In this document: positions 1 to 64,000 of the stretch, one piece after another
How positions within the stretch are numbered: the stretch's first letter is position 1
Layout of the letters: every line of letters starts with the position of its first letter
Position numbers and translations under genes: made by a program
NCBI RefSeq assembly: GCF_029350975.1
Contig: NZ_JARKMR010000006.1
Location: forward strand, 62,001 to 126,000
Length of the DNA: 64,000 bases
Direction: 5' to 3'
Source of the DNA: Maribacter zhoushanensis
GTDB taxonomy: Bacteria; Bacteroidota; Bacteroidia; Flavobacteriales; Flavobacteriaceae
Notes under the pieces: generated by a model
What the model was told of the DNA's origin: nothing
The model's database searches: none
What the model saw: the letters and a program-made list of their open reading frames with translations, nothing else

Positions 1-857
1 AATTTCATGACCCCGAACTTTATAAGTACAAAAAATCAAAGAATACGCGTATAGTAGATATGTCGGTCATTAGAAAGAAAGCATATTTAGATGCCTTTGT
101 CATGATAAGTAAGGACGAGGAAATACCTGTAAAAATGTTGTTGGATACCGGCAGTAGCGATGCGGTATGGTTATTTGAAGATGAAAGAATTCAATTACCG
201 GATAAACATTACCAAGATTTTTTAGGAAAAGGTCTTGCTGGTAATATTTATGGTAAGAGAACTAAAATCAATCATTTAAAGATTTCAGATTTTGTACTGA
301 GTGATGCTAAGGCTGCCTTTCCTGATATGGAGACGTTTACAACAATTTCAGATTTTGGAGGTAGAAACGGTAGTTTAGGTGGTGAGGTTATAAAACGTTT
401 TAATGCGGTGTTCGATTATAAGAATGAAAAATTAATCTTGACTAAGAATGCCAATTTCAGTAAAATGTTTCAATACAATGTTAGTGGTATTGATTTACAA
501 CATGCCGGTATGCGCTATGTGTCAGAACGAATTACAAATTCAAACGGAGTAGTAAATAGCGATGCTAAGACCTATGGGGATGTGCAGATTATTCTTCACG
601 GGGCAACAAGGTTAAGCTTGGTGCCAGAGATTATAGTTTCGGGAATACGCCAGGGGAGTCCCGCACATTCGGCAGGGTTAAGAGAAGGTGATGTCATCTT
701 GGCGGTAAACGGTAGGCGCATCCACCGATATAAATTACAAGAGATTATGCATATGCTCAATGTCAAAAAAGATAAAAAAATTAAGGTACTTGTAGAAAGG
801 TATGATAGTGACCTACTCTTTAGTTTTGAGTTAAAACCTTTATTTGACGAACAATAA
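1..857 (+). CDS. Retropepsin-like aspartyl protease with C-terminal PDZ domain (5' partial)
   Basis: The reading frame is open from the left edge (first full codon at base 3), so the N-terminus lies outside the window; the ATG at 60 is probably internal. A clan AA aspartyl protease motif, LLDTGSS, is encoded around 138-158, with the catalytic Asp codon at 144. The last third (about 590-800) reads as a PDZ domain, with GSPAHSAGLREGD followed by ILAVNGRRI. Bacteroidota proteins of this kind usually carry two retropepsin-like halves plus a PDZ; only the second half is visible here. The protein is probably envelope-located, but the signal peptide would be upstream. Its substrate is unknown. A hairpin terminator shared with the convergent DUF1573 gene follows the stop codon. 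Confidence 0.85.
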   Translation, partial: FHDPELYKYKKSKNTRIVDMSVIRKKAYLDAFVMISKDEEIPVKMLLDTGSSDAVWLFEDERIQLPDKHYQDFLGKGLAGNIYGKRTKINHLKISDFVLSDAKAAFPDMETFTTISDFGGRNGSLGGEVIKRFNAVFDYKNEKLILTKNANFSKMFQYNVSGIDLQHAGMRYVSERITNSNGVVNSDAKTYGDVQIILHGATRLSLVPEIIVSGIRQGSPAHSAGLREGDVILAVNGRRIHRYKLQEIMHMLNVKKDKKIKVLVERYDSDLLFSFELKPLFDEQ

Positions 858-866
858 AGCACAAAA

Positions 867-900
867 AAATGCCCAACTTCTCAGTTGGGCATTTAGTTTT
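867..900. terminator. Bidirectional Rho-independent terminator
   Basis: A perfect 12-bp stem (867-878 with 883-894) closes a TCTC loop, with A-rich sequence on one side and T-rich on the other. It lies between the convergent protease and DUF1573 genes, so it can end transcripts from both strands. Confidence 0.85.
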
Positions 901-912
901 CTAAAAGTTCTT

Positions 913-1305
913 TTATTTGGTACCGGTAGCAGCTTGAACTTCTCCTTTTATTTTTAAAACTTTTGTAGGAGTGTCAGCGTTAGAAATAACCGTAATTGCT
1001 TTACGGATAGGACCAACTCTATTGGTATCATATTTCACTTGAATTTCACCTGTTTTACCTGGTAAAATTGGGTCTTCTGGTTTTTTTGGAATTGTACAGC
1101 CACAACTAGAACTTACTTTACTTACAATAAGTGGAGCAGTACCGGTGTTTGTAAATTCAAAAACTCTTACTCCGTCTGATCCTTTAGCGATTTCTCCGTA
1201 ATCAACGGTTTCAGATTTAAACTCTATTTTGGCAGCTGCATCTTGTGCAGTTAAACTAAAACCTAGTAAGCCAACAAATAATACAAGTACTATTTTTTTC
1301 ATCAT
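913..1305 (-). CDS. DUF1573 domain-containing secreted protein
   Basis: A 130-residue protein with a signal peptide (about residues 1-20, ending near LTAQ) and a single Ig-like DUF1573 domain. The hallmark SSSCGCT (Cys68 and Cys70) follows the conserved phrase FEFTNTGTAPLIV. DUF1573 domains are very common exported proteins in Bacteroidota and their biochemical role is not established. The gene stands alone, with its own promoter about 20 bases upstream and a bidirectional terminator downstream. Two adjacent Met codons begin the frame; the first is used here. Confidence 0.9.
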   Translation of the reverse strand: MMKKIVLVLFVGLLGFSLTAQDAAAKIEFKSETVDYGEIAKGSDGVRVFEFTNTGTAPLIVSKVSSSCGCTIPKKPEDPILPGKTGEIQVKYDTNRVGPIRKAITVISNADTPTKVLKIKGEVQAATGTK

Positions 1306-1325
1306 TTATAATTTTGGGTGGATGT

Positions 1326-1356
1326 CAAAATTAAATCTTTTCAGATCAACCTCAAA
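1326..1356 (-). promoter_or_regulatory. Bacteroidota-type promoter of the DUF1573 gene
   Basis: On the minus strand a -33 TTTG (1356-1353) is followed after exactly 19 nt by a -7 TAATTTTG (1333-1326). This matches the TTTG/TAnnTTTG consensus of the Bacteroidota primary sigma factor. The start site would lie about 15 nt before the ATG at 1305. Confidence 0.65.
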
Positions 1357-1400
1357 ATCCTTTTGTTATACTCTAACGTTACTTATTTTTGTTTCGTATT

Positions 1401-1408
1401 TATCTTTG
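1401..1408 (+). promoter_or_regulatory. Candidate -7 element for valS
   Basis: TATCTTTG matches the TAnnTTTG consensus, but no clear TTTG sits 17-23 nt upstream. It would give a leader of about 90 nt for valS. Confidence 0.35.
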
Positions 1409-1500
1409 GGTGAAATTTAGCTGAAATGACCGTTAGAATGTCAGTTCGGCTTTAATTTTTAATAACCCAGTTTATTATTATTCAAAAACTGTTCCAAAAA

Positions 1501-4131
1501 ATGGAAATTCCTTCAAAATATAATCCGCAAGCCACAGAATCGCAATGGTATGATTACTGGATGAAAAACGGCTACTTTCACTCAGAACCAGATGAGAGAG
1601 AACCTTATAGTATTGTAATACCGCCGCCAAACGTAACCGGTATTTTGCATATGGGGCATATGTTGAACAATACCATACAAGATGTTTTAATAAGAAGAGC
1701 CCGCCTTTTAGGTAAGAATGCTTGTTGGGTACCAGGTACCGATCATGCCTCTATTGCTACAGAAGCAAAGGTCGTTGCCAAATTAAAAGAGCAAGGCATC
1801 AATAAAAATGACCTTACTAGAGATGAGTTTTTAAAACATGCCTGGGATTGGACAAATGAATATGGTGGTATCATTTTAGAGCAGTTGAAAAAACTGGGAT
1901 GTTCTTGTGATTGGGACCGTACTGCGTTCACCATGGATCAAGAGCGATATGATAGTGTAATAAAGGTATTTATTGATCTTTATAACAAAGGTTTAATTTA
2001 CCGTGGGTATAGAATGGTGAATTGGGATCCAGAAGCGCAGACAACTTTGTCAGATGAAGAAGTTATTTATGAGGAGAAACAAGGTCTTTTGTACTATTTG
2101 TCATATGCTATTGAAGGGTCAGATGAAAAGGTGACTATTGCAACCACAAGACCTGAAACTATATTAGGCGATACAGCAATATGTATAAACCCTAATGATG
2201 AAAGGTTTACCCATTTAAAAGGTAAGAAAGTAATTGTACCAATTTGCAATAGAGTAATACCTATAATTGAAGATGAGTATGTAGATGTTGAGTTTGGTAC
2301 AGGATGTTTAAAAGTAACGCCAGCTCATGATATAAATGATAAAGCGTTAGGAGAAAAACATAAGTTAGAAACTATTGACATATTTAATGATAATGCAACC
2401 TTAAATAGTTTTGGATTGCATTATGAGGGTAAAGATCGTTTCGTTGTAAGAAAAGAAATATCTAAAGAATTAGAAGATTTAGGTGTTTTGGTTAAAACCG
2501 AAACCCATATTAATAAAGTAGGTACTTCAGAAAGAACCAAGGCTGTCATTGAACCAAAGTTGTCAGATCAGTGGTTTCTGAAAATGGAAGATTTGGCAAA
2601 ACCTGCTTTAGAAGCGGTAATGGAAAGTGGCGATGTAAAATTGCATCCAAAGAAATTTGAAAATACGTACCGTCATTGGATGGAGAATGTTCGCGATTGG
2701 AATATTTCTAGACAATTATGGTGGGGTCAGCAAATACCGGCGTTTTACTTTGGTGACGGTCAAGAAGATTTTGTTGTAGCGGCTAACATAGCAGATGCAT
2801 TAAAACTTGCAAAAGAAAAATCGGGTAAATCAGATTTACAGGAAAGTGATTTACGACAAGATGCCGATGTGTTAGATACTTGGTTTTCGTCATGGTTATG
2901 GCCAATGAGTGTGTTTGGCGGTATTATGGAGCCAGATAATGAAGAGATAAACTATTATTACCCAACAAACGATTTAGTAACTGGTCCGGATATTTTATTT
3001 TTCTGGGTAGCAAGAATGATTGTTGCCGGTTATGAGTTTAGAGGAGAAAAACCTTTTGAAAATGTTTATTTCACCGGATTGGTGAGAGATAAGCAACGTA
3101 GAAAAATGTCAAAGTCATTGGGTAATTCACCTGATGCTTTAAAGTTGATAGAAGACTATGGTGCGGACGGTGTGCGAGTAGGTCTATTATTAAGCTCGGC
3201 TGCAGGTAATGATTTAATGTTCGATGAAGATCTTTGTCAGCAAGGAAAAAACTTTGCCAATAAAATCTGGAACGGTTTCCGATTGGTGAAAGGTTGGGAG
3301 ATTGCAGATATTCCTCAGCCAGAGGCTTCAAAGCTTGGTTTAGAGTGGTATGAGTCTAAGTTGAATAAAACATTATTAGAGATAGAGGATCATTTTAGCA
3401 AATTCCGTATTTCAGATGCTTTAATGTCTATATATAAATTGGTTTGGGATGATTATAGTTCTTCTTTATTGGAGATTATTAAGCCTGCGTATCAACAACC
3501 TATAGATAGAACTACCTTCAATAAGGTAATAGTGTTATTTGAGCAGAACCTTAAACTTTTGCATCCTTTCATGCCATTTTTGACAGAAGAAGTTTGGCAA
3601 CATATTGCAAAAAGAGATGAGACTGAAGCTTTGGTAATATCAAAATGGCCAACTGTAGGTAAAATTGACGAAGAGTTAATTGCTCAGTTCGATTTTGCAG
3701 CCGAAGTGATTTCTGGTGTTAGAACTATAAGAAAGAACAAGAATATTCCAATGAAAGAAGCTTTGGAATTATCAGTGTTAAATTCTGAAAATGCAAGTAA
3801 CCGTTGGGATGTCGTAATTGCTAAACTTACCAATGTATCTGAAATCAGTTACCTAGATGAACAGTTAGAAGGGGCATTGACTTTTAGGGTAAAGAGTAAT
3901 GAGTACTTTGTGCCAATGGAGGGTGCTATTGATGTAGAGGCAGAAATTGTTAAGATTAATGAAGAACTGAAATATACTAAAGGCTTTTTGATGTCTGTTC
4001 AAAAGAAACTTTCTAATGAACGATTTGTTAATAACGCTCCTGAAAAGGTTATAGCTATAGAACGTAAAAAGTTAGCGGATGCCGAAGCTAAAATAGAAAC
4101 GTTGGAAAAAAGTTTAGCTAGTTTAGGCTAA
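1501..4131 (+). CDS. valS: Valine--tRNA ligase
   Basis: Class Ia aminoacyl-tRNA synthetase that charges tRNA-Val. The length (876 residues) is normal for the bacterial enzyme. The HIGH-type signature is HMGH at residues 50-53 within [13 protein letters not shown], and the KMSKS loop is at 535-539. The editing (CP1) domain lies between them and contains the [10 protein letters not shown] motif. The last roughly 65 residues form the Lys/Glu-rich coiled-coil arm typical of ValRS. The start codon gives the conserved N-terminal phrase IPSKYNPQ. A 14-bp terminator follows, so it appears to be transcribed alone. Confidence 0.98.
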
Positions 4132-4152
4132 TACTTAATCTTATAATCAACG

Positions 4153-4190
4153 AAGCCTCATTTCTATTCAGTTAGAAATGAGGCTTTTTC
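4153..4190 (+). terminator. Rho-independent terminator of valS
   Basis: A perfect 14-bp stem (4153-4166 with 4173-4186) has a 6-nt loop and ends in a run of T. Confidence 0.85.
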
Positions 4191-4258
4191 TATTGTTAAA
4201 AGTATTTAGGTAGTCATGTTGTTTTCGTACTTTTAAATAGAACAAAAAAGCTAAGAAA

Positions 4259-5143
4259 ATGAAACCACTTAAAAAAGAAGATATTAAGCAAGAGGTATTT
4301 GATCTTTATGATGCCTATGCCCATAATAAATTAGAACGCAGAGACTTTGTGCAAAAATTATCTATGTATGCCGTTGGCGGTCTCACAGTGCCTTCTTTAA
4401 TGAGTTTTTTAATGCCAGATTATGAGAATACCTATTTGGTGGATAAAAACAATCCAGATTTAGATTCGGGTTTTATTACCTATAATTCTGAAAAAGGAGG
4501 TGGTGAAATAAAAGCTTTATTGTCCAAACCCAAATCTGCTGAAGTTAAATTACCTGGTATAGTGGTTGTGCATGAAAATAGAGGATTGAACCCTTATGTT
4601 GAAGATACAGCCAGAAGAGCTGCCTTGGCTGGTTTTATTACCATAGCACCAGATGCATTGAGTCCGTTAGGAGGTTATCCCGGTAATGATGATGAAGGTC
4701 GTGCAATGCAGAAAACGCGCGATAGAAATGAAATGCTTGAAGATTTTATAGCAGCATTTGAGTATTTGAAAAATCACGAAGGTTGCAATGGTAAAATTGG
4801 TGTAGTAGGTTTTTGTTTCGGTGGATGGATTTCTAATATGATGGCAGTAAAAGTGCCTGATTTATCTGCAGCGGTACCATTTTATGGAGGGCAACCAACA
4901 GAAGATCTAGAAGATATTAATGCACCATTATTATTACAATATGCAGGTTTGGATGAACGTGTAAATGCGGGATGGCCGGCATATGAAAAAGCATTGAATG
5001 AATTAGGGAAAGAGAATGTAGCTTATTTCTATGACAATGTAAATCACGGCTTTCATAACACGTCTACGCCTAGATATGATGAGCCAGCGGCAGAATTGGC
5101 CTGGTCACGTACTATAGATTTTTTCAAAGAAAAATTGGTATAA
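4259..5143 (+). CDS. Dienelactone hydrolase family protein
   Basis: An alpha/beta hydrolase of 294 residues. The nucleophile elbow GFCFGG places the catalytic Cys at residue 186; Asp232 and His263 (in NHGFHN) complete the Cys-Asp-His triad of the dienelactone hydrolase family. The family hydrolyses cyclic enol-lactones and related esters, but in Bacteroidota the substrate is usually unknown and there is no aromatic-degradation operon here. The N-terminal 55 residues are unusual: a charged stretch leads into ERRDFVQKLS and then a hydrophobic segment, which resembles a twin-arginine export signal set about 25 residues inward. Export by Tat is inferred, not shown. Confidence 0.85.
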   Translation: MKPLKKEDIKQEVFDLYDAYAHNKLERRDFVQKLSMYAVGGLTVPSLMSFLMPDYENTYLVDKNNPDLDSGFITYNSEKGGGEIKALLSKPKSAEVKLPGIVVVHENRGLNPYVEDTARRAALAGFITIAPDALSPLGGYPGNDDEGRAMQKTRDRNEMLEDFIAAFEYLKNHEGCNGKIGVVGFCFGGWISNMMAVKVPDLSAAVPFYGGQPTEDLEDINAPLLLQYAGLDERVNAGWPAYEKALNELGKENVAYFYDNVNHGFHNTSTPRYDEPAAELAWSRTIDFFKEKLV

Positions 5144-5212
5144 AGAATTGAATTTAAGTACTTATGAATGTGCTTGTTTTGGTGAAGTTTCTGATTTAGA
5201 GCTAGTAATCAA

Positions 5213-5254
5213 TTTGTTTGAGTTAAGCTAACACGGCTAATCCCTTTAGTTTTG
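5213..5254 (+). promoter_or_regulatory. Candidate promoter of the small membrane protein gene
   Basis: A -7 TAGTTTTG is at 5247-5254. The nearest upstream TTTG copies (5213-5216 and 5217-5220) lie 26 nt or more away, longer than the usual 17-23 nt, so only the -7 element is well supported. The leader would be about 25 nt. Confidence 0.35.
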
Positions 5255-5271
5255 TAGTATAAACAATCTAA

Positions 5272-5451
<180 letters not shown>

Positions 5452-5491
5452 GTAAAATTTCACAAACCAATTTTATCAAAAAAAATAAACG

Positions 5492-5520
5492 AACCCTTGA
5501 TTAATTTCAAGGGTTTTTTT
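5492..5520 (+). terminator. Rho-independent terminator
   Basis: A 9-bp stem (5492-5500 with 5507-5515) with a 6-nt loop is followed by seven T. It ends the small membrane protein transcript. Confidence 0.8.
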
Positions 5521-5545
5521 ATGCTTAAATGGTATCTTTAAGACT

Positions 5546-6310
5546 ATGATTAGACCTTACGTACTTGCCGAAACAAATTGGGAACACCTGAAAGATGAAC
5601 AAATAGAATTGGCAATTTTGCCTTGGGGAGCCACAGAGGCGCATAATTATCATTTGCCATATGGTACCGATAATTACCAAGTACAAAGTATGGCCGAGTC
5701 AGCTGCTGGTGTTTCTTGGCAGAAAGGAAAGAAGGTAATTGTATTGCCTACCATACCTTTTGGTGTAAATACCGGTCAGAGCGATATTTATTTAGATATG
5801 AATCTAAATCCGTCTACTCAATTAGCTATTTTAAAAGATTTGGTGACAGTATTAGATAGGCAAGGCATAAAGAAATTACTGTTGTTCAATGGTCACGGCG
5901 GAAATAATTTTAAGCCTATTATAAGGGAGTTAGGTTTGTTGTTCCCAGATATGTTCATCAGTTTTTGTTTCTTTCCACCAATGTTCGATAAATCTAAATA
6001 TTTTAAAGAAGAAGGTGATCATGCCGATGAAATGGAAACTAGCTTAATGCTTTATTTAAGACCTGATTTAGTATTGCCCAAGGAAAAATGGGGTAGTGGT
6101 AGTGCTAAGAAATTTAAAATAAACGCTTACAATGAAGGTTGGGCGTGGGCAGAAAGACAGTGGTCTAAGGTTAGTAGTGATACGGGTATTGGTAATCCAG
6201 AATTTGCTACTACTGAAAAAGGAGAGCGTTTCTTTAAAGATGTTTGTGCAAAATTAGATGATTTGTTTTGCTCCCTTTGCGACGCCGATTTAGACGATCT
6301 TTATCATTAA
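5546..6310 (+). CDS. Creatininase family protein
   Basis: A 254-residue protein of the creatininase/creatinine amidohydrolase superfamily of metal-dependent amidohydrolases. Metal-ligand motifs are visible: Glu31, His33 and His36 in the stretch leading to LPYGTD (Asp42), and NGHGGNN at residues 115-121. A further acidic/His stretch, GDHADEMETS, is typical of the family. Actual creatininase activity is not implied: close families include mycofactocin MftE and the FAPy deformylase ArfB, and no neighbour points to a substrate. The stop codon overlaps by 4 bases the stop of the convergent DoxX gene. Confidence 0.85.
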   Translation: MIRPYVLAETNWEHLKDEQIELAILPWGATEAHNYHLPYGTDNYQVQSMAESAAGVSWQKGKKVIVLPTIPFGVNTGQSDIYLDMNLNPSTQLAILKDLVTVLDRQGIKKLLLFNGHGGNNFKPIIRELGLLFPDMFISFCFFPPMFDKSKYFKEEGDHADEMETSLMLYLRPDLVLPKEKWGSGSAKKFKINAYNEGWAWAERQWSKVSSDTGIGNPEFATTEKGERFFKDVCAKLDDLFCSLCDADLDDLYH

Positions 6311-6777
6311 TTTTTCACAACTATTAAATGTTCTGCAGTAGATTCTTTCATCGCAGAACGTTTTAGATGAATGTCCAAATCAATTTTTAAGGAAAAGAGG
6401 GCGCTTAGAATAATAATGTTTTTAAATATGTATTGTCCTGCTAGAGTAAAAACCAATTCACCTTTGCCAAAGATTTCTTCAGGCATTAAAAATAGAGGCG
6501 TAAACGTAAATAGAATATGAATTATAGCTATGCTGATGATAATTCTAGGTTTCCAGTTAAGTAGAAGAAAAATACCTATAAGCGTTTCGCCCACTGCTAA
6601 TAATAGTAATCCCCATTGAGAAGGTAGTATTCCTAATGTTAATATGCCAATGGTGTTTTTTGCTAAATCTTCTGCCGGGCTCAAATGTGGTATAAACTTT
6701 ATGAATCCAAAAATTAAATAGACAATGCCAATAGAGATTCGAAGAATATTGGACTTTAATTTTTCTAATCTTTTCAT
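6307..6777 (-). CDS. DoxX-like membrane protein
   Basis: A 156-residue protein with four predicted transmembrane segments. The N-terminal phrase RISIGIVYLIFGFIKFIP matches the first helix of DoxX/DoxD-like small membrane proteins. Members are linked to thiosulfate:quinone oxidoreductase in some archaea and to redox stress in some bacteria, but most bacterial copies are uncharacterised. It ends tail to tail with the creatininase-family gene, and 74 bases separate it from the acyl-CoA-binding protein gene upstream, so it may be read through from that operon. Confidence 0.7.
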   Translation of the reverse strand: MKRLEKLKSNILRISIGIVYLIFGFIKFIPHLSPAEDLAKNTIGILTLGILPSQWGLLLLAVGETLIGIFLLLNWKPRIIISIAIIHILFTFTPLFLMPEEIFGKGELVFTLAGQYIFKNIIILSALFSLKIDLDIHLKRSAMKESTAEHLIVVKN

Positions 6778-6851
6778 TGAATGTTAGTCAATTGTTTAAG
6801 AATCATTTTAGACCATACAAAGACAGTACTAGCTAAACTAAGTATTACTAG

Positions 6852-7109
6852 TTAATTAGTATTTAATTCTTTGTTGGCTAAATCAATGTAAGATTGCATG
6901 GCTTTTTTCTTGCTCATGTTCTTTGCCTGAATTAGTGCATTTGCTTTAAAAGCATTAATTAATGGAGTTTTACTGCCAGGATTGTCAAAATTAGCATTTG
7001 CAATCTTATAGTATGCATATAGTTTTAAAAGTATATCTGCCGGTATTGGTTCAGTATAGTTATTGACCAAAGTAACGATCTCCTCAAATTCAATACGTAA
7101 TTTCTTCAT
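6852..7109 (-). CDS. Acyl-CoA-binding protein (ACBP fold)
   Basis: A small helical protein of 85 residues from MKKLRIEF. The phrase LLKLYAYYKIAN and the later MSKKKAMQSYIDL are the two best-known signatures of the acyl-CoA-binding protein family, which binds long-chain acyl-CoA esters in the cytosol. The frame also has an ATG at 7127, but that adds LTQTK with a deeper overlap into psd; the ATG at 7109 still overlaps the end of psd by 20 bases and is preferred. As the last gene after cdsA and psd, a role in supplying or buffering acyl-CoA for lipid synthesis is inferred. ACBPs are mainly eukaryotic, with scattered bacterial members. Confidence 0.85.
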   Translation of the reverse strand: MKKLRIEFEEIVTLVNNYTEPIPADILLKLYAYYKIANANFDNPGSKTPLINAFKANALIQAKNMSKKKAMQSYIDLANKELNTN

Positions 7110-7773
7110 TTTCGTTTGGGTCAACAAAAGTAGCTATACAAGTCTCATTACCTTTAACCTTTTGGTTTAGCTTTACATTAATTTGGCAATCTAAAGGTAA
7201 AAACAAATCGACTCTAGAGCCAAATTTTATAAATCCTGCATCATCTCCCTGTTGTACGCTTTCTCCTTTTTCGGCATAATTTACAATTCGTCTGGCAAGT
7301 GCACCAGCTATTTGTCTGTATAGGATTTCGCCAAACTTAGGGGTTTTTATAACTACAGTGGTTCTTTCGTTTTCTTCACTTGATTTTGGGTGCCAGGCAA
7401 CTAAGAATTTACCAGGGTGATATTTGGAAAAAGTAATTAAACCACTAGCGGGATATCTAGTTACGTGAACATTGACCGGTGACATAAAAATAGAAACCTG
7501 TCTTCTTTTTTCATTAAAATATTCTTTCTCTAAAACTTCTTCTATAACTACAACTTTCCCATCTACAGGTGAAAGAATTTCATTGAAATCCTTTCTTGCC
7601 AATCTCTTTGGATTTCTAAAGAATTGCAAAATTATAATGAGTAAAATTAGACCAAGAATTTGTATAGCTAATTTTAGCCATGCTATGTCAATAAAGTAGT
7701 GGGCCAAGATTATACTTGAACCTATAATCAAAAAAGAAAACAATATTATTTTTTGTCCCTCTCTATGAAACAT
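7090..7773 (-). CDS. psd: Phosphatidylserine decarboxylase family protein
   Basis: Makes phosphatidylethanolamine from phosphatidylserine. This is the short form (227 residues) with two N-terminal membrane segments (about 9-27 and 31-50). The self-cleavage site that generates the pyruvoyl group is Gly185-Ser186 in FIKFGSRVDLF. Other conserved stretches are SPVDGKV and SIFMSPVNVHVTRYP. Its start overlaps the end of cdsA by 11 bases and its end overlaps the ACBP gene, consistent with translational coupling within one operon. No phosphatidylserine synthase gene is visible in the window. Confidence 0.93.
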   Translation of the reverse strand: MFHREGQKIILFSFLIIGSSIILAHYFIDIAWLKLAIQILGLILLIIILQFFRNPKRLARKDFNEILSPVDGKVVVIEEVLEKEYFNEKRRQVSIFMSPVNVHVTRYPASGLITFSKYHPGKFLVAWHPKSSEENERTTVVIKTPKFGEILYRQIAGALARRIVNYAEKGESVQQGDDAGFIKFGSRVDLFLPLDCQINVKLNQKVKGNETCIATFVDPNENEEITY

Positions 7774-8566
7774 AACTGAATATATTTAAAGTTAAATAAG
7801 CAAATGGTGCGGCAAAGACCAAGCTGTCCAAGCGATCTAACATACCGCCGTGGCCAGGCAATATAGCCCCACTGTCCTTTACGCCTGCAGCTCTTTTAAA
7901 TTTAGATTCTATTAAATCTCCTAAACTACCGGCTACTACAATAACTGTTGCAAGAATCATCCATTGAACAGGACTGATAAGAGCTTCAAAAGTAGCCATT
8001 AAATAAGCTGCCGCTAGTGCAAATATAAAACCTCCTAAAGTACCTTCAATGGTTTTTTTAGGAGAAACTGAAGGAAAAAGTTTAGTTCTACCAATACTCT
8101 TACCTACTAGGTATGCAAATGAGTCGTTTACCCATATTAAAATAAAAATACCCATAATCAATAGTTTCGCAAAAGCATCATTCTTGTAGGGTATCATTGT
8201 GAGAAAAATACAGCCTCCGCCTATATAAAAAAGACCAATTAGGAATTTTAAAGTCGTATTAAGTTTTAAAGGTTTTTTAGCAAAAAGATTGTACAACAGA
8301 TAAATATCTACAGCTATGGTAATTACCATAAGAATGGTAATGATCTGTTGATCTTTGACTAAATAGATATAAACCCACCATAACGCTAAATAGGCAGCGA
8401 AAATATGGTATCCTTTTAAATGTACTAGTTTTTTGTACTCATATAAACAAGCCAAACCAAAGGTCATAAATAAAAAATCAAAAGCATCAGAACTTAAAAA
8501 GACTGCTGACAATAATAAGATTATGTACACAGCCCCTGTTAGTGACCTTCTTAGAATTTCTTTCAT
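7763..8566 (-). CDS. cdsA: Phosphatidate cytidylyltransferase (CDP-diglyceride synthase)
   Basis: Integral membrane enzyme that makes CDP-diacylglycerol from phosphatidate and CTP, the precursor of phosphatidylserine and phosphatidylglycerol. The C-terminal family signature is present: GDLIESKFKR, then GVKDSG, then LPGHGGMLDRLDS. About seven to eight hydrophobic helices precede it. I place the start at 8566 (MKEILRRSLTG), one base after the LUD gene stop. The frame also has an ATG at 8617, but its extension runs inside the LUD gene and is not family-like. 267 residues is a typical length. Confidence 0.93.
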   Translation of the reverse strand: MKEILRRSLTGAVYIILLLSAVFLSSDAFDFLFMTFGLACLYEYKKLVHLKGYHIFAAYLALWWVYIYLVKDQQIITILMVITIAVDIYLLYNLFAKKPLKLNTTLKFLIGLFYIGGGCIFLTMIPYKNDAFAKLLIMGIFILIWVNDSFAYLVGKSIGRTKLFPSVSPKKTIEGTLGGFIFALAAAYLMATFEALISPVQWMILATVIVVAGSLGDLIESKFKRAAGVKDSGAILPGHGGMLDRLDSLVFAAPFAYLTLNIFSYVS

Positions 8567-8567
8567 A

Positions 8568-9179
8568 CTATAAATCTTCCAGAAGTAAAAGATAAAGATT
8601 TTTAGTACTACTACCATATGTTAGAAAATCATCTGAGTTTTCCGCGGTAGCTTTAAAGTGCTTTAATGTAGTTATATTGGCCGGAATTTTTTGACCGTAT
8701 TTTTTCTTGATAGTTTTTAAACCTTCTCCTATAGATTCAATTAGTTGGCTTGTAGTGGCAAATACTACAACATTGCTAGGTAGTTCATTAACCTTTTTTT
8801 CTAAAAGTTGATTAGAACACACTAAAATACTTCCATTTTGGGCAATGAGATGTTCGCAAGTAGTAAAGAATACTTCGCTGTTACGCGCATTATCTGTAAA
8901 CGTAATTGATTCTTTTGAAAATTTTTGGGCTAGCCTTTCATTGAGAACAAAGAAAGGCTCACTTTCCCAATTATTTTCTGTAACAATATTTCTAATTGCT
9001 TTTGAAACTTCTGCATCAGAATCGCAATAAATAAATTTACCTCCATTTTGTTTAAAATGAATTGTAAATTTTTCATCAACAGGAATATTTAAATCAGGCA
9101 TATGATCGCCGCGCGTTTCCGCGGTTTCTTTCGAAACCTTCTTCTTGCCACCACCAAATAAAATATCTAAAAACCCCAT
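8568..9179 (-). CDS. LUD domain-containing protein (LutC/YkgG-like)
   Basis: A 203-residue protein whose central and C-terminal parts fit the LUD/LutC family: alternating beta/alpha segments such as EVFFTTCEHLIAQNGSILV and NVVVFATTSQLIESIGEGL. LutC works with LutA and LutB in lactate utilisation in Bacillus, but no lutA or lutB is present here. In this neighbourhood the gene sits between ftsH and cdsA, so a different, membrane- or proteolysis-related role is possible. The N-terminus has a Gly/Lys-rich stretch (FGGGKKK). The function is unresolved. Confidence 0.75.
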   Translation of the reverse strand: MGFLDILFGGGKKKVSKETAETRGDHMPDLNIPVDEKFTIHFKQNGGKFIYCDSDAEVSKAIRNIVTENNWESEPFFVLNERLAQKFSKESITFTDNARNSEVFFTTCEHLIAQNGSILVCSNQLLEKKVNELPSNVVVFATTSQLIESIGEGLKTIKKKYGQKIPANITTLKHFKATAENSDDFLTYGSSTKNLYLLLLEDL

Positions 9180-9220
9180 TTATGTTGTTGAAATAATTGC
9201 TAATCTAAAGTACTGCAATA

Positions 9221-11224
9221 TTACTTGTTCTCTGTAATTTCTTGCTCTTCTGTAGATTTGTTATCCTCTTCTTCTTTCAGTTTCTTTTCGTTCTCTAAGG
9301 CTAAAATATCCTTTTCGAAATTTCGCTTACCAAAGATTTTTTCTAAATCTTCCTTAAAGATAACTTCTTTCTCTAACAATCTTTCAGCTAAAGTTGTAAG
9401 TTTATCCTTATTGTCAGTTAAAACCTTGATAGCGCGTTGATACTGCTCTTCAATTATTTTAGAAATTTCAGCATCTATCTTACGAGCGGTGTCTTCACTG
9501 TAAGGTTTTGAGAAACCGTAAGAATCTTGACCAGAAGAATCATAATAGGTAATATTACCTATTTCATCATTAAGACCGTAAATGGTTACCATTGCTCTTG
9601 CTTGTTTGGTAACTTTTTCTAAATCACTTAAGGCACCAGTAGAAATTTTATTGAATATAACTTTCTCTGCGGCTCTACCACCCATAGTTGCACACATTTC
9701 GTCCAACATTTGTTCAGGTCTAACAATTAAGCGCTCTTCTGGTAAGTACCATGCAGCACCTAATGATTGCCCTCTTGGTACAATAGTAACTTTTACTAGT
9801 GGAGCAGCATGCTCTAACATCCAACTAGTGGTTGCATGACCAGCTTCGTGGTAGGCAATAGTTTCTTTCTCACCGGGAGTAATAATTTTATTTTTCTTTT
9901 CAAGACCACCAACTATTCTATCAACAGCATCTAAGAAATCTTGCTTTGTCACCGCTTTCTTCTCATTACGAGCAGCAATCAAAGCTGCTTCATTACAAAC
10001 ATTTGCAATATCTGCACCAGAGAAACCAGGTGTTTGTCTTGCCAAGAAATCTAAATCTAGAGTTTCGGCTGTTTTAATAGGTCTTAAGTGAACTTCAAAA
10101 ATTTCTTTACGCTCACGAATATCCGGTAGGTCAACATAGATTTGTCTGTCAAATCTACCTGCACGCATTAATGCTTTATCCAATACATCTGCACGGTTGG
10201 TTGCTGCAAGTACAATAACGTTTGTATTTGTACCAAAACCATCCATTTCAGTTAACAACTGGTTTAACGTATTTTCACGTTCGTCGTTAGAACCTGTAAA
10301 ATTATTTTTACCTCTAGCTCTACCAATGGCATCAATTTCATCAATGAATATAATGGCAGGCGATTTGTCTTTTGCCTGCTTGAACAAGTCACGTACTCTA
10401 GATGCACCAACACCTACAAACATTTCTACGAAATCTGAACCAGATAAAGAGAAGAAAGGAACTTTAGCTTCACCGGCAACGGCTTTTGCTAAAAGTGTCT
10501 TACCTGTTCCTGGAGGTCCTACTAGCAATGCTCCCTTTGGTATTTTACCACCTAAAGAAGTATACTTATCTGGGTTTCTTAAAAACTCAACAATCTCTTC
10601 TACTTCTTCTTTTGCACCTTCTAAGCCGGCAACATCTTTAAAAGAAGTTCTAGTATCTGTTTTTTCGTCAAATAATTTCGCTTTAGACTTACCGATATTG
10701 AAGATTTGACCACCAGCGCCGCCGCCGCCGCCGCCGGACATTCTACGCATTAGATAAATCCAAATACCAATAATCAGTACAAAAGGTAATAGAGACAGCA
10801 AGAAATCTAAAATGGCCGTAGATTCTTTGCCAAATTCAATAATGGTATCTAAATTATTTTCTTTTTTGATTTCAGTTATTTCATTTTGAAATATTTGAAG
10901 ATCACCATAGTCTAAGGTATACTGTGGTACATTGCCAGAGGATGGAAGAAATGATTTCTCATTTACATCTTTGTGAACCTCTTTTGCAATAGCCTCGTCA
11001 GTTAAAAATACTTTAGCTTGATTGGTGTTTGTTATGATTAAAATCTTCTTAACATCACCATTTCGCAAATACTGCTGTAATTCTGAAGTAGTCGTCTTTT
11101 GGGTGTTAGCTAAGTCATCACTATTGAATAATTGAAATCCAATTAGTAATACTGCTACTAATCCATAAATCCACCAAGAACTAAATTTTGGTTTTTTCGG
11201 ATTTGTTTTGTTTTCTTTTGCCAT
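9221..11224 (-). CDS. ftsH: ATP-dependent zinc metalloprotease FtsH
   Basis: Membrane-anchored AAA+ protease that degrades membrane and regulatory proteins. Two transmembrane segments (about 18-33 and 139-158) flank a periplasmic domain. The AAA module has Walker A GPPGTGKT at 236-243, Walker B IIFIDEID at 291-298, and the second region of homology ending AGRFDRQIYVDLPD. The zinc site HEAGH is at 459-463. A run of Gly (GGGGGGAGG, 164-172) follows the second membrane segment, encoded by GCC-type repeats on the plus strand. The acidic Glu/Lys tail is variable in the family. It is co-directional with rsfS 12 bases upstream. Confidence 0.97.
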   Translation of the reverse strand: MAKENKTNPKKPKFSSWWIYGLVAVLLIGFQLFNSDDLANTQKTTTSELQQYLRNGDVKKILIITNTNQAKVFLTDEAIAKEVHKDVNEKSFLPSSGNVPQYTLDYGDLQIFQNEITEIKKENNLDTIIEFGKESTAILDFLLSLLPFVLIIGIWIYLMRRMSGGGGGGAGGQIFNIGKSKAKLFDEKTDTRTSFKDVAGLEGAKEEVEEIVEFLRNPDKYTSLGGKIPKGALLVGPPGTGKTLLAKAVAGEAKVPFFSLSGSDFVEMFVGVGASRVRDLFKQAKDKSPAIIFIDEIDAIGRARGKNNFTGSNDERENTLNQLLTEMDGFGTNTNVIVLAATNRADVLDKALMRAGRFDRQIYVDLPDIRERKEIFEVHLRPIKTAETLDLDFLARQTPGFSGADIANVCNEAALIAARNEKKAVTKQDFLDAVDRIVGGLEKKNKIITPGEKETIAYHEAGHATTSWMLEHAAPLVKVTIVPRGQSLGAAWYLPEERLIVRPEQMLDEMCATMGGRAAEKVIFNKISTGALSDLEKVTKQARAMVTIYGLNDEIGNITYYDSSGQDSYGFSKPYSEDTARKIDAEISKIIEEQYQRAIKVLTDNKDKLTTLAERLLEKEVIFKEDLEKIFGKRNFEKDILALENEKKLKEEEDNKSTEEQEITENK

Positions 11225-11236
11225 TTTAATTTTTTA

Positions 11237-11611
11237 TTAATTTACGCCACTTTCTATGGTTGTGAATTTTGCATCTCCCCATAAACCTTCTATATCATAA
11301 AAATCTCGAACTTGCTTTTGGAATACATGAACAACTACATTTACGTAGTCCATTAATACCCATTCTGCATTGTCTTCGCCCTCTACGTGCCAAGGTTTAT
11401 CTTGAATCGCTTTACTTACTGTTTTCTGGATAGAACCTACAATAGCATTTACATGCGTATTTGAAGTACCGTTACAAACTATGAAGTAATCACAAACGGT
11501 ATTCTCAATTTCTCTTAAATCTAATAGGTTGATATTGTGACCTTTTACTTCGTCAATTCCCTGAATTATTAATGCAATTAACTCATCTTTGCTAGTTTTA
11601 CTTTCCTGCAT
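11237..11611 (-). CDS. rsfS: Ribosomal silencing factor RsfS
   Basis: A 124-residue RsfS/Iojap/DUF143 protein that binds ribosomal protein uL14 and blocks subunit joining during starvation. Family motifs include VKGHNINLLDLRE, CDYFIVCNGTSNTHV, and the C-terminal AEWVLMDYVNVVVHVF. It is the first gene of the minus-strand run with ftsH, the LUD gene, cdsA, psd and ACBP, and diverges from birA. A -7 element is 20 bases upstream. Confidence 0.93.
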   Translation of the reverse strand: MQESKTSKDELIALIIQGIDEVKGHNINLLDLREIENTVCDYFIVCNGTSNTHVNAIVGSIQKTVSKAIQDKPWHVEGEDNAEWVLMDYVNVVVHVFQKQVRDFYDIEGLWGDAKFTTIESGVN

Positions 11612-11630
11612 TCAAAAATTTTAGTTTTTA

Positions 11631-11638
11631 CAAAGTTA
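11631..11638 (-). promoter_or_regulatory. Candidate -7 element for rsfS-ftsH operon
   Basis: Minus-strand TAACTTTG matches TAnnTTTG and lies about 20 bases before the rsfS start. A matching -33 TTTG is not evident, so the call rests on the -7 box and its position in the divergent gap. Confidence 0.4.
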
Positions 11639-11704
11639 TTATTTTTTTGTTCTTTTAGGACTAGTTTTTAACAATACATTAAAGATTCACAATAAGAACA
11701 GTAA

Positions 11705-12436
11705 ATGCAAATAATCAAACTTGATGCCACGCAATCTACAAACACCTATTTAAAAGACCTGTCATTTAATAAAGAGCTTAGTGATTTTACTGTAATAACT
11801 ACAAAAAATCAAACTTTAGGTAGGGGGCAAATGAGTGCTAAATGGGAGTCTGAGTCTGGTAAAAACCTAGCATTCAGTATATTGAAAAATAATATTAATG
11901 TGCCAATACAACGTGTTTTTCTGGTAAGTGTTTGCGTGTCTCTAGCAATAGTAGATGCTTTAAACCGTTTAGGAATACCCAATTTAAGCATTAAATGGCC
12001 TAACGACATTCTGTCAGGTAATTCTAAAATAGGCGGTATATTGATAGAAAATATTTTATCGGGATCTAAAATTAAACGAACTATTATAGGATTTGGCTTA
12101 AATGTGAATCAAGAAGTGTTCAAAAACGCACCAAATGCATCTTCATTGAAAAATATTATGGGTACTAATTTTGATTTAGATTCGGTTTTTTATTCTTTAA
12201 TAGAACAATTGCATTCATATTTAAATAAGCCCATAGATTCTTTAGAGCAAGAATTGTATGGTCAATATCATTCTCAATTATTTAGAATAGGAGAGAGTAG
12301 TAGCTTTAAAAATCAAGATGGTTCACTATTTACCGGCACAATAGAGGAAGTTTCTATTGGCGGTAAACTTATTGTGAAACATGAAAATGGTGATTTTCAA
12401 GAATATGGGTTAAAAGAAATACAGTTATTGTATTAG
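11705..12436 (+). CDS. birA: Biotin--[acetyl-CoA-carboxylase] ligase
   Basis: Attaches biotin to the carboxyl carrier protein. The 243-residue protein begins directly with the catalytic domain (LDATQSTNTYLKDL) and lacks the N-terminal helix-turn-helix of E. coli BirA, so it is a non-regulatory ligase. Biotin-binding motifs are GRGQ at 39-42 and KWPND at 96-100, with KIGGILIE nearby. A short SH3-like C-terminal domain follows. Its end overlaps by 4 bases the end of the convergent SRPBCC gene. Confidence 0.93.
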   Translation: MQIIKLDATQSTNTYLKDLSFNKELSDFTVITTKNQTLGRGQMSAKWESESGKNLAFSILKNNINVPIQRVFLVSVCVSLAIVDALNRLGIPNLSIKWPNDILSGNSKIGGILIENILSGSKIKRTIIGFGLNVNQEVFKNAPNASSLKNIMGTNFDLDSVFYSLIEQLHSYLNKPIDSLEQELYGQYHSQLFRIGESSSFKNQDGSLFTGTIEEVSIGGKLIVKHENGDFQEYGLKEIQLLY

Positions 12437-12825
12437 ACTTTTGCCAAGTTCGTTGATAAGGTATTGATGAAATTAGTAATAGGTTTTTTGATCATCATTG
12501 CCATCATAGCATTGAATTCACCTTTAAAACTTAAAACAACTTCACTACTATTAGCATCAATCTCAATAATATCTGCGGTTAACGTAAAAGGTAGTTTTTC
12601 ACTAGCAGCACCTAAAATTATTTGACTAAAAGGTGTTTGTTCTTTTTTCTCCAAAACAATTTCTGGCATTCCTTTTAATGCAAAAAGAAATCTATTCTCG
12701 TTTAATACTTCAAATTTGTCAATATTTTCAGGCATTAACAATCTAAAATTAGGCAGGTCGTTTAAGAAGTTAAAAGTGTCTTCTGTATTTTTAGCAATTA
12801 CTGCCTTAGGTGTTTCTATAAACAT
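12433..12825 (-). CDS. SRPBCC family protein
   Basis: A 130-residue protein with the layout of the SRPBCC (START/Bet v 1-like) fold: an N-terminal strand, short helices carrying NTEDTFNFLNDLPNF, a series of beta strands, and a long C-terminal helix (MIKKPITNFINTLS). Such proteins bind hydrophobic ligands; no ligand can be named. It follows pyrE with a 2-base gap, so it is presumably co-transcribed and possibly translationally coupled. Confidence 0.65.
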   Translation of the reverse strand: MFIETPKAVIAKNTEDTFNFLNDLPNFRLLMPENIDKFEVLNENRFLFALKGMPEIVLEKKEQTPFSQIILGAASEKLPFTLTADIIEIDANSSEVVLSFKGEFNAMMAMMIKKPITNFINTLSTNLAKV

Positions 12826-12827
12826 AA

Positions 12828-13472
12828 TTATTTATTTGTCCATTTTGAAGGGTCTTTCCTCCATTCCATTAATGTAATTAACTGCTCTTCTTTTACATAC
12901 CCTTTATCAGATGCTTGTTCAATTAAATATTCATAGCTACTTAACGTATGTAGCTCCGTGTTTTTTTCTTCAAAATTTTTGCTAGCCGTCTCAAATCCGT
13001 AAGTGAAAATCGCCAACATACCCTTTACGTTTGCGTCAATAGCTCTAAGGGCATCTACAGCATTTAAGCTACTTTTACCTGTACTGATTAAATCCTCGAT
13101 AACAACAACCGTTTGGTGCGCTTCTAAATGACCTTCTATTTGATTTTGACGACCGTGAGATTTAGGCTCAGGTCTAACATATACGAAAGGTAAATTAAGT
13201 TTATCGGCAACTAAAGCCCCTATTCCTATTGCGCCTGTAGCCACGCCTACTATGCAATCTGGCTTACCGTAAAGTTGTTCTACTTGCTTGGCCATTTCAT
13301 CACGAATACAGTTTCTGATGATAGGATAAGAAAGTAAAATTCTATTATCGCAATATATAGGAGATTTCCAACCCGAAGCCCATGTAAAAGGATTTTCGGG
13401 TTTCAATTTTATTGCATTAATTTGCAAGAGAAGCTCTGCTGTTTTTTTTGCAGTGTTTTTGTCTAAAACCAT
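12828..13472 (-). CDS. pyrE: Orotate phosphoribosyltransferase
   Basis: Converts orotate and PRPP to OMP in pyrimidine synthesis. The PRPP-binding loop VVVIEDLISTGKSS is at residues 122-135 when the start is placed at 13472 (MVLDKNTAKKTAELL), giving 214 residues, the usual length. The frame is open to 13541, but the extra 23 residues lie inside the divergent NUDIX gene and are not family-like. The flexible catalytic loop EPKSHGRQNQIEG is also present. The start codon touches that of the NUDIX gene, so the two promoters must lie inside each other's coding region. Confidence 0.93.
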   Translation of the reverse strand: MVLDKNTAKKTAELLLQINAIKLKPENPFTWASGWKSPIYCDNRILLSYPIIRNCIRDEMAKQVEQLYGKPDCIVGVATGAIGIGALVADKLNLPFVYVRPEPKSHGRQNQIEGHLEAHQTVVVIEDLISTGKSSLNAVDALRAIDANVKGMLAIFTYGFETASKNFEEKNTELHTLSSYEYLIEQASDKGYVKEEQLITLMEWRKDPSKWTNK

Positions 13473-13476
13473 GACG

Positions 13477-13484
13477 CAAATGTA
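13477..13484 (-). promoter_or_regulatory. Candidate -7 element for pyrE, inside the NUDIX gene
   Basis: Minus-strand TACATTTG matches TAnnTTTG and ends only five bases before the pyrE ATG, which would make the mRNA leaderless or nearly so. No good -33 TTTG is visible. Confidence 0.35.
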
Positions 13485-14070
13485 TAAAGTTTTTGTTAAT
13501 GAATTGCCTTTGATTTTGACAAATAAACTCTCTGATACCACAAATGGAGAGTATTTTTCATTAAATCAAGAATCTATTGAAGATGCAATTAGTTCATTGA
13601 GGAAAGGGAAGTTGAAGGAAGCGTTTATTTATCATCCTAATTATGAAGAAATTTTAAAAAAGTTTACTCAAGTTGTTCCTTTAGTAATCGCCGGTGGGGG
13701 CGTAGTGAAAAATAAAGAGGGAAAAGTACTTTTTATCTACAGAAACGATAAATGGGATTTACCTAAGGGTAAATTGGACAAAGGCGAATCAATTGAAGAA
13801 TGTGCCATTCGTGAAGTAGAGGAAGAAACTGGTGTTAGAGGGCTAGTAATTGATGATTATATTAGAACAACATATCATGTTTTTAAGCGTAACGGAATTA
13901 ATAAGCTTAAACAGGTGTATTGGTATGATATGAGTACCGATTTTGATGGTAAATTAAAGCCTGAAAAAAAAGAAGGTATTTTTAAAGTACGCTGGAAAGG
14001 TCCTGAGAAAATCAAAAAAGCTCTTGAAAATTCTTACGTAAACATTAAAATACTCTTCGGGGAAGATTAA
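13480..14070 (+). CDS. NUDIX hydrolase
   Basis: A 196-residue protein starting MYKVFVNELP. The NUDIX box is intact: GKLDKGESIEECAIREVEEE followed by TGV, giving the G-x5-E-x7-REVxEExG pattern that binds Mg for pyrophosphate cleavage. The N-terminal 65 residues form a separate small region seen in Bacteroidota homologues. The substrate is unknown. Alternative in-frame ATGs exist at 13471 and 13453, but both lie in pyrE territory. The gene diverges from pyrE and converges with the M14 peptidase, leaving a 3-base gap. Confidence 0.85.
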   Translation: MYKVFVNELPLILTNKLSDTTNGEYFSLNQESIEDAISSLRKGKLKEAFIYHPNYEEILKKFTQVVPLVIAGGGVVKNKEGKVLFIYRNDKWDLPKGKLDKGESIEECAIREVEEETGVRGLVIDDYIRTTYHVFKRNGINKLKQVYWYDMSTDFDGKLKPEKKEGIFKVRWKGPEKIKKALENSYVNIKILFGED

Positions 14071-14073
14071 AGA

Positions 14074-15816
14074 CTACTTTTTTATTCGATATACCGGATA
14101 TTGTAGATGTGCTTTTTCATAAAGATCACTTCTTTTGAAAAGCCAATCTAATTGCTTGTACCAGTTTTCTTTGAAATCTGAATCAAGCATTTTTTTGTCC
14201 TCAAACTTAGCTTTGAGTATAGAATCATTTTCTAACATTTTAAGGGTGGTATCTTCAAATACGTAGGGGGAGAAGCCTTCTTTTTGCTGTAGTATGGTGT
14301 CAAAGAAATTCCAATTGAAAAATGAATCTACTGCAGAAGGTTCCAATGTTTCTAAAATATATCTAAAACCTGGTTGGTCTGTAGGTATGATGATGTCTCC
14401 TGTATGAAAATCTTTAGTTTCATATGTGGTATTTACCTTTGTGTTATAATGTGGGTAGTGACCCTCATATGGCGATGTATACGTTTGGTATTCATCTATT
14501 TTATATGCTTCTACAGATATGGTAGAATCTTTTTGTAGCTTAGTGTAAGAGATTTTATTTACATCTAATTTTTCAATAATAGTTTCCCATTGCCTACCTA
14601 GCACATATGCTTTTGGAATTTTAATAGAATCTGATGGAGCGAAATAATCTTGATACGCTACCTCTGTTTCTATAGGTAGATTTCGGTTGTATTTTAATCT
14701 TTTTAGACCGGTAACTTCACTAATAATGGTATCTGCTTTGTAGCCTTTGAACATATATTTAGAAACCTTTGTGGTATCAACTGCCCATGCAATAGGATAA
14801 TACTCTTCTGTGCTATTATTTAAGAATGCAGCATCTCTTAAAGATCTAATTTTGCTACCGTCTTTTTCGGCAATGGCAATCATTTTTAGCATAAGTTCAT
14901 AAGTGCCCTCTACGCGCATGTCATATGGCTTTAGCATATGAGTTTCAACCATCATACCTACAGTATTAAATAGGGTTGTGTATCCGGTAGAGTATCTAGG
15001 GTGATCCATGAATTGTTTAAAACCTTTTTCAGGCGGACTATTAAAGACATTTACATATGGCGTAATGTCCCAATTAGATTTGGATAAAGAATCATGTAAT
15101 TGTGGCATTAATGAACCATGAATATATTCACCTAATTCACCTCCCAATTTATTGTGTTGCGTAAATAAATGTGTAAGGGTATATTGATAATCTGCACCAT
15201 TGCTTACGTGATTGTCTATATAAACATCAGGATTTATAAGATGAAAAATTTCTGCAAAAGTTTCAGCATTTTTGGTGTCGCTTTTAATGAAATCTCTATT
15301 TAAATCGTAATTCTTGGCGTTACCTCTAAATCCGTATTCTAATGGTCCGTTTTGGTTTGCGCGTGAGGTGCTGTTTCTATTTAACGCACCACCAACATTA
15401 TAAACAGGAATGGTGGCAATTATAGTTTCTTTTGGGGTTTCGATCTCGTTACTTGCCAAATCACGAAATAATAACATGGTTGCATCAATACCATCACTTT
15501 CGCCAGGATGAATGCCATTGTTTATTAGCAACATGGTATTGCTTTCGCTTAGCTTTTTAAAATCAAAATCACCTTTGTCACTATAAGTAACAATATGTAA
15601 AGGTTTACCACTATCGGTAGTACCAATAGTTTGTATGTTGATGGTTGAAAACTCTTTTGATAGTTTTAGGTAAAAATCTATTACCTGGTCATAAGTAGCG
15701 GTTTCTTTTTTATTAGATGCTTCAAAAGGGGTTGGGAAATCTGTTTTGGTATTTTCAACTTTACTTTCGCAAGAAAAAATTAATAGCGCTAAAAAAACGA
15801 GTGATATAGTTTTCAT
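14074..15816 (-). CDS. M14 family metallopeptidase, lipoprotein
   Basis: A 580-residue exported protein. A lipoprotein signal ends in LIFSC (Cys16), so it is probably anchored in an envelope membrane. The zinc carboxypeptidase domain shows HPGE (His103, Glu106) within IHPGESDG, an FRGNAKNYDLNRDF stretch, and VYIDNHVSNG with the third zinc ligand. M14 enzymes cleave C-terminal residues from peptides or peptidoglycan; the long C-terminal half is not recognised. The start at the second Met (15816) gives a compact signal peptide; 15822 is also possible. Confidence 0.85.
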   Translation of the reverse strand: MKTISLVFLALLIFSCESKVENTKTDFPTPFEASNKKETATYDQVIDFYLKLSKEFSTINIQTIGTTDSGKPLHIVTYSDKGDFDFKKLSESNTMLLINNGIHPGESDGIDATMLLFRDLASNEIETPKETIIATIPVYNVGGALNRNSTSRANQNGPLEYGFRGNAKNYDLNRDFIKSDTKNAETFAEIFHLINPDVYIDNHVSNGADYQYTLTHLFTQHNKLGGELGEYIHGSLMPQLHDSLSKSNWDITPYVNVFNSPPEKGFKQFMDHPRYSTGYTTLFNTVGMMVETHMLKPYDMRVEGTYELMLKMIAIAEKDGSKIRSLRDAAFLNNSTEEYYPIAWAVDTTKVSKYMFKGYKADTIISEVTGLKRLKYNRNLPIETEVAYQDYFAPSDSIKIPKAYVLGRQWETIIEKLDVNKISYTKLQKDSTISVEAYKIDEYQTYTSPYEGHYPHYNTKVNTTYETKDFHTGDIIIPTDQPGFRYILETLEPSAVDSFFNWNFFDTILQQKEGFSPYVFEDTTLKMLENDSILKAKFEDKKMLDSDFKENWYKQLDWLFKRSDLYEKAHLQYPVYRIKK

Positions 15817-15823
15817 ATACAAA

Positions 15824-15854
15824 CAATTACAATGGTAATAAATACCATTAATTG
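15824..15854. promoter_or_regulatory. Dyad upstream of the M14 peptidase gene
   Basis: A perfect 7-bp inverted repeat (15831-15837 with 15843-15849, loop ATAAA) is extended outward by CAATT/AATTG across a 2-nt bulge. It lies between the receiver gene stop and the peptidase start, and could be an operator or a weak terminator. Confidence 0.35.
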
Positions 15855-15884
15855 AATGTAAAAATAATCAATACTTTTATTGAC

Positions 15885-16289
15885 TTAAGCTACTTGGGTA
15901 ATTTCTGTTATTTTATTTCTGTCAATTGGTTTTTGATTGAAAGTGATTAAGTGATGACTTTTACTTTTGTAATGTTCCCATTGTTTTTGGTCAAAGGGAT
16001 CTATAGAGGAGGTTACTATATTAATTCTAATTCTATTACTGATCGGTAGTTCAATAAAAGCCTCTAAAAATTCCCAACCATCCATTATAGGCATATTGAT
16101 ATCTAGAAAAATAACCTGTGGAATTTGCTTGTTATTATTATAAAATTCAGTCAAAGCATCTAATGCAATTTTACCATTGTCATATGATTTTATTGACTCG
16201 CACTCAACACTTGAAGATATTAGTTTACGTAAGCCAAATACTGTAATGGCATCGTCATCAATTATAGTGATATCACTAATTTTTTTCAT
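15885..16289 (-). CDS. Single-domain response regulator
   Basis: A 134-residue CheY-like receiver with no output domain. The acidic pocket is DDD at 11-13, the phospho-acceptor is Asp63 in VIFLDINMP, the switch residue is Thr93 in IVTSS, and Lys120 is in NQKPI. It overlaps the upstream histidine kinase gene by 14 bases, so the pair is very likely translationally coupled and cognate. With no DNA-binding domain, it must act through protein contacts or a phosphorelay. Confidence 0.9.
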   Translation of the reverse strand: MKKISDITIIDDDAITVFGLRKLISSSVECESIKSYDNGKIALDALTEFYNNNKQIPQVIFLDINMPIMDGWEFLEAFIELPISNRIRINIVTSSIDPFDQKQWEHYKSKSHHLITFNQKPIDRNKITEITQVA

Positions 16290-18129
16290 TAAAGAAAATT
16301 TTAAATTCTGTTCCTTTTCCTACTTCACTACTAACTTCTATCTTGCCGTTCATAGCGTCTATTTGGTTTTTGGTCAAGTACAACCCTATTCCTCTTGCAT
16401 CTTTATGATCGTGGAAGGTTTTGTACATACCAAAAAGTTTTTTACCGTACTTTTTTAAGTCAATACCCAGACCATTATCCTTTATGGAAAGTACTGAATA
16501 CCCTTTCTTTTTTTCTACACTTAAAATTACATGACCTTCTCTTTCAGGATGTCTGTATTTAACAGCGTTGGTAATAAAGTTTGTAATTATACTATCTACA
16601 TATGCCGGCACCACTTTTATATTGAAACTAGCCGGAATATTATTTTCTATTTTGCTCTTGTTATTTGAAATAAATGGAGAAAGGTTGTTGCATACATCTA
16701 CAACTTTATCATGTAAGTTTATTTCCTTGATTTCAATATTGGTATTTGTATTAATTGAAACTACCTCGTTCAAATTATCTAATGTTTCTAATAAGTTATT
16801 AGAGGCTTTTGTAAGCATAGTAAATATGTTCTTCTTTTCATCCTCATCTTCTTCGCTTTCTAAAAAGTTTAGAAGCATGGAGAAGTTGGCAGAGTGCGAA
16901 CGTAGATTATGCGAAACAATATGAGCAAAGTTCAATAATTTTTTATTTTGTACAGAGGCAATGTTTATAATGTTTCTAAGCTCTTTTTCTTTTTCTTTTA
17001 AGGTAGAGATATCCATACTGATACCTACAATACCATAAGCTACACCTTTATTGTTTAAAAGAGGTATTTTAGAATTAAGAAAAGAGGTTACTTTTCCGTC
17101 TAAAGTGGTTTTAACTGTTTCCTTGCCAATTACAGGTATAAGCGAATTCATTACTTTTAAATCTTCTTCTCTAGACTTTTTAGCTGCGTCAAAAGGGTAA
17201 AGTTCAAAGTCACTTTTTCCAATAATCTCTTTTGGGTCGTTAATACCTAAATATTCACATTCAGCTTTATTGACTAGTACTTTTCTAGATTCGGTATCTT
17301 TTATATATACATTGACCGGTAGATTGTCTATCAGTGTTCTAAGTAGTTTTTCATTATCAATAGTCTTTAAATCTGCAACTACTTGCTCATGAATATCTTG
17401 AAAAGTACCTATTAAGCCTACAACTTCTCCTTTGTTGTAAATAGGTTTTCCGCCGGCCATTACCCATTTTTCCTTACCTGTGGCGGTTATGATTTGTAAT
17501 TTAAGATTGCTCCAAGATTTACCTTTGTTTTGAGCTTCAAAAAGTGCCATAGATATAGCATTTCTGCTATGACCTTCTTTATAATAAAAGAGAGCTGTTT
17601 CAATATTTGGACGAAAACCTGGGGTAACCTCATGAATAGATTTGGTTGTAGAACACCAAAATAATTGGTTGTCGGCAATATTATATTCCCATCTTCCAAT
17701 TTTAGTGATTTCCGCTTGTTGCTGTAATAGTAGCTCTTTCTTGTTCAGCTCTAGCTCATTGTTAACAGCTTCGGTAATATTACTTAATTGTATAATTGCC
17801 CCTACTATATTTTCGTCTGTATCATACCACGGTGCATTTGTCCATTCAAACCACAGTTCTTGACCATTGGTGTTAATAGTTTGGTGAATGCCCATAGGTT
17901 GAGGGTTTCCTTTAAAACAATTGTCTAAAACCATTTTCCATTTATGACTTAATTTGGGGAAAACCGCAAATAAGCTTTTTGAGTTGTTGTGCTCGTCATT
18001 TTTGTTAAAAATACTCGTCCATTTGTCAGATGTCTGAACAATATTATAATTAGTATCAATGAATGCCGTTGGTGACGGTAATTGTCTAATTAGGTACGAG
18101 GTATTTGATTTTAGGGGAACTTTTATCAT
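16276..18129 (-). CDS. PAS domain sensor histidine kinase
   Basis: A 617-residue kinase without obvious membrane segments, so probably cytosolic. Three PAS-like regions (about 14-120, 140-250 and 262-376) are followed by a dimerisation helix carrying His407 in the phrase FAHIVSHNLRSH, then a HATPase_c domain with N (FITNAVKYRH), G1 (DNGLGIDL) and G2 (GIGLYLTKNQ) boxes. It overlaps the receiver gene downstream. The gene upstream is a paralogue with the same architecture, suggesting a tandem duplication. The ligand or signal is unknown. Confidence 0.92.
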   Translation of the reverse strand: MIKVPLKSNTSYLIRQLPSPTAFIDTNYNIVQTSDKWTSIFNKNDEHNNSKSLFAVFPKLSHKWKMVLDNCFKGNPQPMGIHQTINTNGQELWFEWTNAPWYDTDENIVGAIIQLSNITEAVNNELELNKKELLLQQQAEITKIGRWEYNIADNQLFWCSTTKSIHEVTPGFRPNIETALFYYKEGHSRNAISMALFEAQNKGKSWSNLKLQIITATGKEKWVMAGGKPIYNKGEVVGLIGTFQDIHEQVVADLKTIDNEKLLRTLIDNLPVNVYIKDTESRKVLVNKAECEYLGINDPKEIIGKSDFELYPFDAAKKSREEDLKVMNSLIPVIGKETVKTTLDGKVTSFLNSKIPLLNNKGVAYGIVGISMDISTLKEKEKELRNIINIASVQNKKLLNFAHIVSHNLRSHSANFSMLLNFLESEEDEDEKKNIFTMLTKASNNLLETLDNLNEVVSINTNTNIEIKEINLHDKVVDVCNNLSPFISNNKSKIENNIPASFNIKVVPAYVDSIITNFITNAVKYRHPEREGHVILSVEKKKGYSVLSIKDNGLGIDLKKYGKKLFGMYKTFHDHKDARGIGLYLTKNQIDAMNGKIEVSSEVGKGTEFKIFFNEKN

Positions 18130-18243
18130 ACCGATGTAATTTCTTACGAATGTAGTTGGATTACTGCATTTTATTACATATTTGTTGTGAATACTATTAT
18201 TAACGTTGTCTATGGTTTAATAAATTACATTAAAGATTACTTT

Positions 18244-20091
18244 CTACTTTTTATTAAAATAGAATTTAAAAGTTGTGCCTTGCCCAGGTGAGCTATCAAC
18301 AGTAATTTTTCCGTTCATAGCATCCATTTGGTTTTTGGTAATATAAAGACCAATACCACGAGATTCCTTGTTTCTATGAAAAGTCTTGTATAGTCCAAAT
18401 AACTGATCGCCATATTTCTCTAAATCTATACCTAGACCATTATCTTCAATACTTAGAATGGTATAATCTTTATTTTCTTCCGTACTTAATATGATAATTG
18501 GCGGTTTATTATCGCACTTATATTTTATTGAATTGGTAATGCAATTTGTTAATATACTATTTAGATAGGCAGGTAGAGCTTTTACTTTGACATCATCAGG
18601 TATTTCGTTAACAATTTTACCATTGGTCTGCTTTAATAAACCAGCTACATTTTGTTCAACGATAAAAACACTTTCATTTAAAGGAAGTAATTTTTTCTCG
18701 TTATTTAGATTAGATTTTACGGCAACGATTTCTCTTAACCCTTTAATCGTCTCAGATAAGTTGTCAGATGCGTTGAAAAGCATTGTCATGTACTTATTGC
18801 GTTGGGTAAGTCCTTTTTCGTCGTTTAAGAAATTTAATAATAATGAAAAGTTGGTAGCGTGGGTTTTAAGATTGTGAGAGACCATATGAGCAAAATTAAG
18901 AAGCTGATCATTTTTCTCTCTAGAAGCAATTATGGTATTTTTTAATTTCTTCTCTAACTTGGTTTGTGTTGTTATATTTTCAATGGTACATAAAATACTT
19001 TTCTTGTTATTGAGACCCTTAACCAGGTTACCGCTAACTTTTAAGTTTAATGTATGATTCAATTTATTTGAAAATGTAAACTTTACAGAATCAAAAGATT
19101 CTTTTTCTTTCAATTGTGTTACCAAGTCTTTTTCTTTATTCAGAAAAGATTTGCCAATAAATTCTTTGAAATTCTTATTTATAAAATGTTCTTTTTCAAA
19201 ACCTGATAGTTTTATGAACTGTTGGTTTACATTTAAAAAGTTACCATTATCAAAATCTATAATAGCTAAACCTAAAGGTACTTTTTCGAATAAAGGATAT
19301 TCACTTAATTCAGCCTCAAGAACGGTTTTTTTAACTTCTATTTTATTTTCTTCATCTACCTGTTGAATTGTACCTATTATTCGTGTACAGATACCATCCT
19401 TAAATTTAGGTCTACCTATAGTGTTAACCCAAATAATAGTGCCGTCTTTTTGTCGTAATTGCGCTTTTACATTCCAGGGTTTACCTAGTGTTAAAGCTTC
19501 GTTTACAACTTTCTGTATTACCTCTTTAGATTCGTCTGTATAAAAATCAATAGCAGTTTCTAGAGTAGGGTGAAAATCTACCGGAAGACCATAAATTTTA
19601 TTTACTATAGGTGTCCAGAGTAAAGAATTATTTATAGCGTCTAGTTCAAAACTACCAATTTTGGCAACAGAGGTTTTATTGTTAAGTAATAATTTAGTTT
19701 TATTAAGTTCTAGCTCTAGTTCTTGAGTTTTTGTTATAGGTTCAATTTTGATAATTACACCTATAATATTACCATAGCCATCTTTCCAAGGGTTTAAATG
19801 CCAAATAGAATCATCAGATGAATATTGGCATTCATTGGCGTTGTATTTAAATTTTATATCGCGAAGACCATCTAAACTATATTTTAATCTAGTTTTCAGT
19901 TCTTGTGCTAATTCAGGAAATAAATCAACAAAGTACTTGCCTTCTATCTGCTCTAAATTTAATTGAAAATTAGCCTCCCATCTTGGTGATGCGCTAATGA
20001 GTTTAAAGTCTGTATCTATAATTACAATAGATGATGGAATTTGCTTGATCCAGTCTAAAGAAAACGATGAACTATTTTTTGATCTAATCAT
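18244..20091 (-). CDS. PAS domain sensor histidine kinase (paralogue)
   Basis: A 615-residue cytosolic-type kinase with three PAS-like regions and the same order as its neighbour. The H-box phrase is FAHMVSHNLKTHATNF, and the ATPase boxes are CITNSIKYKC (N), DNGLGIDLEKYG (G1) and GIGLYITKNQMDAMNGKI (G2), almost the same as in the downstream paralogue. The first roughly 30 residues of both proteins share the pattern IRQ/IKQ-P-S-P/S followed by the first PAS. A 114-base gap and its own upstream region separate it from the paralogue. It has no adjacent receiver of its own and may share the downstream one. Confidence 0.92.
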   Translation of the reverse strand: MIRSKNSSSFSLDWIKQIPSSIVIIDTDFKLISASPRWEANFQLNLEQIEGKYFVDLFPELAQELKTRLKYSLDGLRDIKFKYNANECQYSSDDSIWHLNPWKDGYGNIIGVIIKIEPITKTQELELELNKTKLLLNNKTSVAKIGSFELDAINNSLLWTPIVNKIYGLPVDFHPTLETAIDFYTDESKEVIQKVVNEALTLGKPWNVKAQLRQKDGTIIWVNTIGRPKFKDGICTRIIGTIQQVDEENKIEVKKTVLEAELSEYPLFEKVPLGLAIIDFDNGNFLNVNQQFIKLSGFEKEHFINKNFKEFIGKSFLNKEKDLVTQLKEKESFDSVKFTFSNKLNHTLNLKVSGNLVKGLNNKKSILCTIENITTQTKLEKKLKNTIIASREKNDQLLNFAHMVSHNLKTHATNFSLLLNFLNDEKGLTQRNKYMTMLFNASDNLSETIKGLREIVAVKSNLNNEKKLLPLNESVFIVEQNVAGLLKQTNGKIVNEIPDDVKVKALPAYLNSILTNCITNSIKYKCDNKPPIIILSTEENKDYTILSIEDNGLGIDLEKYGDQLFGLYKTFHRNKESRGIGLYITKNQMDAMNGKITVDSSPGQGTTFKFYFNKK

Positions 20092-20214
20092 TGGTGGAAA
20101 GAATTTTCTTACGAATTTATAGGAAAATTAGAGTTTACCCACCTAAATTGTTGTGTTTTTGCGAAAAGTTGTGGTTGAAAGGGGTTTTCTTGTTGTCAGG
20201 CCGACGAACGACAC

Positions 20215-20667
20215 TTATTTTCTTACAGAATCAGGTACTAAGCCCGTATAATCACCACCATTGCGTATAACGTCTCTAACTATAGAGGAGCTGATGTATG
20301 ATTTACCCGATGAGGTCAATAGAAACACGGTTTCTATCTCAGATAATTTTCGATTTGTATGTGCAATTGCCTTCTCAAATTCAAAATCGCCCGGATTTCG
20401 TAATCCTCTTAAAATAAAATTCGCGTCTACTTTCTTACAAAAATCTACAGTTAGTCCTACATATGATTTCACCGTTATTGAAGGAACATCTTTGAAGGCT
20501 TCCTCTATAAATTGTATACGCTGTTCTAAGCTGAACATGTACTTTTTGTCGGCATTTTTTCCAATAGCAATAATGACCTCGTCAAATAAAGTTATGCCAC
20601 GCATAATTATATCATGATGTCCTAAAGTTAAAGGGTCAAAAGAACCTGGAAAAATTGCGCGTCTCAT
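20215..20667 (-). CDS. coaD: Pantetheine-phosphate adenylyltransferase
   Basis: Fourth step of coenzyme A synthesis: 4'-phosphopantetheine plus ATP to dephospho-CoA. Length 150 residues, normal. The nucleotidyltransferase signature FPGSFDPLTLGHHD carries the TxGH motif at 14-17, and the C-terminal ISSSIVRDV motif is present. It follows ddl on the same strand after a 125-base gap. Confidence 0.95.
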   Translation of the reverse strand: MRRAIFPGSFDPLTLGHHDIIMRGITLFDEVIIAIGKNADKKYMFSLEQRIQFIEEAFKDVPSITVKSYVGLTVDFCKKVDANFILRGLRNPGDFEFEKAIAHTNRKLSEIETVFLLTSSGKSYISSSIVRDVIRNGGDYTGLVPDSVRK

Positions 20668-20792
20668 ATGTGTATTTTACTCGTTAATCGAGATTTAAAA
20701 TAATCCGATGTTTGTGTCGAATCATTCGTTATCTTTTTATCAATATCTCGCAGGCTTTACCTGAAGTTATTTACTCTTTAAATATAGTCAAA

Positions 20793-21767
20793 TTATGACA
20801 ATGCCTCATTAATGGCGTACTCAAATAACATCCCTAGTTCAATACCGGCCTGTTTAGCCTGCTGCGGTAAAATACTCTCAGTAGTTAAACCTGGTGTTGT
20901 ATTCATTTCTAATAAGAAGGGTTCATCACCTATAAATATAAATTCACTTCTAGAAAAACCTGTCATTTTGAGCACATCATAGATTCTTTTAGATACTATG
21001 GTTACTTTTTCTAATTGCTCAGCATTTATTCTTGCAGGAGTTATTTCTTGAGATTTACCTTCGTATTTTGCTTGGTAGTCAAAGAAATCATTTTCTGACA
21101 CTATTTCTGTAATAGGGAATACGGTAGTTTTGCCATTCAATTTTAATACGCCTACAGAAACTTCTGTACCGTCAAGAAAGCCTTCTATAATAATTTCATC
21201 ATCTTCTTTATAGGCTGTTTCAATGGCGCCTTTAAGCTCTTCTGCTTTATAGACTTTAGTAATGCCAAAACTGCTACCAGATTTATTGGCTTTTACGAAA
21301 CAAGGTAATTTGACCTTGTCAATGATTTCGGATTCATTTATTTCATCACCAAGGTTTAGGTAGTAAGATGGTGCAGCTTTAATTCCATATGGTTTTAAGA
21401 CACTCAGTAAATCGCGCTTGTTAAAAGTAAGGGCCGCTTGGTAGAAATCGCATGAAGTGTGCTTAATACCTAAAAGTTCAAAATAAGCTTGCATGAGTCC
21501 GTCTTCCCCTGGTGAGCCATGAATGGCATTAAAAACACAATCAAATGTTATTGATGTACCGTTTAAAGGAATGGAGAAGTCATTTCTGTCTATAGGTGTC
21601 TCATTGTTCTGTTCATCTACATAGACCCATTTATCTTTAAAAATATGTATTCTATATAGGTTGAATTTATCCTTGTTCAGATAGTCATAGACCACATTAC
21701 CACTTTTAAGCGATATTTTATATTCACTAGAATAACCGCCCATTATAATTGCAATATTTTTTTTCAT
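20793..21767 (-). CDS. ddl: D-alanine--D-alanine ligase
   Basis: ATP-grasp ligase that makes D-Ala-D-Ala for peptidoglycan. Length 324 residues. N-terminal IAIIMGGYSSEYKISLKSG, the central CVFNAIHGSPGEDG, the ATP-grasp stretch LPCFVKANKSGSSFGITKV, and the Mg-binding LLEMNTTPGLT near the C-terminus are all present. It is divergent from a PASTA-domain gene, another cell-wall-related protein. Confidence 0.95.
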   Translation of the reverse strand: MKKNIAIIMGGYSSEYKISLKSGNVVYDYLNKDKFNLYRIHIFKDKWVYVDEQNNETPIDRNDFSIPLNGTSITFDCVFNAIHGSPGEDGLMQAYFELLGIKHTSCDFYQAALTFNKRDLLSVLKPYGIKAAPSYYLNLGDEINESEIIDKVKLPCFVKANKSGSSFGITKVYKAEELKGAIETAYKEDDEIIIEGFLDGTEVSVGVLKLNGKTTVFPITEIVSENDFFDYQAKYEGKSQEITPARINAEQLEKVTIVSKRIYDVLKMTGFSRSEFIFIGDEPFLLEMNTTPGLTTESILPQQAKQAGIELGMLFEYAINEALS

Positions 21768-21914
21768 GTGTATGGTCTATTAGAATGTTAAAGCAAAGAT
21801 GGAGTATTGAAATAAAATAAAAAAGAAAACATACAGCATTCATTAATTAAGAATTAATTTTTATGATACCCATAACTATAAACCAATGCTGTAAAATGGT
21901 ATGAGGGCATTTAC

Positions 21915-21922
21915 TATATTTG
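21915..21922 (+). promoter_or_regulatory. -7 element for the PASTA gene
   Basis: TATATTTG matches TAnnTTTG and would start the mRNA near 21927, about 14 bases before the ATG at 21941. The -33 region is degenerate. This supports the ATG at 21941 over a TTG at 21920, which lies inside the box. Confidence 0.5.
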
Positions 21923-21940
21923 TCGGGTCAAATAATACGT

Positions 21941-22531
21941 ATGAGGAATTTTTTCAATTTTTTAAAAAGTAAAACCTTTTTTATTCAATTAGGTCTTGCG
22001 GTGTTGGTATTGATAATTGTGATTTTTGTCACATTAAGATACCTGAACAGTACCACCAATCATGGTGAGTTTGTAGAAGTGCCAGATTTTTCTAAAAAAT
22101 CTGTTATGGATATGAGAAAATCAATTGAAGAAGCTGGTTTGCGATATGAAGTTTTAGACTCTGCAAACTACAATCCAGATTACCCAAGATTCTCGATTAT
22201 AGAACAAAACCCTTCAGCGGGATCAAAAGTTAAGGAGAATAGAAAAATTTATTTCACCGTAAATCCGTCAGGATATAAAAAAGTAACCGTTCCTAAAATT
22301 ATTCAGGTAACCAAGCGTAATGCATCTTCAATGTTAAAAGCTGTAGGTTTAGATGTGCAGCGTGTTACCTATGTAGATGAATTAGGTAAGGATATGGTGT
22401 ACCGTATAAAATATAAAGGAAAAGATATAAAGCCCGGTGACAAGCTACCTAAAACATCTAAGATAGAATTAGTTTGTGGCAATGGTAGTATTACGGAAAG
22501 AGCAATAATTAAAGCGGAATCTGAAGATTAG
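21941..22531 (+). CDS. PASTA domain-containing membrane protein
   Basis: A 196-residue protein with a short cytoplasmic N-terminus, one transmembrane helix (about 12-33) and two extracytoplasmic PASTA domains (about 45-109 and 113-185, with the typical EVPDFSKKSVMDM and VTVPKIIQVTKRNASSML openings). PASTA domains bind muropeptides or beta-lactams in kinases and PBPs; here no kinase or transpeptidase domain is attached. The stop codon is immediately followed by the start of the pseudouridine synthase gene, implying translational coupling. Confidence 0.88.
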   Translation: MRNFFNFLKSKTFFIQLGLAVLVLIIVIFVTLRYLNSTTNHGEFVEVPDFSKKSVMDMRKSIEEAGLRYEVLDSANYNPDYPRFSIIEQNPSAGSKVKENRKIYFTVNPSGYKKVTVPKIIQVTKRNASSMLKAVGLDVQRVTYVDELGKDMVYRIKYKGKDIKPGDKLPKTSKIELVCGNGSITERAIIKAESED

Positions 22532-23563
22532 ATGGAGGAGAATATTGAGCGGCCAGAAAATGAAGATGGAGAACTTTTTGAACATCATAAAGTTATAGCC
22601 TCTAAAGGTCAAGTTCCTTTGCGTGTAGATAAATTTTTAATGAATTTCATTGAAAACGCCACACGAAATAAAATACAGCAATCAGCTAAAGATGGTCACG
22701 TTTGGGTCAATGACAAAATCGTAAAATCTAATTATAAGGTAAAAGCAGGTGATGAGGTAAAGGTGTTGTTTGAGCATCCGCCACATGAATTTTTGTTGGT
22801 GCCAGAAGATATTCCGTTAGATATTGTGTATGAAGATGATGTTTTAATGGTTGTGAACAAACCTGCGGGCATGGTAGTGCATCCTGGGCACGGTAATTAT
22901 TCAGGTACGCTAATCAATGCATTAATTTATCATACAGATAACTTACCATCTAACAGTAATGAAAGACCGGGTTTGGTACATCGTATAGATAAAGATACCT
23001 CGGGTCTGTTGGTAGTTGCAAAGACAGAAGCTGCTATGACACATTTGGCAAAACAATTTTTTGATAAGACTTCTGAACGTGAATATGTTGCCCTTGTTTG
23101 GGGAAATATTGAAGAAGATGAAGGTACAGTGGTAGGCAATGTAGGTAGAAATCCTAAAAATCGCTTACAGATGCATGTTTTTCCAGAAGGGGAAGAAGGT
23201 AAGGAAGCTGTAACCCATTTTAAGGTGTTGGAAAGATTAGGTTATGTTACTTTGGTGTCTTGTAAATTAGAGACAGGCAGAACGCATCAAATTCGTGTGC
23301 ATATGAAATACATAGGGCACACTTTATTCAATGATGAACGTTACGGTGGTGAAAAGATATTAAAAGGTACAACCTTTACAAAGTACAAGCAATTTGTAGA
23401 GAATACTTTTAAATTACTACCAAGACAAGCCTTACATGCCAAGACATTAGGTTTTGTGCATCCGGTTACGGGAGAGCATATGAGCTTTGATTCTGAAGTG
23501 CCCGAAGATATGACGAGTGCCATTGAAAAATGGAGAGGTTACAGTAAAAATAGTACAGAATAA
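22532..23563 (+). CDS. RluA family 23S rRNA pseudouridine synthase (RluD-like)
   Basis: A 343-residue protein with an N-terminal S4 RNA-binding domain (VPLRVDKFLMNFIENATRNK) and the RluA catalytic domain. The catalytic Asp is in HRIDKDTSGLLVVAKT; other family motifs are NKPAGMVVHPG and ETGRTHQIRVHMKYIGH. The S4 domain and length make RluD the closest E. coli match, but RluC-type activity cannot be excluded. The gene starts on the base after the PASTA stop codon. Confidence 0.93.
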   Translation: MEENIERPENEDGELFEHHKVIASKGQVPLRVDKFLMNFIENATRNKIQQSAKDGHVWVNDKIVKSNYKVKAGDEVKVLFEHPPHEFLLVPEDIPLDIVYEDDVLMVVNKPAGMVVHPGHGNYSGTLINALIYHTDNLPSNSNERPGLVHRIDKDTSGLLVVAKTEAAMTHLAKQFFDKTSEREYVALVWGNIEEDEGTVVGNVGRNPKNRLQMHVFPEGEEGKEAVTHFKVLERLGYVTLVSCKLETGRTHQIRVHMKYIGHTLFNDERYGGEKILKGTTFTKYKQFVENTFKLLPRQALHAKTLGFVHPVTGEHMSFDSEVPEDMTSAIEKWRGYSKNSTE

Positions 23564-23600
23564 GTTTCTCCAATACCACTATTTAAACTCTTTTTTATCT

Positions 23601-23635
23601 TTTGTAGGTCTATCTGTTTATCCTTTTTATTTTTG
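23601..23635 (+). promoter_or_regulatory. Candidate yaaA promoter
   Basis: TTTG (23601-23604), a 23-nt spacer and TATTTTTG (23628-23635). The spacer is at the long end of the accepted range; the start site would be about 15 nt before the yaaA ATG. Confidence 0.45.
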
Positions 23636-23654
23636 GGAATATTAAAATTGTACT

Positions 23655-24416
23655 ATGAAAATTGTTATTTCTCCGGCTAAGTCATTGAATTATGAAAGTG
23701 AGTTGCCAACAACAAAATATACTTCTCCAGAATTTATAGAAGATGCTGAAAAGCTGAACAAGGTTTTAAAGAAAAAGAAACCCAAAGCACTTTCTGAGCT
23801 AATGTCTATTTCAGATAATTTGGCGCAATTGAATTGGCAACGAAATCAAGATTTTACAGTACCATTTACATCAGATAACGCAAGACCGGCAGTTTATGCT
23901 TTTAGTGGTGATGTATACCAAGGTTTGGATGCGTACACGTTATCCGATGAGAAAATAGAGAAGTTGCAACAAACACTTAGAATTTTATCTGGGCAGTACG
24001 GTATATTAAAACCATTAGATTTAATGCAGCCCTATCGTCTAGAAATGGGAACTTCTTTGAAAATTGGCAGAAAGAAAAACTTGTACGAATACTGGGGCGA
24101 AAGGCTTACCGATCACTTAAATAATGAGATGGTAGAAGGTGAGTTGTTGGTGAACCTGGCAAGTAATGAGTATTACAGCGCTTTAAAGCCTAAAAAGATT
24201 AAATCTGAAATTATTACTCCGGTCTTTAAAGATTGGAAGAACGATAAATTAAAGATCATAAGTTTCTTCGCTAAAAAAGCAAGAGGGGCAATGGTTAGGT
24301 ATATTATAGATACCGATGCCAAATCTTTAGAAGATATTAAAGGGTTCAATTTAGATGATTATCAATTTAGTCAGGAACATACCTTAAAAGAAAATGAACC
24401 TGTCTTTATTAGATAA
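23655..24416 (+). CDS. yaaA: Peroxide stress protein YaaA
   Basis: A 253-residue UPF0246/YaaA family protein. The opening [15 protein letters not shown], the middle [15 protein letters not shown], and the C-terminal [13 protein letters not shown] and FAKKARGAM stretches are diagnostic. In E. coli YaaA lowers intracellular free iron and limits Fenton damage during peroxide stress; DNA-binding has been reported. It has its own candidate promoter and is not obviously part of an operon. Confidence 0.93.
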
Positions 24417-24463
24417 AATATAATCTACTCTTTTTCGTTCTTAAGTATATATAAAATACGTCT

Positions 24464-24829
24464 ATGAAAAGGGTTGTTTTACTTGCTGTTATATGTCTTG
24501 GTGTTCTATTCTCATGTACAGATAGAGATGATGAAGTTAACTTAGTCAATATTCGGGTTCAAAACAGTACGGAACTTTTTTTTAGTGAAGTACGTATAGT
24601 TGAAAATGATACCGTTTATGAGAATATTGAAGCAGGTGAATTTTCAGAATACATGGAGTTTGAAAGGGCATATGCATTTACTGAAATATCAATTCTTACA
24701 GATTCTACTAGCTTGAATTATGTACCTGTAGAGATGTCAACGGATACTTTGCCAATTGGTTTTTACACGTATGAGATTTCTTTAGATGAAGAGAACCAAG
24801 TAGACTTGACCTTTAAAATAGATAATTAA
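24464..24829 (+). CDS. Hypothetical lipoprotein
   Basis: A 121-residue protein with a clear lipoprotein signal (lipobox LFSC, Cys18) followed by acidic residues TDRDDE. The remainder is beta-rich and acidic with no family that I recognise; the pattern of short strands (VNIRVQNSTELFFSEVRI) suggests a small beta-sandwich. It starts 47 bases after yaaA and ends 2 bases from the convergent bTHX gene. It resembles the small surface or periplasmic lipoproteins common in Flavobacteriaceae. No function is assigned. Confidence 0.75.
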   Translation: MKRVVLLAVICLGVLFSCTDRDDEVNLVNIRVQNSTELFFSEVRIVENDTVYENIEAGEFSEYMEFERAYAFTEISILTDSTSLNYVPVEMSTDTLPIGFYTYEISLDEENQVDLTFKIDN

Positions 24830-24831
24830 GT

Positions 24832-24960
24832 TTATTTCTTTTTATTGATTTTTATTTTTTCTTCTATAGTAGGTCTCTTTTTAATTTTACGGGGTCTTCT
24901 AGTTCCGTAAGAGTTATTGGATATTTTTCCTTTTCTAGATTTCTTATCTCCTTTTCCCAT
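24832..24960 (-). CDS. 30S ribosomal protein bTHX
   Basis: A 42-residue, strongly basic ORF beginning MGKGDKKSRKGKI and continuing through SYGTRRPRKIKK. The opening MGKGDKK and the later SYGxxRPRK pattern match bTHX (Thx), the tiny small-subunit protein that sits in a cavity at the top of the 30S head in Thermus; homologues occur across Bacteroidota. The C-terminal half is Lys/Ile-rich. It is below routine ORF length cut-offs. The stop lies 2 bases from the stop of the convergent lipoprotein gene. Confidence 0.88.
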   Translation of the reverse strand: MGKGDKKSRKGKISNNSYGTRRPRKIKKRPTIEEKIKINKKK

Positions 24961-25043
24961 ATCTCGTTTTCTTTGATTTCCGTTTAAGTTAGTAATTTAG
25001 AGAAGATTTGGCTTTAAAATAAGCTCATGAGAATAAAACACTA

Positions 25044-25712
25044 ATGCAAAAGAAATTTCAACATACGCATCCGTATGAACCGTTTATAAATGAATCTACT
25101 GAAAAATTGATTGTAGGTACATTGCCACCACCACGTTTTACCACAGGAGAATTAAAAGAGGGCGATGTCAATTTTTGTTATGGAAGTCGTGATGGTCAGC
25201 TGTGGCCAATTTTAGATAGAATATTCAATTTAAATCTAAAATTTGAAACTACGGCTGAAGCCGTAGAACAACGCAAAACATTTTTGAAAGAAAGAAAAAT
25301 TGGTGTTTGTGATATTGTAGCATCTGCAGAAAGGGAAAAAATAGATGCCTCAGATATTGGTATGCAGAATATTAAATTACGAAATGTAATAGGGTATCTA
25401 GAAAAATATCCTAAAGTAACGACCTTATTGTTTACAGGAGGCAACAGTAAAAATGGTCCTGAGTATTTTTTTAGAAAGCTATTGAAGGAGCATAGTGTTT
25501 CTTTGTTTCCTATTTCTACAAATGTACCACGCATACATGAGTTTATGCATCCTATAACAAAAGTAACAATTAGAACAGTTTCTTTGATTGCTCCTTCTGG
25601 AGCAGCAAATAGGGCGGTAGGTAGTCTTGAAAGTTATAAAAGAATGAAAAAGGAAAACCCTAAGTTCAATACATTAGATTTTAGGATACTGCAATATAAG
25701 GAACACTTTTAA
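25044..25712 (+). CDS. Uracil-DNA glycosylase superfamily protein
   Basis: A 222-residue protein with the shape of the UDG superfamily: an N-terminal glycine-rich catalytic-type loop (LIVGTLPPPRF), an aromatic stretch FCYGSRDGQLWPIL that would stack on the flipped base, and a later GGNSKNGPEYFFRKL segment. The pattern is closest to the hypoxanthine/uracil glycosylase-like branch; the usual catalytic Asp or Asn in the first loop is not obvious, so activity on uracil is not assured. It diverges from bTHX. Confidence 0.65.
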   Translation: MQKKFQHTHPYEPFINESTEKLIVGTLPPPRFTTGELKEGDVNFCYGSRDGQLWPILDRIFNLNLKFETTAEAVEQRKTFLKERKIGVCDIVASAEREKIDASDIGMQNIKLRNVIGYLEKYPKVTTLLFTGGNSKNGPEYFFRKLLKEHSVSLFPISTNVPRIHEFMHPITKVTIRTVSLIAPSGAANRAVGSLESYKRMKKENPKFNTLDFRILQYKEHF

Positions 25713-25742
25713 GGTGGTTTAGTTTTAAAACTGCTTTAAACT

Positions 25743-25777
25743 AAAAAGAGTCCTGTTTTTAAAACAAGACTCTTTTA
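25743..25777 (+). terminator. Rho-independent terminator
   Basis: A 9-bp stem (25744-25752 with 25768-25776), extended by a second short helix (TGTT with AACA) across a mismatch, ends in TTTT. It closes the UDG-like transcript. Confidence 0.7.
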
Positions 25778-25974
25778 CGAGAACACTATATGAAAATGAA
25801 AAATTTTATTTCTTATTAACACTGTAAAGGTAGATAGCTTATACAGTATTTTGAATTATTTGTTGTCAATACACACAATTTTGTGGTATACTTCTATGAA
25901 AATGATATTTCACAAAAATGATTCTCTAAATTCTCTTGGAATAGCGATATTTATGTTCGAATTTTAGAAAGTTT

Positions 25975-25990
25975 GCCGTAATGGTACGGC
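25975..25990 (+). other. Small hairpin in the ppc leader
   Basis: A perfect GCCGTA/TACGGC inverted repeat around an ATGG loop ends 16 bases before the ppc start. It may be an operator or an mRNA leader hairpin; there is no other support. Confidence 0.3.
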
Positions 25991-26006
25991 GTAAAGTTTT
26001 TGATAT

Positions 26007-28553
26007 ATGCAACAACAAGAAAGGTTGGCAGAATTTAAGAAGTCTGTCCAAAATAAATTTAATGTTTATAATAGTCTATTCTTAAACCTACCTTACAAGA
26101 ATATTGAGAATGTGGGTATGTTAATTCCGTTATTACTCAATCAATCTGAAAAGGGATTGAGCGATGGTCTTAACCCGAAAGAAATACTAGAGAATTTTTT
26201 CGAAAATTTTGTGGATATCAAATCAGAAAAAGAGCAGATAGACTTCATGTTTCGTATTATACAGTATGTAGAGAGACAAGTGGTACTTTATGATAGTGTA
26301 GAAGATGCTGCTTTCCCAAAACTTCACAAACATTCAAGTTCATTGTCTTTAAAAGATTATTTTCAATTAGTAGAGAAAAATAATTCTTGGGATACCATTT
26401 GGGATAAGTTGAGCACTTTCAGTGCGCGTATTGTCCTAACGGCACACCCAACTCAATTTTATACACCTGCGGTTTTAGATATTATTACAAACCTTAGAAC
26501 ATTGATTTTAGAAGATAAAATTGATGAAATAGATGTTGGCTTACAGCAATTAGGGTTAACGTCTTTGATCAATGCTAAAAAACCTACACCTTTAGATGAG
26601 GCTAAGAATATCATTTACACACTAAGGCATGTATATTATGATGCTATTGGTGATATGTACGCATATATAAAAGGTAGTACAGGTTCTAAGGCGTTTGAAA
26701 ATCATGATATTGTAAAGTTAGGTTTTTGGCCAGGTGGTGACAGGGATGGTAACCCATTTGTAACTGCTGATATTACTAGAGATGTAATGAACGAACTTCG
26801 TTTAACATTAATGAAGTGTTATTACAATGACTTAAAAGGTTTAGTAAATAAACTAACCTTTAAAGACGTACAAGAACCAATACAGAAATTGAGGTCAAAT
26901 CTGTATACCGCAATGTTCGATAGTTCTAAGGATATTGGCTATGAAGATTTAATTATTCCTTTAGAAGAAATTAGATTGATTCTTATTGAAAAATATCAAA
27001 GTCTTTACTTAAAAGATTTAGAGAAGTTCATTGATAAAGTGAAAATATTTAAAGTTCACTTTGCAACAATAGATATACGCCAAGACCACAGTATGCATAC
27101 CAAGGTAATGGTTGAGGTTTTGAAAAAGAACGGATTAATTAAAGAAGGGCTTAGTGAGTTATCTGAAGAGAAATTAATAGATATTTTATTACATGAGAAT
27201 TTACAATTAGTTCCAGGTGATTACAAAGAAGATATTGTAAAAGATACTATTAAGAACATACTACAGTTACAGACAATACAAGAGAAGAACGGTGAAGAAG
27301 GCTGTAATAGGTATATCATTAGTAATTCTGAAGATAAGTTCTCTATTCTTTTTGTTTATGCATTGTTTAGATGGTGTGGTTGGGCAGGTAAAGAAATCAC
27401 TTTTGATATAGTGCCACTTTTTGAGACTATGAATGGTATGGACACTGCGCAAGACACCATGCAGTTCTTGTTCAATTTACCTGAATATAAAGCACATTTA
27501 GAGAATAGAAATAAAAAGCAAACCATAATGCTTGGTTTCTCTGATGGCACAAAAGACGGTGGTTACTTAAAGGCGAACTGGTCTATTTTGAAAACAAAAG
27601 AAGAACTTTCAGAAGTGTGCAATCAGCATGATATAGCAGCTGTTTTCTTTGATGGTAGAGGAGGACCACCGGCAAGAGGTGGTGGAAAAACACATCGTTT
27701 TTATGCGGCCCAAACAAACAAGGTTGCAAATAACGAAATTCAACTTACTATTCAAGGGCAGACTATTACCAGTACCTATGGTACCAAGGAGCAGTTTATT
27801 TATAATAGTGAGCAGTTGTTAACAGCAGGTTTGTCAAATACTATCTTAGAAAAAGAAATTGTTATATCTGACGATGATAGGAAACTTATAGAGGAATTAT
27901 CTGAAATGAGCTTTAAGAAATACGATGATTTAAAACATCATGATAAGTTCATGCCTTATTTAGAGAATATGAGTACCCTAAAATACTATACCAAAGCAAA
28001 TATTGGAAGTAGACCGGGTAAAAGAGGAAACAAGGCTAAATTAGAACTGTCTGATTTAAGAGCTATATCTTTTGTAGGTTCTTGGAGCCAGTTGAAACAA
28101 AATGTGCCAGGTTATTATGGTATTGGTACCGCTTTAAAAACATTAGAAGATGATGGTAGGTTAGAAGAGGCTAAAAGATTATATGAAGAAGTACCGTTTT
28201 TTCAAGCTTTGATGATGAATAGTATGATGAGTCTTACCAAATGTTATTTTGAATTGACCAGCTATATGAAAGAGAATGAAGAGTATGGTGCTTTTTGGGA
28301 AATTCTTCATGCAGAATATGAATTATCAAAATCAATGCTTTTAAAACTTTCAGGTATGGAAATATTGATGAAAAAAGAAGCAATTTCTAGAGAGTCAATT
28401 AAAATACGTGAGAATATAGTATTACCATTATTGGTGATACAACAATATGCGTTACAGAGAATTGGCGAGGGTACGGAGTATAAAGAATTGTATGAGAAAA
28501 TTGTTACAAGATCTCTTTATGGAAATATTAATGCGAGTAGAAACTCGGCATAA
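26007..28553 (+). CDS. ppc: Phosphoenolpyruvate carboxylase (divergent)
   Basis: Anaplerotic enzyme making oxaloacetate from PEP and bicarbonate. The 848-residue protein has recognisable landmarks: VLTAHPTQ (catalytic His region; most enzymes have HPTE), GFWPGGDRDGNPFV, IDIRQDHSMH, FFDGRGGPPARGGG (usual GRGGxxGRGG) and GSRPGKRG. The FAWTQ-type segment reads VGSWSQ, and the C-terminus ends NASRNSA rather than the canonical RNTG that closes the active site and binds the aspartate inhibitor in E. coli. The fold assignment is secure, but these substitutions mark a divergent branch whose allostery may differ. Confidence 0.9.
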   Translation: MQQQERLAEFKKSVQNKFNVYNSLFLNLPYKNIENVGMLIPLLLNQSEKGLSDGLNPKEILENFFENFVDIKSEKEQIDFMFRIIQYVERQVVLYDSVEDAAFPKLHKHSSSLSLKDYFQLVEKNNSWDTIWDKLSTFSARIVLTAHPTQFYTPAVLDIITNLRTLILEDKIDEIDVGLQQLGLTSLINAKKPTPLDEAKNIIYTLRHVYYDAIGDMYAYIKGSTGSKAFENHDIVKLGFWPGGDRDGNPFVTADITRDVMNELRLTLMKCYYNDLKGLVNKLTFKDVQEPIQKLRSNLYTAMFDSSKDIGYEDLIIPLEEIRLILIEKYQSLYLKDLEKFIDKVKIFKVHFATIDIRQDHSMHTKVMVEVLKKNGLIKEGLSELSEEKLIDILLHENLQLVPGDYKEDIVKDTIKNILQLQTIQEKNGEEGCNRYIISNSEDKFSILFVYALFRWCGWAGKEITFDIVPLFETMNGMDTAQDTMQFLFNLPEYKAHLENRNKKQTIMLGFSDGTKDGGYLKANWSILKTKEELSEVCNQHDIAAVFFDGRGGPPARGGGKTHRFYAAQTNKVANNEIQLTIQGQTITSTYGTKEQFIYNSEQLLTAGLSNTILEKEIVISDDDRKLIEELSEMSFKKYDDLKHHDKFMPYLENMSTLKYYTKANIGSRPGKRGNKAKLELSDLRAISFVGSWSQLKQNVPGYYGIGTALKTLEDDGRLEEAKRLYEEVPFFQALMMNSMMSLTKCYFELTSYMKENEEYGAFWEILHAEYELSKSMLLKLSGMEILMKKEAISRESIKIRENIVLPLLVIQQYALQRIGEGTEYKELYEKIVTRSLYGNINASRNSA

Positions 28554-28572
28554 TAATTAATATTGCAAAAGT

Positions 28573-28610
28573 AAAAAGGCTCTGTAAGTAAAATTACAGA
28601 GCCTTTTACA
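28573..28610 (+). terminator. Rho-independent terminator of ppc
   Basis: A perfect 14-bp stem (28574-28587 with 28594-28607) has a 6-nt loop and flanking A/T runs. It may also serve the convergent repeat lipoprotein gene. Confidence 0.85.
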
Positions 28611-28626
28611 TTACAAGTATTTAGGT

Positions 28627-30711
28627 TTAATGAACTTTACGTACAACTTCTATTGAATTAGAAATATCAAAGCAACCATTGAATTCATCAAATGTCCATC
28701 CAGATTCCATACCTGTTAGTCCATCTTCATATCTAATGTAATAGATAAAACATGTTCCTTCGCCTGCAGCATTGAAATCAACAGATTTAAGATCAGCAAT
28801 AGTTGGTGGAAGACCTAGTATTTTACCAGTTTCATCAGTAATTATCCAAGAACTATTAGCACCTGAAACATTTTCATTGTTTATAGCTATACCAGTTACA
28901 AAATCAGAGGTTTCATCGACTATAAACTCAAAAGGCCCTCCGGTTATCGTTCCTGCGTGTGGTTCGGTTCTTACCACTGTTAACGGGTTAGATAAAGCAA
29001 AATTACCAGAAACATTATTTGCGTTCATATCAACCTCTAGTCCTGAAATTTCACCTTCGTAACGTGCGTACCATATAAGACAAGTTCCTGCACCTGCTCC
29101 GTCAAAATTAACTCCCTCAACAGCTTCAAGAGTAGGTGGTAATCCTAATATTTTCCCTTGGTCATCTGTAATGACCCAAGTGCTCTGAGAACCTGTAGCA
29201 TTAGAATTATCTAAAGAAATACCGTACACATTGTCAACTTCGCCATCTACACAGAAACTAAAAGGACCACCTTCTAGCGTACCCGCATTTACACCTTGTA
29301 TTCTTTGAACTTCAATTGAGTTAGATAGATCAAAACATCCTGTTAAATCTGCCGCATTGTTACCCATTGCTGCACCTTCTAGATCATCTTCATATCTTAA
29401 ATACCATATAAGGCAAGTACCTACACCTGCAGCATCAAAATTTACGCCCTTAACAGCATCTAGTGTTGGTGGTAGACCAAGAATATTCAAATCTTCATCA
29501 GTAATCACCCATGTGCTATTAGTACCCGAAACTTCAGAAGCATCTAACGTAATATCGGTAACATAATCAGCTTCACCATCCACGTAGAATTTGTATGGAC
29601 CACCGGTTAAATGACCAGCTTCTGTTTTACTACGAACTACTTCTATTGAGTTTGATAAATTGTAATTTCCTTGAAGATCATTTGCATTCATGTCAACTGC
29701 AAGTCCGTTCAATTCGCCTTCATAGCGTAAATACCAAATAAGACAAGTACCAGCACCTGCACCATCAAAATTCACTCCTTCAACAGCTTCTAATGTTGGT
29801 GGCAATCCTAATATTTTTCCTTGCTCATCTGTAATTACCCAGCTACTATTGCTTCCTTTTGCATCAGAACTATCTAAAGTTATACCGTAAACATTATCTA
29901 CTTCACCATCTACACAGAAGTTAAAAGGTCCGCCTGAAATGGTACCAGCGTTTGCAGCATCCAATCGTGTAACTTGAATAGAATTTGATAAGCTAAAACA
30001 TCCTTCAAGCTCGCCTGCGTTCATACCAGCTTCTGCGCCTACCAGACCATCTTCAAAACGAAGATACCAGATAAGGCAAACTCCCGCTCCGGCCATATCG
30101 AAATCAACTTCTTTGACTGCATCTAGCGTAGGTGGTAGTCCTAGAATGTTCAGTTCATCATCGGTAATTACAAAGGTACTATTGGTACCTATTGCATCTT
30201 CTGAGTTTAAAGTGATATCGGTAACGAAATCTGCATTGCCGTCAACAGTAAATTCATATGGTCCACCAGATAGAACACCGGCAATGGTTTCATTTCTTTG
30301 AACTTCTATAGAATTAGATAAATCAAACGAGCCTTCAAAATTGTTGGTATTCAAGCCCATTTCTAGACCTACCAACCCTTCTTCATAGCGCAGATACCAA
30401 ATAAGGCAAGTGCCGGCACCGGCAGCGTCAAAGTCTACCCCATAAACGGCATCTAAAGTTGGCGGAAGACCAAGAATATTATTCTGGTCATCAGTAATGA
30501 CCCAGGTACTTAAACTGCCGGAAGAGCTTTCACTATTTAGGACAATGCCATTAACCATGTCTGGTACACCATCTACACAAAAGGTAAAGGGTCCGCCGGC
30601 AATATCACCAGATGCTGGTATGATTACATCAACAATGGCATTGTCGTCATCTGAACAACTTGCCATAACTAGCAAGAGCATTAAAATGGATAAAAAGTTG
30701 AAATTTTTCAT
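28627..30711 (-). CDS. Repeat lipoprotein with six alternating ~110-residue modules
   Basis: A 694-residue protein with a lipoprotein signal (lipobox ending in Cys19, followed by acidic SDDDN). The rest is six tandem modules beginning GGPF or GGPY at residues 39, 149, 260, 370, 481 and 591, spaced 110, 111, 110, 111, 110. Each has a WVITD stretch, ILGLPPT, FDxAGxGTCLIWY and LSNSI. Odd modules carry an extra Cys in FCVDG; even modules instead carry one in GCF. It ends shortly after module six with no further domain or sorting tail. It is probably exposed on an envelope surface; ligand and function are unknown. I do not recognise a named family for the module. Confidence 0.85.
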   Translation of the reverse strand: MKNFNFLSILMLLLVMASCSDDDNAIVDVIIPASGDIAGGPFTFCVDGVPDMVNGIVLNSESSSGSLSTWVITDDQNNILGLPPTLDAVYGVDFDAAGAGTCLIWYLRYEEGLVGLEMGLNTNNFEGSFDLSNSIEVQRNETIAGVLSGGPYEFTVDGNADFVTDITLNSEDAIGTNSTFVITDDELNILGLPPTLDAVKEVDFDMAGAGVCLIWYLRFEDGLVGAEAGMNAGELEGCFSLSNSIQVTRLDAANAGTISGGPFNFCVDGEVDNVYGITLDSSDAKGSNSSWVITDEQGKILGLPPTLEAVEGVNFDGAGAGTCLIWYLRYEGELNGLAVDMNANDLQGNYNLSNSIEVVRSKTEAGHLTGGPYKFYVDGEADYVTDITLDASEVSGTNSTWVITDEDLNILGLPPTLDAVKGVNFDAAGVGTCLIWYLRYEDDLEGAAMGNNAADLTGCFDLSNSIEVQRIQGVNAGTLEGGPFSFCVDGEVDNVYGISLDNSNATGSQSTWVITDDQGKILGLPPTLEAVEGVNFDGAGAGTCLIWYARYEGEISGLEVDMNANNVSGNFALSNPLTVVRTEPHAGTITGGPFEFIVDETSDFVTGIAINNENVSGANSSWIITDETGKILGLPPTIADLKSVDFNAAGEGTCFIYYIRYEDGLTGMESGWTFDEFNGCFDISNSIEVVRKVH
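28639..30597 (-). repeat. Six tandem ~330-bp coding repeats, ABABAB
   Basis: Module boundaries on the minus strand are about 30597-30268, 30267-29935, 29934-29605, 29604-29272, 29271-28942 and 28941-28639. By hand alignment module 3 and module 5 are about 76 percent identical, and module 2 and module 4 about 68 percent, so the copying unit appears to be a pair of modules (221 residues). Confidence 0.85.
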
Positions 30712-31008
30712 ATGTTCTGTTTTTTTTGGTTACAAACAAATGAATGAAATTGGTATAACAGGGTAATCACAAGAATATCAACTTGTTGTGATAACTTCCG
30801 TGATGTTTTCGTGATAATTGATAAAATTCACCAATATTACTAGGTGTAGAGGTAGTTTATTGATTTTAAGATGTTTAAAGAATATGACTTTAAATAAATT
30901 AATTAAAAAAAAGGTTTATTAAAAGCTATTGGTGTATAGAATAAAAACGCGGTATTACAATTTATGTGAGCGTATTTTGCTATGCTTCTATTTGTAGATG
31001 GCTCCACT
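30712..31008. other. 297-base gap upstream of the repeat lipoprotein gene
   Basis: It contains the ATCACAA/TTGTGAT dyad with GTGAT direct repeats (listed separately) and otherwise AT-rich sequence. No ORF is supported. The downstream end of the unknown secreted-protein gene lies at 31009, so the gap must hold its 3' end as well as the lipoprotein promoter; no perfect consensus promoter is seen. Confidence 0.5.
30766..30815. promoter_or_regulatory. Operator-like cluster: inverted and direct GTGAT repeats
   Basis: ATCACAA (30766-30772) and TTGTGAT (30786-30792) form a perfect 7-bp inverted repeat with half-site centres 20 bp apart. Two more GTGAT copies follow at 30800 and 30811, at 12- and 11-bp steps. 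The helical phasing suggests a transcription-factor binding region for the repeat lipoprotein gene. Confidence 0.4.
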
Positions 31009-31449
31009 TTATTTTGTAAACAAAGCTATAAGCTTTTTATAGCCAGACCAACTGCAAGTACTGTCGCTAACTTTGTAAGAGTCATAGGTATTGCTTAGAA
31101 CGTAGGTGTCTACGGTTGTGCAACCGCCAAATTTTAATTCTCTTAATTGAATTTCAAAATCTATGAATTCATTAATGTCTGATAGCGATAAAATTTTTCT
31201 TTTTTCATTTAAGCGAGCAGATAGTACTCCTGCATTATTATGTACCGTAATTGTTTGGCGTTCGCCGTGATAACAACCAATAGAGCTAATTTGAATAGTA
31301 AATTGTTCTCCGTCTCGTAAAGATTCCGTCATGGTTGGAAATCGTTCTATTGAATATTTATAGGCTTCGGCGGATTTAGAATCATCTAGCGAAAAGCTTG
31401 TTGTTAGTATAAAAACAGAAAGAAGAAAAATATTAAATCTAAATATCAT
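31009..31449 (-). CDS. Hypothetical secreted protein
   Basis: A 146-residue protein with an N-terminal signal peptide (FNIFLLSVFILTTSFSL) and an otherwise soluble body with three Cys residues, in SSIGCYHGE, KFGGCTTVD and DSTCSWSG. It contains many beta-prone stretches and no transmembrane segment beyond the signal. I recognise no family. It lies between the M20 peptidase gene and the repeat lipoprotein on the same strand, with structured gaps on both sides, so it is probably an independent unit. Confidence 0.65.
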   Translation of the reverse strand: MIFRFNIFLLSVFILTTSFSLDDSKSAEAYKYSIERFPTMTESLRDGEQFTIQISSIGCYHGERQTITVHNNAGVLSARLNEKRKILSLSDINEFIDFEIQLRELKFGGCTTVDTYVLSNTYDSYKVSDSTCSWSGYKKLIALFTK

Positions 31450-31470
31450 AATAATTTAAATTCAAATACT

Positions 31471-31511
31471 ATGCCGATAATTTTGCTGGTTGAGTGCAAA
31501 AGAATCGGCAT
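31471..31511. other. Strong two-part hairpin in an intergenic gap
   Basis: ATGCCGAT (31471-31478) pairs perfectly with ATCGGCAT (31504-31511). Inside, after a 2x2 internal loop, TTTTGC (31481-31486) pairs with GCAAAA (31496-31501) around a 9-nt loop. No T-run follows on the minus strand, so it is not a standard terminator. Confidence 0.5.
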
Positions 31512-31551
31512 GTATGAAAAGGTTATAAGTAGTTACCAAAATGTAATACAA

Positions 31552-33045
31552 TTACATTTTAGTACTTAAGAGTGCATAGAATGTTTCTATACCATATGCA
31601 ATTTGCCCAATTTTTAAATTCTCGTTAGGGCTATGTTGATTATTGTCGGCATTTACCATAGGTACAATAAATGCAGGTATTTTCAATTCATTGATGAAAG
31701 GGGAAATTGGAACTGTACCACCCATGATTCTTATTTGAACCGGCTTTTCTCCAAACTTTGTTTCCATAGTATTTACAATACTGTTCCCAAACGGATTATT
31801 CAAATCCGTACGAAACGCATCTGTTACCGTACCTTCTTTAATAGTCACTATCCTGTCATACTTCAAACGGTCATCCATAGTTGGTGCTGTGTCCATTATA
31901 TGAAAGCCTTGGTTTTTAATATGCTCTTTAACAAGTTTTTTAAGTCTGGTACCATCAGATTCTGGTACGAGCCTTAAATCTAATTCTGCTGTAGCGGTAG
32001 CGGGTAGAATAGTTCTTGCCTGATCCCCGATCCATCCAGAACCTAAACCTCTAATATTTAAAGAAGGATACTGTAAAGCCTCTTGATAAAAACCACCTAC
32101 TTTTTCAGGAGTTAAAATTGCTAGGTTCTTATTGATTTCTTCAATATTATCGGGTACACTCTTTAGAATTTCTAATGTTGCATCATCTAAGGGGATTCCG
32201 TCATAATAACCTTTAATTAGAACTTTGCCATCTGCATCTTTCATAGTTGCTAGAAGTTGCGCTAATTGAAAACCTGGGTTTGGAGCGTAATTTCCATAAT
32301 GACCACTATGCTGAGGTTTTATAGGTCCGTGAGTTGTAATTGATAATGTGGTAATTCCTCTACAACCATAAACTATAGTTGGTTTTCCAGAAACATGAAC
32401 CGGACCATCGTTTATAACTAAAAAATCAGCTTTAAGTAAATCTTTATAGGTACGTACAGCTTGCGGTAACGGAGCGCTGCTTTTTTCTTCTTCACTATCT
32501 AAAATGACCTTAACATTATACGGTATGTCAATACCATCTTTTTTGAGCGCGTCAATAGCGTTTAAGAACATAATGATTGGTCCTTTGTCATCAGAAGTGG
32601 ATCTGCCAAAAAGTCGCCAATCATAATTAATATCATCTTCTAGTTCAGAAAAGGATTCTTTTTTCCATCCATCATCAGATTTAGATTTCAAAACTACTTT
32701 GTAAGGGTCAGGTTGGTCCCATTTTTTAGCGTCAACAGATTGCCCATCTAAATGCATATAAAACAAGATGGTTGGTTTATTATCATCCATTGGTAAAGCT
32801 GCAAAAAATAACGGAAGACCTTCTGTCTCTAAAATAGTACTATTAAAACCTCTTTCTGTAAATTTCTTTCTAAGCCAAAAAAGGTTAGAATCAATATCAT
32901 CGGCATTTAAAGCATCGTTTGGTATTGCTACGAATTCTCTTAATTCGGTTATAGCATTTGCTACTTTAGATTTTATTAAAATGGAGTCTTGAGAGTATCC
33001 AGAATAAAGGGAAATAAGTAATAGAAGGGTAAGTGATTTTTTCAT
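31552..33045 (-). CDS. M20 family metallopeptidase/dipeptidase
   Basis: A 497-residue exported peptidase: the signal peptide ends near YSGYSQ, which is a typical flavobacterial cleavage region. The M20 active-site motif FYMHLDGQ has the first zinc ligand His98 and Asp100; the bridging-Asp motif RSTSDDKGP and the DSEEEKSS glutamates (about 183-187) follow. The C-terminal IMGGTVPISPF and DNNQHSPNENLKIG supply the last ligand and dimer features. The closest known types are carnosinase/CNDP-like dipeptidases; the substrate is unknown. It has no close operon partner. Confidence 0.9.
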   Translation of the reverse strand: MKKSLTLLLLISLYSGYSQDSILIKSKVANAITELREFVAIPNDALNADDIDSNLFWLRKKFTERGFNSTILETEGLPLFFAALPMDDNKPTILFYMHLDGQSVDAKKWDQPDPYKVVLKSKSDDGWKKESFSELEDDINYDWRLFGRSTSDDKGPIIMFLNAIDALKKDGIDIPYNVKVILDSEEEKSSAPLPQAVRTYKDLLKADFLVINDGPVHVSGKPTIVYGCRGITTLSITTHGPIKPQHSGHYGNYAPNPGFQLAQLLATMKDADGKVLIKGYYDGIPLDDATLEILKSVPDNIEEINKNLAILTPEKVGGFYQEALQYPSLNIRGLGSGWIGDQARTILPATATAELDLRLVPESDGTRLKKLVKEHIKNQGFHIMDTAPTMDDRLKYDRIVTIKEGTVTDAFRTDLNNPFGNSIVNTMETKFGEKPVQIRIMGGTVPISPFINELKIPAFIVPMVNADNNQHSPNENLKIGQIAYGIETFYALLSTKM

Positions 33046-33233
33046 GTTCGTTCTCGTGAATATATTCTTTAAATGTAAGCAAAATGCAGAGAACTAAGCC
33101 TCAATTAGATTATGTCAATTGTTAAGGTTTTCTATATTAGAAATAAATATGCTCAAAAGTGTAGGTTGGTAGTTGGTTGTTATTGGAGTTACCTATACAA
33201 AGTGAAGTAATTATATTTTTTTGTAGCGTATAG

Positions 33234-33274
33234 ACTAAAAAAAGGTTACCCTATTTGGTAACCTTTTTTTTAGT
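33234..33274 (-). terminator. Rho-independent terminator of the trp operon
   Basis: GGTTACC/GGTAACC stem extended by long A/T arms (33237-33250 with 33257-33270, plus flanking ACTA/TAGT) around a CTATTT loop. It lies just downstream of the last gene of the minus-strand trp operon. Confidence 0.85.
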
Positions 33275-33321
33275 ATTTCGGAATACTTTGTGTGCCCAAC
33301 AACAATTTGAATAACTGAAAT

Positions 33322-33552
33322 TTAATCTGAAGTTTTTGAGCTGAATATTTTCATCATAATCAATCTAATTAGAAGTACAAAAGGAAAACCGTGTAAAACT
33401 ACATCGAACCAATCCATAAATACCATTCCATTTGCGCCACCAAAAATCCATTTTAATTTACCCAAAATATGAGGTTCAGGGAAAAATGGGGCTAAACCTA
33501 GGGTTAGGCATAGTAGAATAATCAGTTTCCAATTATTAAAAAATTCTTTCAA
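33322..33552 (-). CDS. Small two-helix membrane protein at the end of the trp operon
   Basis: A 76-residue protein with two hydrophobic segments, the first around LIILLCLTLGLAPFFPEPH and the second around DVVLHGFPFVLLIRLIMM. Between them is KLKWIFGGANGMVFMDWFD. I recall similar small proteins in several phyla, with no demonstrated function. Its ATG follows the trpA stop by one base and the operon terminator comes after it, so it is transcribed with trp genes. A direct part in tryptophan metabolism or transport is only an inference from position. Confidence 0.75.
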   Translation of the reverse strand: MKEFFNNWKLIILLCLTLGLAPFFPEPHILGKLKWIFGGANGMVFMDWFDVVLHGFPFVLLIRLIMMKIFSSKTSD

Positions 33553-33553
33553 C

Positions 33554-34318
33554 TTAGCGAATTAAGTTAGTAAACTCATCAGTTTTTTCAGTTCCGTTAG
33601 CTGTCAAATGTTTAATAAAGGCGGAACCAATTATTGCACCTTTAGCGGTTTTGGTCGCTTGCTTAAAAGTTTCTTCGTCTTTAATACCGAAACCTACTAT
33701 TTGTGGGTTCTTTAAATTCATTGAAGCTATACGTTCAAAATAATTTTCTTGATCTTGACCAAAGCCAGATTTAGAACCGGTAACACTTGCAGAGCTAACC
33801 ATGTAAATAAATCCATTAGAGGCGTCGTCTATTTGATGAATACGAGCATCACTAGTCTGTGGTGTAATTAGAAAGACATTGATGAGACCGTATTTCTTAA
33901 AAGTAGCCTCATAATCTTCTTGATACACATCTAACGGTAGATCAGGTAAAATGAGTCCGTCAATACCAATTTCTTGACATTTTTTACAGAATGCTTCTAC
34001 ACCGTATTGCAACATTGGGTTAAAATATCCCATAATAATTAACGGAATAGAAACCGTTTTACGAATATCTTTTAGTTGATTGAAAAGAATTTCGGTAGTC
34101 ATTCCATTTTTCAACGCAGCAGTAGAGCTTTCTTGAATTGTTGGTCCGTCTGCTAAAGGATCACTAAAGGGTAATCCAATTTCAATCATATCAACACCGT
34201 TCTTTTCTAAATCTTCAATGATTTTAACGGTATCGTTAAGCGTAGGATAACCAGCGGTAAAATATATGGATAGAAGTTTTTTATCTTCTTGTAATCTTGT
34301 TGTAATTCTATTGCTCAT
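33554..34318 (-). CDS. trpA: Tryptophan synthase alpha subunit
   Basis: Cleaves indole-3-glycerol phosphate to indole and glyceraldehyde 3-phosphate and channels indole to TrpB. A TIM barrel of 254 residues. The catalytic Glu is in MIEIGLPFSDPLADGPTIQ and the catalytic Asp in GLILPDLP. The phosphate-binding GFGIKDEET is near the C-terminus. It starts 7 bases after trpB. Confidence 0.96.
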   Translation of the reverse strand: MSNRITTRLQEDKKLLSIYFTAGYPTLNDTVKIIEDLEKNGVDMIEIGLPFSDPLADGPTIQESSTAALKNGMTTEILFNQLKDIRKTVSIPLIIMGYFNPMLQYGVEAFCKKCQEIGIDGLILPDLPLDVYQEDYEATFKKYGLINVFLITPQTSDARIHQIDDASNGFIYMVSSASVTGSKSGFGQDQENYFERIASMNLKNPQIVGFGIKDEETFKQATKTAKGAIIGSAFIKHLTANGTEKTDEFTNLIR

Positions 34319-34325
34319 AATAGTA

Positions 34326-35510
34326 TTATGCTAACTTAAAATAATCTATATATGTGTTCAAATCTTTATCGCCACGACCAGAAAGGCTAATAACCACCAC
34401 ATCATCTGGTTTGAATTTTTTATGTTCAAAAATTGCAAATGCATGTCCCGTTTCAATAGCAGGAATAATACCTTCTAATTGTGAAAGTTCCAATCCGGCA
34501 GCCATAGCTTCATCATCTGTTGCCGAATAAAATTCTGCACGACCAGATTTGTAAAGATGTGAATGCATAGGACCAACGCCAGGGTAATCTAATCCGGCAG
34601 AAATAGAGTAGGGTTCTGTAATTTGACCGTCTGTCGTTTGCATCAACATAGTTTTACAACCGTGAATAATACCAACTTTACCAAGAGCCGAAGTTGCAGC
34701 ACTTTCACCAGAATTTACTCCTTTCCCGGCAGCTTCAACGGCAATAATACCAACCTCAGGTTCATGTAAGAAATGATAATATGTACCGGCGGCATTACTG
34801 CCACCACCAATACAAGCCACTACATAATCAGGATTTTCGCGCCCCTCTTTCTCTTTTAGTTGCCATTTTATCTCTTCTGATATTATAGACTGAAAACGAG
34901 TAACCATGTCTGGGTAAGGATGCGGGCCAATGGCTGAACCAATAATGTAATGTGTATCTACAGGATTGTTGATCCAATCTCTAATAGCTTCATTGGTTGC
35001 ATCTTTAAGAGTTCTGCTCCCAGATTTTGCAGGTCTTACTTCAGCGCCTAGCATTTTCATACGGGCAACATTAGGAGCTTGACGGGCAATATCAATTTCA
35101 CCCATGTAAACGATACATTCCATACCCATTAAAGCACAGACCGTAGCAGTTGCAACACCGTGTTGACCTGCACCGGTTTCGGCAATAATTCTAGTTTTGC
35201 CCAATTTTTGGGCCATTAAAATTTGACCAATGGTATTGTTGACCTTATGGGCTCCAGTATGGTTTAAATCTTCTCTTTTTAAATATATTTTGCAACCGTG
35301 TTTTTCAGAAAGGCGTTTTGCAAAATATAGGGGAGAGGGTCTACCTACATAGTCTTTTAAAAGCTGATTGAATTCTTTTTGAAAAGAATCTTCATACATC
35401 AGTTTTAAATAATTTTGTCGTAGCTCTTCAACGTTTGGGTACAACATCTCAGGTATATAGGCACCACCAAATTCTCCGTAGTACCCTTTTTCGTCAGCAT
35501 TATAATTCAT
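34326..35510 (-). CDS. trpB: Tryptophan synthase beta subunit
   Basis: PLP enzyme that condenses indole with serine to tryptophan. Length 394 residues. The PLP-binding Lys is residue 89 in [11 protein letters not shown]; the phosphate loop is [10 protein letters not shown], and the catalytic Glu lies in AETGAGQHG. This is the standard TrpB1 type that pairs with TrpA. Its ATG overlaps the trpF stop by 4 bases (ATGA), a coupling signal. Confidence 0.97.
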
Positions 35511-36133
35511 AGCGCTTCTTTAAACTTTTGTAATTCTTCAATATTTTTCAAGCCTGGTTCTATTTCAAAAGAGCTATTCACATCAATGGCATAGCAATAT
35601 TTAGATTCAGGCGTTTTCATAAACTCATTAATCTTGTTCAGATTATTTAAACCAATACCACCGCTTAGAAAGAAAGGTTTTGTGGATGGGTAATTTTTTA
35701 AAACAGACCAGTTAAAGGTGTATCCGTTGCCGCCAGGTAATTTTCCCTTAGTGTCAAAGAGAAAATAGTGGCACACATTTTCATAGGGTTTCAATACATC
35801 AAAATCAAATTCGTCTTTTATGGAGAACACTTTTATGATGTCTACTTTATGATTTAATTTTTTTAATTCAGTTGCAATTTTAGTGCAATATTCTGGACTC
35901 TCATGGCCATGTAATTGTAACCCTTGTAACTGGTGTTTACTAACCATATCAATGATATAATCAAATTCCGCATCAACAAAGACCCCAACTTTACTGATTG
36001 TATGTGGAAGTTCAGGAGTCTCACCTTTAAAAAATCGAGATGAAGGTTCCCAGAAAATAAAGCCTAAATAGTCTGGTCGCAATTGTGCGACTTCAGTTGT
36101 ATTCAGTTTCATTCCACAAATTTTAAGCTTCAT
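35507..36133 (-). CDS. trpF: Phosphoribosylanthranilate isomerase
   Basis: Amadori isomerase of tryptophan synthesis, 208 residues. The N-terminal KICGMK carries the catalytic Cys; GVFVDAEF and the C-terminal [11 protein letters not shown] (phosphate site) are present, and AIDVNSSFE holds the conserved Asp and Ser segment. The start codon shares one base with the trpC stop (TAATG), indicating translational coupling. It is separate from trpC, unlike the fused enzyme of E. coli. Confidence 0.95.
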
Positions 36134-36918
36134 TAGTTCTTAAGGTTTTTAATGAATTCAATAGCACTTTTACCAGGATTATCAGTTTTCATAAAGTTCT
36201 CACCTATTAAAAAGCCCTCATAACCATAAGGTTTTAATTCTTTAATAGCTTCAACAGAACTTATTCCGCTTTCAGAAACCTTTACAAAATCATCTGGAAT
36301 CAATTTTGATAGCAATTTACTTGTATCTAAACTCACCTCAAAAGTCTTCAGGTTTCTATTATTTACACCTAACATATCTAAACTTGGCATAATAGATTTA
36401 TGAAGTTCAGCTTCATTATGAACTTCTAACAATACATCTAAGCCTAAGCTTTTTGCCAATTCAGAATACGTCTTAATTTCTTGTTTCGTTAATATGGCAG
36501 CGATAAGTAAAATAACATCTGCACCATTAGCTTTAGCTTCAATAATTTGATATTCGCTAATAATAAACTCTTTACGAAGTAAAGGAAGTTGAGCAGATGC
36601 ACGGGCTAAAATTAAATCTTCAATAGAGCCGCCAAAATATTTAATATCTGTAAGTACGCTCATACCGCAAACACCAGCTTTTTCATAACCTTTGGCAACT
36701 TGCCCAACATTAGCATTTTGGTTGATGCTTTCTTTAGATGGAGATCTGCGTTTAAATTCAGAAATAATTCCTGTATCACTATTTTTAAGTGCTTGAGCCA
36801 AAGAAATTGTTTTTCTTTCAAAAAGCACAGAAGCCTCATGTTGAGAAACGGGTATAATCGACTTCTTTAAATCGACCTCTTTACGTTTGTCAGCTACTAT
36901 TTTATCTAAAATATTCAT
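36133..36918 (-). CDS. trpC: Indole-3-glycerol phosphate synthase
   Basis: Closes the indole ring from the anthranilate-derived ribulotide. A TIM barrel of 261 residues. Catalytic stretches include ISEFKRRSPSK (Lys), LRKEFIISEYQI, LLEVHNEAEL (Glu) and LGVNNRNLKTF, ending with the phosphate-binding GFLIGENFM. The gene lies 45 bases after trpD; the gap contains a small TCTCGT/ACGAGA hairpin (36939-36954). Confidence 0.96.
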   Translation of the reverse strand: MNILDKIVADKRKEVDLKKSIIPVSQHEASVLFERKTISLAQALKNSDTGIISEFKRRSPSKESINQNANVGQVAKGYEKAGVCGMSVLTDIKYFGGSIEDLILARASAQLPLLRKEFIISEYQIIEAKANGADVILLIAAILTKQEIKTYSELAKSLGLDVLLEVHNEAELHKSIMPSLDMLGVNNRNLKTFEVSLDTSKLLSKLIPDDFVKVSESGISSVEAIKELKPYGYEGFLIGENFMKTDNPGKSAIEFIKNLKN

Positions 36919-36963
36919 ATACTAATTGTTCTTTGCCATCTCGTTATTACGAGACACGAAGCT

Positions 36964-37959
36964 TTAATTTTTACTCAGTTCCTGTATTTTTTTCAAAGCA
37001 GTTAATCCGTGTCCACCTAGTAAAGATTCTTTAGCTTTTTCAAACCCTTCAAGAGGAGTAAGGTTCTTTACTGTAGCAATTGCAATACCTGCATTGGCAC
37101 ACACTACATTATTTTGCGGCTCAGTACCTTTACCTTGTAAAACATTAAGGAATATTTGCGCCGAAGTAACAATAGAATCTCCACCAACAATATCACTTTG
37201 CTTTATTTGATTTACACCAAAATCAGATGGTTTTAGCATGCTTTCAGTATGATTAGAAATGGTTTTGGTATTTCCTGTAAGGGAAATTTCATCATAACCA
37301 TCTAATGCATGAAGAACAGTAAAGTTTTTATCGGTTTTCTGATACAGATATCCGTACATGCGAGCTAATTCTAAATTGAAAACACCCACCATTTGGTTTT
37401 TAGGAAAAGCAGGATTTACCATAGGACCTAACATATTAAAGAATGTCTTTACCGCTAAATCTTTACGAATAGGAGCTACATTTTTCATAGCAGGGTGAAA
37501 TAGGGGAGCGTGCAATACACAAATACCAGCTTCTTCAATACATTTTTCTAAGAAACCTGCATCATTACTAAATTTTATCCCTAAAAATTCCATCACATTA
37601 CTACTACCACATTTAGAAGATACCCCGTAATTACCATGCTTAGTAACTTTAATGCCCGCACCAGCGGTAACAAAAGAAGAAAGTGTAGAGATATTGAAGG
37701 TGTCTTTACCGTCACCCCCTGTACCACAAAGGTCAATAGGGTTGTAGGTAGATAAATCTACCGCCAAACATAGATCAAGCAATGCGTCTCTAAATCCTTC
37801 AAGTTCCTCTATGGTAATACTACGCATCATATATACGGTTAAAAATGCAGCAATCTGACTAGTGTTGTAATCACCTTTGGCAATATTTACCAAAATGCGT
37901 TTAGCATCTTCCTTAGAAAGTATTTCGTGATTTATAAGTTTATTTAATGTCTCTTTCAT
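36964..37959 (-). CDS. trpD: Anthranilate phosphoribosyltransferase
   Basis: Transfers phosphoribose from PRPP to anthranilate. Length 331 residues. The PRPP site is DLCGTGGDGKDTFNIST, with KHGNYGVSSKCGSSNVME and the later LGPMVNPA typical of the family. It is not fused to trpG. A 70-base gap separates it from trpG; no terminator is seen there. Confidence 0.96.
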   Translation of the reverse strand: MKETLNKLINHEILSKEDAKRILVNIAKGDYNTSQIAAFLTVYMMRSITIEELEGFRDALLDLCLAVDLSTYNPIDLCGTGGDGKDTFNISTLSSFVTAGAGIKVTKHGNYGVSSKCGSSNVMEFLGIKFSNDAGFLEKCIEEAGICVLHAPLFHPAMKNVAPIRKDLAVKTFFNMLGPMVNPAFPKNQMVGVFNLELARMYGYLYQKTDKNFTVLHALDGYDEISLTGNTKTISNHTESMLKPSDFGVNQIKQSDIVGGDSIVTSAQIFLNVLQGKGTEPQNNVVCANAGIAIATVKNLTPLEGFEKAKESLLGGHGLTALKKIQELSKN

Positions 37960-38029
37960 TTTTTAAAGTATTACCTAGTTCGTATTGGTACGGCGCAGTC
38001 AATATTGCCCTCGTACTTGATACTTATTA

Positions 38030-38599
38030 CTATGCTTTGGCGTTCAACCAATTCTCTAACATTTTTTTTCCATGTGGTGTAAGAACAGATTCTGGATGAA
38101 ACTGCACGGCACGTACATCATAGGTTTTATGGCGAAGCGACATAATTTGCCCGTTCTCATCAACCGAAGTAGCTTCTAAAACTTCTGGCAAATCAGTATT
38201 AACAACCCATGAATGATATCTGCCTACTTCAATTTCGTTAGGTATATCTTCAAAAATGACATCTTCTTTTGTGATTTTTATCGTCGTAGCAATGCCGTGA
38301 TATACTTTGTCAAGGTTTATTAAGGAACCTCCAAAAACTTCAGCAATAGCCTGTTGTCCTAAACAAACACCAAAGATACTTTTGGTTGGAGCGTATTTTT
38401 CTATAATCTGTTTTAATAAACCAGCTTCATCAGGTATGCCTGGTCCTGGAGAGAGTACAATTTTTTCAAAAGCATCAACCTCTTCAAGGGTAAGTTGGTC
38501 ATTACGTTTTACAATTACTTCACAGCCTAATTCTTCTAAATAATGCACTAGATTGTAAGTGAAACTATCGTAATTATCTATAACTAATATTTTCTTCAT
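38030..38599 (-). CDS. trpG: Anthranilate synthase glutamine amidotransferase subunit
   Basis: Supplies ammonia from glutamine to TrpE. A class I amidotransferase of 189 residues: catalytic Cys79 in FGVCLGQQAIAE, with His168 and Glu170 in VQFHPES. The start is directly after trpE (one base between stop and ATG). In some bacteria the same subunit also serves para-aminobenzoate synthase. Confidence 0.95.
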   Translation of the reverse strand: MKKILVIDNYDSFTYNLVHYLEELGCEVIVKRNDQLTLEEVDAFEKIVLSPGPGIPDEAGLLKQIIEKYAPTKSIFGVCLGQQAIAEVFGGSLINLDKVYHGIATTIKITKEDVIFEDIPNEIEVGRYHSWVVNTDLPEVLEATSVDENGQIMSLRHKTYDVRAVQFHPESVLTPHGKKMLENWLNAKA

Positions 38600-38600
38600 T

Positions 38601-39998
38601 TTAAATGTCTTCAGCTATTTCTAATGCCTTGGTCAAAGCTCCTAGTTTATTGTATGTTTCTTGTAATTCACTTTCAGGGTCTGATGCAGCAACTAATCCG
38701 GCACCGGCCTGATAATGCAATTTGTGATTCTTGCTTAGAAAAGTTCTAATCATAATGGCATGATTGAAGTTTCCGGAAAAATCCATAAAACCTATAGCTC
38801 CGCCATAATAACCACGACTGGTTTTTTCATATTTTTCAATAAGTTGCATTGCCATGTGTTTTGGCGCACCGCTTAATGTACCGGCAGGAAAAGTATCTGC
38901 AACCACTTTCATGGTAGGTATATCACTTTTCTTCATTCCGGTAACCTTAGAAACCAAGTGTATTACATGAGAGAAGAATTGTACCTCTCTATAATTTTCT
39001 ACCTGTACTACACTACCGTTTCTACTAAGGTCGTTACGGGCAAGATCAACTAACATGACATGCTCACTGTTTTCTTTATTGTCCGTTTTCAATTCTTTGG
39101 CAAGTTGAGCATCTTGCTCATCATTTCCGGTTCTTTTAAATGTGCCGGCAATAGGGTGAATTTCAGCCTTGCCTTCACTAACGATTAGTTGGGCTTCTGG
39201 TGAACTCCCAAATATTTTAAAATCACCATAATCAAAATAAAACAAGTATGGAGACGGATTAACAGAACGTAATGCTCTGTACACGTTAAATTCATCACCT
39301 TTAAAACCTTGAGAAAAACGACGGCTTAAAACAAGCTGAAACACATCGCCACGTTGACAGTGTTTTTTAGCTAAGTCTACATGTTCTCTATATTCAGCAT
39401 CTTCTAGGTTAGATTCTCTTTTACCCTCTATTTTAAAATTGTAAGTAGCAAAGTTTCTAATACTTAAAAGTTGTTCTAATTCTGGTATATTATTCTCGGT
39501 ATTATAACAATGTGCAAATAGGTAGGCTTCATTTTTATAATGGTTTATAGCAATGATATTTTGATATACGGCGTAGTAAATATCTGGAATATGAACAGAG
39601 TCATCTTTAACCGAAATATCTACATCTTCAAAATATCGAACAGCATCGTAAGCCATATAGCCAAACAACCCATTGTTAATGAACTTATAGTCATTGTTAT
39701 CTGCCTTAAAAGCTTTACTGAAATTATCTATAATCTCTACAACGTTTGTTTCAGGGGAAATTTTAATTTCTTCGGTAACCCCATCAGGAAATTGTTTAAC
39801 AATGATTTCATTTTCCACTTTAATAGAAGCAATTGGGTTACAGCATATATAGGAGAAGCTATTGTTGTTAGCGTGGTAATCGCTACTTTCTAATAATATA
39901 CTATTAGGAAAACGGTCTCTAATTTTTAAATAAACGCTTACCGGCGTCATAGTGTCGGCAAGAATTTTTTTATGATATGTCTTAAATTGATAGGTCAT
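38601..39998 (-). CDS. trpE: Anthranilate synthase component I
   Basis: Converts chorismate to anthranilate with ammonia from TrpG. Length 465 residues. The chorismate-binding domain is shown by SPEAQLIVSEGKAEIHPIAG, LVDLARNDLSR, and the C-terminal FPAGTLSGAPKHMAMQLI. The N-terminal feedback region contains LLESSDYH (the LLES tryptophan-binding motif), so feedback inhibition by tryptophan is expected. It is the first structural gene of the operon and lies behind the attenuator at 40011-40131. Confidence 0.96.
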   Translation of the reverse strand: MTYQFKTYHKKILADTMTPVSVYLKIRDRFPNSILLESSDYHANNNSFSYICCNPIASIKVENEIIVKQFPDGVTEEIKISPETNVVEIIDNFSKAFKADNNDYKFINNGLFGYMAYDAVRYFEDVDISVKDDSVHIPDIYYAVYQNIIAINHYKNEAYLFAHCYNTENNIPELEQLLSIRNFATYNFKIEGKRESNLEDAEYREHVDLAKKHCQRGDVFQLVLSRRFSQGFKGDEFNVYRALRSVNPSPYLFYFDYGDFKIFGSSPEAQLIVSEGKAEIHPIAGTFKRTGNDEQDAQLAKELKTDNKENSEHVMLVDLARNDLSRNGSVVQVENYREVQFFSHVIHLVSKVTGMKKSDIPTMKVVADTFPAGTLSGAPKHMAMQLIEKYEKTSRGYYGGAIGFMDFSGNFNHAIMIRTFLSKNHKLHYQAGAGLVAASDPESELQETYNKLGALTKALEIAEDI

Positions 39999-40010
39999 AG
40001 CTAATTTTAT

Positions 40011-40045
40011 AAAATAAAGAAGGCTTGTCGTGATGACAAGCCTTT
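40011..40045 (-). terminator. trp attenuator terminator
   Basis: On the minus strand AAGGCTTGTC (40045-40036) pairs perfectly with GACAAGCCTT (40030-40021) around ATCAC, followed by CTTTATTTTAT. It lies between the leader peptide and trpE, so read-through is needed to express the operon. Confidence 0.85.
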
Positions 40046-40080
40046 ATATAGTTTTACTACAATGATGCTTTGCTCACGAT
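40029..40080 (-). promoter_or_regulatory. trp antiterminator pairing
   Basis: Minus-strand 40080-40068 can pair with 40042-40029: TCGTGA with TCACGA, then G-C, CAA with TTG, and GC with GC, a total of 12 pairs interrupted by three single-base bulges. This uses the terminator's 5' arm and loop, so it excludes the terminator. The upstream strand overlaps the leader peptide stop codon. Confidence 0.65.
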
Positions 40081-40131
40081 GTTTTTCGTAAGTTGTTCCA
40101 CCACCAAGTATTTGCGATTAAATTTTTCATT
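40075..40131 (-). CDS. trpL: trp operon leader peptide
   Basis: An 18-residue ORF, MKNLIANTWWWNNLRKTS, with three consecutive Trp codons (TGG at 40107-40099) and a TGA stop at 40077-40075. It starts about 4 bases after the predicted transcription start and 8 bases after the -7 box. Three adjacent Trp codons in such a short ORF, followed by alternative antiterminator and terminator structures and then trpE, is the classical layout of ribosome-mediated attenuation. Ribosome stalling on Trp codons would leave 40080-40068 free for the antiterminator; reaching the stop would cover it. Confidence 0.88.
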
Positions 40132-40138
40132 GAGCATC

Positions 40139-40169
40139 AAATATAAAAAGGAAATTTAAACTTTCAAAC
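40139..40169 (-). promoter_or_regulatory. trp operon promoter
   Basis: Minus-strand TTTG (40169-40166), exactly 19 nt, then TATATTTG (40146-40139): a perfect Bacteroidota consensus. The start site falls near 40135, just before the leader peptide ATG at 40131. Confidence 0.8.
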
Positions 40170-40180
40170 TTTACTTTGTC

Positions 40181-40221
40181 AAAAATAAAAATCCCTTTGA
40201 ATATATCTCAAAGGGATTTTA
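40181..40221 (-). terminator. Rho-independent terminator of the marR-yceI operon
   Basis: A perfect 13-bp stem (40189-40201 with 40209-40221) with a 7-nt loop is followed on the minus strand by a T-rich run. It isolates the trp promoter from the upstream operon. Confidence 0.85.
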
Positions 40222-40252
40222 AATTGTTGTAATATGATTCTTTTAGAAGATT

Positions 40253-40834
40253 CTATAGTGCTAAATCTACTACCAAATCAAAATCATCATAAATAGCTTT
40301 GTCTCCTAAATTATCAAAGAAGCTTCCTGAACCATACTTAATATCAAATTTAGTTCTGTCAACTTTTAAGGTTGCGGTAGCCTTGTTTTCAAACATAGAA
40401 ACTACAAGTGTAACAGGCTTTGTAATACCTTTAATAGTTAAGTCTCCGGTTACAGTATATGAATTGTCGTTCATAGCTTTAACAGAAGTAAAAACTAATT
40501 TAGAAGTAGGGTTATTTTCAACACCAAAGAAATCTGCAGATTGTAAATGACCTTCTAACTTTTCTTTTCCTTGACCTGCTTGTAAATCTGAACAAGAAAT
40601 GGAAGTCATATCAATTACAAACTCGCCACCAATTAATTTCTTGCCTTTCATTTCTAAATGACCAGATTTCAGATTGATAGTTCCTTCATGAGAACCTGTA
40701 ACTTTATAACCTTTCCAAGTAACGGTGCTCTCACTAACTTTTACTTCTTTTTTTTCTGACTCAATAGGGGTAGAAGCGGTTGCTGTATATCCGAAAACGG
40801 CAACGAATACTAAACTTAATAATGATTTTTTCAT
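40253..40834 (-). CDS. YceI family protein
   Basis: A 193-residue periplasmic protein with a signal peptide (LLSLVFVAVFGYTATAST) and the YceI lipocalin-like fold: STVTWKGYKVTGSHEGTI, then GKEKLEGHLQSADFFGVENN, then VTGDLTIKGITKPVTL. YceI proteins bind polyisoprenoids in structural studies; the physiological role is unclear. It is the last gene after marR and a nitroreductase, and a terminator follows. Confidence 0.93.
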   Translation of the reverse strand: MKKSLLSLVFVAVFGYTATASTPIESEKKEVKVSESTVTWKGYKVTGSHEGTINLKSGHLEMKGKKLIGGEFVIDMTSISCSDLQAGQGKEKLEGHLQSADFFGVENNPTSKLVFTSVKAMNDNSYTVTGDLTIKGITKPVTLVVSMFENKATATLKVDRTKFDIKYGSGSFFDNLGDKAIYDDFDLVVDLAL

Positions 40835-40864
40835 GTGTCTAATTTTAAAATGATTGTGTTTAAT

Positions 40865-41497
40865 TTATATATGTGTAATTATTTGTTCTTTTGAATATCT
40901 TACTTTAGGGTAATTTTGAGTCTCGTCTTCAGAAGATCTGTAGCCAACGGCTAAAACAACTGCAGCATTTAAACCTTTATCGCTAAGACCTAAAATTTCA
41001 CTGTACTGCTCTTTGTCAAAGCCTTCCATAGGGCAAGTATCTATTTTGATTTCTGCCGCAACCGTCATTAAATTGCCTAAAACAATATATGCCTGGTTTG
41101 ATGTCCATAAGTTTTTTTGGGCATCTGGTAAATCTAATAAAGTTGATTTCATAGTCTGTGAAAAACCTTCTAAATCATCTTTAGATAAACCACGAATTGC
41201 CATGATATTTTGAATATAATCATCTATCATGGTACCATCAAAAGTAGGTTTATTAGCTAAAACAATGATATGGGAAGCATCTGTTATTTGTGGTTGGTCA
41301 TAAGAAGCTTTTCTTAGTTGAGTTCTTATATCCGCGTTTTCAATAACGTATATGTGGTAAGGTTGAAGACCGTATGAAGAAGCTGTTAATCTTGCAGCTT
41401 CTAGTAAAGTATTTAAATTCTCGCTGCTCACTTTTTTAGAGCTATCGAATTTTTTAGTGGCATAGCGCCAGTTTAAATTATCTAGTAATGTGTTCAT
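40865..41497 (-). CDS. Nitroreductase family NAD(P)H-dependent oxidoreductase
   Basis: A 210-residue flavoprotein of the NfsB type. Family landmarks are the N-terminal WRYATKKFDSSKKV (FMN phosphate-binding Arg and Lys), LTASSYGLQPYHIYVI, and the C-terminal GLNAAVVLAVGYRSSED. Such enzymes reduce quinones, nitroaromatics or other electrophiles. The gap of 9 bases to marR upstream and 30 bases to yceI downstream supports one operon. Control by the MarR protein is inferred. Confidence 0.92.
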   Translation of the reverse strand: MNTLLDNLNWRYATKKFDSSKKVSSENLNTLLEAARLTASSYGLQPYHIYVIENADIRTQLRKASYDQPQITDASHIIVLANKPTFDGTMIDDYIQNIMAIRGLSKDDLEGFSQTMKSTLLDLPDAQKNLWTSNQAYIVLGNLMTVAAEIKIDTCPMEGFDKEQYSEILGLSDKGLNAAVVLAVGYRSSEDETQNYPKVRYSKEQIITHI

Positions 41498-41506
41498 TTA
41501 TTTTAC

Positions 41507-41953
41507 TTAAAATTTATTTAATAGTTCATTAAGTTCATGTAGTTCTGTCTTGTCAAAATTTTTAAGTATTCTCTTTTCGGCTTCAAAAAGTATTCCATCA
41601 ATTTTATTTAGTATGTTTAAACCTCCCTCTGTAATTACAATTTCAACTTTGCGCCTGTTTTTTAAACAGACGGTTCTATTGACAAAACCCTTTAATATTA
41701 ATTTATCGACTAGGCGAGTGGTATTACTCATTTTAGTTACCATTCTTTCGTTGATAGTAGAAAGATTTGCTGGTTTGCCATTTTGACCTCTAAGAATTCT
41801 TAAAACATTAAATTGTTGAATAGAGATATCAAAAGGTTTAAGTACCGTTGCTATTTCTTCGTCAATTTTATTAACAACCAAGGCTAAGTGAATAAGCGTC
41901 CGTTTTTCTAACGGCATCTGCTGGTTGGTTTTAATAATCTCTTCTACATTCAT
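41507..41953 (-). CDS. MarR family transcriptional regulator
   Basis: A 148-residue winged-helix regulator: the recognition region is NLSTINERMVTKMSNTTRLVDKLILKGFVNR, and the wing follows with CLKNRRKVEIVITEGG. The dimerisation helices lie at both ends. No conserved redox Cys at the OhrR position is seen near the N-terminus, so the inducer is unknown. It heads the operon with the nitroreductase and yceI genes, and palindromic sequences overlap its promoter, which suggests autorepression. Confidence 0.92.
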   Translation of the reverse strand: MNVEEIIKTNQQMPLEKRTLIHLALVVNKIDEEIATVLKPFDISIQQFNVLRILRGQNGKPANLSTINERMVTKMSNTTRLVDKLILKGFVNRTVCLKNRRKVEIVITEGGLNILNKIDGILFEAEKRILKNFDKTELHELNELLNKF

Positions 41954-41955
41954 GT

Positions 41956-41983
41956 TTGTACAATAATTGTATATACAAATGTA
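41956..41983 (-). promoter_or_regulatory. marR promoter with overlapping palindromic operator
   Basis: Minus-strand -7 box TACATTTG lies at 41983-41976. Overlapping it and the start region are TACAAT-A-ATTGTA (41959-41971) and TTGTATATACAA (41967-41978), both perfect palindromes of the type bound by MarR/OhrR dimers. No clear -33 element is seen. Confidence 0.6.
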
Positions 41984-42092
41984 TGTTTATTTTTAGTATT
42001 TCACTTTATGTGTAGATTAAAAATTTGTTAAATTCGTAAGTAGTAATAGAATAAAGAAAAATCGATTAATTTTACTACTTATAATATATACT

Positions 42093-42401
42093 ATGGCAGA
42101 TTTATCACAACAAGATTGGGAAGAGCAGTTAGAGAAAGATTCTAATGCAGTAATTTTAGATGTAAGAACAGAAGAAGAAATAGAGGATGGGATCATACCT
42201 AATGCTTTAAATATTGATATTTATAAAGGACCTGAGTTTGTAGCAGAACTTGAGAAACTTGATAAAACTAAAAATTATTACGTGTATTGTAGATCAGGTG
42301 CCAGAAGTGGTCAAGCATGTGCAATTATGAATAACCTAGGTTTTGACAAGACATTTAACCTTCAAGGAGGATTTATGAATTGGGAAGGCGAAACAGCATA
42401 A
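42093..42401 (+). CDS. Rhodanese-like domain protein
   Basis: A 102-residue single rhodanese domain. The active-site loop is YCRSGARS with the catalytic Cys, preceded by VILDVRTEEEIEDG and followed by LQGGFMNWEGE. Single-domain rhodaneses carry sulfane sulfur; no partner is evident nearby. It has no signal peptide, so it is cytosolic. A terminator follows. Confidence 0.93.
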   Translation: MADLSQQDWEEQLEKDSNAVILDVRTEEEIEDGIIPNALNIDIYKGPEFVAELEKLDKTKNYYVYCRSGARSGQACAIMNNLGFDKTFNLQGGFMNWEGETA

Positions 42402-42424
42402 TTTCATTTCTTTTTAAAAAAATG

Positions 42425-42448
42425 ACCCGCTTAACGGCGGGTTTTTTA
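42425..42448 (+). terminator. Rho-independent terminator
   Basis: ACCCGC (42425-42430) pairs with GCGGGT (42437-42442) and a T-run follows. It ends the rhodanese gene transcript. Confidence 0.75.
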
Positions 42449-42458
42449 TTTTTATATA

Positions 42459-43736
42459 ATGAAGGAAGACTTGCTTCACTTTATTTGGAAGTATAAAAAG
42501 TATCCTATTAAGGGGCTTGTCACTACATCTGGTGAAGTGGTACATGTAGTATCTACCGGAATGCATAATCATTTAAGTGGACCAGATTTCTTTAACGCGC
42601 AGGTAGAATTGAACGAACAATTATGGGCGGGTAATGTTGAAATTCATTTAAAATCATCAGATTGGTATGCGCATAATCATCAAGAAGATGATAGTTATAA
42701 TAATGTAATTCTTCATGTAGTTTGGCAAGATGATGTAGCTGTATTTAGAAAAGATGGAACTGAAATACCTACATTGTCTTTAAAAGAATATATACCCTTA
42801 AAGCTTTTACATACCTATCAAGAACTTTTCAATAGTAAAAATTATAAATTCATTAATTGCGAAAATGAGTTTACGAGGGTTGATGAGTTTTTGAAAAATA
42901 ATTGGCTAGATCGTTTGTTTGTAGAGCGATTAGAACAGAAATCAGATTTTATTAATCAACTATTAAAAGAAACAAACAATGATTGGGAGCAAGTGTTATT
43001 CTTAATGCTATTAAAAACCTTTGGTTCTAAAATAAATAGAGAATCTTTTGTTGAAATCGGAAAGTCAATTGATTTTTCAATAATAAGAAAGTTATACCAC
43101 AAGCCACTTCTAATGGAAAGTTTGTTTTTAGGACAGGCAAGCTTATTGAATAAAACAAATGACGGTGATACTTACTTTGCTGAATTGAAAAAAGAATATG
43201 AATTCTTAAAACATAAGTTTAGCTTAAACCCTGTTTTTAAGTCTCCTGAATTTTTTCGATTAAGACCATCAAATTTTCCAACCATTAGACTAGCTCAATT
43301 AAGCGCATTATACGCTGAAAATAATAATCTCTTTCATTTGTTGATAGAGGATGAACATACCGACTATACCAAAATCTTAAACATAGGTACATCTGAATAT
43401 TGGGAAACCCATTTTAATTTCGGTAAAATTTCAAAAAAGAGTAAAAAGGGAATTTCAAATTCGTTTTTAAATCTTCTGCTCATAAATACTATAATTCCTT
43501 TAAAGTTCGCCTACAATCGCTATAAAGGTGGGTTAGAAAATGAAAGATTTCTTAAAATGATGTCAGGAATTAAAAAGGAAGAAAACAGTATTATATCTAA
43601 GTTTGGTAAACTAGGAGAAACGCTTGAAAATGCTAAGGATTCTCAGGCATATCTTCAGTTATACACTAACTATTGTATAAAAGATAAATGTTTAGATTGT
43701 GCTATTGGGGCTTCATTAATGAATATAAAAGGCTAA
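42459..43736 (+). CDS. DUF2851 family protein
   Basis: A 425-residue protein of the DUF2851 family, typical of Bacteroidota. The diagnostic N-terminal half reads GPDFFNAQVELN, WAGNVEIHLKSSDWYAHNH and NVILHVVWQDD, followed by a long helical region. A C-terminal Cys cluster (YCIKDKCLDCAIG) is reminiscent of a small metal site. The function is not known. It is close to pspC downstream, with 11 bases between. Confidence 0.9.
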   Translation: MKEDLLHFIWKYKKYPIKGLVTTSGEVVHVVSTGMHNHLSGPDFFNAQVELNEQLWAGNVEIHLKSSDWYAHNHQEDDSYNNVILHVVWQDDVAVFRKDGTEIPTLSLKEYIPLKLLHTYQELFNSKNYKFINCENEFTRVDEFLKNNWLDRLFVERLEQKSDFINQLLKETNNDWEQVLFLMLLKTFGSKINRESFVEIGKSIDFSIIRKLYHKPLLMESLFLGQASLLNKTNDGDTYFAELKKEYEFLKHKFSLNPVFKSPEFFRLRPSNFPTIRLAQLSALYAENNNLFHLLIEDEHTDYTKILNIGTSEYWETHFNFGKISKKSKKGISNSFLNLLLINTIIPLKFAYNRYKGGLENERFLKMMSGIKKEENSIISKFGKLGETLENAKDSQAYLQLYTNYCIKDKCLDCAIGASLMNIKG

Positions 43737-43747
43737 TTTTATACCCT

Positions 43748-43975
43748 ATGAACGTGTTTTATAAATTACTACATTATTTTCAAAAGAGAGGATATGAGGT
43801 ATGCGGTAGAATAGCGGAACGATTAGGTATAAGGGCTAGAGTGGTAAGAACATCATTCATTTATCTCACCTTTGTCACTGTAGGCTTTGGTTTTGCTCTT
43901 TATTTGTTCTTGGCTTTTTGGCTAAGAATAAAAGATTTGATATATACCAAACGAAATTCAGTTTTTGATCTTTAA
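43748..43975 (+). CDS. PspC domain-containing protein
   Basis: A 75-residue protein starting MNVFYKLLHYFQKR. It contains the PspC core: VCGRIAERLGIRARVVRTSF followed by a hydrophobic helix (VGFGFALYLFLAFWL). The usual CGGLAEY is CGRIAER here. PspC domains are linked to envelope stress in proteobacteria; in Bacteroidota small PspC proteins are common and uncharacterised. An upstream in-frame start at 43688 would run into the DUF2851 coding region and is not used. Confidence 0.8.
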   Translation: MNVFYKLLHYFQKRGYEVCGRIAERLGIRARVVRTSFIYLTFVTVGFGFALYLFLAFWLRIKDLIYTKRNSVFDL

Positions 43976-43978
43976 CAT

Positions 43979-44986
43979 ATGATGAAATTATTTAAGTCTA
44001 AAATATATTTAGCATTGACTTTGATGCTGATGGTTTTGGCTTTTGGAGTTTTAGGATATCGTTTTGTGGCAGACTATTCTTGGGTCGATGCATTTTATAT
44101 GACCATAATAACGGTAACCACTGTTGGTTTTTCAGAGGTTAGGCCAATGGGACCTGAAGGGAAAATATTCACTATCATCCTTATTGTGACAAGTGTATTC
44201 ATAGTTGGTTTTGCTATAACTATAGTTACTGACTACCTGCTCTCTAGAAATTCAGTAGAACTGCTAAAAAAGAAAAAAATGAAAAATGCTATTGCAAATT
44301 TAAATCAGCATGTTATCGTATGTGGTTTTGGTAGAAATGGTATGCAAGCTGCAGAAAGGCTTAAGGCATATAAAAGACCATTTGTGGTGATAGAGAAAGA
44401 TAAAGAGGTGATAGAGCGCTATGAAGATGATGTCTTGTTTATTGAAGGCGATGCCAATGATGATGATGTATTGTTAGAGGCGGGTATTGAAAGAGCTCAA
44501 TATTTAATAGCTACTTTGCCAGATGATGCGGCAAATTTATTTGTAGTACTGTCGGCAAGACAAATGAAAAAGAATCTTTTTATTATCAGTAGGGCTTCTT
44601 TAGTGAATTCTCAGAAAAAATTATTCTTGGCAGGAGCAAATAAGGTAATTATGCCAGATAAAATTGGAGGTGATCATATGGCATCTCTAGTGGTAATGCC
44701 AGACCTTATCACTTTTATGGACAAGCTCTCTATGGAGGGTGAACATACTACTAATTTAGAAGAGGTAGCCATAGAGGATTTTGCGGATCAGATTGAATGT
44801 AATTCTTTGAGAGATTTAGATTTACGAAGAAAAACAGGATGTACTATAATAGGTTATATTTCACCGGATGGTGAGTATACTATAAACCCAGAAGCTGATA
44901 TGGAATTACAGCCAAAAAGTAAGGTTATAGTACTGGGTAGGCCAGAACAAATTAAGAAATTGAACGAAATGTTTAACATAGAATAA
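43979..44986 (+). CDS. Two-helix potassium channel with RCK (TrkA-N/TrkA-C) domain
   Basis: A 335-residue protein: two membrane helices (about 9-30 and 60-87) flank a pore helix and selectivity filter TVGFS at residues 48-52, where the usual filter is TVGYG. The cytosolic part is a TrkA-N Rossmann domain (VIVCGFGRNGMQAAERL) and a TrkA-C domain near the C-terminus, as in MthK-type channels. The filter Gly-to-Ser change makes ion selectivity uncertain. It lies 3 bases after pspC, so the two are likely co-transcribed. Confidence 0.88.
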   Translation: MMKLFKSKIYLALTLMLMVLAFGVLGYRFVADYSWVDAFYMTIITVTTVGFSEVRPMGPEGKIFTIILIVTSVFIVGFAITIVTDYLLSRNSVELLKKKKMKNAIANLNQHVIVCGFGRNGMQAAERLKAYKRPFVVIEKDKEVIERYEDDVLFIEGDANDDDVLLEAGIERAQYLIATLPDDAANLFVVLSARQMKKNLFIISRASLVNSQKKLFLAGANKVIMPDKIGGDHMASLVVMPDLITFMDKLSMEGEHTTNLEEVAIEDFADQIECNSLRDLDLRRKTGCTIIGYISPDGEYTINPEADMELQPKSKVIVLGRPEQIKKLNEMFNIE

Positions 44987-45002
44987 TCATCTTTCTACCA
45001 TA

Positions 45003-45010
45003 TATATTTG
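45003..45010 (+). promoter_or_regulatory. Candidate -7 element for the AGCS gene
   Basis: TATATTTG matches TAnnTTTG; the start site would be near 45014, about 60 bases before the ATG at 45074. No good -33 TTTG is visible. Confidence 0.4.
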
Positions 45011-45073
45011 ATTGCATCCATTATTTTTAGGATATTGCTAGACAAACTAACTCAAAAAATAAATTCTAAACTT

Positions 45074-46762
45074 ATGAAGTATAAACTTCTAAACCTGTTT
45101 ACCTTTTTATTTCCTTTTTTAATATTTTCTCAAGAACAAGGATTAGATCAACAAATTGATCAAGCCTTTCAACCCATCTCCGACTTCTTTTCAGCGGTAA
45201 TTTTCTTTAATGTTTGGCATGATCCAGACATACCGTTCGTATTAGTGTTATTAGTAGGTAGTGCATTATTTTTTACAATATATTTTGGGTTTCCAAACAT
45301 TAGATTTTTTGGAAAAGCCATTAATACCGTTCGCGGTAAGTATGAGGATATAGAAAAACATGGAGCGCAAAATCTTTATGGTGAAGATGGTATTGCTCAA
45401 GGTCAAGATTTGACTAATGTAGATATAGAAGACCATCTGGTTAGTATGGAAAATGATTTGGCTATAGATGGCGATATCATTGATACTATTAGGGATGAAA
45501 GCTCAGAAGGTGAAGTAAGCCATTTTCAAGCATTGGCAACTGCAGTTTCCGGTACAGTTGGTAACGGTAATATTGCAGGTGTAGCTTTGGCTATTGCCTT
45601 AGGTGGACCTGGTGCTACATTTTGGATGATTGTATGTGGACTTTTAGGTATGTCATCAAAATTTGTGGAATGTACGCTTGGTGTTCAATATAGAGATGTA
45701 GGTGAAGATGGTACCGTTTATGGTGGTCCAATGTACTATATAAGTAAAGGTCTTAAAGAAAGAGGCTTTGAAACCATAGGTAAGGTTGCTGCTGTTATTT
45801 TTGCAATTTTTTGTATTGGTGGTTCTTTTGGTGGTGGTAACGCGGCTCAGTCAAACCAAGCTACTATAGTAATCAAAGAACTTTTTAACTGGCAAAGTAC
45901 TGCAGCCGGGGCTATTGTGGGTCTTGTGTTGGCAATCCTTGTTGGTGTAATAATCATTGGTGGTATTAAGCGTATTGCTCAAGTAACTGAAAAAGTAGTG
46001 CCATTTATGGCGGTAATGTATATTGTTGCTTGTCTATATATCATCCTTAGTAATTTTTCACTTGTAGATGACGCTATTTCTTTAATAGTTACAGAGGCAT
46101 TTAACCCTACTGCAATTGGTGTGGGTAGTCTTATTGGTGTGCTGTTGGTTGGTTTTAAAAGAGCGGCATTTTCAAATGAAGCAGGTGCGGGTTCAGCATC
46201 TATTGCCCATTCTGCGGTAAGAACAAAATATTCAGCTTCTGAAGGTTTGGTAGCTTTGTTAGAGCCTTTCATTGATACTGTAGTTATTTGTACAATGACA
46301 GCGATAGTAATTATCATCTTTAATTTTGGTGGTGCATTTACTTATGGCGGTGATGGTTCTGGTGCAGTTTTAATAGATGGCATGCCGTATGAAGGTGCTG
46401 GTATTACTGCTGTTGCTTTTGCTGAGTATATACCTTATTCTAATATATTCTTGACTATAGCGGTAGTGTTATTTGCAGTTTCTACCATGATTTCTTGGTC
46501 TTATTACGGACTACAGTCTTGGAAATATTTATTCGGTAGAGGTAAAACAGCTGATATGGTTTATAAATTATTGTTCTGTACGTTTATAGTAATTGGAGCT
46601 GCAGCAAGTATGAAATCTATTTGGGCTTTTTCAGATGCAATGATATTTGCAATGGTATTCCCAAATATGGTAGGTCTGTTCTTCTTGTTCCCAGTTGTGA
46701 AAAAACAATTGAATAGATATTTAGATGCGATCAAACTAAAGTATGACGCTATAGAAGATTAA
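45074..46762 (+). CDS. Alanine/glycine:cation symporter family protein
   Basis: A 562-residue sodium-coupled amino-acid symporter (AGCS family). Family motifs: SHFQALATAVSGTVGNGNIA, GGPGATFWM, GGPMYYISKG, GGGNAAQSNQ, and FKRAAFSNEAGAGSASIAH. About eleven membrane helices are visible. Two features are odd: a cleavable-looking signal sequence ending LIFSQ at the N-terminus, and an acidic insertion of about 50 residues (roughly 92-143) in the first loop before SHFQAL. The start at 45074 is preferred to a TTG at 45008 that lies in the -7 box. Confidence 0.92.
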   Translation: MKYKLLNLFTFLFPFLIFSQEQGLDQQIDQAFQPISDFFSAVIFFNVWHDPDIPFVLVLLVGSALFFTIYFGFPNIRFFGKAINTVRGKYEDIEKHGAQNLYGEDGIAQGQDLTNVDIEDHLVSMENDLAIDGDIIDTIRDESSEGEVSHFQALATAVSGTVGNGNIAGVALAIALGGPGATFWMIVCGLLGMSSKFVECTLGVQYRDVGEDGTVYGGPMYYISKGLKERGFETIGKVAAVIFAIFCIGGSFGGGNAAQSNQATIVIKELFNWQSTAAGAIVGLVLAILVGVIIIGGIKRIAQVTEKVVPFMAVMYIVACLYIILSNFSLVDDAISLIVTEAFNPTAIGVGSLIGVLLVGFKRAAFSNEAGAGSASIAHSAVRTKYSASEGLVALLEPFIDTVVICTMTAIVIIIFNFGGAFTYGGDGSGAVLIDGMPYEGAGITAVAFAEYIPYSNIFLTIAVVLFAVSTMISWSYYGLQSWKYLFGRGKTADMVYKLLFCTFIVIGAAASMKSIWAFSDAMIFAMVFPNMVGLFFLFPVVKKQLNRYLDAIKLKYDAIED

Positions 46763-46770
46763 GAATTGTC

Positions 46771-47649
46771 ATGAATTCATTTAAATCCCACTTTAAGTTC
46801 AATAAACAAGAACGAAGTGGGATTTTCTTTTTGCTATTTTTTCTGATTAGTATTCAAATAGGATATTATCTGTACAATACATACGCGGTCAATCAATCTA
46901 CACCCTTGCAAATTGATAGTGTGGCTCAAGCTGAAATAGATTCTTTGAAAATTGTAGCGTTAGAAAAAGATACTGTTCGCATATTTCCTTTAAATCCAAA
47001 TTTTATTACTGATTTTAAAGGGTATACATTAGGTATGTCAGTTGCTGAAATAGATAGGTTACATGTTTTTAGAACTAAAGAACTATTTGTGAATTCGGCT
47101 AAAGAGTTTCAAGATGTTACAAAAGTTTCAGATTCATTACTAGATATTATATCTCCATATTTTAAATTTCCAGAGTGGACTCAGAATAGAAAGAGGAAAA
47201 CGGCATTTAAATCAAACACATTTAGCCTGGATAATAAACTAAAGAAAGTTGTTTGGAAAGATTTAAATACCGCGACGGCAGAAGAGCTACGGCAAGTAAG
47301 CGGAATAGGGGAGAAATTATCGGCTAGAATAATTAAATTTAGAGATCGCTTGGGCGGTTTTTTAATTGAAGATCAATTGCAAGATGTTTATGGTCTAGAG
47401 CCAGATGTTGTGGAAAGAGCTTTAAAACAGTTTAAAGTAGTAACCAAGCCTGATATTTTAAAAATAAATGTAAATACTGCTACTGTTGAAGAATTGTCTA
47501 AATTGATATATCTGCAAAAACACGTCGCTCAGAGCATTGTAAATTATCGTAATCTCAACGGAAGTATCAATTCTTTGAACGAATTAGTAAAAATTGAGGA
47601 ATTTCCGTCAGAGCGTATTAATAGAATTGCTTTATATTTGTCATTATAA
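46771..47649 (+). CDS. Helix-hairpin-helix (ComEA-like) membrane-anchored protein
   Basis: A 292-residue protein with one N-terminal membrane segment (IFFLLFFLISIQIGYYLY) and helix-hairpin-helix repeats in the second half: LNTATAEELRQVSGIGEKLS with RIIKFRDRLGGF, and later VNTATVEELSKLIYLQKHVA. HhH repeats of this kind bind DNA without sequence specificity, as in ComEA. No other competence gene is next to it, so a role in DNA uptake is only a possibility. It starts 8 bases after the symporter gene. Confidence 0.83.
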   Translation: MNSFKSHFKFNKQERSGIFFLLFFLISIQIGYYLYNTYAVNQSTPLQIDSVAQAEIDSLKIVALEKDTVRIFPLNPNFITDFKGYTLGMSVAEIDRLHVFRTKELFVNSAKEFQDVTKVSDSLLDIISPYFKFPEWTQNRKRKTAFKSNTFSLDNKLKKVVWKDLNTATAEELRQVSGIGEKLSARIIKFRDRLGGFLIEDQLQDVYGLEPDVVERALKQFKVVTKPDILKINVNTATVEELSKLIYLQKHVAQSIVNYRNLNGSINSLNELVKIEEFPSERINRIALYLSL

Positions 47650-47659
47650 AAAAAACGCT

Positions 47660-48829
47660 ATGCAAAGTATGTACTTCACAGAAGAACATCAATTATTTAG
47701 GAACAGCCTAAAAGATTTTTTACAGAAAGAAGTAGTCCCTCATGTAGATAAGTGGGAAGAAACAGGAACTATAGAAAGGTTCATTTGGAAGAAATTTGGA
47801 GATATGGGCTATTTTGGCCTAGCGACGCCTGAAGAAGATGGTGGTCTAGGTCTTGATCTTTTCTATACTATTATCTTGTTAGAAGAGTTGCAAAAGATAA
47901 ATTCTGGAGGTTTTGCAGCGGCTATGTGGGCGCATACTTATTTGGCAATGACTCATTTAAATAAAGAAGCGGATTCCTTTTTAAAGGAGAAGTATTTACG
48001 ACCTAGTGTAAATGGTGATAAAATTGGTTGTTTGTGTATTTCAGAACCTTTTGGGGGTAGTGATGTAGCGGCAATGAGAACAACGGCAGTAAAGCAAGGT
48101 GATCATTATGTGTTAAATGGTTCCAAAACGTTTATCACAAATGGGGTCTACGCTGATTACATGATCGTGGCGGCAAAAACAAGTCCTGAGCTTGGTAATA
48201 AAGGAATTAGCATTTTTACGGTAGATAGAAATAGTGAAGGGGTAACAGCTAATAAATTAAATAAATTAGGTTGGCGAGCGTCAGATACTGCTGAATTGGC
48301 TTTTGATAATGTCAAGATTCCTGTAGAAAACCTAATGGGTGAAGAAAATATGGGATTCTCATATATAATGGAGCATTTCTCTTTAGAAAGATTGATAATG
48401 GGTGTTAATGCTCATGCAAGAGCAGAGCATGTTTTGGATTACGCATTAAATTACATGTCAGAAAGGGAAGCTTTTGGTAAATCTATAAATAAATTTCAGG
48501 CACTTAGGCATAGAGTAGTTGATTTACACGCGGATATAGATATGTGTAAAGAATATAATTATTCCGTTGCCTACCGTTTGGATAAAGGACAGTATGTAGT
48601 TAAAGAGGCAACTATATCAAAACTAAAATCGACAAAAGTTGCTGACGAAGTAGCTTATGAATGTTTGCAATTTTTAGGTGGTTACGGTTATATTGAAGAT
48701 TACCCAATGGCACGTAACTTTAGAGATAGTAGACTAGGACCAATTGGTGGTGGTACATCAGAAATATTGCGAGAAATTATTTCTAAAATCATTATTGATA
48801 AGAAAGAATATAAGCCAGCTACGGTGTAG
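47660..48829 (+). CDS. Acyl-CoA dehydrogenase family protein
   Basis: A 389-residue FAD flavoprotein. Family motifs: ISEPFGGSDVAAMRTTAV, LNGSKTFITNG, and the C-terminal LGGYGYIEDYPMARNFRD followed by RLGPIGGGTSEI. The catalytic base (Glu of short- and medium-chain enzymes) would be in the C-terminal domain. It oxidises the alpha-beta bond of an acyl-CoA with transfer to ETF. The start at 47660 (MQSMYFTEEH) is preferred; the frame is open to 47594 but overlaps the HhH gene. Confidence 0.93.
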   Translation: MQSMYFTEEHQLFRNSLKDFLQKEVVPHVDKWEETGTIERFIWKKFGDMGYFGLATPEEDGGLGLDLFYTIILLEELQKINSGGFAAAMWAHTYLAMTHLNKEADSFLKEKYLRPSVNGDKIGCLCISEPFGGSDVAAMRTTAVKQGDHYVLNGSKTFITNGVYADYMIVAAKTSPELGNKGISIFTVDRNSEGVTANKLNKLGWRASDTAELAFDNVKIPVENLMGEENMGFSYIMEHFSLERLIMGVNAHARAEHVLDYALNYMSEREAFGKSINKFQALRHRVVDLHADIDMCKEYNYSVAYRLDKGQYVVKEATISKLKSTKVADEVAYECLQFLGGYGYIEDYPMARNFRDSRLGPIGGGTSEILREIISKIIIDKKEYKPATV

Positions 48830-48863
48830 TTGGTCAAATTAAAATTTTAAAATTAGTTTAAAG

Positions 48864-48894
48864 GTTGTCGGTTTAAATATAGTTACTATATTTG
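48864..48894 (+). promoter_or_regulatory. rpsU promoter
   Basis: GTTG (48864-48867), a 19-nt spacer and TATATTTG (48887-48894), a good Bacteroidota promoter. The start site near 48898 leaves a leader of about 31 nt that contains the Shine-Dalgarno sequence. Confidence 0.65.
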
Positions 48895-48914
48895 CAGCCT
48901 TAATCACAAAAGAG

Positions 48915-48920
48915 AGGAGG
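48915..48920 (+). promoter_or_regulatory. Shine-Dalgarno sequence of rpsU
   Basis: AGGAGG, within GAGAGGAGGT, lies 8 nt before the ATG at 48929: a perfect match to the 16S anti-Shine-Dalgarno. No other start that I inspected in this window has one, so it stands out. Confidence 0.85.
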
Positions 48921-48928
48921 TTTAGCCC

Positions 48929-49123
48929 ATGTTAATAATACCAGTAAAAGAAGGAGAAAACATCGATAGAGCTTTAAAGCGTTTCAAGCGTAAGTTCGAT
49001 AAGACAGGTACAATGAGACAGTTACGTAAGCGTCAACAGTTCAATAAGCCGTCAGTTGTTCGTAGAGCACAGATACAAAAAGCAGAATACATTCAAGGTC
49101 TAAGAGATCAAGAAGAAGTTTAG
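48929..49123 (+). CDS. rpsU: 30S ribosomal protein S21
   Basis: A basic 64-residue protein opening MLIIPVKEGENIDRALKRFK, the bS21 signature. bS21 sits next to the 3' end of 16S rRNA. Work in Flavobacterium has linked bS21 to occlusion of the anti-Shine-Dalgarno in Bacteroidota ribosomes and to autoregulation through the rpsU Shine-Dalgarno; the leader here (perfect AGGAGG, 8-nt spacing) fits that model. It has its own promoter and terminator. Confidence 0.96.
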   Translation: MLIIPVKEGENIDRALKRFKRKFDKTGTMRQLRKRQQFNKPSVVRRAQIQKAEYIQGLRDQEEV

Positions 49124-49142
49124 ACTTTGTCGTACAAAATAT

Positions 49143-49170
49143 AAAATCCCGCAATTTGCGGGATTTTTTT
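49143..49170 (+). terminator. Rho-independent terminator of rpsU
   Basis: A perfect 11-bp stem (49143-49153 with 49157-49167) containing ATCCCGCA/TGCGGGAT is followed by a run of T. Confidence 0.85.
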
Positions 49171-49213
49171 TGCTCAAATTTCAGTAAACTCAAAACTTTG
49201 ATACCTTTAGATA

Positions 49214-50104
49214 ATGTTTTTAAGTGAATTTATTTCTTATCTCTCTTTGGAGAAAAATTATTCTAAACATACGGTTAAGGCGTATGAGAATGATTTACTA
49301 GAATTTAGTAATTTCTGCTTAACTAATTATGATGTTGATGATATTGATAACATTGAATATAATATTGTTCGATTTTGGATAGTTGAATTGTCTGAAAAAA
49401 AAATCAACAATAGGTCTATCAATAGAAAAATAGCATCGCTGAAAGCTTATTTTAAGTTTCTTCAAAAAATAGAAGTTACAGATGTAAATCCGTTGAACAA
49501 GCATAAGGCATTAAAGACTGCGAAGAAAATTGAGATTCCCTTCTCTGAATTAGAGATGGAAAAGGTGTTGTCTGAAATAGAGTATAAAGAAGATTTTGAG
49601 GGGAGAAGAGATGAGCTGTTGATACATGTGTTGTATGTTACGGGTATGCGTAGGGCGGAGGTTATAGCCTTAAAAGTGGTAGATGTGGATTTTGAAGCGA
49701 TGACGATCAAGGTCTTGGGCAAACGCAATAAGGAAAGAATTATACCTATGCTTGTTGAGACCAAAAAGAAGTTTGTAGATTATTTAGAGGGTCGGGAGAA
49801 ATTGAGCAAGGTGGTTGATGAAGACACTATGTTCTTGACGAAGTCAGGCAATAAATTGTATGAAACACTTGTTTATAGATTAATAAAAAAGTATTTTAGA
49901 GAGGTTTCCTCGAAGGTAAAGACGAGTCCGCATATTCTTAGGCATACTTTTGCAACTCATCTATTGAATAAAGGAGCAGATTTAAATGCTGTTAAAGAGT
50001 TGCTAGGTCATTCTAGTTTGGCTTCTACTCAAGTTTATACGCATAATAGTATTGCAGAGTTAAAGAAAGTTCATGCAAAAGCTCATCCTAGGGGAAATAA
50101 ATAA
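49214..50104 (+). CDS. xerC: Tyrosine recombinase (XerC-type)
   Basis: A 296-residue site-specific recombinase, probably acting on chromosome dimers at dif. The N-terminal SAM-like domain (FISYLSLEKNYSKHTVKAY) is followed by a catalytic domain with Arg146 (TGMRRAE), Lys170, His240 and Arg243 (PHILRHTFATHL), His266 (LGHSS) and the nucleophile Tyr275 (STQVYTH). The setting between rpsU and hpf and the absence of any attachment site or phage gene argue for a housekeeping Xer protein rather than an integrase. XerC versus XerD cannot be decided by eye. Confidence 0.9.
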   Translation: MFLSEFISYLSLEKNYSKHTVKAYENDLLEFSNFCLTNYDVDDIDNIEYNIVRFWIVELSEKKINNRSINRKIASLKAYFKFLQKIEVTDVNPLNKHKALKTAKKIEIPFSELEMEKVLSEIEYKEDFEGRRDELLIHVLYVTGMRRAEVIALKVVDVDFEAMTIKVLGKRNKERIIPMLVETKKKFVDYLEGREKLSKVVDEDTMFLTKSGNKLYETLVYRLIKKYFREVSSKVKTSPHILRHTFATHLLNKGADLNAVKELLGHSSLASTQVYTHNSIAELKKVHAKAHPRGNK

Positions 50105-50151
50105 TTATTGTTAAATCAGGCTAAATTCTTAAAGCCATAAATTTTCTGACT

Positions 50152-50454
50152 ATGAAAGTAAATACGCAATCGGTAAATTTTAATGCAGACGATAAGTTGA
50201 TAAATTTCCTTCAAAATAGACTTGACAAAGTGGAAACCTTTTATTCTAAGGTGATTAGCTCAGATGTTTATATGAAAGTGGAGAATACAAGTGCTAAAGA
50301 GAATAAAATAGTAGAGATTAAAATTTCGGTTCCTAAAGATAAATTTGTAGTAAAAAAACAATGTAAATCATTTGAAGAGGCTGTAGACTCGGCTTGTAGT
50401 TCCCTGGAACGTAGGCTAATAAAGCAAAAAGAAAAAATAAGATTACATGCTTGA
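50152..50454 (+). CDS. hpf: Short-form ribosome hibernation promoting factor
   Basis: A 100-residue HPF/RaiA protein: an N-terminal beta strand VNTQSVNFNADDKLINFL, central SSDVYMKVENTS, and a C-terminal FEEAVDSACSSLERRLIKQK basic helix. It lacks the long C-terminal extension of long-form HPF. It dimerises or inactivates ribosomes in stationary phase. The gene lies 47 bases after xerC and just before the tRNA/tuf promoter. Confidence 0.92.
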   Translation: MKVNTQSVNFNADDKLINFLQNRLDKVETFYSKVISSDVYMKVENTSAKENKIVEIKISVPKDKFVVKKQCKSFEEAVDSACSSLERRLIKQKEKIRLHA

Positions 50455-50475
50455 TAAAAATTTTTCAAAATTTGT

Positions 50476-50505
50476 TTTGAATAAACAAAAAATACTATAC
50501 ATTTG
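50476..50505 (+). promoter_or_regulatory. Promoter of the tRNA-tuf operon
   Basis: TTTG (50476-50479), an 18-nt spacer and TACATTTG (50498-50505). The start site would be near 50509, some 50 bases before the first tRNA. Confidence 0.65.
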
Positions 50506-50507
50506 CA

Positions 50508-50533
50508 GTCCGTTAGAAATAGCGGGCTTTTTT
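50508..50533 (+). terminator. Terminator-like hairpin at the start of the tRNA transcript
   Basis: An 8-pair stem including two G-T pairs (50508-50515 with 50520-50527) closed by a GAAA tetraloop is followed by six T (50528-50533). It may terminate hpf, or act at the 5' end of the tRNA operon transcript. Confidence 0.55.
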
Positions 50534-50557
50534 ATGACAGAAAAAGTCGTGAAATAA

Positions 50558-50631
50558 GCCGATGTAGCTCAGCTGGCTAGAGCAGCTGATTTGTAATCAG
50601 CAGGTCGTGGGTTCGAGTCCCTCCATCGGCT
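50558..50631 (+). tRNA. tRNA-Thr (anticodon TGT)
   Basis: Acceptor stem GCCGATG pairs with CATCGGC, the anticodon loop TTTGTAA gives TGT, and the T-loop GTTCGAGTC is present. 74 nt, discriminator T, no encoded CCA. It is first in the tRNA series leading to tuf. Confidence 0.96.
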
Positions 50632-50658
50632 CTTAAGTTCTTTAAAATATTAGTTTGA

Positions 50659-50740
<82 letters not shown>

Positions 50741-50787
50741 CTAAACTATTTTATAGAGAATTTTATTGAAATATTGTAATATTATAA

Positions 50788-50860
50788 GCGGGAGTAGCTC
50801 AGTTGGTAGAGCGTCAGCCTTCCAAGCTGAATGTCGCCGGTTCGAACCCGGTCTCCCGCT
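50788..50860 (+). tRNA. tRNA-Gly (anticodon TCC)
   Basis: Acceptor stem GCGGGAG with CTCCCGC, anticodon loop CTTCCAA giving TCC, T-loop GGTTCGAACCC. 73 nt, discriminator T, no encoded CCA. Confidence 0.96.
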
Positions 50861-50879
50861 CTATAAATTTGACAGTAAT

Positions 50880-50904
50880 GTCATCCCTGCGAAGGCAGGA
50901 ATCT
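50880..50904. repeat. Dispersed intergenic repeat fragment (GTCATCCCTGCGAAGGCAGG type)
   Basis: The stretch contains CCTGC-GAAG-GCAGG (50886-50899), a hairpin, and reads in one frame as VIPAKAGI, the well-known spurious translation of a repeat widespread in bacterial genomes. It lies between tRNA-Gly and the second tRNA-Thr. Confidence 0.55.
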
Positions 50905-50931
50905 ATCTTTTGGGTGGGTTCAACACTTTAC

Positions 50932-51003
50932 GCCGGTGTAGCTCAGGGGTAGAGCGTTTCCTTGGTAAGGAAGAGGTCACGAGTTCAATTCTCGTCATTG
51001 GCT
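50932..51003 (+). tRNA. tRNA-Thr (anticodon GGT)
   Basis: Acceptor stem GCCGGTG with CATTGGC (two G-T pairs), anticodon loop TTGGTAA giving GGT, 72 nt, discriminator T, no encoded CCA. It lies 55 bases before the tuf start. Confidence 0.93.
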
Positions 51004-51058
51004 CAATTAAGGTATAAATTTGTACACTAATATAAACTAAGAATAAAATACATTAAAC

Positions 51059-52246
51059 ATGGCAAAGGAAACTTTCGATCGTTCCAAACCGCACTTAAAT
51101 ATAGGTACTATTGGACACGTGGATCACGGTAAAACTACATTGACTGCTGCTATTACTACTGTTTTGGCAAATGCAGGTCTTTCTGAATTGAGAAGTTTCG
51201 ATTCTATCGATAACGCTCCTGAGGAAAAAGAAAGAGGTATTACAATTAACACTTCTCACGTAGAGTATTCTACAGCTAATCGTCACTATGCACACGTTGA
51301 CTGTCCTGGTCACGCGGATTATGTGAAGAACATGGTTACTGGTGCTGCTCAAATGGATGGTGCTATATTAGTTGTTGCTGCTACAGATGGTCCTATGCCA
51401 CAAACACGTGAGCATATATTATTAGGTCGTCAGGTGGGTATTCCAAGAATTGTTGTATTCATGAACAAAGTGGATATGGTTGATGATGAGGAATTGATCG
51501 AGCTTGTTGAAATGGAAGTAAGAGAATTACTTTCTTTTTATGAGTATGATGGTGATAATGGACCTGTAATCGCTGGTTCTGCATTAGGTGCATTGAACGG
51601 TGAGCAAAAGTGGGTTGATACTGTTATGGAATTGATGGCTGCTGTTGATGATTGGATCGAGCTTCCTAAAAGAGATGTTGATAAAGATTTCTTAATGCCA
51701 GTTGAAGATGTATTTACTATTACTGGTCGTGGTACTGTTGCTACTGGTCGTATAGAAACTGGTATTGCTAATACTGGTGATCCTGTTGAGATTATTGGTA
51801 TGGGTGCTGAGAAATTAAACTCTACTATTACTGGGGTTGAAATGTTCCGTAAGATATTGGATAGAGGTGAGGCTGGTGATAACGTAGGTATCTTGTTAAG
51901 AGGTGTTGAAAAATCTCAAATTAGCCGTGGAATGGTAATCTGTAAGCCAGGTTCTGTTAAGCCACACGCTAAATTTGAAGCTGAGGTTTATGTATTGAAA
52001 AAAGAAGAAGGTGGTCGTCACACACCATTCCATAATAACTATCGTCCACAGTTCTATGTAAGAACAACAGACGTAACAGGTAACATTGCACTTCCTTCAG
52101 GAGTTGAGATGGTTATGCCTGGTGATAACTTAACTATTACAGTTGAATTGATTCAGCCAATCGCATTAAGCGTAGGTCTTCGTTTCGCTATCCGTGAAGG
52201 TGGTAGAACAGTAGGTGCTGGTCAAGTGACTAAGATTATAGATTAA
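51059..52246 (+). CDS. tuf: Elongation factor Tu
   Basis: GTPase delivering aminoacyl-tRNA to the ribosome. Length 395 residues. GTP-binding motifs: GHVDHGKT at 19-26, DCPGH at 81-85, NKVD at 136-139. The three-domain layout is complete, ending [11 protein letters not shown]. The tRNA genes in front and tRNA-Trp behind give the common tRNA-tuf-tRNA(Trp)-secE arrangement; only one tuf gene is visible here. Confidence 0.98.
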
Positions 52247-52273
52247 TTATAATCTAAAATAAGTATTGTGTAT

Positions 52274-52303
52274 AAGGGTGTCCTGCTCAAGCGGGACACC
52301 TTT
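52274..52303 (+). terminator. Hairpin after tuf
   Basis: A 10-pair stem, AAGGGTGTCC with GGACACCTTT (one G-T), encloses a 10-nt loop; only TTTA follows, so it is a weak terminator or a processing site between tuf and tRNA-Trp. Confidence 0.5.
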
Positions 52304-52346
52304 ACATGCAAATAATAGAATACGTGATTTAAAAGTCACTATTCAT

Positions 52347-52422
52347 ACGGGTGTAGCTCAGTTGGTAGAGCACTGGTCTCCAAAACCAGGTGTCGGGAGT
52401 TCGAGTCTCTCCTCCCGTGCCA
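52347..52422 (+). tRNA. tRNA-Trp (anticodon CCA), CCA tail encoded
   Basis: Acceptor stem ACGGGTG with CTCCCGT, anticodon loop CTCCAAA giving CCA, T-loop TTCGAGT, discriminator G, then a genomically encoded CCA (52420-52422). One position of the acceptor stem (T at 52352 opposite T at 52413) is a mismatch. It lies between tuf and secE. Confidence 0.95.
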
Positions 52423-52477
52423 CAATAGAATTTGGAATATAGGTATCCTATTTGTTGAAATTGTAAAAAGCATTTAA

Positions 52478-52666
52478 ATGTTCACATATATAAAAGAATC
52501 CGTTGAAGAGTTGAGGAATAATGTTACTCTTCCATCACGTGCAGAATCATCTAACTTGATGGTTATTGTAGCTGTGTTTTCTATCCTTTTTGCCTTGGCA
52601 ACTTGGGGAGTGGATACGGTCTTTAGTAAAGTGATTAAATCTTATTTCAACTTCGTTTTAAACTAA
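52478..52666 (+). CDS. secE: Preprotein translocase subunit SecE
   Basis: A 62-residue single-helix SecE: an amphipathic N-terminus (YIKESVEELRNNVTLPSRAE) and one transmembrane helix (LMVIVAVFSILFALATWGVD). It stabilises SecY. It is followed 7 bases later by nusG, the usual arrangement. Confidence 0.94.
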   Translation: MFTYIKESVEELRNNVTLPSRAESSNLMVIVAVFSILFALATWGVDTVFSKVIKSYFNFVLN

Positions 52667-52673
52667 TAGGACT

Positions 52674-53225
52674 ATGTCAGAAGTATTGGATAAAAAGTGG
52701 TACGTTGTTAGAGCTGTTAGTGGTCAAGAGAATAAAATCAAAGGATACATTGAGAGTGAAGTAGAGCGTCATGGTTTCTCTGACTATTTAGAAGATGTCC
52801 TTGTTCCTACAGAAAAGGTTGTTCAAATCAGAAATGGAAAGAAAATAAACAAAGAAAGAGTTTATTTTCCTGGTTATATTATGATAAAAGCAAACCTTGG
52901 TGGTGAAATGGTTCATATTATAAGGTCTATTACAAATGTAATAGGGTTTTTAGGAGAAACTAAAGGAGGGGATCCTGTTCCTTTAAGAAAAAATGAAGTG
53001 AACAGAATGCTTGGTAAAGTAGATGAGCTAGCTGTGAATACAGATAGTGTTGCTATCCCATTTGTTTTTGGTGAAACGGTAAAAGTAATTGATGGTCCTT
53101 TCAATGGCTTCAATGGTACTGTGGAGAAAATAAATGAAGAGAAACGTAAGCTTGAGGTTATGGTTAAGATTTTCGGAAGAAAAACACCATTAGAGTTGAG
53201 CTACATGCAAGTTGAAAAGATATAA
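52674..53225 (+). CDS. nusG: Transcription termination/antitermination protein NusG
   Basis: A 183-residue NusG with the NGN domain (KWYVVRAVSGQENKIKGYIE, FPGYIMIKA) and the C-terminal KOW domain (GETVKVIDGPFNGFNGTVE). It couples RNA polymerase to ribosomes or Rho. It lies between secE and rplK. Confidence 0.96.
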   Translation: MSEVLDKKWYVVRAVSGQENKIKGYIESEVERHGFSDYLEDVLVPTEKVVQIRNGKKINKERVYFPGYIMIKANLGGEMVHIIRSITNVIGFLGETKGGDPVPLRKNEVNRMLGKVDELAVNTDSVAIPFVFGETVKVIDGPFNGFNGTVEKINEEKRKLEVMVKIFGRKTPLELSYMQVEKI

Positions 53226-53303
53226 GTATTAGAATAAGTGTTACATACATATAATTAAAGTAGTGTTGCTTCCGTAAACACACTTTCAATTTAATTTTAA
53301 ACA

Positions 53304-53741
53304 ATGGCAAAAGAAATAGGTAAAGTAGTTAAACTACAAGTTAAGGGAGGTGCAGCGAATCCATCGCCACCGGTTGGACCTGCCTTAGGAGCTGCTGGTG
53401 TTAACATAATGGAATTCTGTAAGCAATTTAATGCTCGTACACAGGATAAACCAGGTAAAATATTACCAGTTGTTATCACCGTTTACAAGGATAAGTCTTT
53501 CGACTTCGTTGTAAAAACTCCACCGGCGGCAATTCAGCTATTGGAAGCGGCTAAGATTAAAAAAGGATCTGGCGAACCTAACAGAGTAAAATTAGGTAGT
53601 GTTACCTGGGACCAAATCAAGGCAATAGCCGAAGATAAAATGGTTGACCTTAATGCATTTACGGTAGAATCTGCTATGAGTATGATAGCGGGTACTGCGC
53701 GTTCTATGGGTATGAAGGTAGCAGGAAAAAAACCTTTTTAA
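53304..53741 (+). CDS. rplK: 50S ribosomal protein L11
   Basis: A 145-residue uL11: [20 protein letters not shown] at the N-terminus and [10 protein letters not shown] at the C-terminus. It forms the GTPase-associated centre with 23S rRNA. It is followed 18 bases later by rplA. Confidence 0.97.
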
Positions 53742-53759
53742 AATCTTAAAAGTAATTAA

Positions 53760-54449
53760 ATGGCAAAGTTAACTAAGAAGCAAAAGGAAGCGCACTCCAA
53801 AATAGAGAAAGATAAATTATACTCTGTTACGGAAGCTTCAGCTTTAATTAAAGAGATAACCAATACAAAATTCGATGCATCTGTAGATTTAGCTGTTCGT
53901 TTGGGTGTAGATCCAAGAAAAGCAAATCAAATGGTTCGTGGTGTGGTAACATTACCTCATGGAACTGGTAAGGATGTTAAAGTTTTGGCTTTGGTAACAC
54001 CAGACAAAGAAGCAGAGGCTCAAGAAGCCGGAGCTGATTATGTTGGTTTAGATGAGTATTTGGATAAAATCAAAAGCGGTTGGACGGATGTTGATGTAAT
54101 CATCACTATGCCAAGTGTAATGGGTAAATTAGGACCATTAGGTCGTGTATTAGGACCAAGAGGTTTAATGCCTAATCCAAAAACAGGAACTGTTACTATG
54201 GATGTAGCGAAAGCTGTATCTGAAGTTAAGGCAGGTAAAATAGATTTTAAAGTTGATAAAACCGGTATCGTTCACGCAGCGATAGGTAAAGCTTCTTTTT
54301 CTGCTGATAAATTAGCAGATAATGCTAAGGAGTTGTTAGATACTTTGAATAAGATGAAGCCAACTGCGGCAAAGGGTGTATATATGAAAACAATTTTCAT
54401 GTCAAGCACAATGAGTCCTAGTTTGCAATTAGATCCAAAGTCAGTTTAA
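53760..54449 (+). CDS. rplA: 50S ribosomal protein L1
   Basis: A 229-residue uL1 with [39 protein letters not shown] and [11 protein letters not shown]. It forms the L1 stalk; in E. coli it represses the rplKA mRNA, but I see no clear copy of the L1 site upstream of rplK here. Confidence 0.97.
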
Positions 54450-54474
54450 CAACTGGTAGTTAAAAATTAATAGT

Positions 54475-54990
54475 ATGACAAGAGAAGAAAAAGCAACGGT
54501 TATAAAAGATTTGACTACGCAGTTGGCAGATAGCAGCACTATATATGTAGCTGATATCTCAGGTTTAGATGCAGGAACAACTTCTGATTTAAGAAGAGCT
54601 TGTTTTAAAGCTGATATTAGACTAGCTGTAGTTAAAAACACATTGCTTGCAAAAGCAATGGAAGCTTCTGACAAAGAATTTGGTGAATTACCAGAAATAT
54701 TAAAAGGGAATACTTCTCTTATGTTTTCTGAGGTTGCCAATGCTCCAGCGAAATTGATAAAGAATTTCAGAAAAAAATCTGATAAGCCTTTATTGAAAGG
54801 AGCTTTTGTAGAAGAAGCAATATATATAGGTGATGAAAACTTGGATGCTTTAGTTAGCATTAAGTCTAAAGAAGAAATGATTGGTGAAATAATTGGATTG
54901 TTACAATCTCCAGCCAAAAATGTTATTTCTGGACTTAAATCTGGTGGTGGAAAAATCGCTGGTATCCTTAAAACATTATCTGAAAGATAA
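54475..54990 (+). CDS. rplJ: 50S ribosomal protein L10
   Basis: A 171-residue uL10: TREEKATVIKDLTTQLADSS, DLRRACFKADIRLAVVKNTL, and a C-terminal helix that anchors L12 dimers. It lies 25 bases after rplA and 51 bases before rplL. Confidence 0.96.
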   Translation: MTREEKATVIKDLTTQLADSSTIYVADISGLDAGTTSDLRRACFKADIRLAVVKNTLLAKAMEASDKEFGELPEILKGNTSLMFSEVANAPAKLIKNFRKKSDKPLLKGAFVEEAIYIGDENLDALVSIKSKEEMIGEIIGLLQSPAKNVISGLKSGGGKIAGILKTLSER

Positions 54991-55041
54991 GTACGCACAA
55001 TAAACTAAGTATATTTTAAAAATTTTATTAAACGATAGAAA

Positions 55042-55419
55042 ATGGCAGATTTAAAAGATTTCGCAGAACAATTAGTTAACTTAACAGTTAAAGAAGTAAA
55101 CGAGTTAGCTGATATATTAAAAGATGAATACGGTATTGAGCCTGCGGCAGCAGCAGTAGCGGTAGCTGCCGGTGGTGGTGGTGAAGCTGGTGAAGCAGCA
55201 GATGAGAAAACTGAATTCGATGTAATATTGAAAGCAGCAGGTGCTTCTAAATTAGCAGTAGTTAAATTGGTTAAAGAATTAACTGGTTTAGGTTTGAAAG
55301 ATGCGAAAGATATCGTTGACAGCGCACCAAAAGCTGTTAAAGAAGCAGTTTCTAAAGATGAAGCTGAAGGTATCAAAAAATCATTGGAAGAAGCTGGAGC
55401 AGAAGTTGAGCTTAAATAA
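55042..55419 (+). CDS. rplL: 50S ribosomal protein L7/L12
   Basis: A 125-residue bL12: an N-terminal dimerisation helix ([19 protein letters not shown]), an Ala/Gly-rich hinge, and a C-terminal domain with [20 protein letters not shown]. It recruits translation factors. A hairpin follows before rpoB. Confidence 0.97.
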
Positions 55420-55441
55420 TAGCAACAACCATATTACTTTT

Positions 55442-55487
55442 GGTTTAGGTCTTTGCGCTTTTTGCGTTTAGACCTAAGCCATTTTAT
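55442..55487 (+). other. Hairpin between rplL and rpoB
   Basis: GGTTTAGGTCT (55442-55452) pairs with AGACCTAAGCC (55470-55480), one G-T, around a 17-nt loop, then ATTTTAT. It is an attenuator-like or RNA-processing element, in the same place as the rplL-rpoB attenuator of E. coli. Confidence 0.55.
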
Positions 55488-55551
55488 AGAATTAGGTATA
55501 TTAAGAAGTATACTACTCATTTAGTACTCACGATCAAAACACTGTCCGTAG

Positions 55552-58500
55552 ATGTTCACAAATAATACTGAAAGAATAAGCTTCGCTTCCGCAAGAAACA
55601 CACCGGATTACCCGGATTTCTTAGATATTCAGATTAAATCTTTCCAAGACTTTTTTCAACTAGAGACTAAATCAGATGAAAGAGGTAACGAAGGTCTTTA
55701 TAACACCTTCATGGAAAACTTTCCAATTACTGATACAAGAAATCAGTTTGTATTGGAATTTTTAGATTATTTCATAGATCCACCAAGATATTCTATTCAA
55801 GAATGTATCGAGCGTGGTCTTACTTACAGCGTTCCTTTAAAAGCACGTCTTAAATTATATTGTACGGATCCGGAACATGAGGATTTCGAAACAATTGTAC
55901 AAGATGTTTATTTAGGTACGATTCCTTATATGACTCCAAGTGGTACTTTTGTTATCAATGGCGCAGAAAGGGTTGTTGTTTCTCAGTTGCACCGTTCTCC
56001 TGGTGTATTCTTTGGACAGTCTTTCCATGCAAATGGAACAAAATTATATTCTGCTAGGGTAATTCCTTTTAAAGGTTCTTGGATAGAATTTGCTACCGAT
56101 ATTAATGGCGTTATGTATGCTTATATCGATAGAAAGAAAAAATTACCGGTTACTACATTGTTTAGAGCTATTGGTTTTGAACGTGATAAAGATATTTTAG
56201 AGATTTTTGACCTATCGGAAGAAGTTAAAGTTTCTAATGCCGGACTTAAAAAAGTACTTGGTCGTAAATTAGCGGCAAGAGTTTTGAACACTTGGCACGA
56301 GGATTTTGTAGATGAGGATACTGGTGAGGTAGTATCGATTGAACGTAATGAAATCGTTCTTGATAGAGATACTATTCTTGAAAAAGAACATATAGCCGAA
56401 ATTATAGATGCGGATGTAAAAACTATTCTTTTGCATAAAGAGAATAATGCGCAGTCTGATTATGCTATTATTCATAATACATTACAGAAAGATCCAACGA
56501 ACTCTGAAAAAGAAGCAGTTGAGCATATCTATCGTCAATTACGTAATGCTGAGCCGCCAGATGAGGAAACAGCACGTGGTATCATAGATAAATTATTCTT
56601 CTCTGATCAACGTTACAACTTAGGTGAAGTTGGTCGTTACAGAATGAACAAAAAATTACAGTTGGATATTGGAATGGACAAGCAAGTCTTGACTAAAGAA
56701 GATATCATAACTATTATTAAATATTTAATTGAGTTAATTAACTCAAAAGCTGAGATTGATGATATTGATCACTTGTCTAACCGTCGTGTTAGAACGGTAG
56801 GTGAGCAATTGTCTTCTCAATTCGGTGTTGGTCTTGCACGTATGGCGAGAACAATCCGTGAGCGTATGAATGTTCGTGATAATGAGGTATTTACACCTAT
56901 AGATTTGATTAACGCTAAGACATTATCTTCAGTTATTAATTCTTTCTTTGGTACAAACCAGTTATCTCAGTTTATGGATCAAACGAATCCATTAGCAGAG
57001 ATTACGCACAAAAGAAGACTATCTGCACTAGGGCCAGGTGGTTTATCTAGAGAACGTGCAGGTTTCGAAGTACGTGATGTTCACTATACACACTACGGTC
57101 GTTTATGTCCTATTGAAACTCCTGAAGGTCCAAACATTGGTTTGATATCTTCATTATCTGTATTTGCGAAAGTAAATCCGATGGGCTTCTTAGAGACACC
57201 ATATAGAAAAGTTACAGATTCTGTAGTTGACTACAAGAATTTCGCATATTTAAGTGCTGAAGAGGAAGAGGGAATGAAAATTGCGCAAGCAAACATTCCT
57301 ATGAAGGAAGATGGTACAATTGATGCTGAAAAGGTTATTGCAAGAGAGGAAGGTGATTTCCCTGTTGTTGACCCATCAGAAATTCAATATACTGATGTTG
57401 CACCTAATCAAATTGCATCTATATCTGCATCTTTAATTCCTTTCTTGGAACATGATGATGCAAACAGGGCTTTGATGGGATCAAACATGATGCGTCAAGC
57501 AGTTCCTTTATTAAAACCACAATCTCCGATTGTTGGTACAGGTTTAGAGCGTCAAGTAGCTTCAGATTCAAGAGTATTGATTAATGCTGAAGGTGATGGG
57601 GTTATTGAGTATGTAGATGCTCAAAAAGTTACTATTAAGTATGATAGAACTGATGAGGAAAGATTGATCAGTTTCGAAGACGATAGTAAGACTTATTTCT
57701 TGGTGAAGTTTAGAAAGACGAACCAGGGTACAAACATTAACCTAAAACCAATTGTACAAGTTGGCGATAGAGTTAAAAAAGGTCAAGTTCTTTGTGAAGG
57801 TTATGCAACTGAAAAAGGTGAATTAGCATTAGGTAGAAACTTAACAGTGGCATTTATGCCATGGAAAGGATACAACTTTGAGGATGCAATTGTAATTTCA
57901 GAGAAAGTTGTTCGTGATGATATTTTCACTTCTATACATGTTGATGAGTATTCTTTAGATGTTAGAGATACTAAATTAGGAGCAGAGGAGCTTACGCATG
58001 ATATACCTAACGTTTCTGAAGAGGCTACAAAAGACCTTGATGAAAACGGTATGATCAGAATAGGTGCCGAAGTTAAACCTGGTGATATTCTAATTGGTAA
58101 GATTACTCCAAAAGGAGAATCTGATCCAACTCCTGAAGAAAAATTGTTACGTGCTATTTTTGGTGACAAAGCTGGTGATGTAAAAGATGCTTCATTAAAA
58201 GCTTCGCCTTCTTTAAGAGGTGTTGTTATCGATAAGAAATTGTTTTCTAGATCTGTAAAGGATAAGAGAAAACGTTCTGAAGATAAAGAAGAGCTTTCTA
58301 AATTAGAATTGGAATATGAAGTTAAATTCCAAGAATTGAAAGATGTTCTAGTTGAGAAATTATTTACTATTGTTAATGGTAAAACTTCTCAAGGTGTTCT
58401 TAATGATTTAGGAGAAGAAGTATTACCTAAGGGTAAGAAGTATACAATGAAAATGTTAAACTCTGTTGATGATTTCGCTCACTTGGTTGGTGGAAGCTGG

Positions 58501-59361
58501 ACAACGGATAGAGATACTAATTCATTAGTAGCTGATTTACTTCATAACTATAAAATTAAACTTAACGATTTACAAGGTAACTTAAGAAGAGATAAGTTTA
58601 CAATATCTGTTGGTGATGAGTTGCCAGCTGGTATTATGAAGTTGGCTAAAGTCTATATTGCTAAAAAGCGTAAGCTTAAAGTTGGTGATAAGATGGCAGG
58701 TAGACACGGTAACAAAGGTATTGTATCTAGAATTGTACGTCATGAAGATATGCCGTTCTTGGAAGATGGAACTCCTGTAGATATCGTTCTTAATCCATTG
58801 GGTGTACCTTCTCGTATGAACATTGGACAGATTTATGAAACTGTATTAGGTTGGGCTGGTCTTAAACTTGGTAGAAAGTACGCTACACCAATTTTTGATG
58901 GTGCTACTTTAGATCAGATTAATGCTTACACTGACGAAGCAGGTATTCCAAGATTTGGACATACATACTTATATGATGGTGGAACTGGACAACGTTTTGA
59001 TCAACCTGCAACAGTAGGTGTGATTTATATGTTGAAACTTGGACACATGGTAGATGATAAGATGCATGCTCGTTCAATAGGACCATACTCTTTAATTACA
59101 CAACAACCATTGGGTGGTAAAGCTCAATTTGGTGGTCAGCGTTTTGGAGAGATGGAAGTTTGGGCACTAGAGGCATATGGTGCATCTGCAACTTTACGTG
59201 AGATTTTAACGGTTAAATCTGATGATGTTATCGGAAGAGCTAAAACCTACGAATCTATTGTTAAAGGAGAAACAATGCCAGAGCCTGGTTTACCAGAATC
59301 TTTCAACGTTTTAATGCACGAACTTAAGGGATTAGGTTTGGATATTAGACTTGAGGAATAG
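55552..59361 (+). CDS. rpoB: DNA-directed RNA polymerase subunit beta
   Basis: A 1269-residue beta subunit. The rifampicin pocket is wild type: the [20 protein letters not shown] segment has Asp476, His486 and Ser491 at the positions of E. coli Asp516, His526 and Ser531. The C-terminal [20 protein letters not shown] is present. Transcribed with rplL upstream and rpoC downstream; the gap before rpoB is 132 bases, with a hairpin and no consensus promoter found. Confidence 0.98.
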
Positions 59362-59424
59362 TTCAATATTTTATATTGAAGAACTATTAAGTAAAACAAA
59401 TTAAAACATTATCAGCACGCTATT

Positions 59425-62400
59425 ATGGCTAGAATAAAAGATAATAACCCAGTAAAAAGGTTCGATAAAATTTCAATAGGATTAGCTTCGCCAGAATCTA
59501 TTTTGGCAGAGTCTAGAGGTGAAGTTTTAAAGCCTGAAACAATTAACTATAGAACTCACAAACCAGAACGTGATGGTTTATTCTGTGAGCGTATTTTTGG
59601 TCCTGTAAAGGATTATGAGTGTGCTTGTGGTAAATATAAGCGTATTCGTTACCGTGGGATCGTATGTGACCGTTGTGGTGTAGAGGTTACAGAGAAAAAA
59701 GTTCGTAGAGACCGTGTAGGTCATATTAACTTGGTTGTGCCAGTTGCTCATATCTGGTATTTCCGTTCTCTACCAAATAAAATAGGATACTTATTAGGTT
59801 TGCCTTCCAAGAAATTGGATATGATTATTTACTACGAACGTTACGTAGTAATTCAGCCAGGTATAGCTAAAGGTCCTGAAGGTGAAGAGATCCAAAAAAT
59901 GGATTTCTTGACTGAAGAAGAGTATTTAAATATTATTGATACTATTCCTCAAGAAAATCAATATTTAGAAGATTCTGACCCAAATAAGTTTATTGCTAAA
60001 ATGGGAGCAGAGTGTTTAATTGATTTATTAGGTAGAATCAATCTTAAAGAGCTTTCTTTTGAGCTAAGACATAAAGCTAATACAGAAACTTCTAAGCAAC
60101 GTAAAACTGAAGCTTTAAAGCGTTTACAAGTTGTAGAAGCTTTAAGAGAATCTCAAGAGAATAGAGAAAACGAGCCAGAATGGATGATTATGAAGGTAAT
60201 TCCGGTTATACCACCAGAATTACGTCCATTAGTTCCGTTAGATGGTGGTCGTTTTGCAACTTCAGATTTAAATGATCTTTATAGAAGGGTTATTATACGT
60301 AACAACCGTCTTAAAAGATTAGTTGAGATAAAAGCTCCAGAAGTTATTCTTAGAAATGAGAAGCGTATGCTTCAGGAGGCGGTAGATTCTTTGTTTGATA
60401 ACACAAGAAAGGCTTCTGCTGTAAAGACTGAATCTAACAGACCATTGAAATCACTTTCAGATTCATTGAAAGGTAAGCAAGGTCGTTTCCGTCAAAACTT
60501 ACTTGGTAAGCGTGTTGATTACTCTGCACGTTCGGTAATTGTTGTAGGCCCAGAACTGAACTTATACGAGTGTGGTCTTCCAAAAGATATGGCTGCTGAG
60601 TTGTACAAGCCTTTCGTAATCAGAAAACTGATTGAAAGAGGTATTGTAAAAACAGTAAAGTCTGCTAAGAAAATAATAGACAAAAAAGAGCCCGTAGTTT
60701 GGGATATTTTAGAGAATGTATTGAAAGGTCACCCAGTTTTATTGAACAGGGCTCCTACATTACACCGTTTAGGTATTCAAGCATTCCAACCAAAATTAAT
60801 AGAAGGTAAAGCAATACGTCTTCACCCATTGGCATGTACTGCATTTAATGCGGATTTTGATGGGGATCAAATGGCGGTTCACTTACCATTAGGACCAGAA
60901 GCTATTTTAGAAGCGCAATTATTGATGCTTGCTTCTCAAAATATATTAAACCCTGCTAATGGTTCACCTATTACGGTACCATCACAGGATATGGTCTTGG
61001 GTCTTTATTATATGACCAAAGAGCGTAAATCAACACCAGAAGTTCCAATTATTGGTGAAGGATTAACTTTTTACTCAGCAGAAGAAGTAGAGATTGCTTT
61101 CAATGAAGGTATGGTAAATCTTAATGCAGGTATAAAAGTTAGAGCTAAAGATTTCAATGAAGAAGGTGAGCTAGTTTATAAAATCATTCCTACAACCGTT
61201 GGTCGTGTATTATTTAATAATCACGTTCCAGAAGAGGCAGGTTTTATTAACCAAGTATTGAATAAGAAAGCCTTAAGAAATATCATCGGTGATATTTTAG
61301 CCGTAACAAGTGTACCTGTTACAGCTGCATTCTTAGATAAGATTAAGACTATGGGTTATGAATTCGCTTTCAAAGGTGGATTGTCCTTTAGTTTAGGGGA
61401 TATTATTATTCCTGCTGAGAAGATGGACATGATTGGTGAAGCCAATGTTCAGGTAGATGGTATTATGTCCAATTATAATATGGGTCTTATAACCAACAAC
61501 GAAAGATATAATCAGGTTATTGATGTTTGGACATCTACTAACGCTCAATTAACTGAGTTGGCTATGAAACGTATCCGTGAGGATCAGCAAGGTTTCAACT
61601 CGGTATATATGATGCTTGATTCTGGTGCAAGGGGTTCTAAAGAACAGATTCGTCAGTTAACAGGTATGCGTGGTTTAATGGCTAAGCCTAAAAAATCTAC
61701 TGCCGGTGGTGGGGAGATTATTGAAAACCCGATTCTTTCTAACTTTAAGGAAGGTCTTTCTATTCTTGAGTACTTTATTTCTACTCACGGTGCTCGTAAG
61801 GGTCTTGCAGATACCGCTTTGAAAACGGCAGATGCAGGTTACTTAACAAGAAGGCTAGTTGATGTTTCTCAAGATGTAATTATTAATACAGAAGATTGTG
61901 GAACACTTAGAGGTGTAGAAGTTCAGGCGCTTAAGAAGAATGAAGAAATCGTTGAAAGCTTAGGTGAAAGAATTTTAGGTCGTGTATCATTACATGATGT
62001 ATATAACCCAATGACTGAGGAGTTAGTTCTTCAAGCTGGTCAGCAAATTATGGAAGCTGATGTGAAGAGAGTTGAAGCTTCTCCGATTGAAAAAATCGAA
62101 GTTCGTTCAGCGCTTACATGTGAGGCTGAAAAGGGAATATGTGCTAAATGTTATGGTAGAAACCTTTCTACCAATAAAATGGTACAAAGAGGTGAAGCCG
62201 TTGGTGTTGTTGCTGCTCAGTCAATTGGTGAGCCAGGAACACAGCTTACACTTAGAACATTCCACGTAGGTGGTATTGCAGGTAACATTTCTGAAGATAA
62301 TAAATTAGAAGTAAGATTCTCAGGTATTGCTGAAATTGAAGACCTTAGAACTGTAACAGGTGAAGGTTCTGATGGTAATCCTGCAGAAATTGTGATTTCT

Positions 62401-63723
62401 AGAACAAGTGAAATCAAAGTTGTAGATGCTAAAACGGGTATTACTTTAAGTACAAGTAATATACCTTATGGTTCTCAATTATTTGTTAAGAACGGAGCTA
62501 AGGTTACTAAAGGCGATGTGATTTGTTCTTGGGATCCATATAACGGTGTAATTGTTTCTGAATTCCCAGGTAAGATTGCTTACGAAAACATTGAGCAAGG
62601 TGTAACTTATCAAGTAGAAATTGATGAACAGACCGGTTTCCAAGAGAAAGTGATTTCAGAATCTAGAAACAAGAAGTTGATTCCAACATTATTGATTCAA
62701 GATGCAAAAGGTGAAACTTTACGTTCTTATAACCTACCGGTAGGTTCTCACATTATGGTTGATGATGGAGATAAGATTAAAGAAGGTAAAACTTTGGTTA
62801 AGATTCCGCGTAAGTCTGCTAAGGCAGGTGATATTACTGGTGGTCTTCCAAGAGTTACTGAATTATTTGAAGCAAGAAATCCATCTAATCCAGCAGTAGT
62901 TTCTGAAATTGATGGTGTAGTTTCTTTTGGTAAGATTAAGAGAGGTAACAGAGAAATTATCATTGAATCTAAATTAGGTGAGGTGAAGAAATATCTTGTA
63001 AAACTTTCTAATCAAATCTTAGTTCAAGAAAATGATTATGTTAGAGCGGGTATGCCATTATCAGATGGTTCTATTACTCCAGAAGATATCTTGGCAATTA
63101 AAGGTCCATCAGCTGTACAACAGTACTTAGTAAATGAAGTGCAGGAAGTTTATAGATTACAAGGTGTGAAGATTAATGATAAGCACTTTGAAGTCGTTGT
63201 TAGACAAATGATGCGTAAAGTAAGAATTCAAGATCCAGGTGATACTATTTTCCTAGAGAATCAATTGATTCATAAAGATGATTTTATTAGAGAGAATGAT
63301 GAAATCTTTGGTAAGAAAGTAGTAATGGAAGCGGGTGATTCTGACAACCTTAAACCAGGTCAAATTGTTACTCCTAGAGAGTTAAGAGATGAAAATTCTT
63401 TATTGAGACGTGGAGATAAGGCATTGGTTGAAGCTAGAGATGCTGTTTCGGCAACTGCAACACCAATACTACAAGGTATTACTAGAGCATCGTTACAAAC
63501 GAAATCATTTATTTCTGCTGCATCGTTCCAAGAAACAACTAAAGTATTAAATGAGGCTGCTGTAAGTGGTAAGATTGATACATTAGAAGGTCTTAAGGAG
63601 AATGTTATTGTTGGTCATAAGATTCCGGCTGGTACGGGTATGAGAGACTATGATAGCATAATCGTTGGCTCTAAGGAAGAATATGATGAAATAATGGCCA
63701 GAAAAGAGGCATTAAGATTCTAA
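59425..63723 (+). CDS. rpoC: DNA-directed RNA polymerase subunit beta'
   Basis: A 1432-residue beta' subunit. The catalytic Mg site NADFDGD is at 475-481. The N-terminal zinc site has Cys66, Cys68, Cys81 and Cys84; the second has [16 protein letters not shown]. The trigger loop [16 protein letters not shown] is standard. A terminator follows the stop. Confidence 0.98.
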
Positions 63724-63731
63724 ATTAATAG

Positions 63732-63766
63732 TAACCCTCAAATTTTATTTGGGGGTTATTTTTTTA
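63732..63766 (+). terminator. Rho-independent terminator of rpoC
   Basis: A 12-pair stem with one G-T (63732-63743 with 63747-63758), a TTT loop and a following run of eight T. It closes the rpoBC transcript, so the next gene probably has its own promoter or depends on read-through. Confidence 0.88.
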
Positions 63767-63779
63767 ATAAAATTATAGT

Positions 63780-64000
63780 ATGAGTGACAATAAAAATCCG
63801 AATCAAAAACAAATAAATATTGAATTGGATGAGAAGATGGCAGAGGGAATTTATTCTAATCTAGCTATTATTAATCATTCAGTTTCTGAATTTGTAGTTG
63901 ATTTTATTAGTATGATGCCAGGAGCACCAAAGGCAAAGGTTAAAAGTAGAATTATACTTACCCCGCAACATGCTAAAAAGTTTCTAAAAGCATTAAACGA
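63780..64000 (+). CDS. DUF3467 domain-containing protein (3' partial)
   Basis: The frame opens with MSDNKNPNQKQINIELDEKM and continues with IYSNLAIINHSVSEFVVDF, then GAPKAKVKSRIILTP, the signature of DUF3467. These small (about 100-residue) proteins often follow rpoC in Bacteroidota; the function is unknown. The right window edge cuts it after about 73 codons. It begins 14 bases after the rpoC terminator. Confidence 0.88.
   Translation, partial: MSDNKNPNQKQINIELDEKMAEGIYSNLAIINHSVSEFVVDFISMMPGAPKAKVKSRIILTPQHAKKFLKALN

Follow-up and report, generated by a model that had tools for sequence, protein, structure and literature searches.

A probable ribosome-mediated trp attenuator of the Bacteroid-trp family, predicted to be nearly leaderless, upstream of trpE in Maribacter zhoushanensis

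Organisation of the trp locus and its leader

The stretch analysed here, called the window, comprises 64,000 nucleotides of Maribacter zhoushanensis contig NZ_JARKMR010000006.1 and carries on its minus strand the genes trpE, trpG, trpD, trpC, trpF, trpB and trpA, in this order. The genes were assigned from ORFs and Pfam matches, with TrpG, TrpD and TrpB named from broad Pfam matches plus position. TrpE is 98% identical to that of Maribacter sp. 1_MG-2023, and its gene starts at 39998, downstream of the terminator of a short leader; trpEGDCFBA is presumed to be an operon under control of this leader. Listed in the direction of transcription, the features are:

40188..40220, minus strand: terminator-like hairpin (by fold) after an upstream YceI-domain gene (40253-40834, Pfam YceI)
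40165..40168, minus strand: -33 element TTTG, 19 nt ahead of the -7 box, read directly
40138..40145, minus strand: -7 element TATATTTG (Bacteroidota consensus TAnnTTTG)
40133, minus strand: predicted transcription start, from the box spacing given in published start-site maps (PMC6847099, PMC9723704)
40074..40130, minus strand: leader ORF MKNLIANTWWWNNLRKTS, 18 codons plus TGA, read directly (ATG 40130-40128, TGA 40076-40074)
40099..40110, minus strand: 5' strand of the outer helix, holding most of the Trp codon run (folding; within the stem of the Rfam model)
40098..40106, minus strand: three consecutive Trp codons, TGG TGG TGG, nine bases invariant in a 38-sequence alignment
40086..40092, minus strand: 5' strand of the protector, CUUACGA (folding and alignment)
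40073..40079, minus strand: 3' strand of the protector, UCGUGAG, spanning the leader stop codon (folding and alignment)
40067..40079, minus strand: 5' strand of the antiterminator, UCGUGA (40079-40074) plus AAGC (40070-40067) (folding)
40055..40067, minus strand: 3' strand of the outer helix, with 40059 unpaired (folding and alignment)
40028..40041, minus strand: 3' strand of the antiterminator, GCUU (40041-40038) plus UCACGA (40033-40028) (folding)
40020..40044, minus strand: putative intrinsic terminator AAGGCUUGUC-AUCAC-GACAAGCCUU (DNA: AAGGCTTGTC-ATCAC-GACAAGCCTT), from sequence and fold
40011..40019, minus strand: T-rich tail CTTTATTTT, read directly
33554..39998, minus strand: trpE, trpG, trpD, trpC, trpF, trpB and trpA (ORFs and Pfam)

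UCGUGA is common to the protector 3' strand and the antiterminator 5' strand, and the antiterminator 3' strand takes up part of the terminator 5' arm, four loop bases and two bases of the 3' arm. The hairpin at 40188..40220 would limit read-through from the YceI gene into the leader. A preliminary description of the locus had placed a promoter (TTTG, 19 nt, TATATTTG) and an 18-codon leader ORF where we find them, at 40168-40138 and from 40130 to 40074 on the minus strand. The three consecutive TGG codons and the terminator with its T-rich tail that it reported are also present, but both sets of coordinates (40107-40099 and 40045-40021) were one off, the true positions being 40106-40098 and 40044-40020.

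The leader belongs to a catalogued RNA family and its Trp run is conserved

The leader scores 51.4 bits against Rfam RF01692 (Bacteroid-trp; gathering cut-off 49) over model positions 1-131, and in a scan of the window at gathering thresholds this is the sole Rfam match near trpE. The window leader therefore already belongs to a catalogued family, to which the preliminary description had not assigned it, and the element itself is not new. Bacteroid-trp appears in Table 1 of a 2010 paper by Weinberg et al. as a likely cis-regulatory RNA of Bacteroidetes (PMC2864571), a 2019 report places such an element upstream of the trp operon of Flavobacterium psychrophilum and compares it with attenuation in E. 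coli (PMC6414381), and a 2021 transcriptome study describes clues for leader-peptide attenuation before amino-acid operons, naming 5' elements of pheA and hisG (PMC9723704). In those parts of the literature that our search covered, no further paper on the window's element was found beyond those cited here. The window shows the leader ORF with tandem Trp codons and the position upstream of trp genes expected of a Bacteroid-trp element. It also shares with RF01692 the trp operon context and a long stem with interruptions, in which the Trp codons lie and whose inner part covers the protector region. The Rfam model ends within the terminator 5' arm, and its structure line differs from the architecture described here in having neither terminator nor antiterminator.

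Scanned at E <= 0.001 with fast filters, RF01692 matches 141 of 199 sampled genomes of the family Flavobacteriaceae (123 above the cut-off), and a class-level sample gave 12 matches in 247 genomes, 10 of them above the cut-off. TrpE is present in 183 of the 199 family genomes, and 42 of these 183 have no RF01692 match. A leader was found in all 18 of these 42 Rfam-negative genomes that were read, which suggests that many members escape detection by Rfam at the settings used; all 18 leaders contain WW or WWW. These 18 were the genomes with listed TrpE coordinates, and hence the better TrpE matches, and two of their leaders are identical in string to loci of the named set defined next; genome G066, whose trpE match starts at a contig end, was left out.

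For closer comparison we used a named set of 80 loci, consisting of the closest relatives among the matches listed (80), minus L110, whose trpE is cut at its 5' end, plus the window. In all 80 of these closest listed loci, trpE is preceded by a leader that starts with ATG, is 15-18 residues long and contains WWW. A Trp-run leader also precedes trpE in the 30 of 30 best Rfam-scoring family loci and in 41 of 41 further Rfam-positive loci, two of which (L184 and L193) start with TTG, were missed by the ATG-based script and recognised by eye, and have a longer distance from box to start codon. A relative keeping its trp genes and lacking the Trp codons, which according to the preliminary description would refute attenuation, did not occur among the trpE-upstream leaders read, the 18 of 42 Rfam-negative genomes included. 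Within the M. zhoushanensis genome, searching with a broad pattern for further leaders with a Trp run gave no useful signal (140 + 96 matches vs. 138 + 99 in the reversed control).

The last leader codon reads NCG in 79 of the 80 closest listed loci, encoding Ser in 71, Thr in 4, Pro in 2 and Ala in 2, and L008, L013 and L014, whose stop codon is at another position, retain CGTGA. Because of these two features, the sequences suggest that selection acts on the leader RNA rather than on the peptide. Within the window's clade there is hardly any variation in the terminator loop UCAC or in the CGUGA that pairs with it.

Some loci depart from the usual layout. The gap from leader stop to trpE is 433-521 nt in eight of the 79 closest listed relatives (L074, L044, L059, L068, L071, L086, L089 and L111), vs. 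69-136 nt in the others. In L074 this gap holds a gene for a 94-residue GIY-YIG nuclease (2175-2459, plus strand; Pfam E 1.1e-16), an odd neighbour to find behind a Trp attenuator, and the stretches read from the other seven loci contain similar coding sequence. In four class-level loci (L112, L113, L116 and L119) a trpB-like sequence, identified by eye, lies directly upstream of trpE and the Bacteroid-trp match lies further upstream still, so that the operon order seems to differ; the leaders of these four fall outside the region upstream of trpE that the leader search script covered.

Folding of the free and ribosome-bound leader

The free leader folds at -31.6 kcal/mol, compared with a mean of -17.0 for shuffled sequences, and 0 of 200 shuffles fold as low. 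Its minimum-energy structure contains the terminator, the protector CUUACGA:UCGUGAG and an outer helix in which CAUCAUUG and AGUA are paired with the Trp codons. Across the 80 closest listed loci, the free RNA forms the protector in 79, the outer helix in 79 and the terminator in all 80. The preliminary description had found no protector helix, and this was wrong: the hairpin forms, enclosed by the outer helix. Its antiterminator does exist; the best fold is however not 12 pairs with three single-base bulges but 6 + 4 pairs (UCGUGA:UCACGA and AAGC:GCUU) separated by an internal loop.

To represent a stalled ribosome, the RNA was masked to 15 nt past the first base of the P-site codon, the assumed ribosome edge. 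With the transcript ended at the terminator loop, stalling at the first, second or third Trp codon gives the antiterminator in 75, 79 and 80 of the 80 closest listed loci, respectively. Placing the ribosome on the stop codon instead yields the terminator in all 80 loci and the antiterminator in none. The UGA indeed lies inside the antiterminator's upstream strand, as had been proposed, and folding with and without a ribosome footprint bears out the expected switch, with the antiterminator arising on stalling in the partial transcript only. In the finished transcript with a stalled ribosome, the terminator is still the lowest-energy state in 78-80 of the 80 closest listed loci, and therefore antitermination must depend on timing, with the antiterminator occupying the loop and closing bases of the terminator while its 3' arm is still to be made.

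In a further control, only the spacer between Trp codons and terminator was shuffled. For the window, the energy of the free RNA is attained by 22 of 1000 such shuffles, and that of the stalled state (-15.9) by 2 of 1000. In a wider set of 175 sequences (166 distinct strings), the stalled-state energy beats all 20 spacer shuffles in 94. Helix counts separate poorly from shuffled spacers (98.9% vs. 42.7%), and we therefore relied on energies and position-specific conservation instead.

Conservation and covariation of the helices

The leaders were filtered at 93% similarity to give the alignment of 38 sequences, in which 87.1% of the cells of the three helices are paired, vs. 29-54% when the strands are slid. 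Taken separately, the protector columns are 86.5% paired, the outer-helix cells 76.7% and the terminator pairs 100%. RNAalifold predicts protector and terminator unaided; the outer helix was not predicted by this program on the alignment. The covariation score for the three helices is reached by 1 of 500 shuffles, but 82 of 500 have as many pairs with changes on both sides, an ordinary result; overall, covariation in this set is weak. Aligning trpE-upstream regions, a check proposed in the preliminary description, thus yields the invariant TGG run in the 38 sequences but little compensatory change, which for the antiterminator is at the level of shuffles.

The antiterminator columns are 94.7% paired in the 38 sequences, vs. 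17-45% when slid, and both strands are nearly invariant. Antiterminator covariation equals that of shuffles (340 of 500 reach it), and a version slid by +3 scores 0.086 vs. 0.084. In the set of 175, the best spacer complement of the loop region is significant against shuffles (p <= 0.05) in 139 sequences, and twelve sequences are without one of the two motifs CGTGA and TCACG. Among these twelve, loop and spacer still pair with other letters in L120 (GCUGUUC:GAACAGC) and L151 (GUCAUCGCG:UGCGAUGAU); in L149 the loop complement is only 4 bases.

The bases flanking the two motifs were also considered. A U before UCACG goes with A (38/48) or G (10/48) after CGUGA, all of them pairable, and a G before UCACG goes with C (2/2). 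For A before UCACG, the state found in the window and in most members of its clade, the partner is G, with which it does not pair, in 87 of 100 distinct strings (94 of 109 before removal of duplicates). We rejected this association as compensatory evidence for the window's clade, since its commonest state, A/G, is unpaired; it is an association with paired states in other members, and is probably grouped by descent.

A predicted near-absent 5' UTR

In the window the leader ATG sits 7 nt after the -7 box. Published start-site maps of Flavobacterium johnsoniae and F. psychrophilum number the final base of the box -5, with transcription starting 4-5 nt past it (PMC6847099, PMC9723704), and this spacing therefore predicts a start at about 40133 and a 5' UTR of about 3 nt in the window. 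The preliminary description had put the ATG about 4 nt from the start, a near estimate that the comparison with relatives supports. Of the 80 closest listed loci, 76 have a TANNTTTG box whose end is 4-8 nt upstream of the leader ATG, and in three of the named loci the box reads TTTA. Where a named sequence has its box no more than 9 nt from the ATG (76 sequences), TTG precedes that box by 19 or 20 nt in 70 cases. Leader transcripts are thereby predicted to start 0-4 nt before the AUG, that is, to be leaderless or nearly so.

In one relative, L067 (Pareuzebyella), the -7 box lies 30 nt before the leader ATG and ACT stands where the relatives have their ATG, which would fit loss of the original start and gain of a new one further downstream.

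The short distance from box to ATG is not family-wide. In 93 loci outside the named set it is 4-8 nt in 29, 9-13 nt in 14, 14-22 nt in 45 and more than 22 nt in 4, and one locus has no box. On a TrpE tree of 116 rows, which is without the 18 Rfam-negative loci, the window's fork of 83 rows comprises 81 short, 1 mid and 1 long distance, and the short label needs 7 changes vs. 26 for shuffles; the fork has support 93 (not starred) in a tree that was made by a quick method and has long branches, and a G or A was allowed at the box end. Among the 18 Rfam-negative loci read, 11 have a distance of 4-5 nt. Nine Rfam-negative loci, none of them in the named set, have a WW/WWW leader that starts 4-5 nt past the box: L146, L149, L151, L153, L154, L156, L158, L159 and L160. 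From the sequences, the short 5' UTR would thus cluster in the window's clade yet be scattered in other members of the family, which weakens a one-clade claim, and leaderless forms may have arisen more than once.

Such boxes are not generally found at this distance: of 54 long ORFs in the window, 13 have one within 150 nt and one of those 13 has it at 3-9 nt. A 214-residue ORF at window position 13472 (minus strand) starts 4 nt after TACATTTG and is a candidate leaderless protein-coding gene; its product resembles an orotate phosphoribosyltransferase.

A near-zero 5' UTR is unusual because leaderless transcripts and short leaders are rare in the mapped species. Of the 5' leaders mapped in F. 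johnsoniae, 87% exceed 10 nt (PMC6847099), leaderless mRNAs make up 5.5% in F. psychrophilum (PMC9723704), and 5' UTRs under 10 nt about 3.7% in Bacteroides thetaiotaomicron. No statement of leaderless attenuators in Bacteroidota was found in the literature covered, mostly titles and abstracts, which is not proof of absence.

Other amino-acid leaders in the genus

In all 19 Maribacter genomes of the sample of relatives, the hisG leader carries an HHH run and its start lies 7 nt past TACTTTT and one additional base; this base is A in 18 and G in 1, and the box departs from the consensus. Upstream of ilvD, 17 of the 19 genomes have an Ile/Val-rich leader that begins 4 nt past a TANNATTG-type box, a spacing at which the AUG would be at +1; the search pattern itself required a box 2-8 nt upstream, and the two remaining genomes gave no clear leader. 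The pheA leaders (FYFYFFF) start about 18 nt past a degenerate box. In most of the pheA-upstream loci L267-L285, a terminator-like hairpin comes after a strongly conserved Phe/Tyr leader, e.g. MTKQYFWNGFYFYFFFKRGTGLL; this looks like an attenuator that is not leaderless. A Thr/Ile-rich short ORF before thrA in L289 and L296 (MDCYKTDI... in L289), about 21 nt past a TACTTTTG box, is a possible threonine attenuator. Another candidate thrA leader in L296, MINEMSSKG..., was set aside since a different Thr/Ile-rich ORF lies nearer the gene, 21 nt past TACTTTTG, and thr is therefore not read as leaderless. By prediction, then, a near-zero 5' UTR would occur in three of five Maribacter leader types (trp, his and ilv, not phe or thr), the his and ilv leaders following weaker boxes than the trp leader.

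Proposed mechanism and alternatives

Taken together, these data make us confident that the element is a ribosome-mediated transcription attenuator of the trp operon belonging to the Bacteroid-trp family. The helices and their conservation are computed; the regulation itself and the start sites we infer. Transcription would start 0-4 nt before the leader AUG. When charged tRNA-Trp is scarce, a ribosome would stall on the three UGG codons and open the outer helix and the protector hairpin, and the UCGUGA..AAGC strand so freed could pair with the loop and 5' arm of the terminator ahead of synthesis of the 3' arm, upon which RNA polymerase would continue into trpEGDCFBA. With ample Trp, the ribosome would get to the UGA within the antiterminator strand and mask that strand, and the terminator would form. 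In an untranslated leader, protector and terminator should both form, making off the default state. Attenuation of trpEGDCFBA by translating ribosomes was also the central proposal of the preliminary description, and it agrees with the conserved leader, terminator and antiterminator and with the lack of a TrpR or TRAP match.

Several other explanations deserve consideration. The antiterminator upstream strand overlaps the leader stop, where a terminating ribosome would mask it, and this could point to a simpler three-segment attenuator that lacks a protector and terminates solely through the ribosome covering that strand. We regard this as quite unlikely, given that the protector hairpin and outer helix form in the free RNA of 79 of the 80 closest listed loci, and that the protector is well paired in the alignment of 38 (86.5% of its columns) and predicted unaided by RNAalifold. 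The near-zero 5' UTR predicted for 76 of the 80 closest listed loci, with similar spacing at the his and ilv leaders of the genus, might instead mean that the leader mainly senses translation initiation or its own 5' end, via leaderless 70S initiation, with the Trp codons merely adding sensitivity. This is very unlikely: the repeated residues fit the pathway in each case (Trp for trp, His for hisG, Ile/Val for ilvD, Phe/Tyr for pheA), and family members with a longer distance from box to ATG retain the Trp leader and the helices.

Control by a TRAP-like RNA-binding protein, a T-box or a repressor, with the ORF being incidental, has no supporting point that we could find and seems extremely improbable. 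The search for regulators covered TrpR (PF01371) and TRAP (PF02081), neither of which has a match in the 99.98% complete genome, where positive controls did match, and Bacteroid-trp is the sole Rfam match near trpE. Stalling at the Trp codons within a full set of protector, antiterminator and terminator thus remains our preferred explanation.

Beyond the window, we tentatively propose, at somewhat less than even chances, that attenuators in the Maribacter/Muricauda/Zobellia/Arenibacter clade and scattered others (trp, and in Maribacter also his and ilv) are near-leaderless, with the first ribosome loading on the AUG as it leaves RNA polymerase, and that the antiterminator also sequesters the terminator loop UCAC. 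If this is true, it would mean tight coupling from codon 1 in bacteria that do not use Shine-Dalgarno sequences, Bacteroidota, in which few mRNAs are leaderless, would have a leaderless class of regulatory elements, and the sequestration of UCAC would explain the near-invariant loop as a kinetic trap. We consider the recurrent near-zero predicted 5' UTR of trp, his and ilv leaders to be the noteworthy part of this work. In any case, the trp leader offers a Trp attenuator that is well conserved and has all its helices, from a phylum that uses its own type of promoter and no Shine-Dalgarno sequences. Such attenuation implies that the leading ribosome stays near RNA polymerase, and a single reporter built on these leaders would therefore allow both coupling and leaderless initiation in Bacteroidota to be measured.

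Comparison with known systems

The classical E. coli trpL attenuator has a leader peptide with tandem Trp codons, a protector, an antiterminator, a terminator and a U-rich tail, all of which have counterparts in the window. The window differs in its near-zero predicted 5' UTR, in having three Trp codons and in the location of the stop codon inside the antiterminator strand. With regard to the 5' end, there is a parallel in another phylum: Sinorhizobium meliloti trpL (rnTrpL) is described as a leaderless Trp attenuator whose RNA begins at the leader ATG, and its leader peptide and attenuated RNA are reported to act in trans as well (PMC7298713). Both are Trp attenuators, and the window's would be leaderless by prediction. 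A mycobacterial Cys-rich uORF upstream of cysA2 has likewise been proposed as an attenuator, in organisms where leaderless transcripts are described as common (PMC4633059); it resembles the window in using a short ORF as an amino-acid attenuator, but belongs to another phylum and concerns another amino acid.
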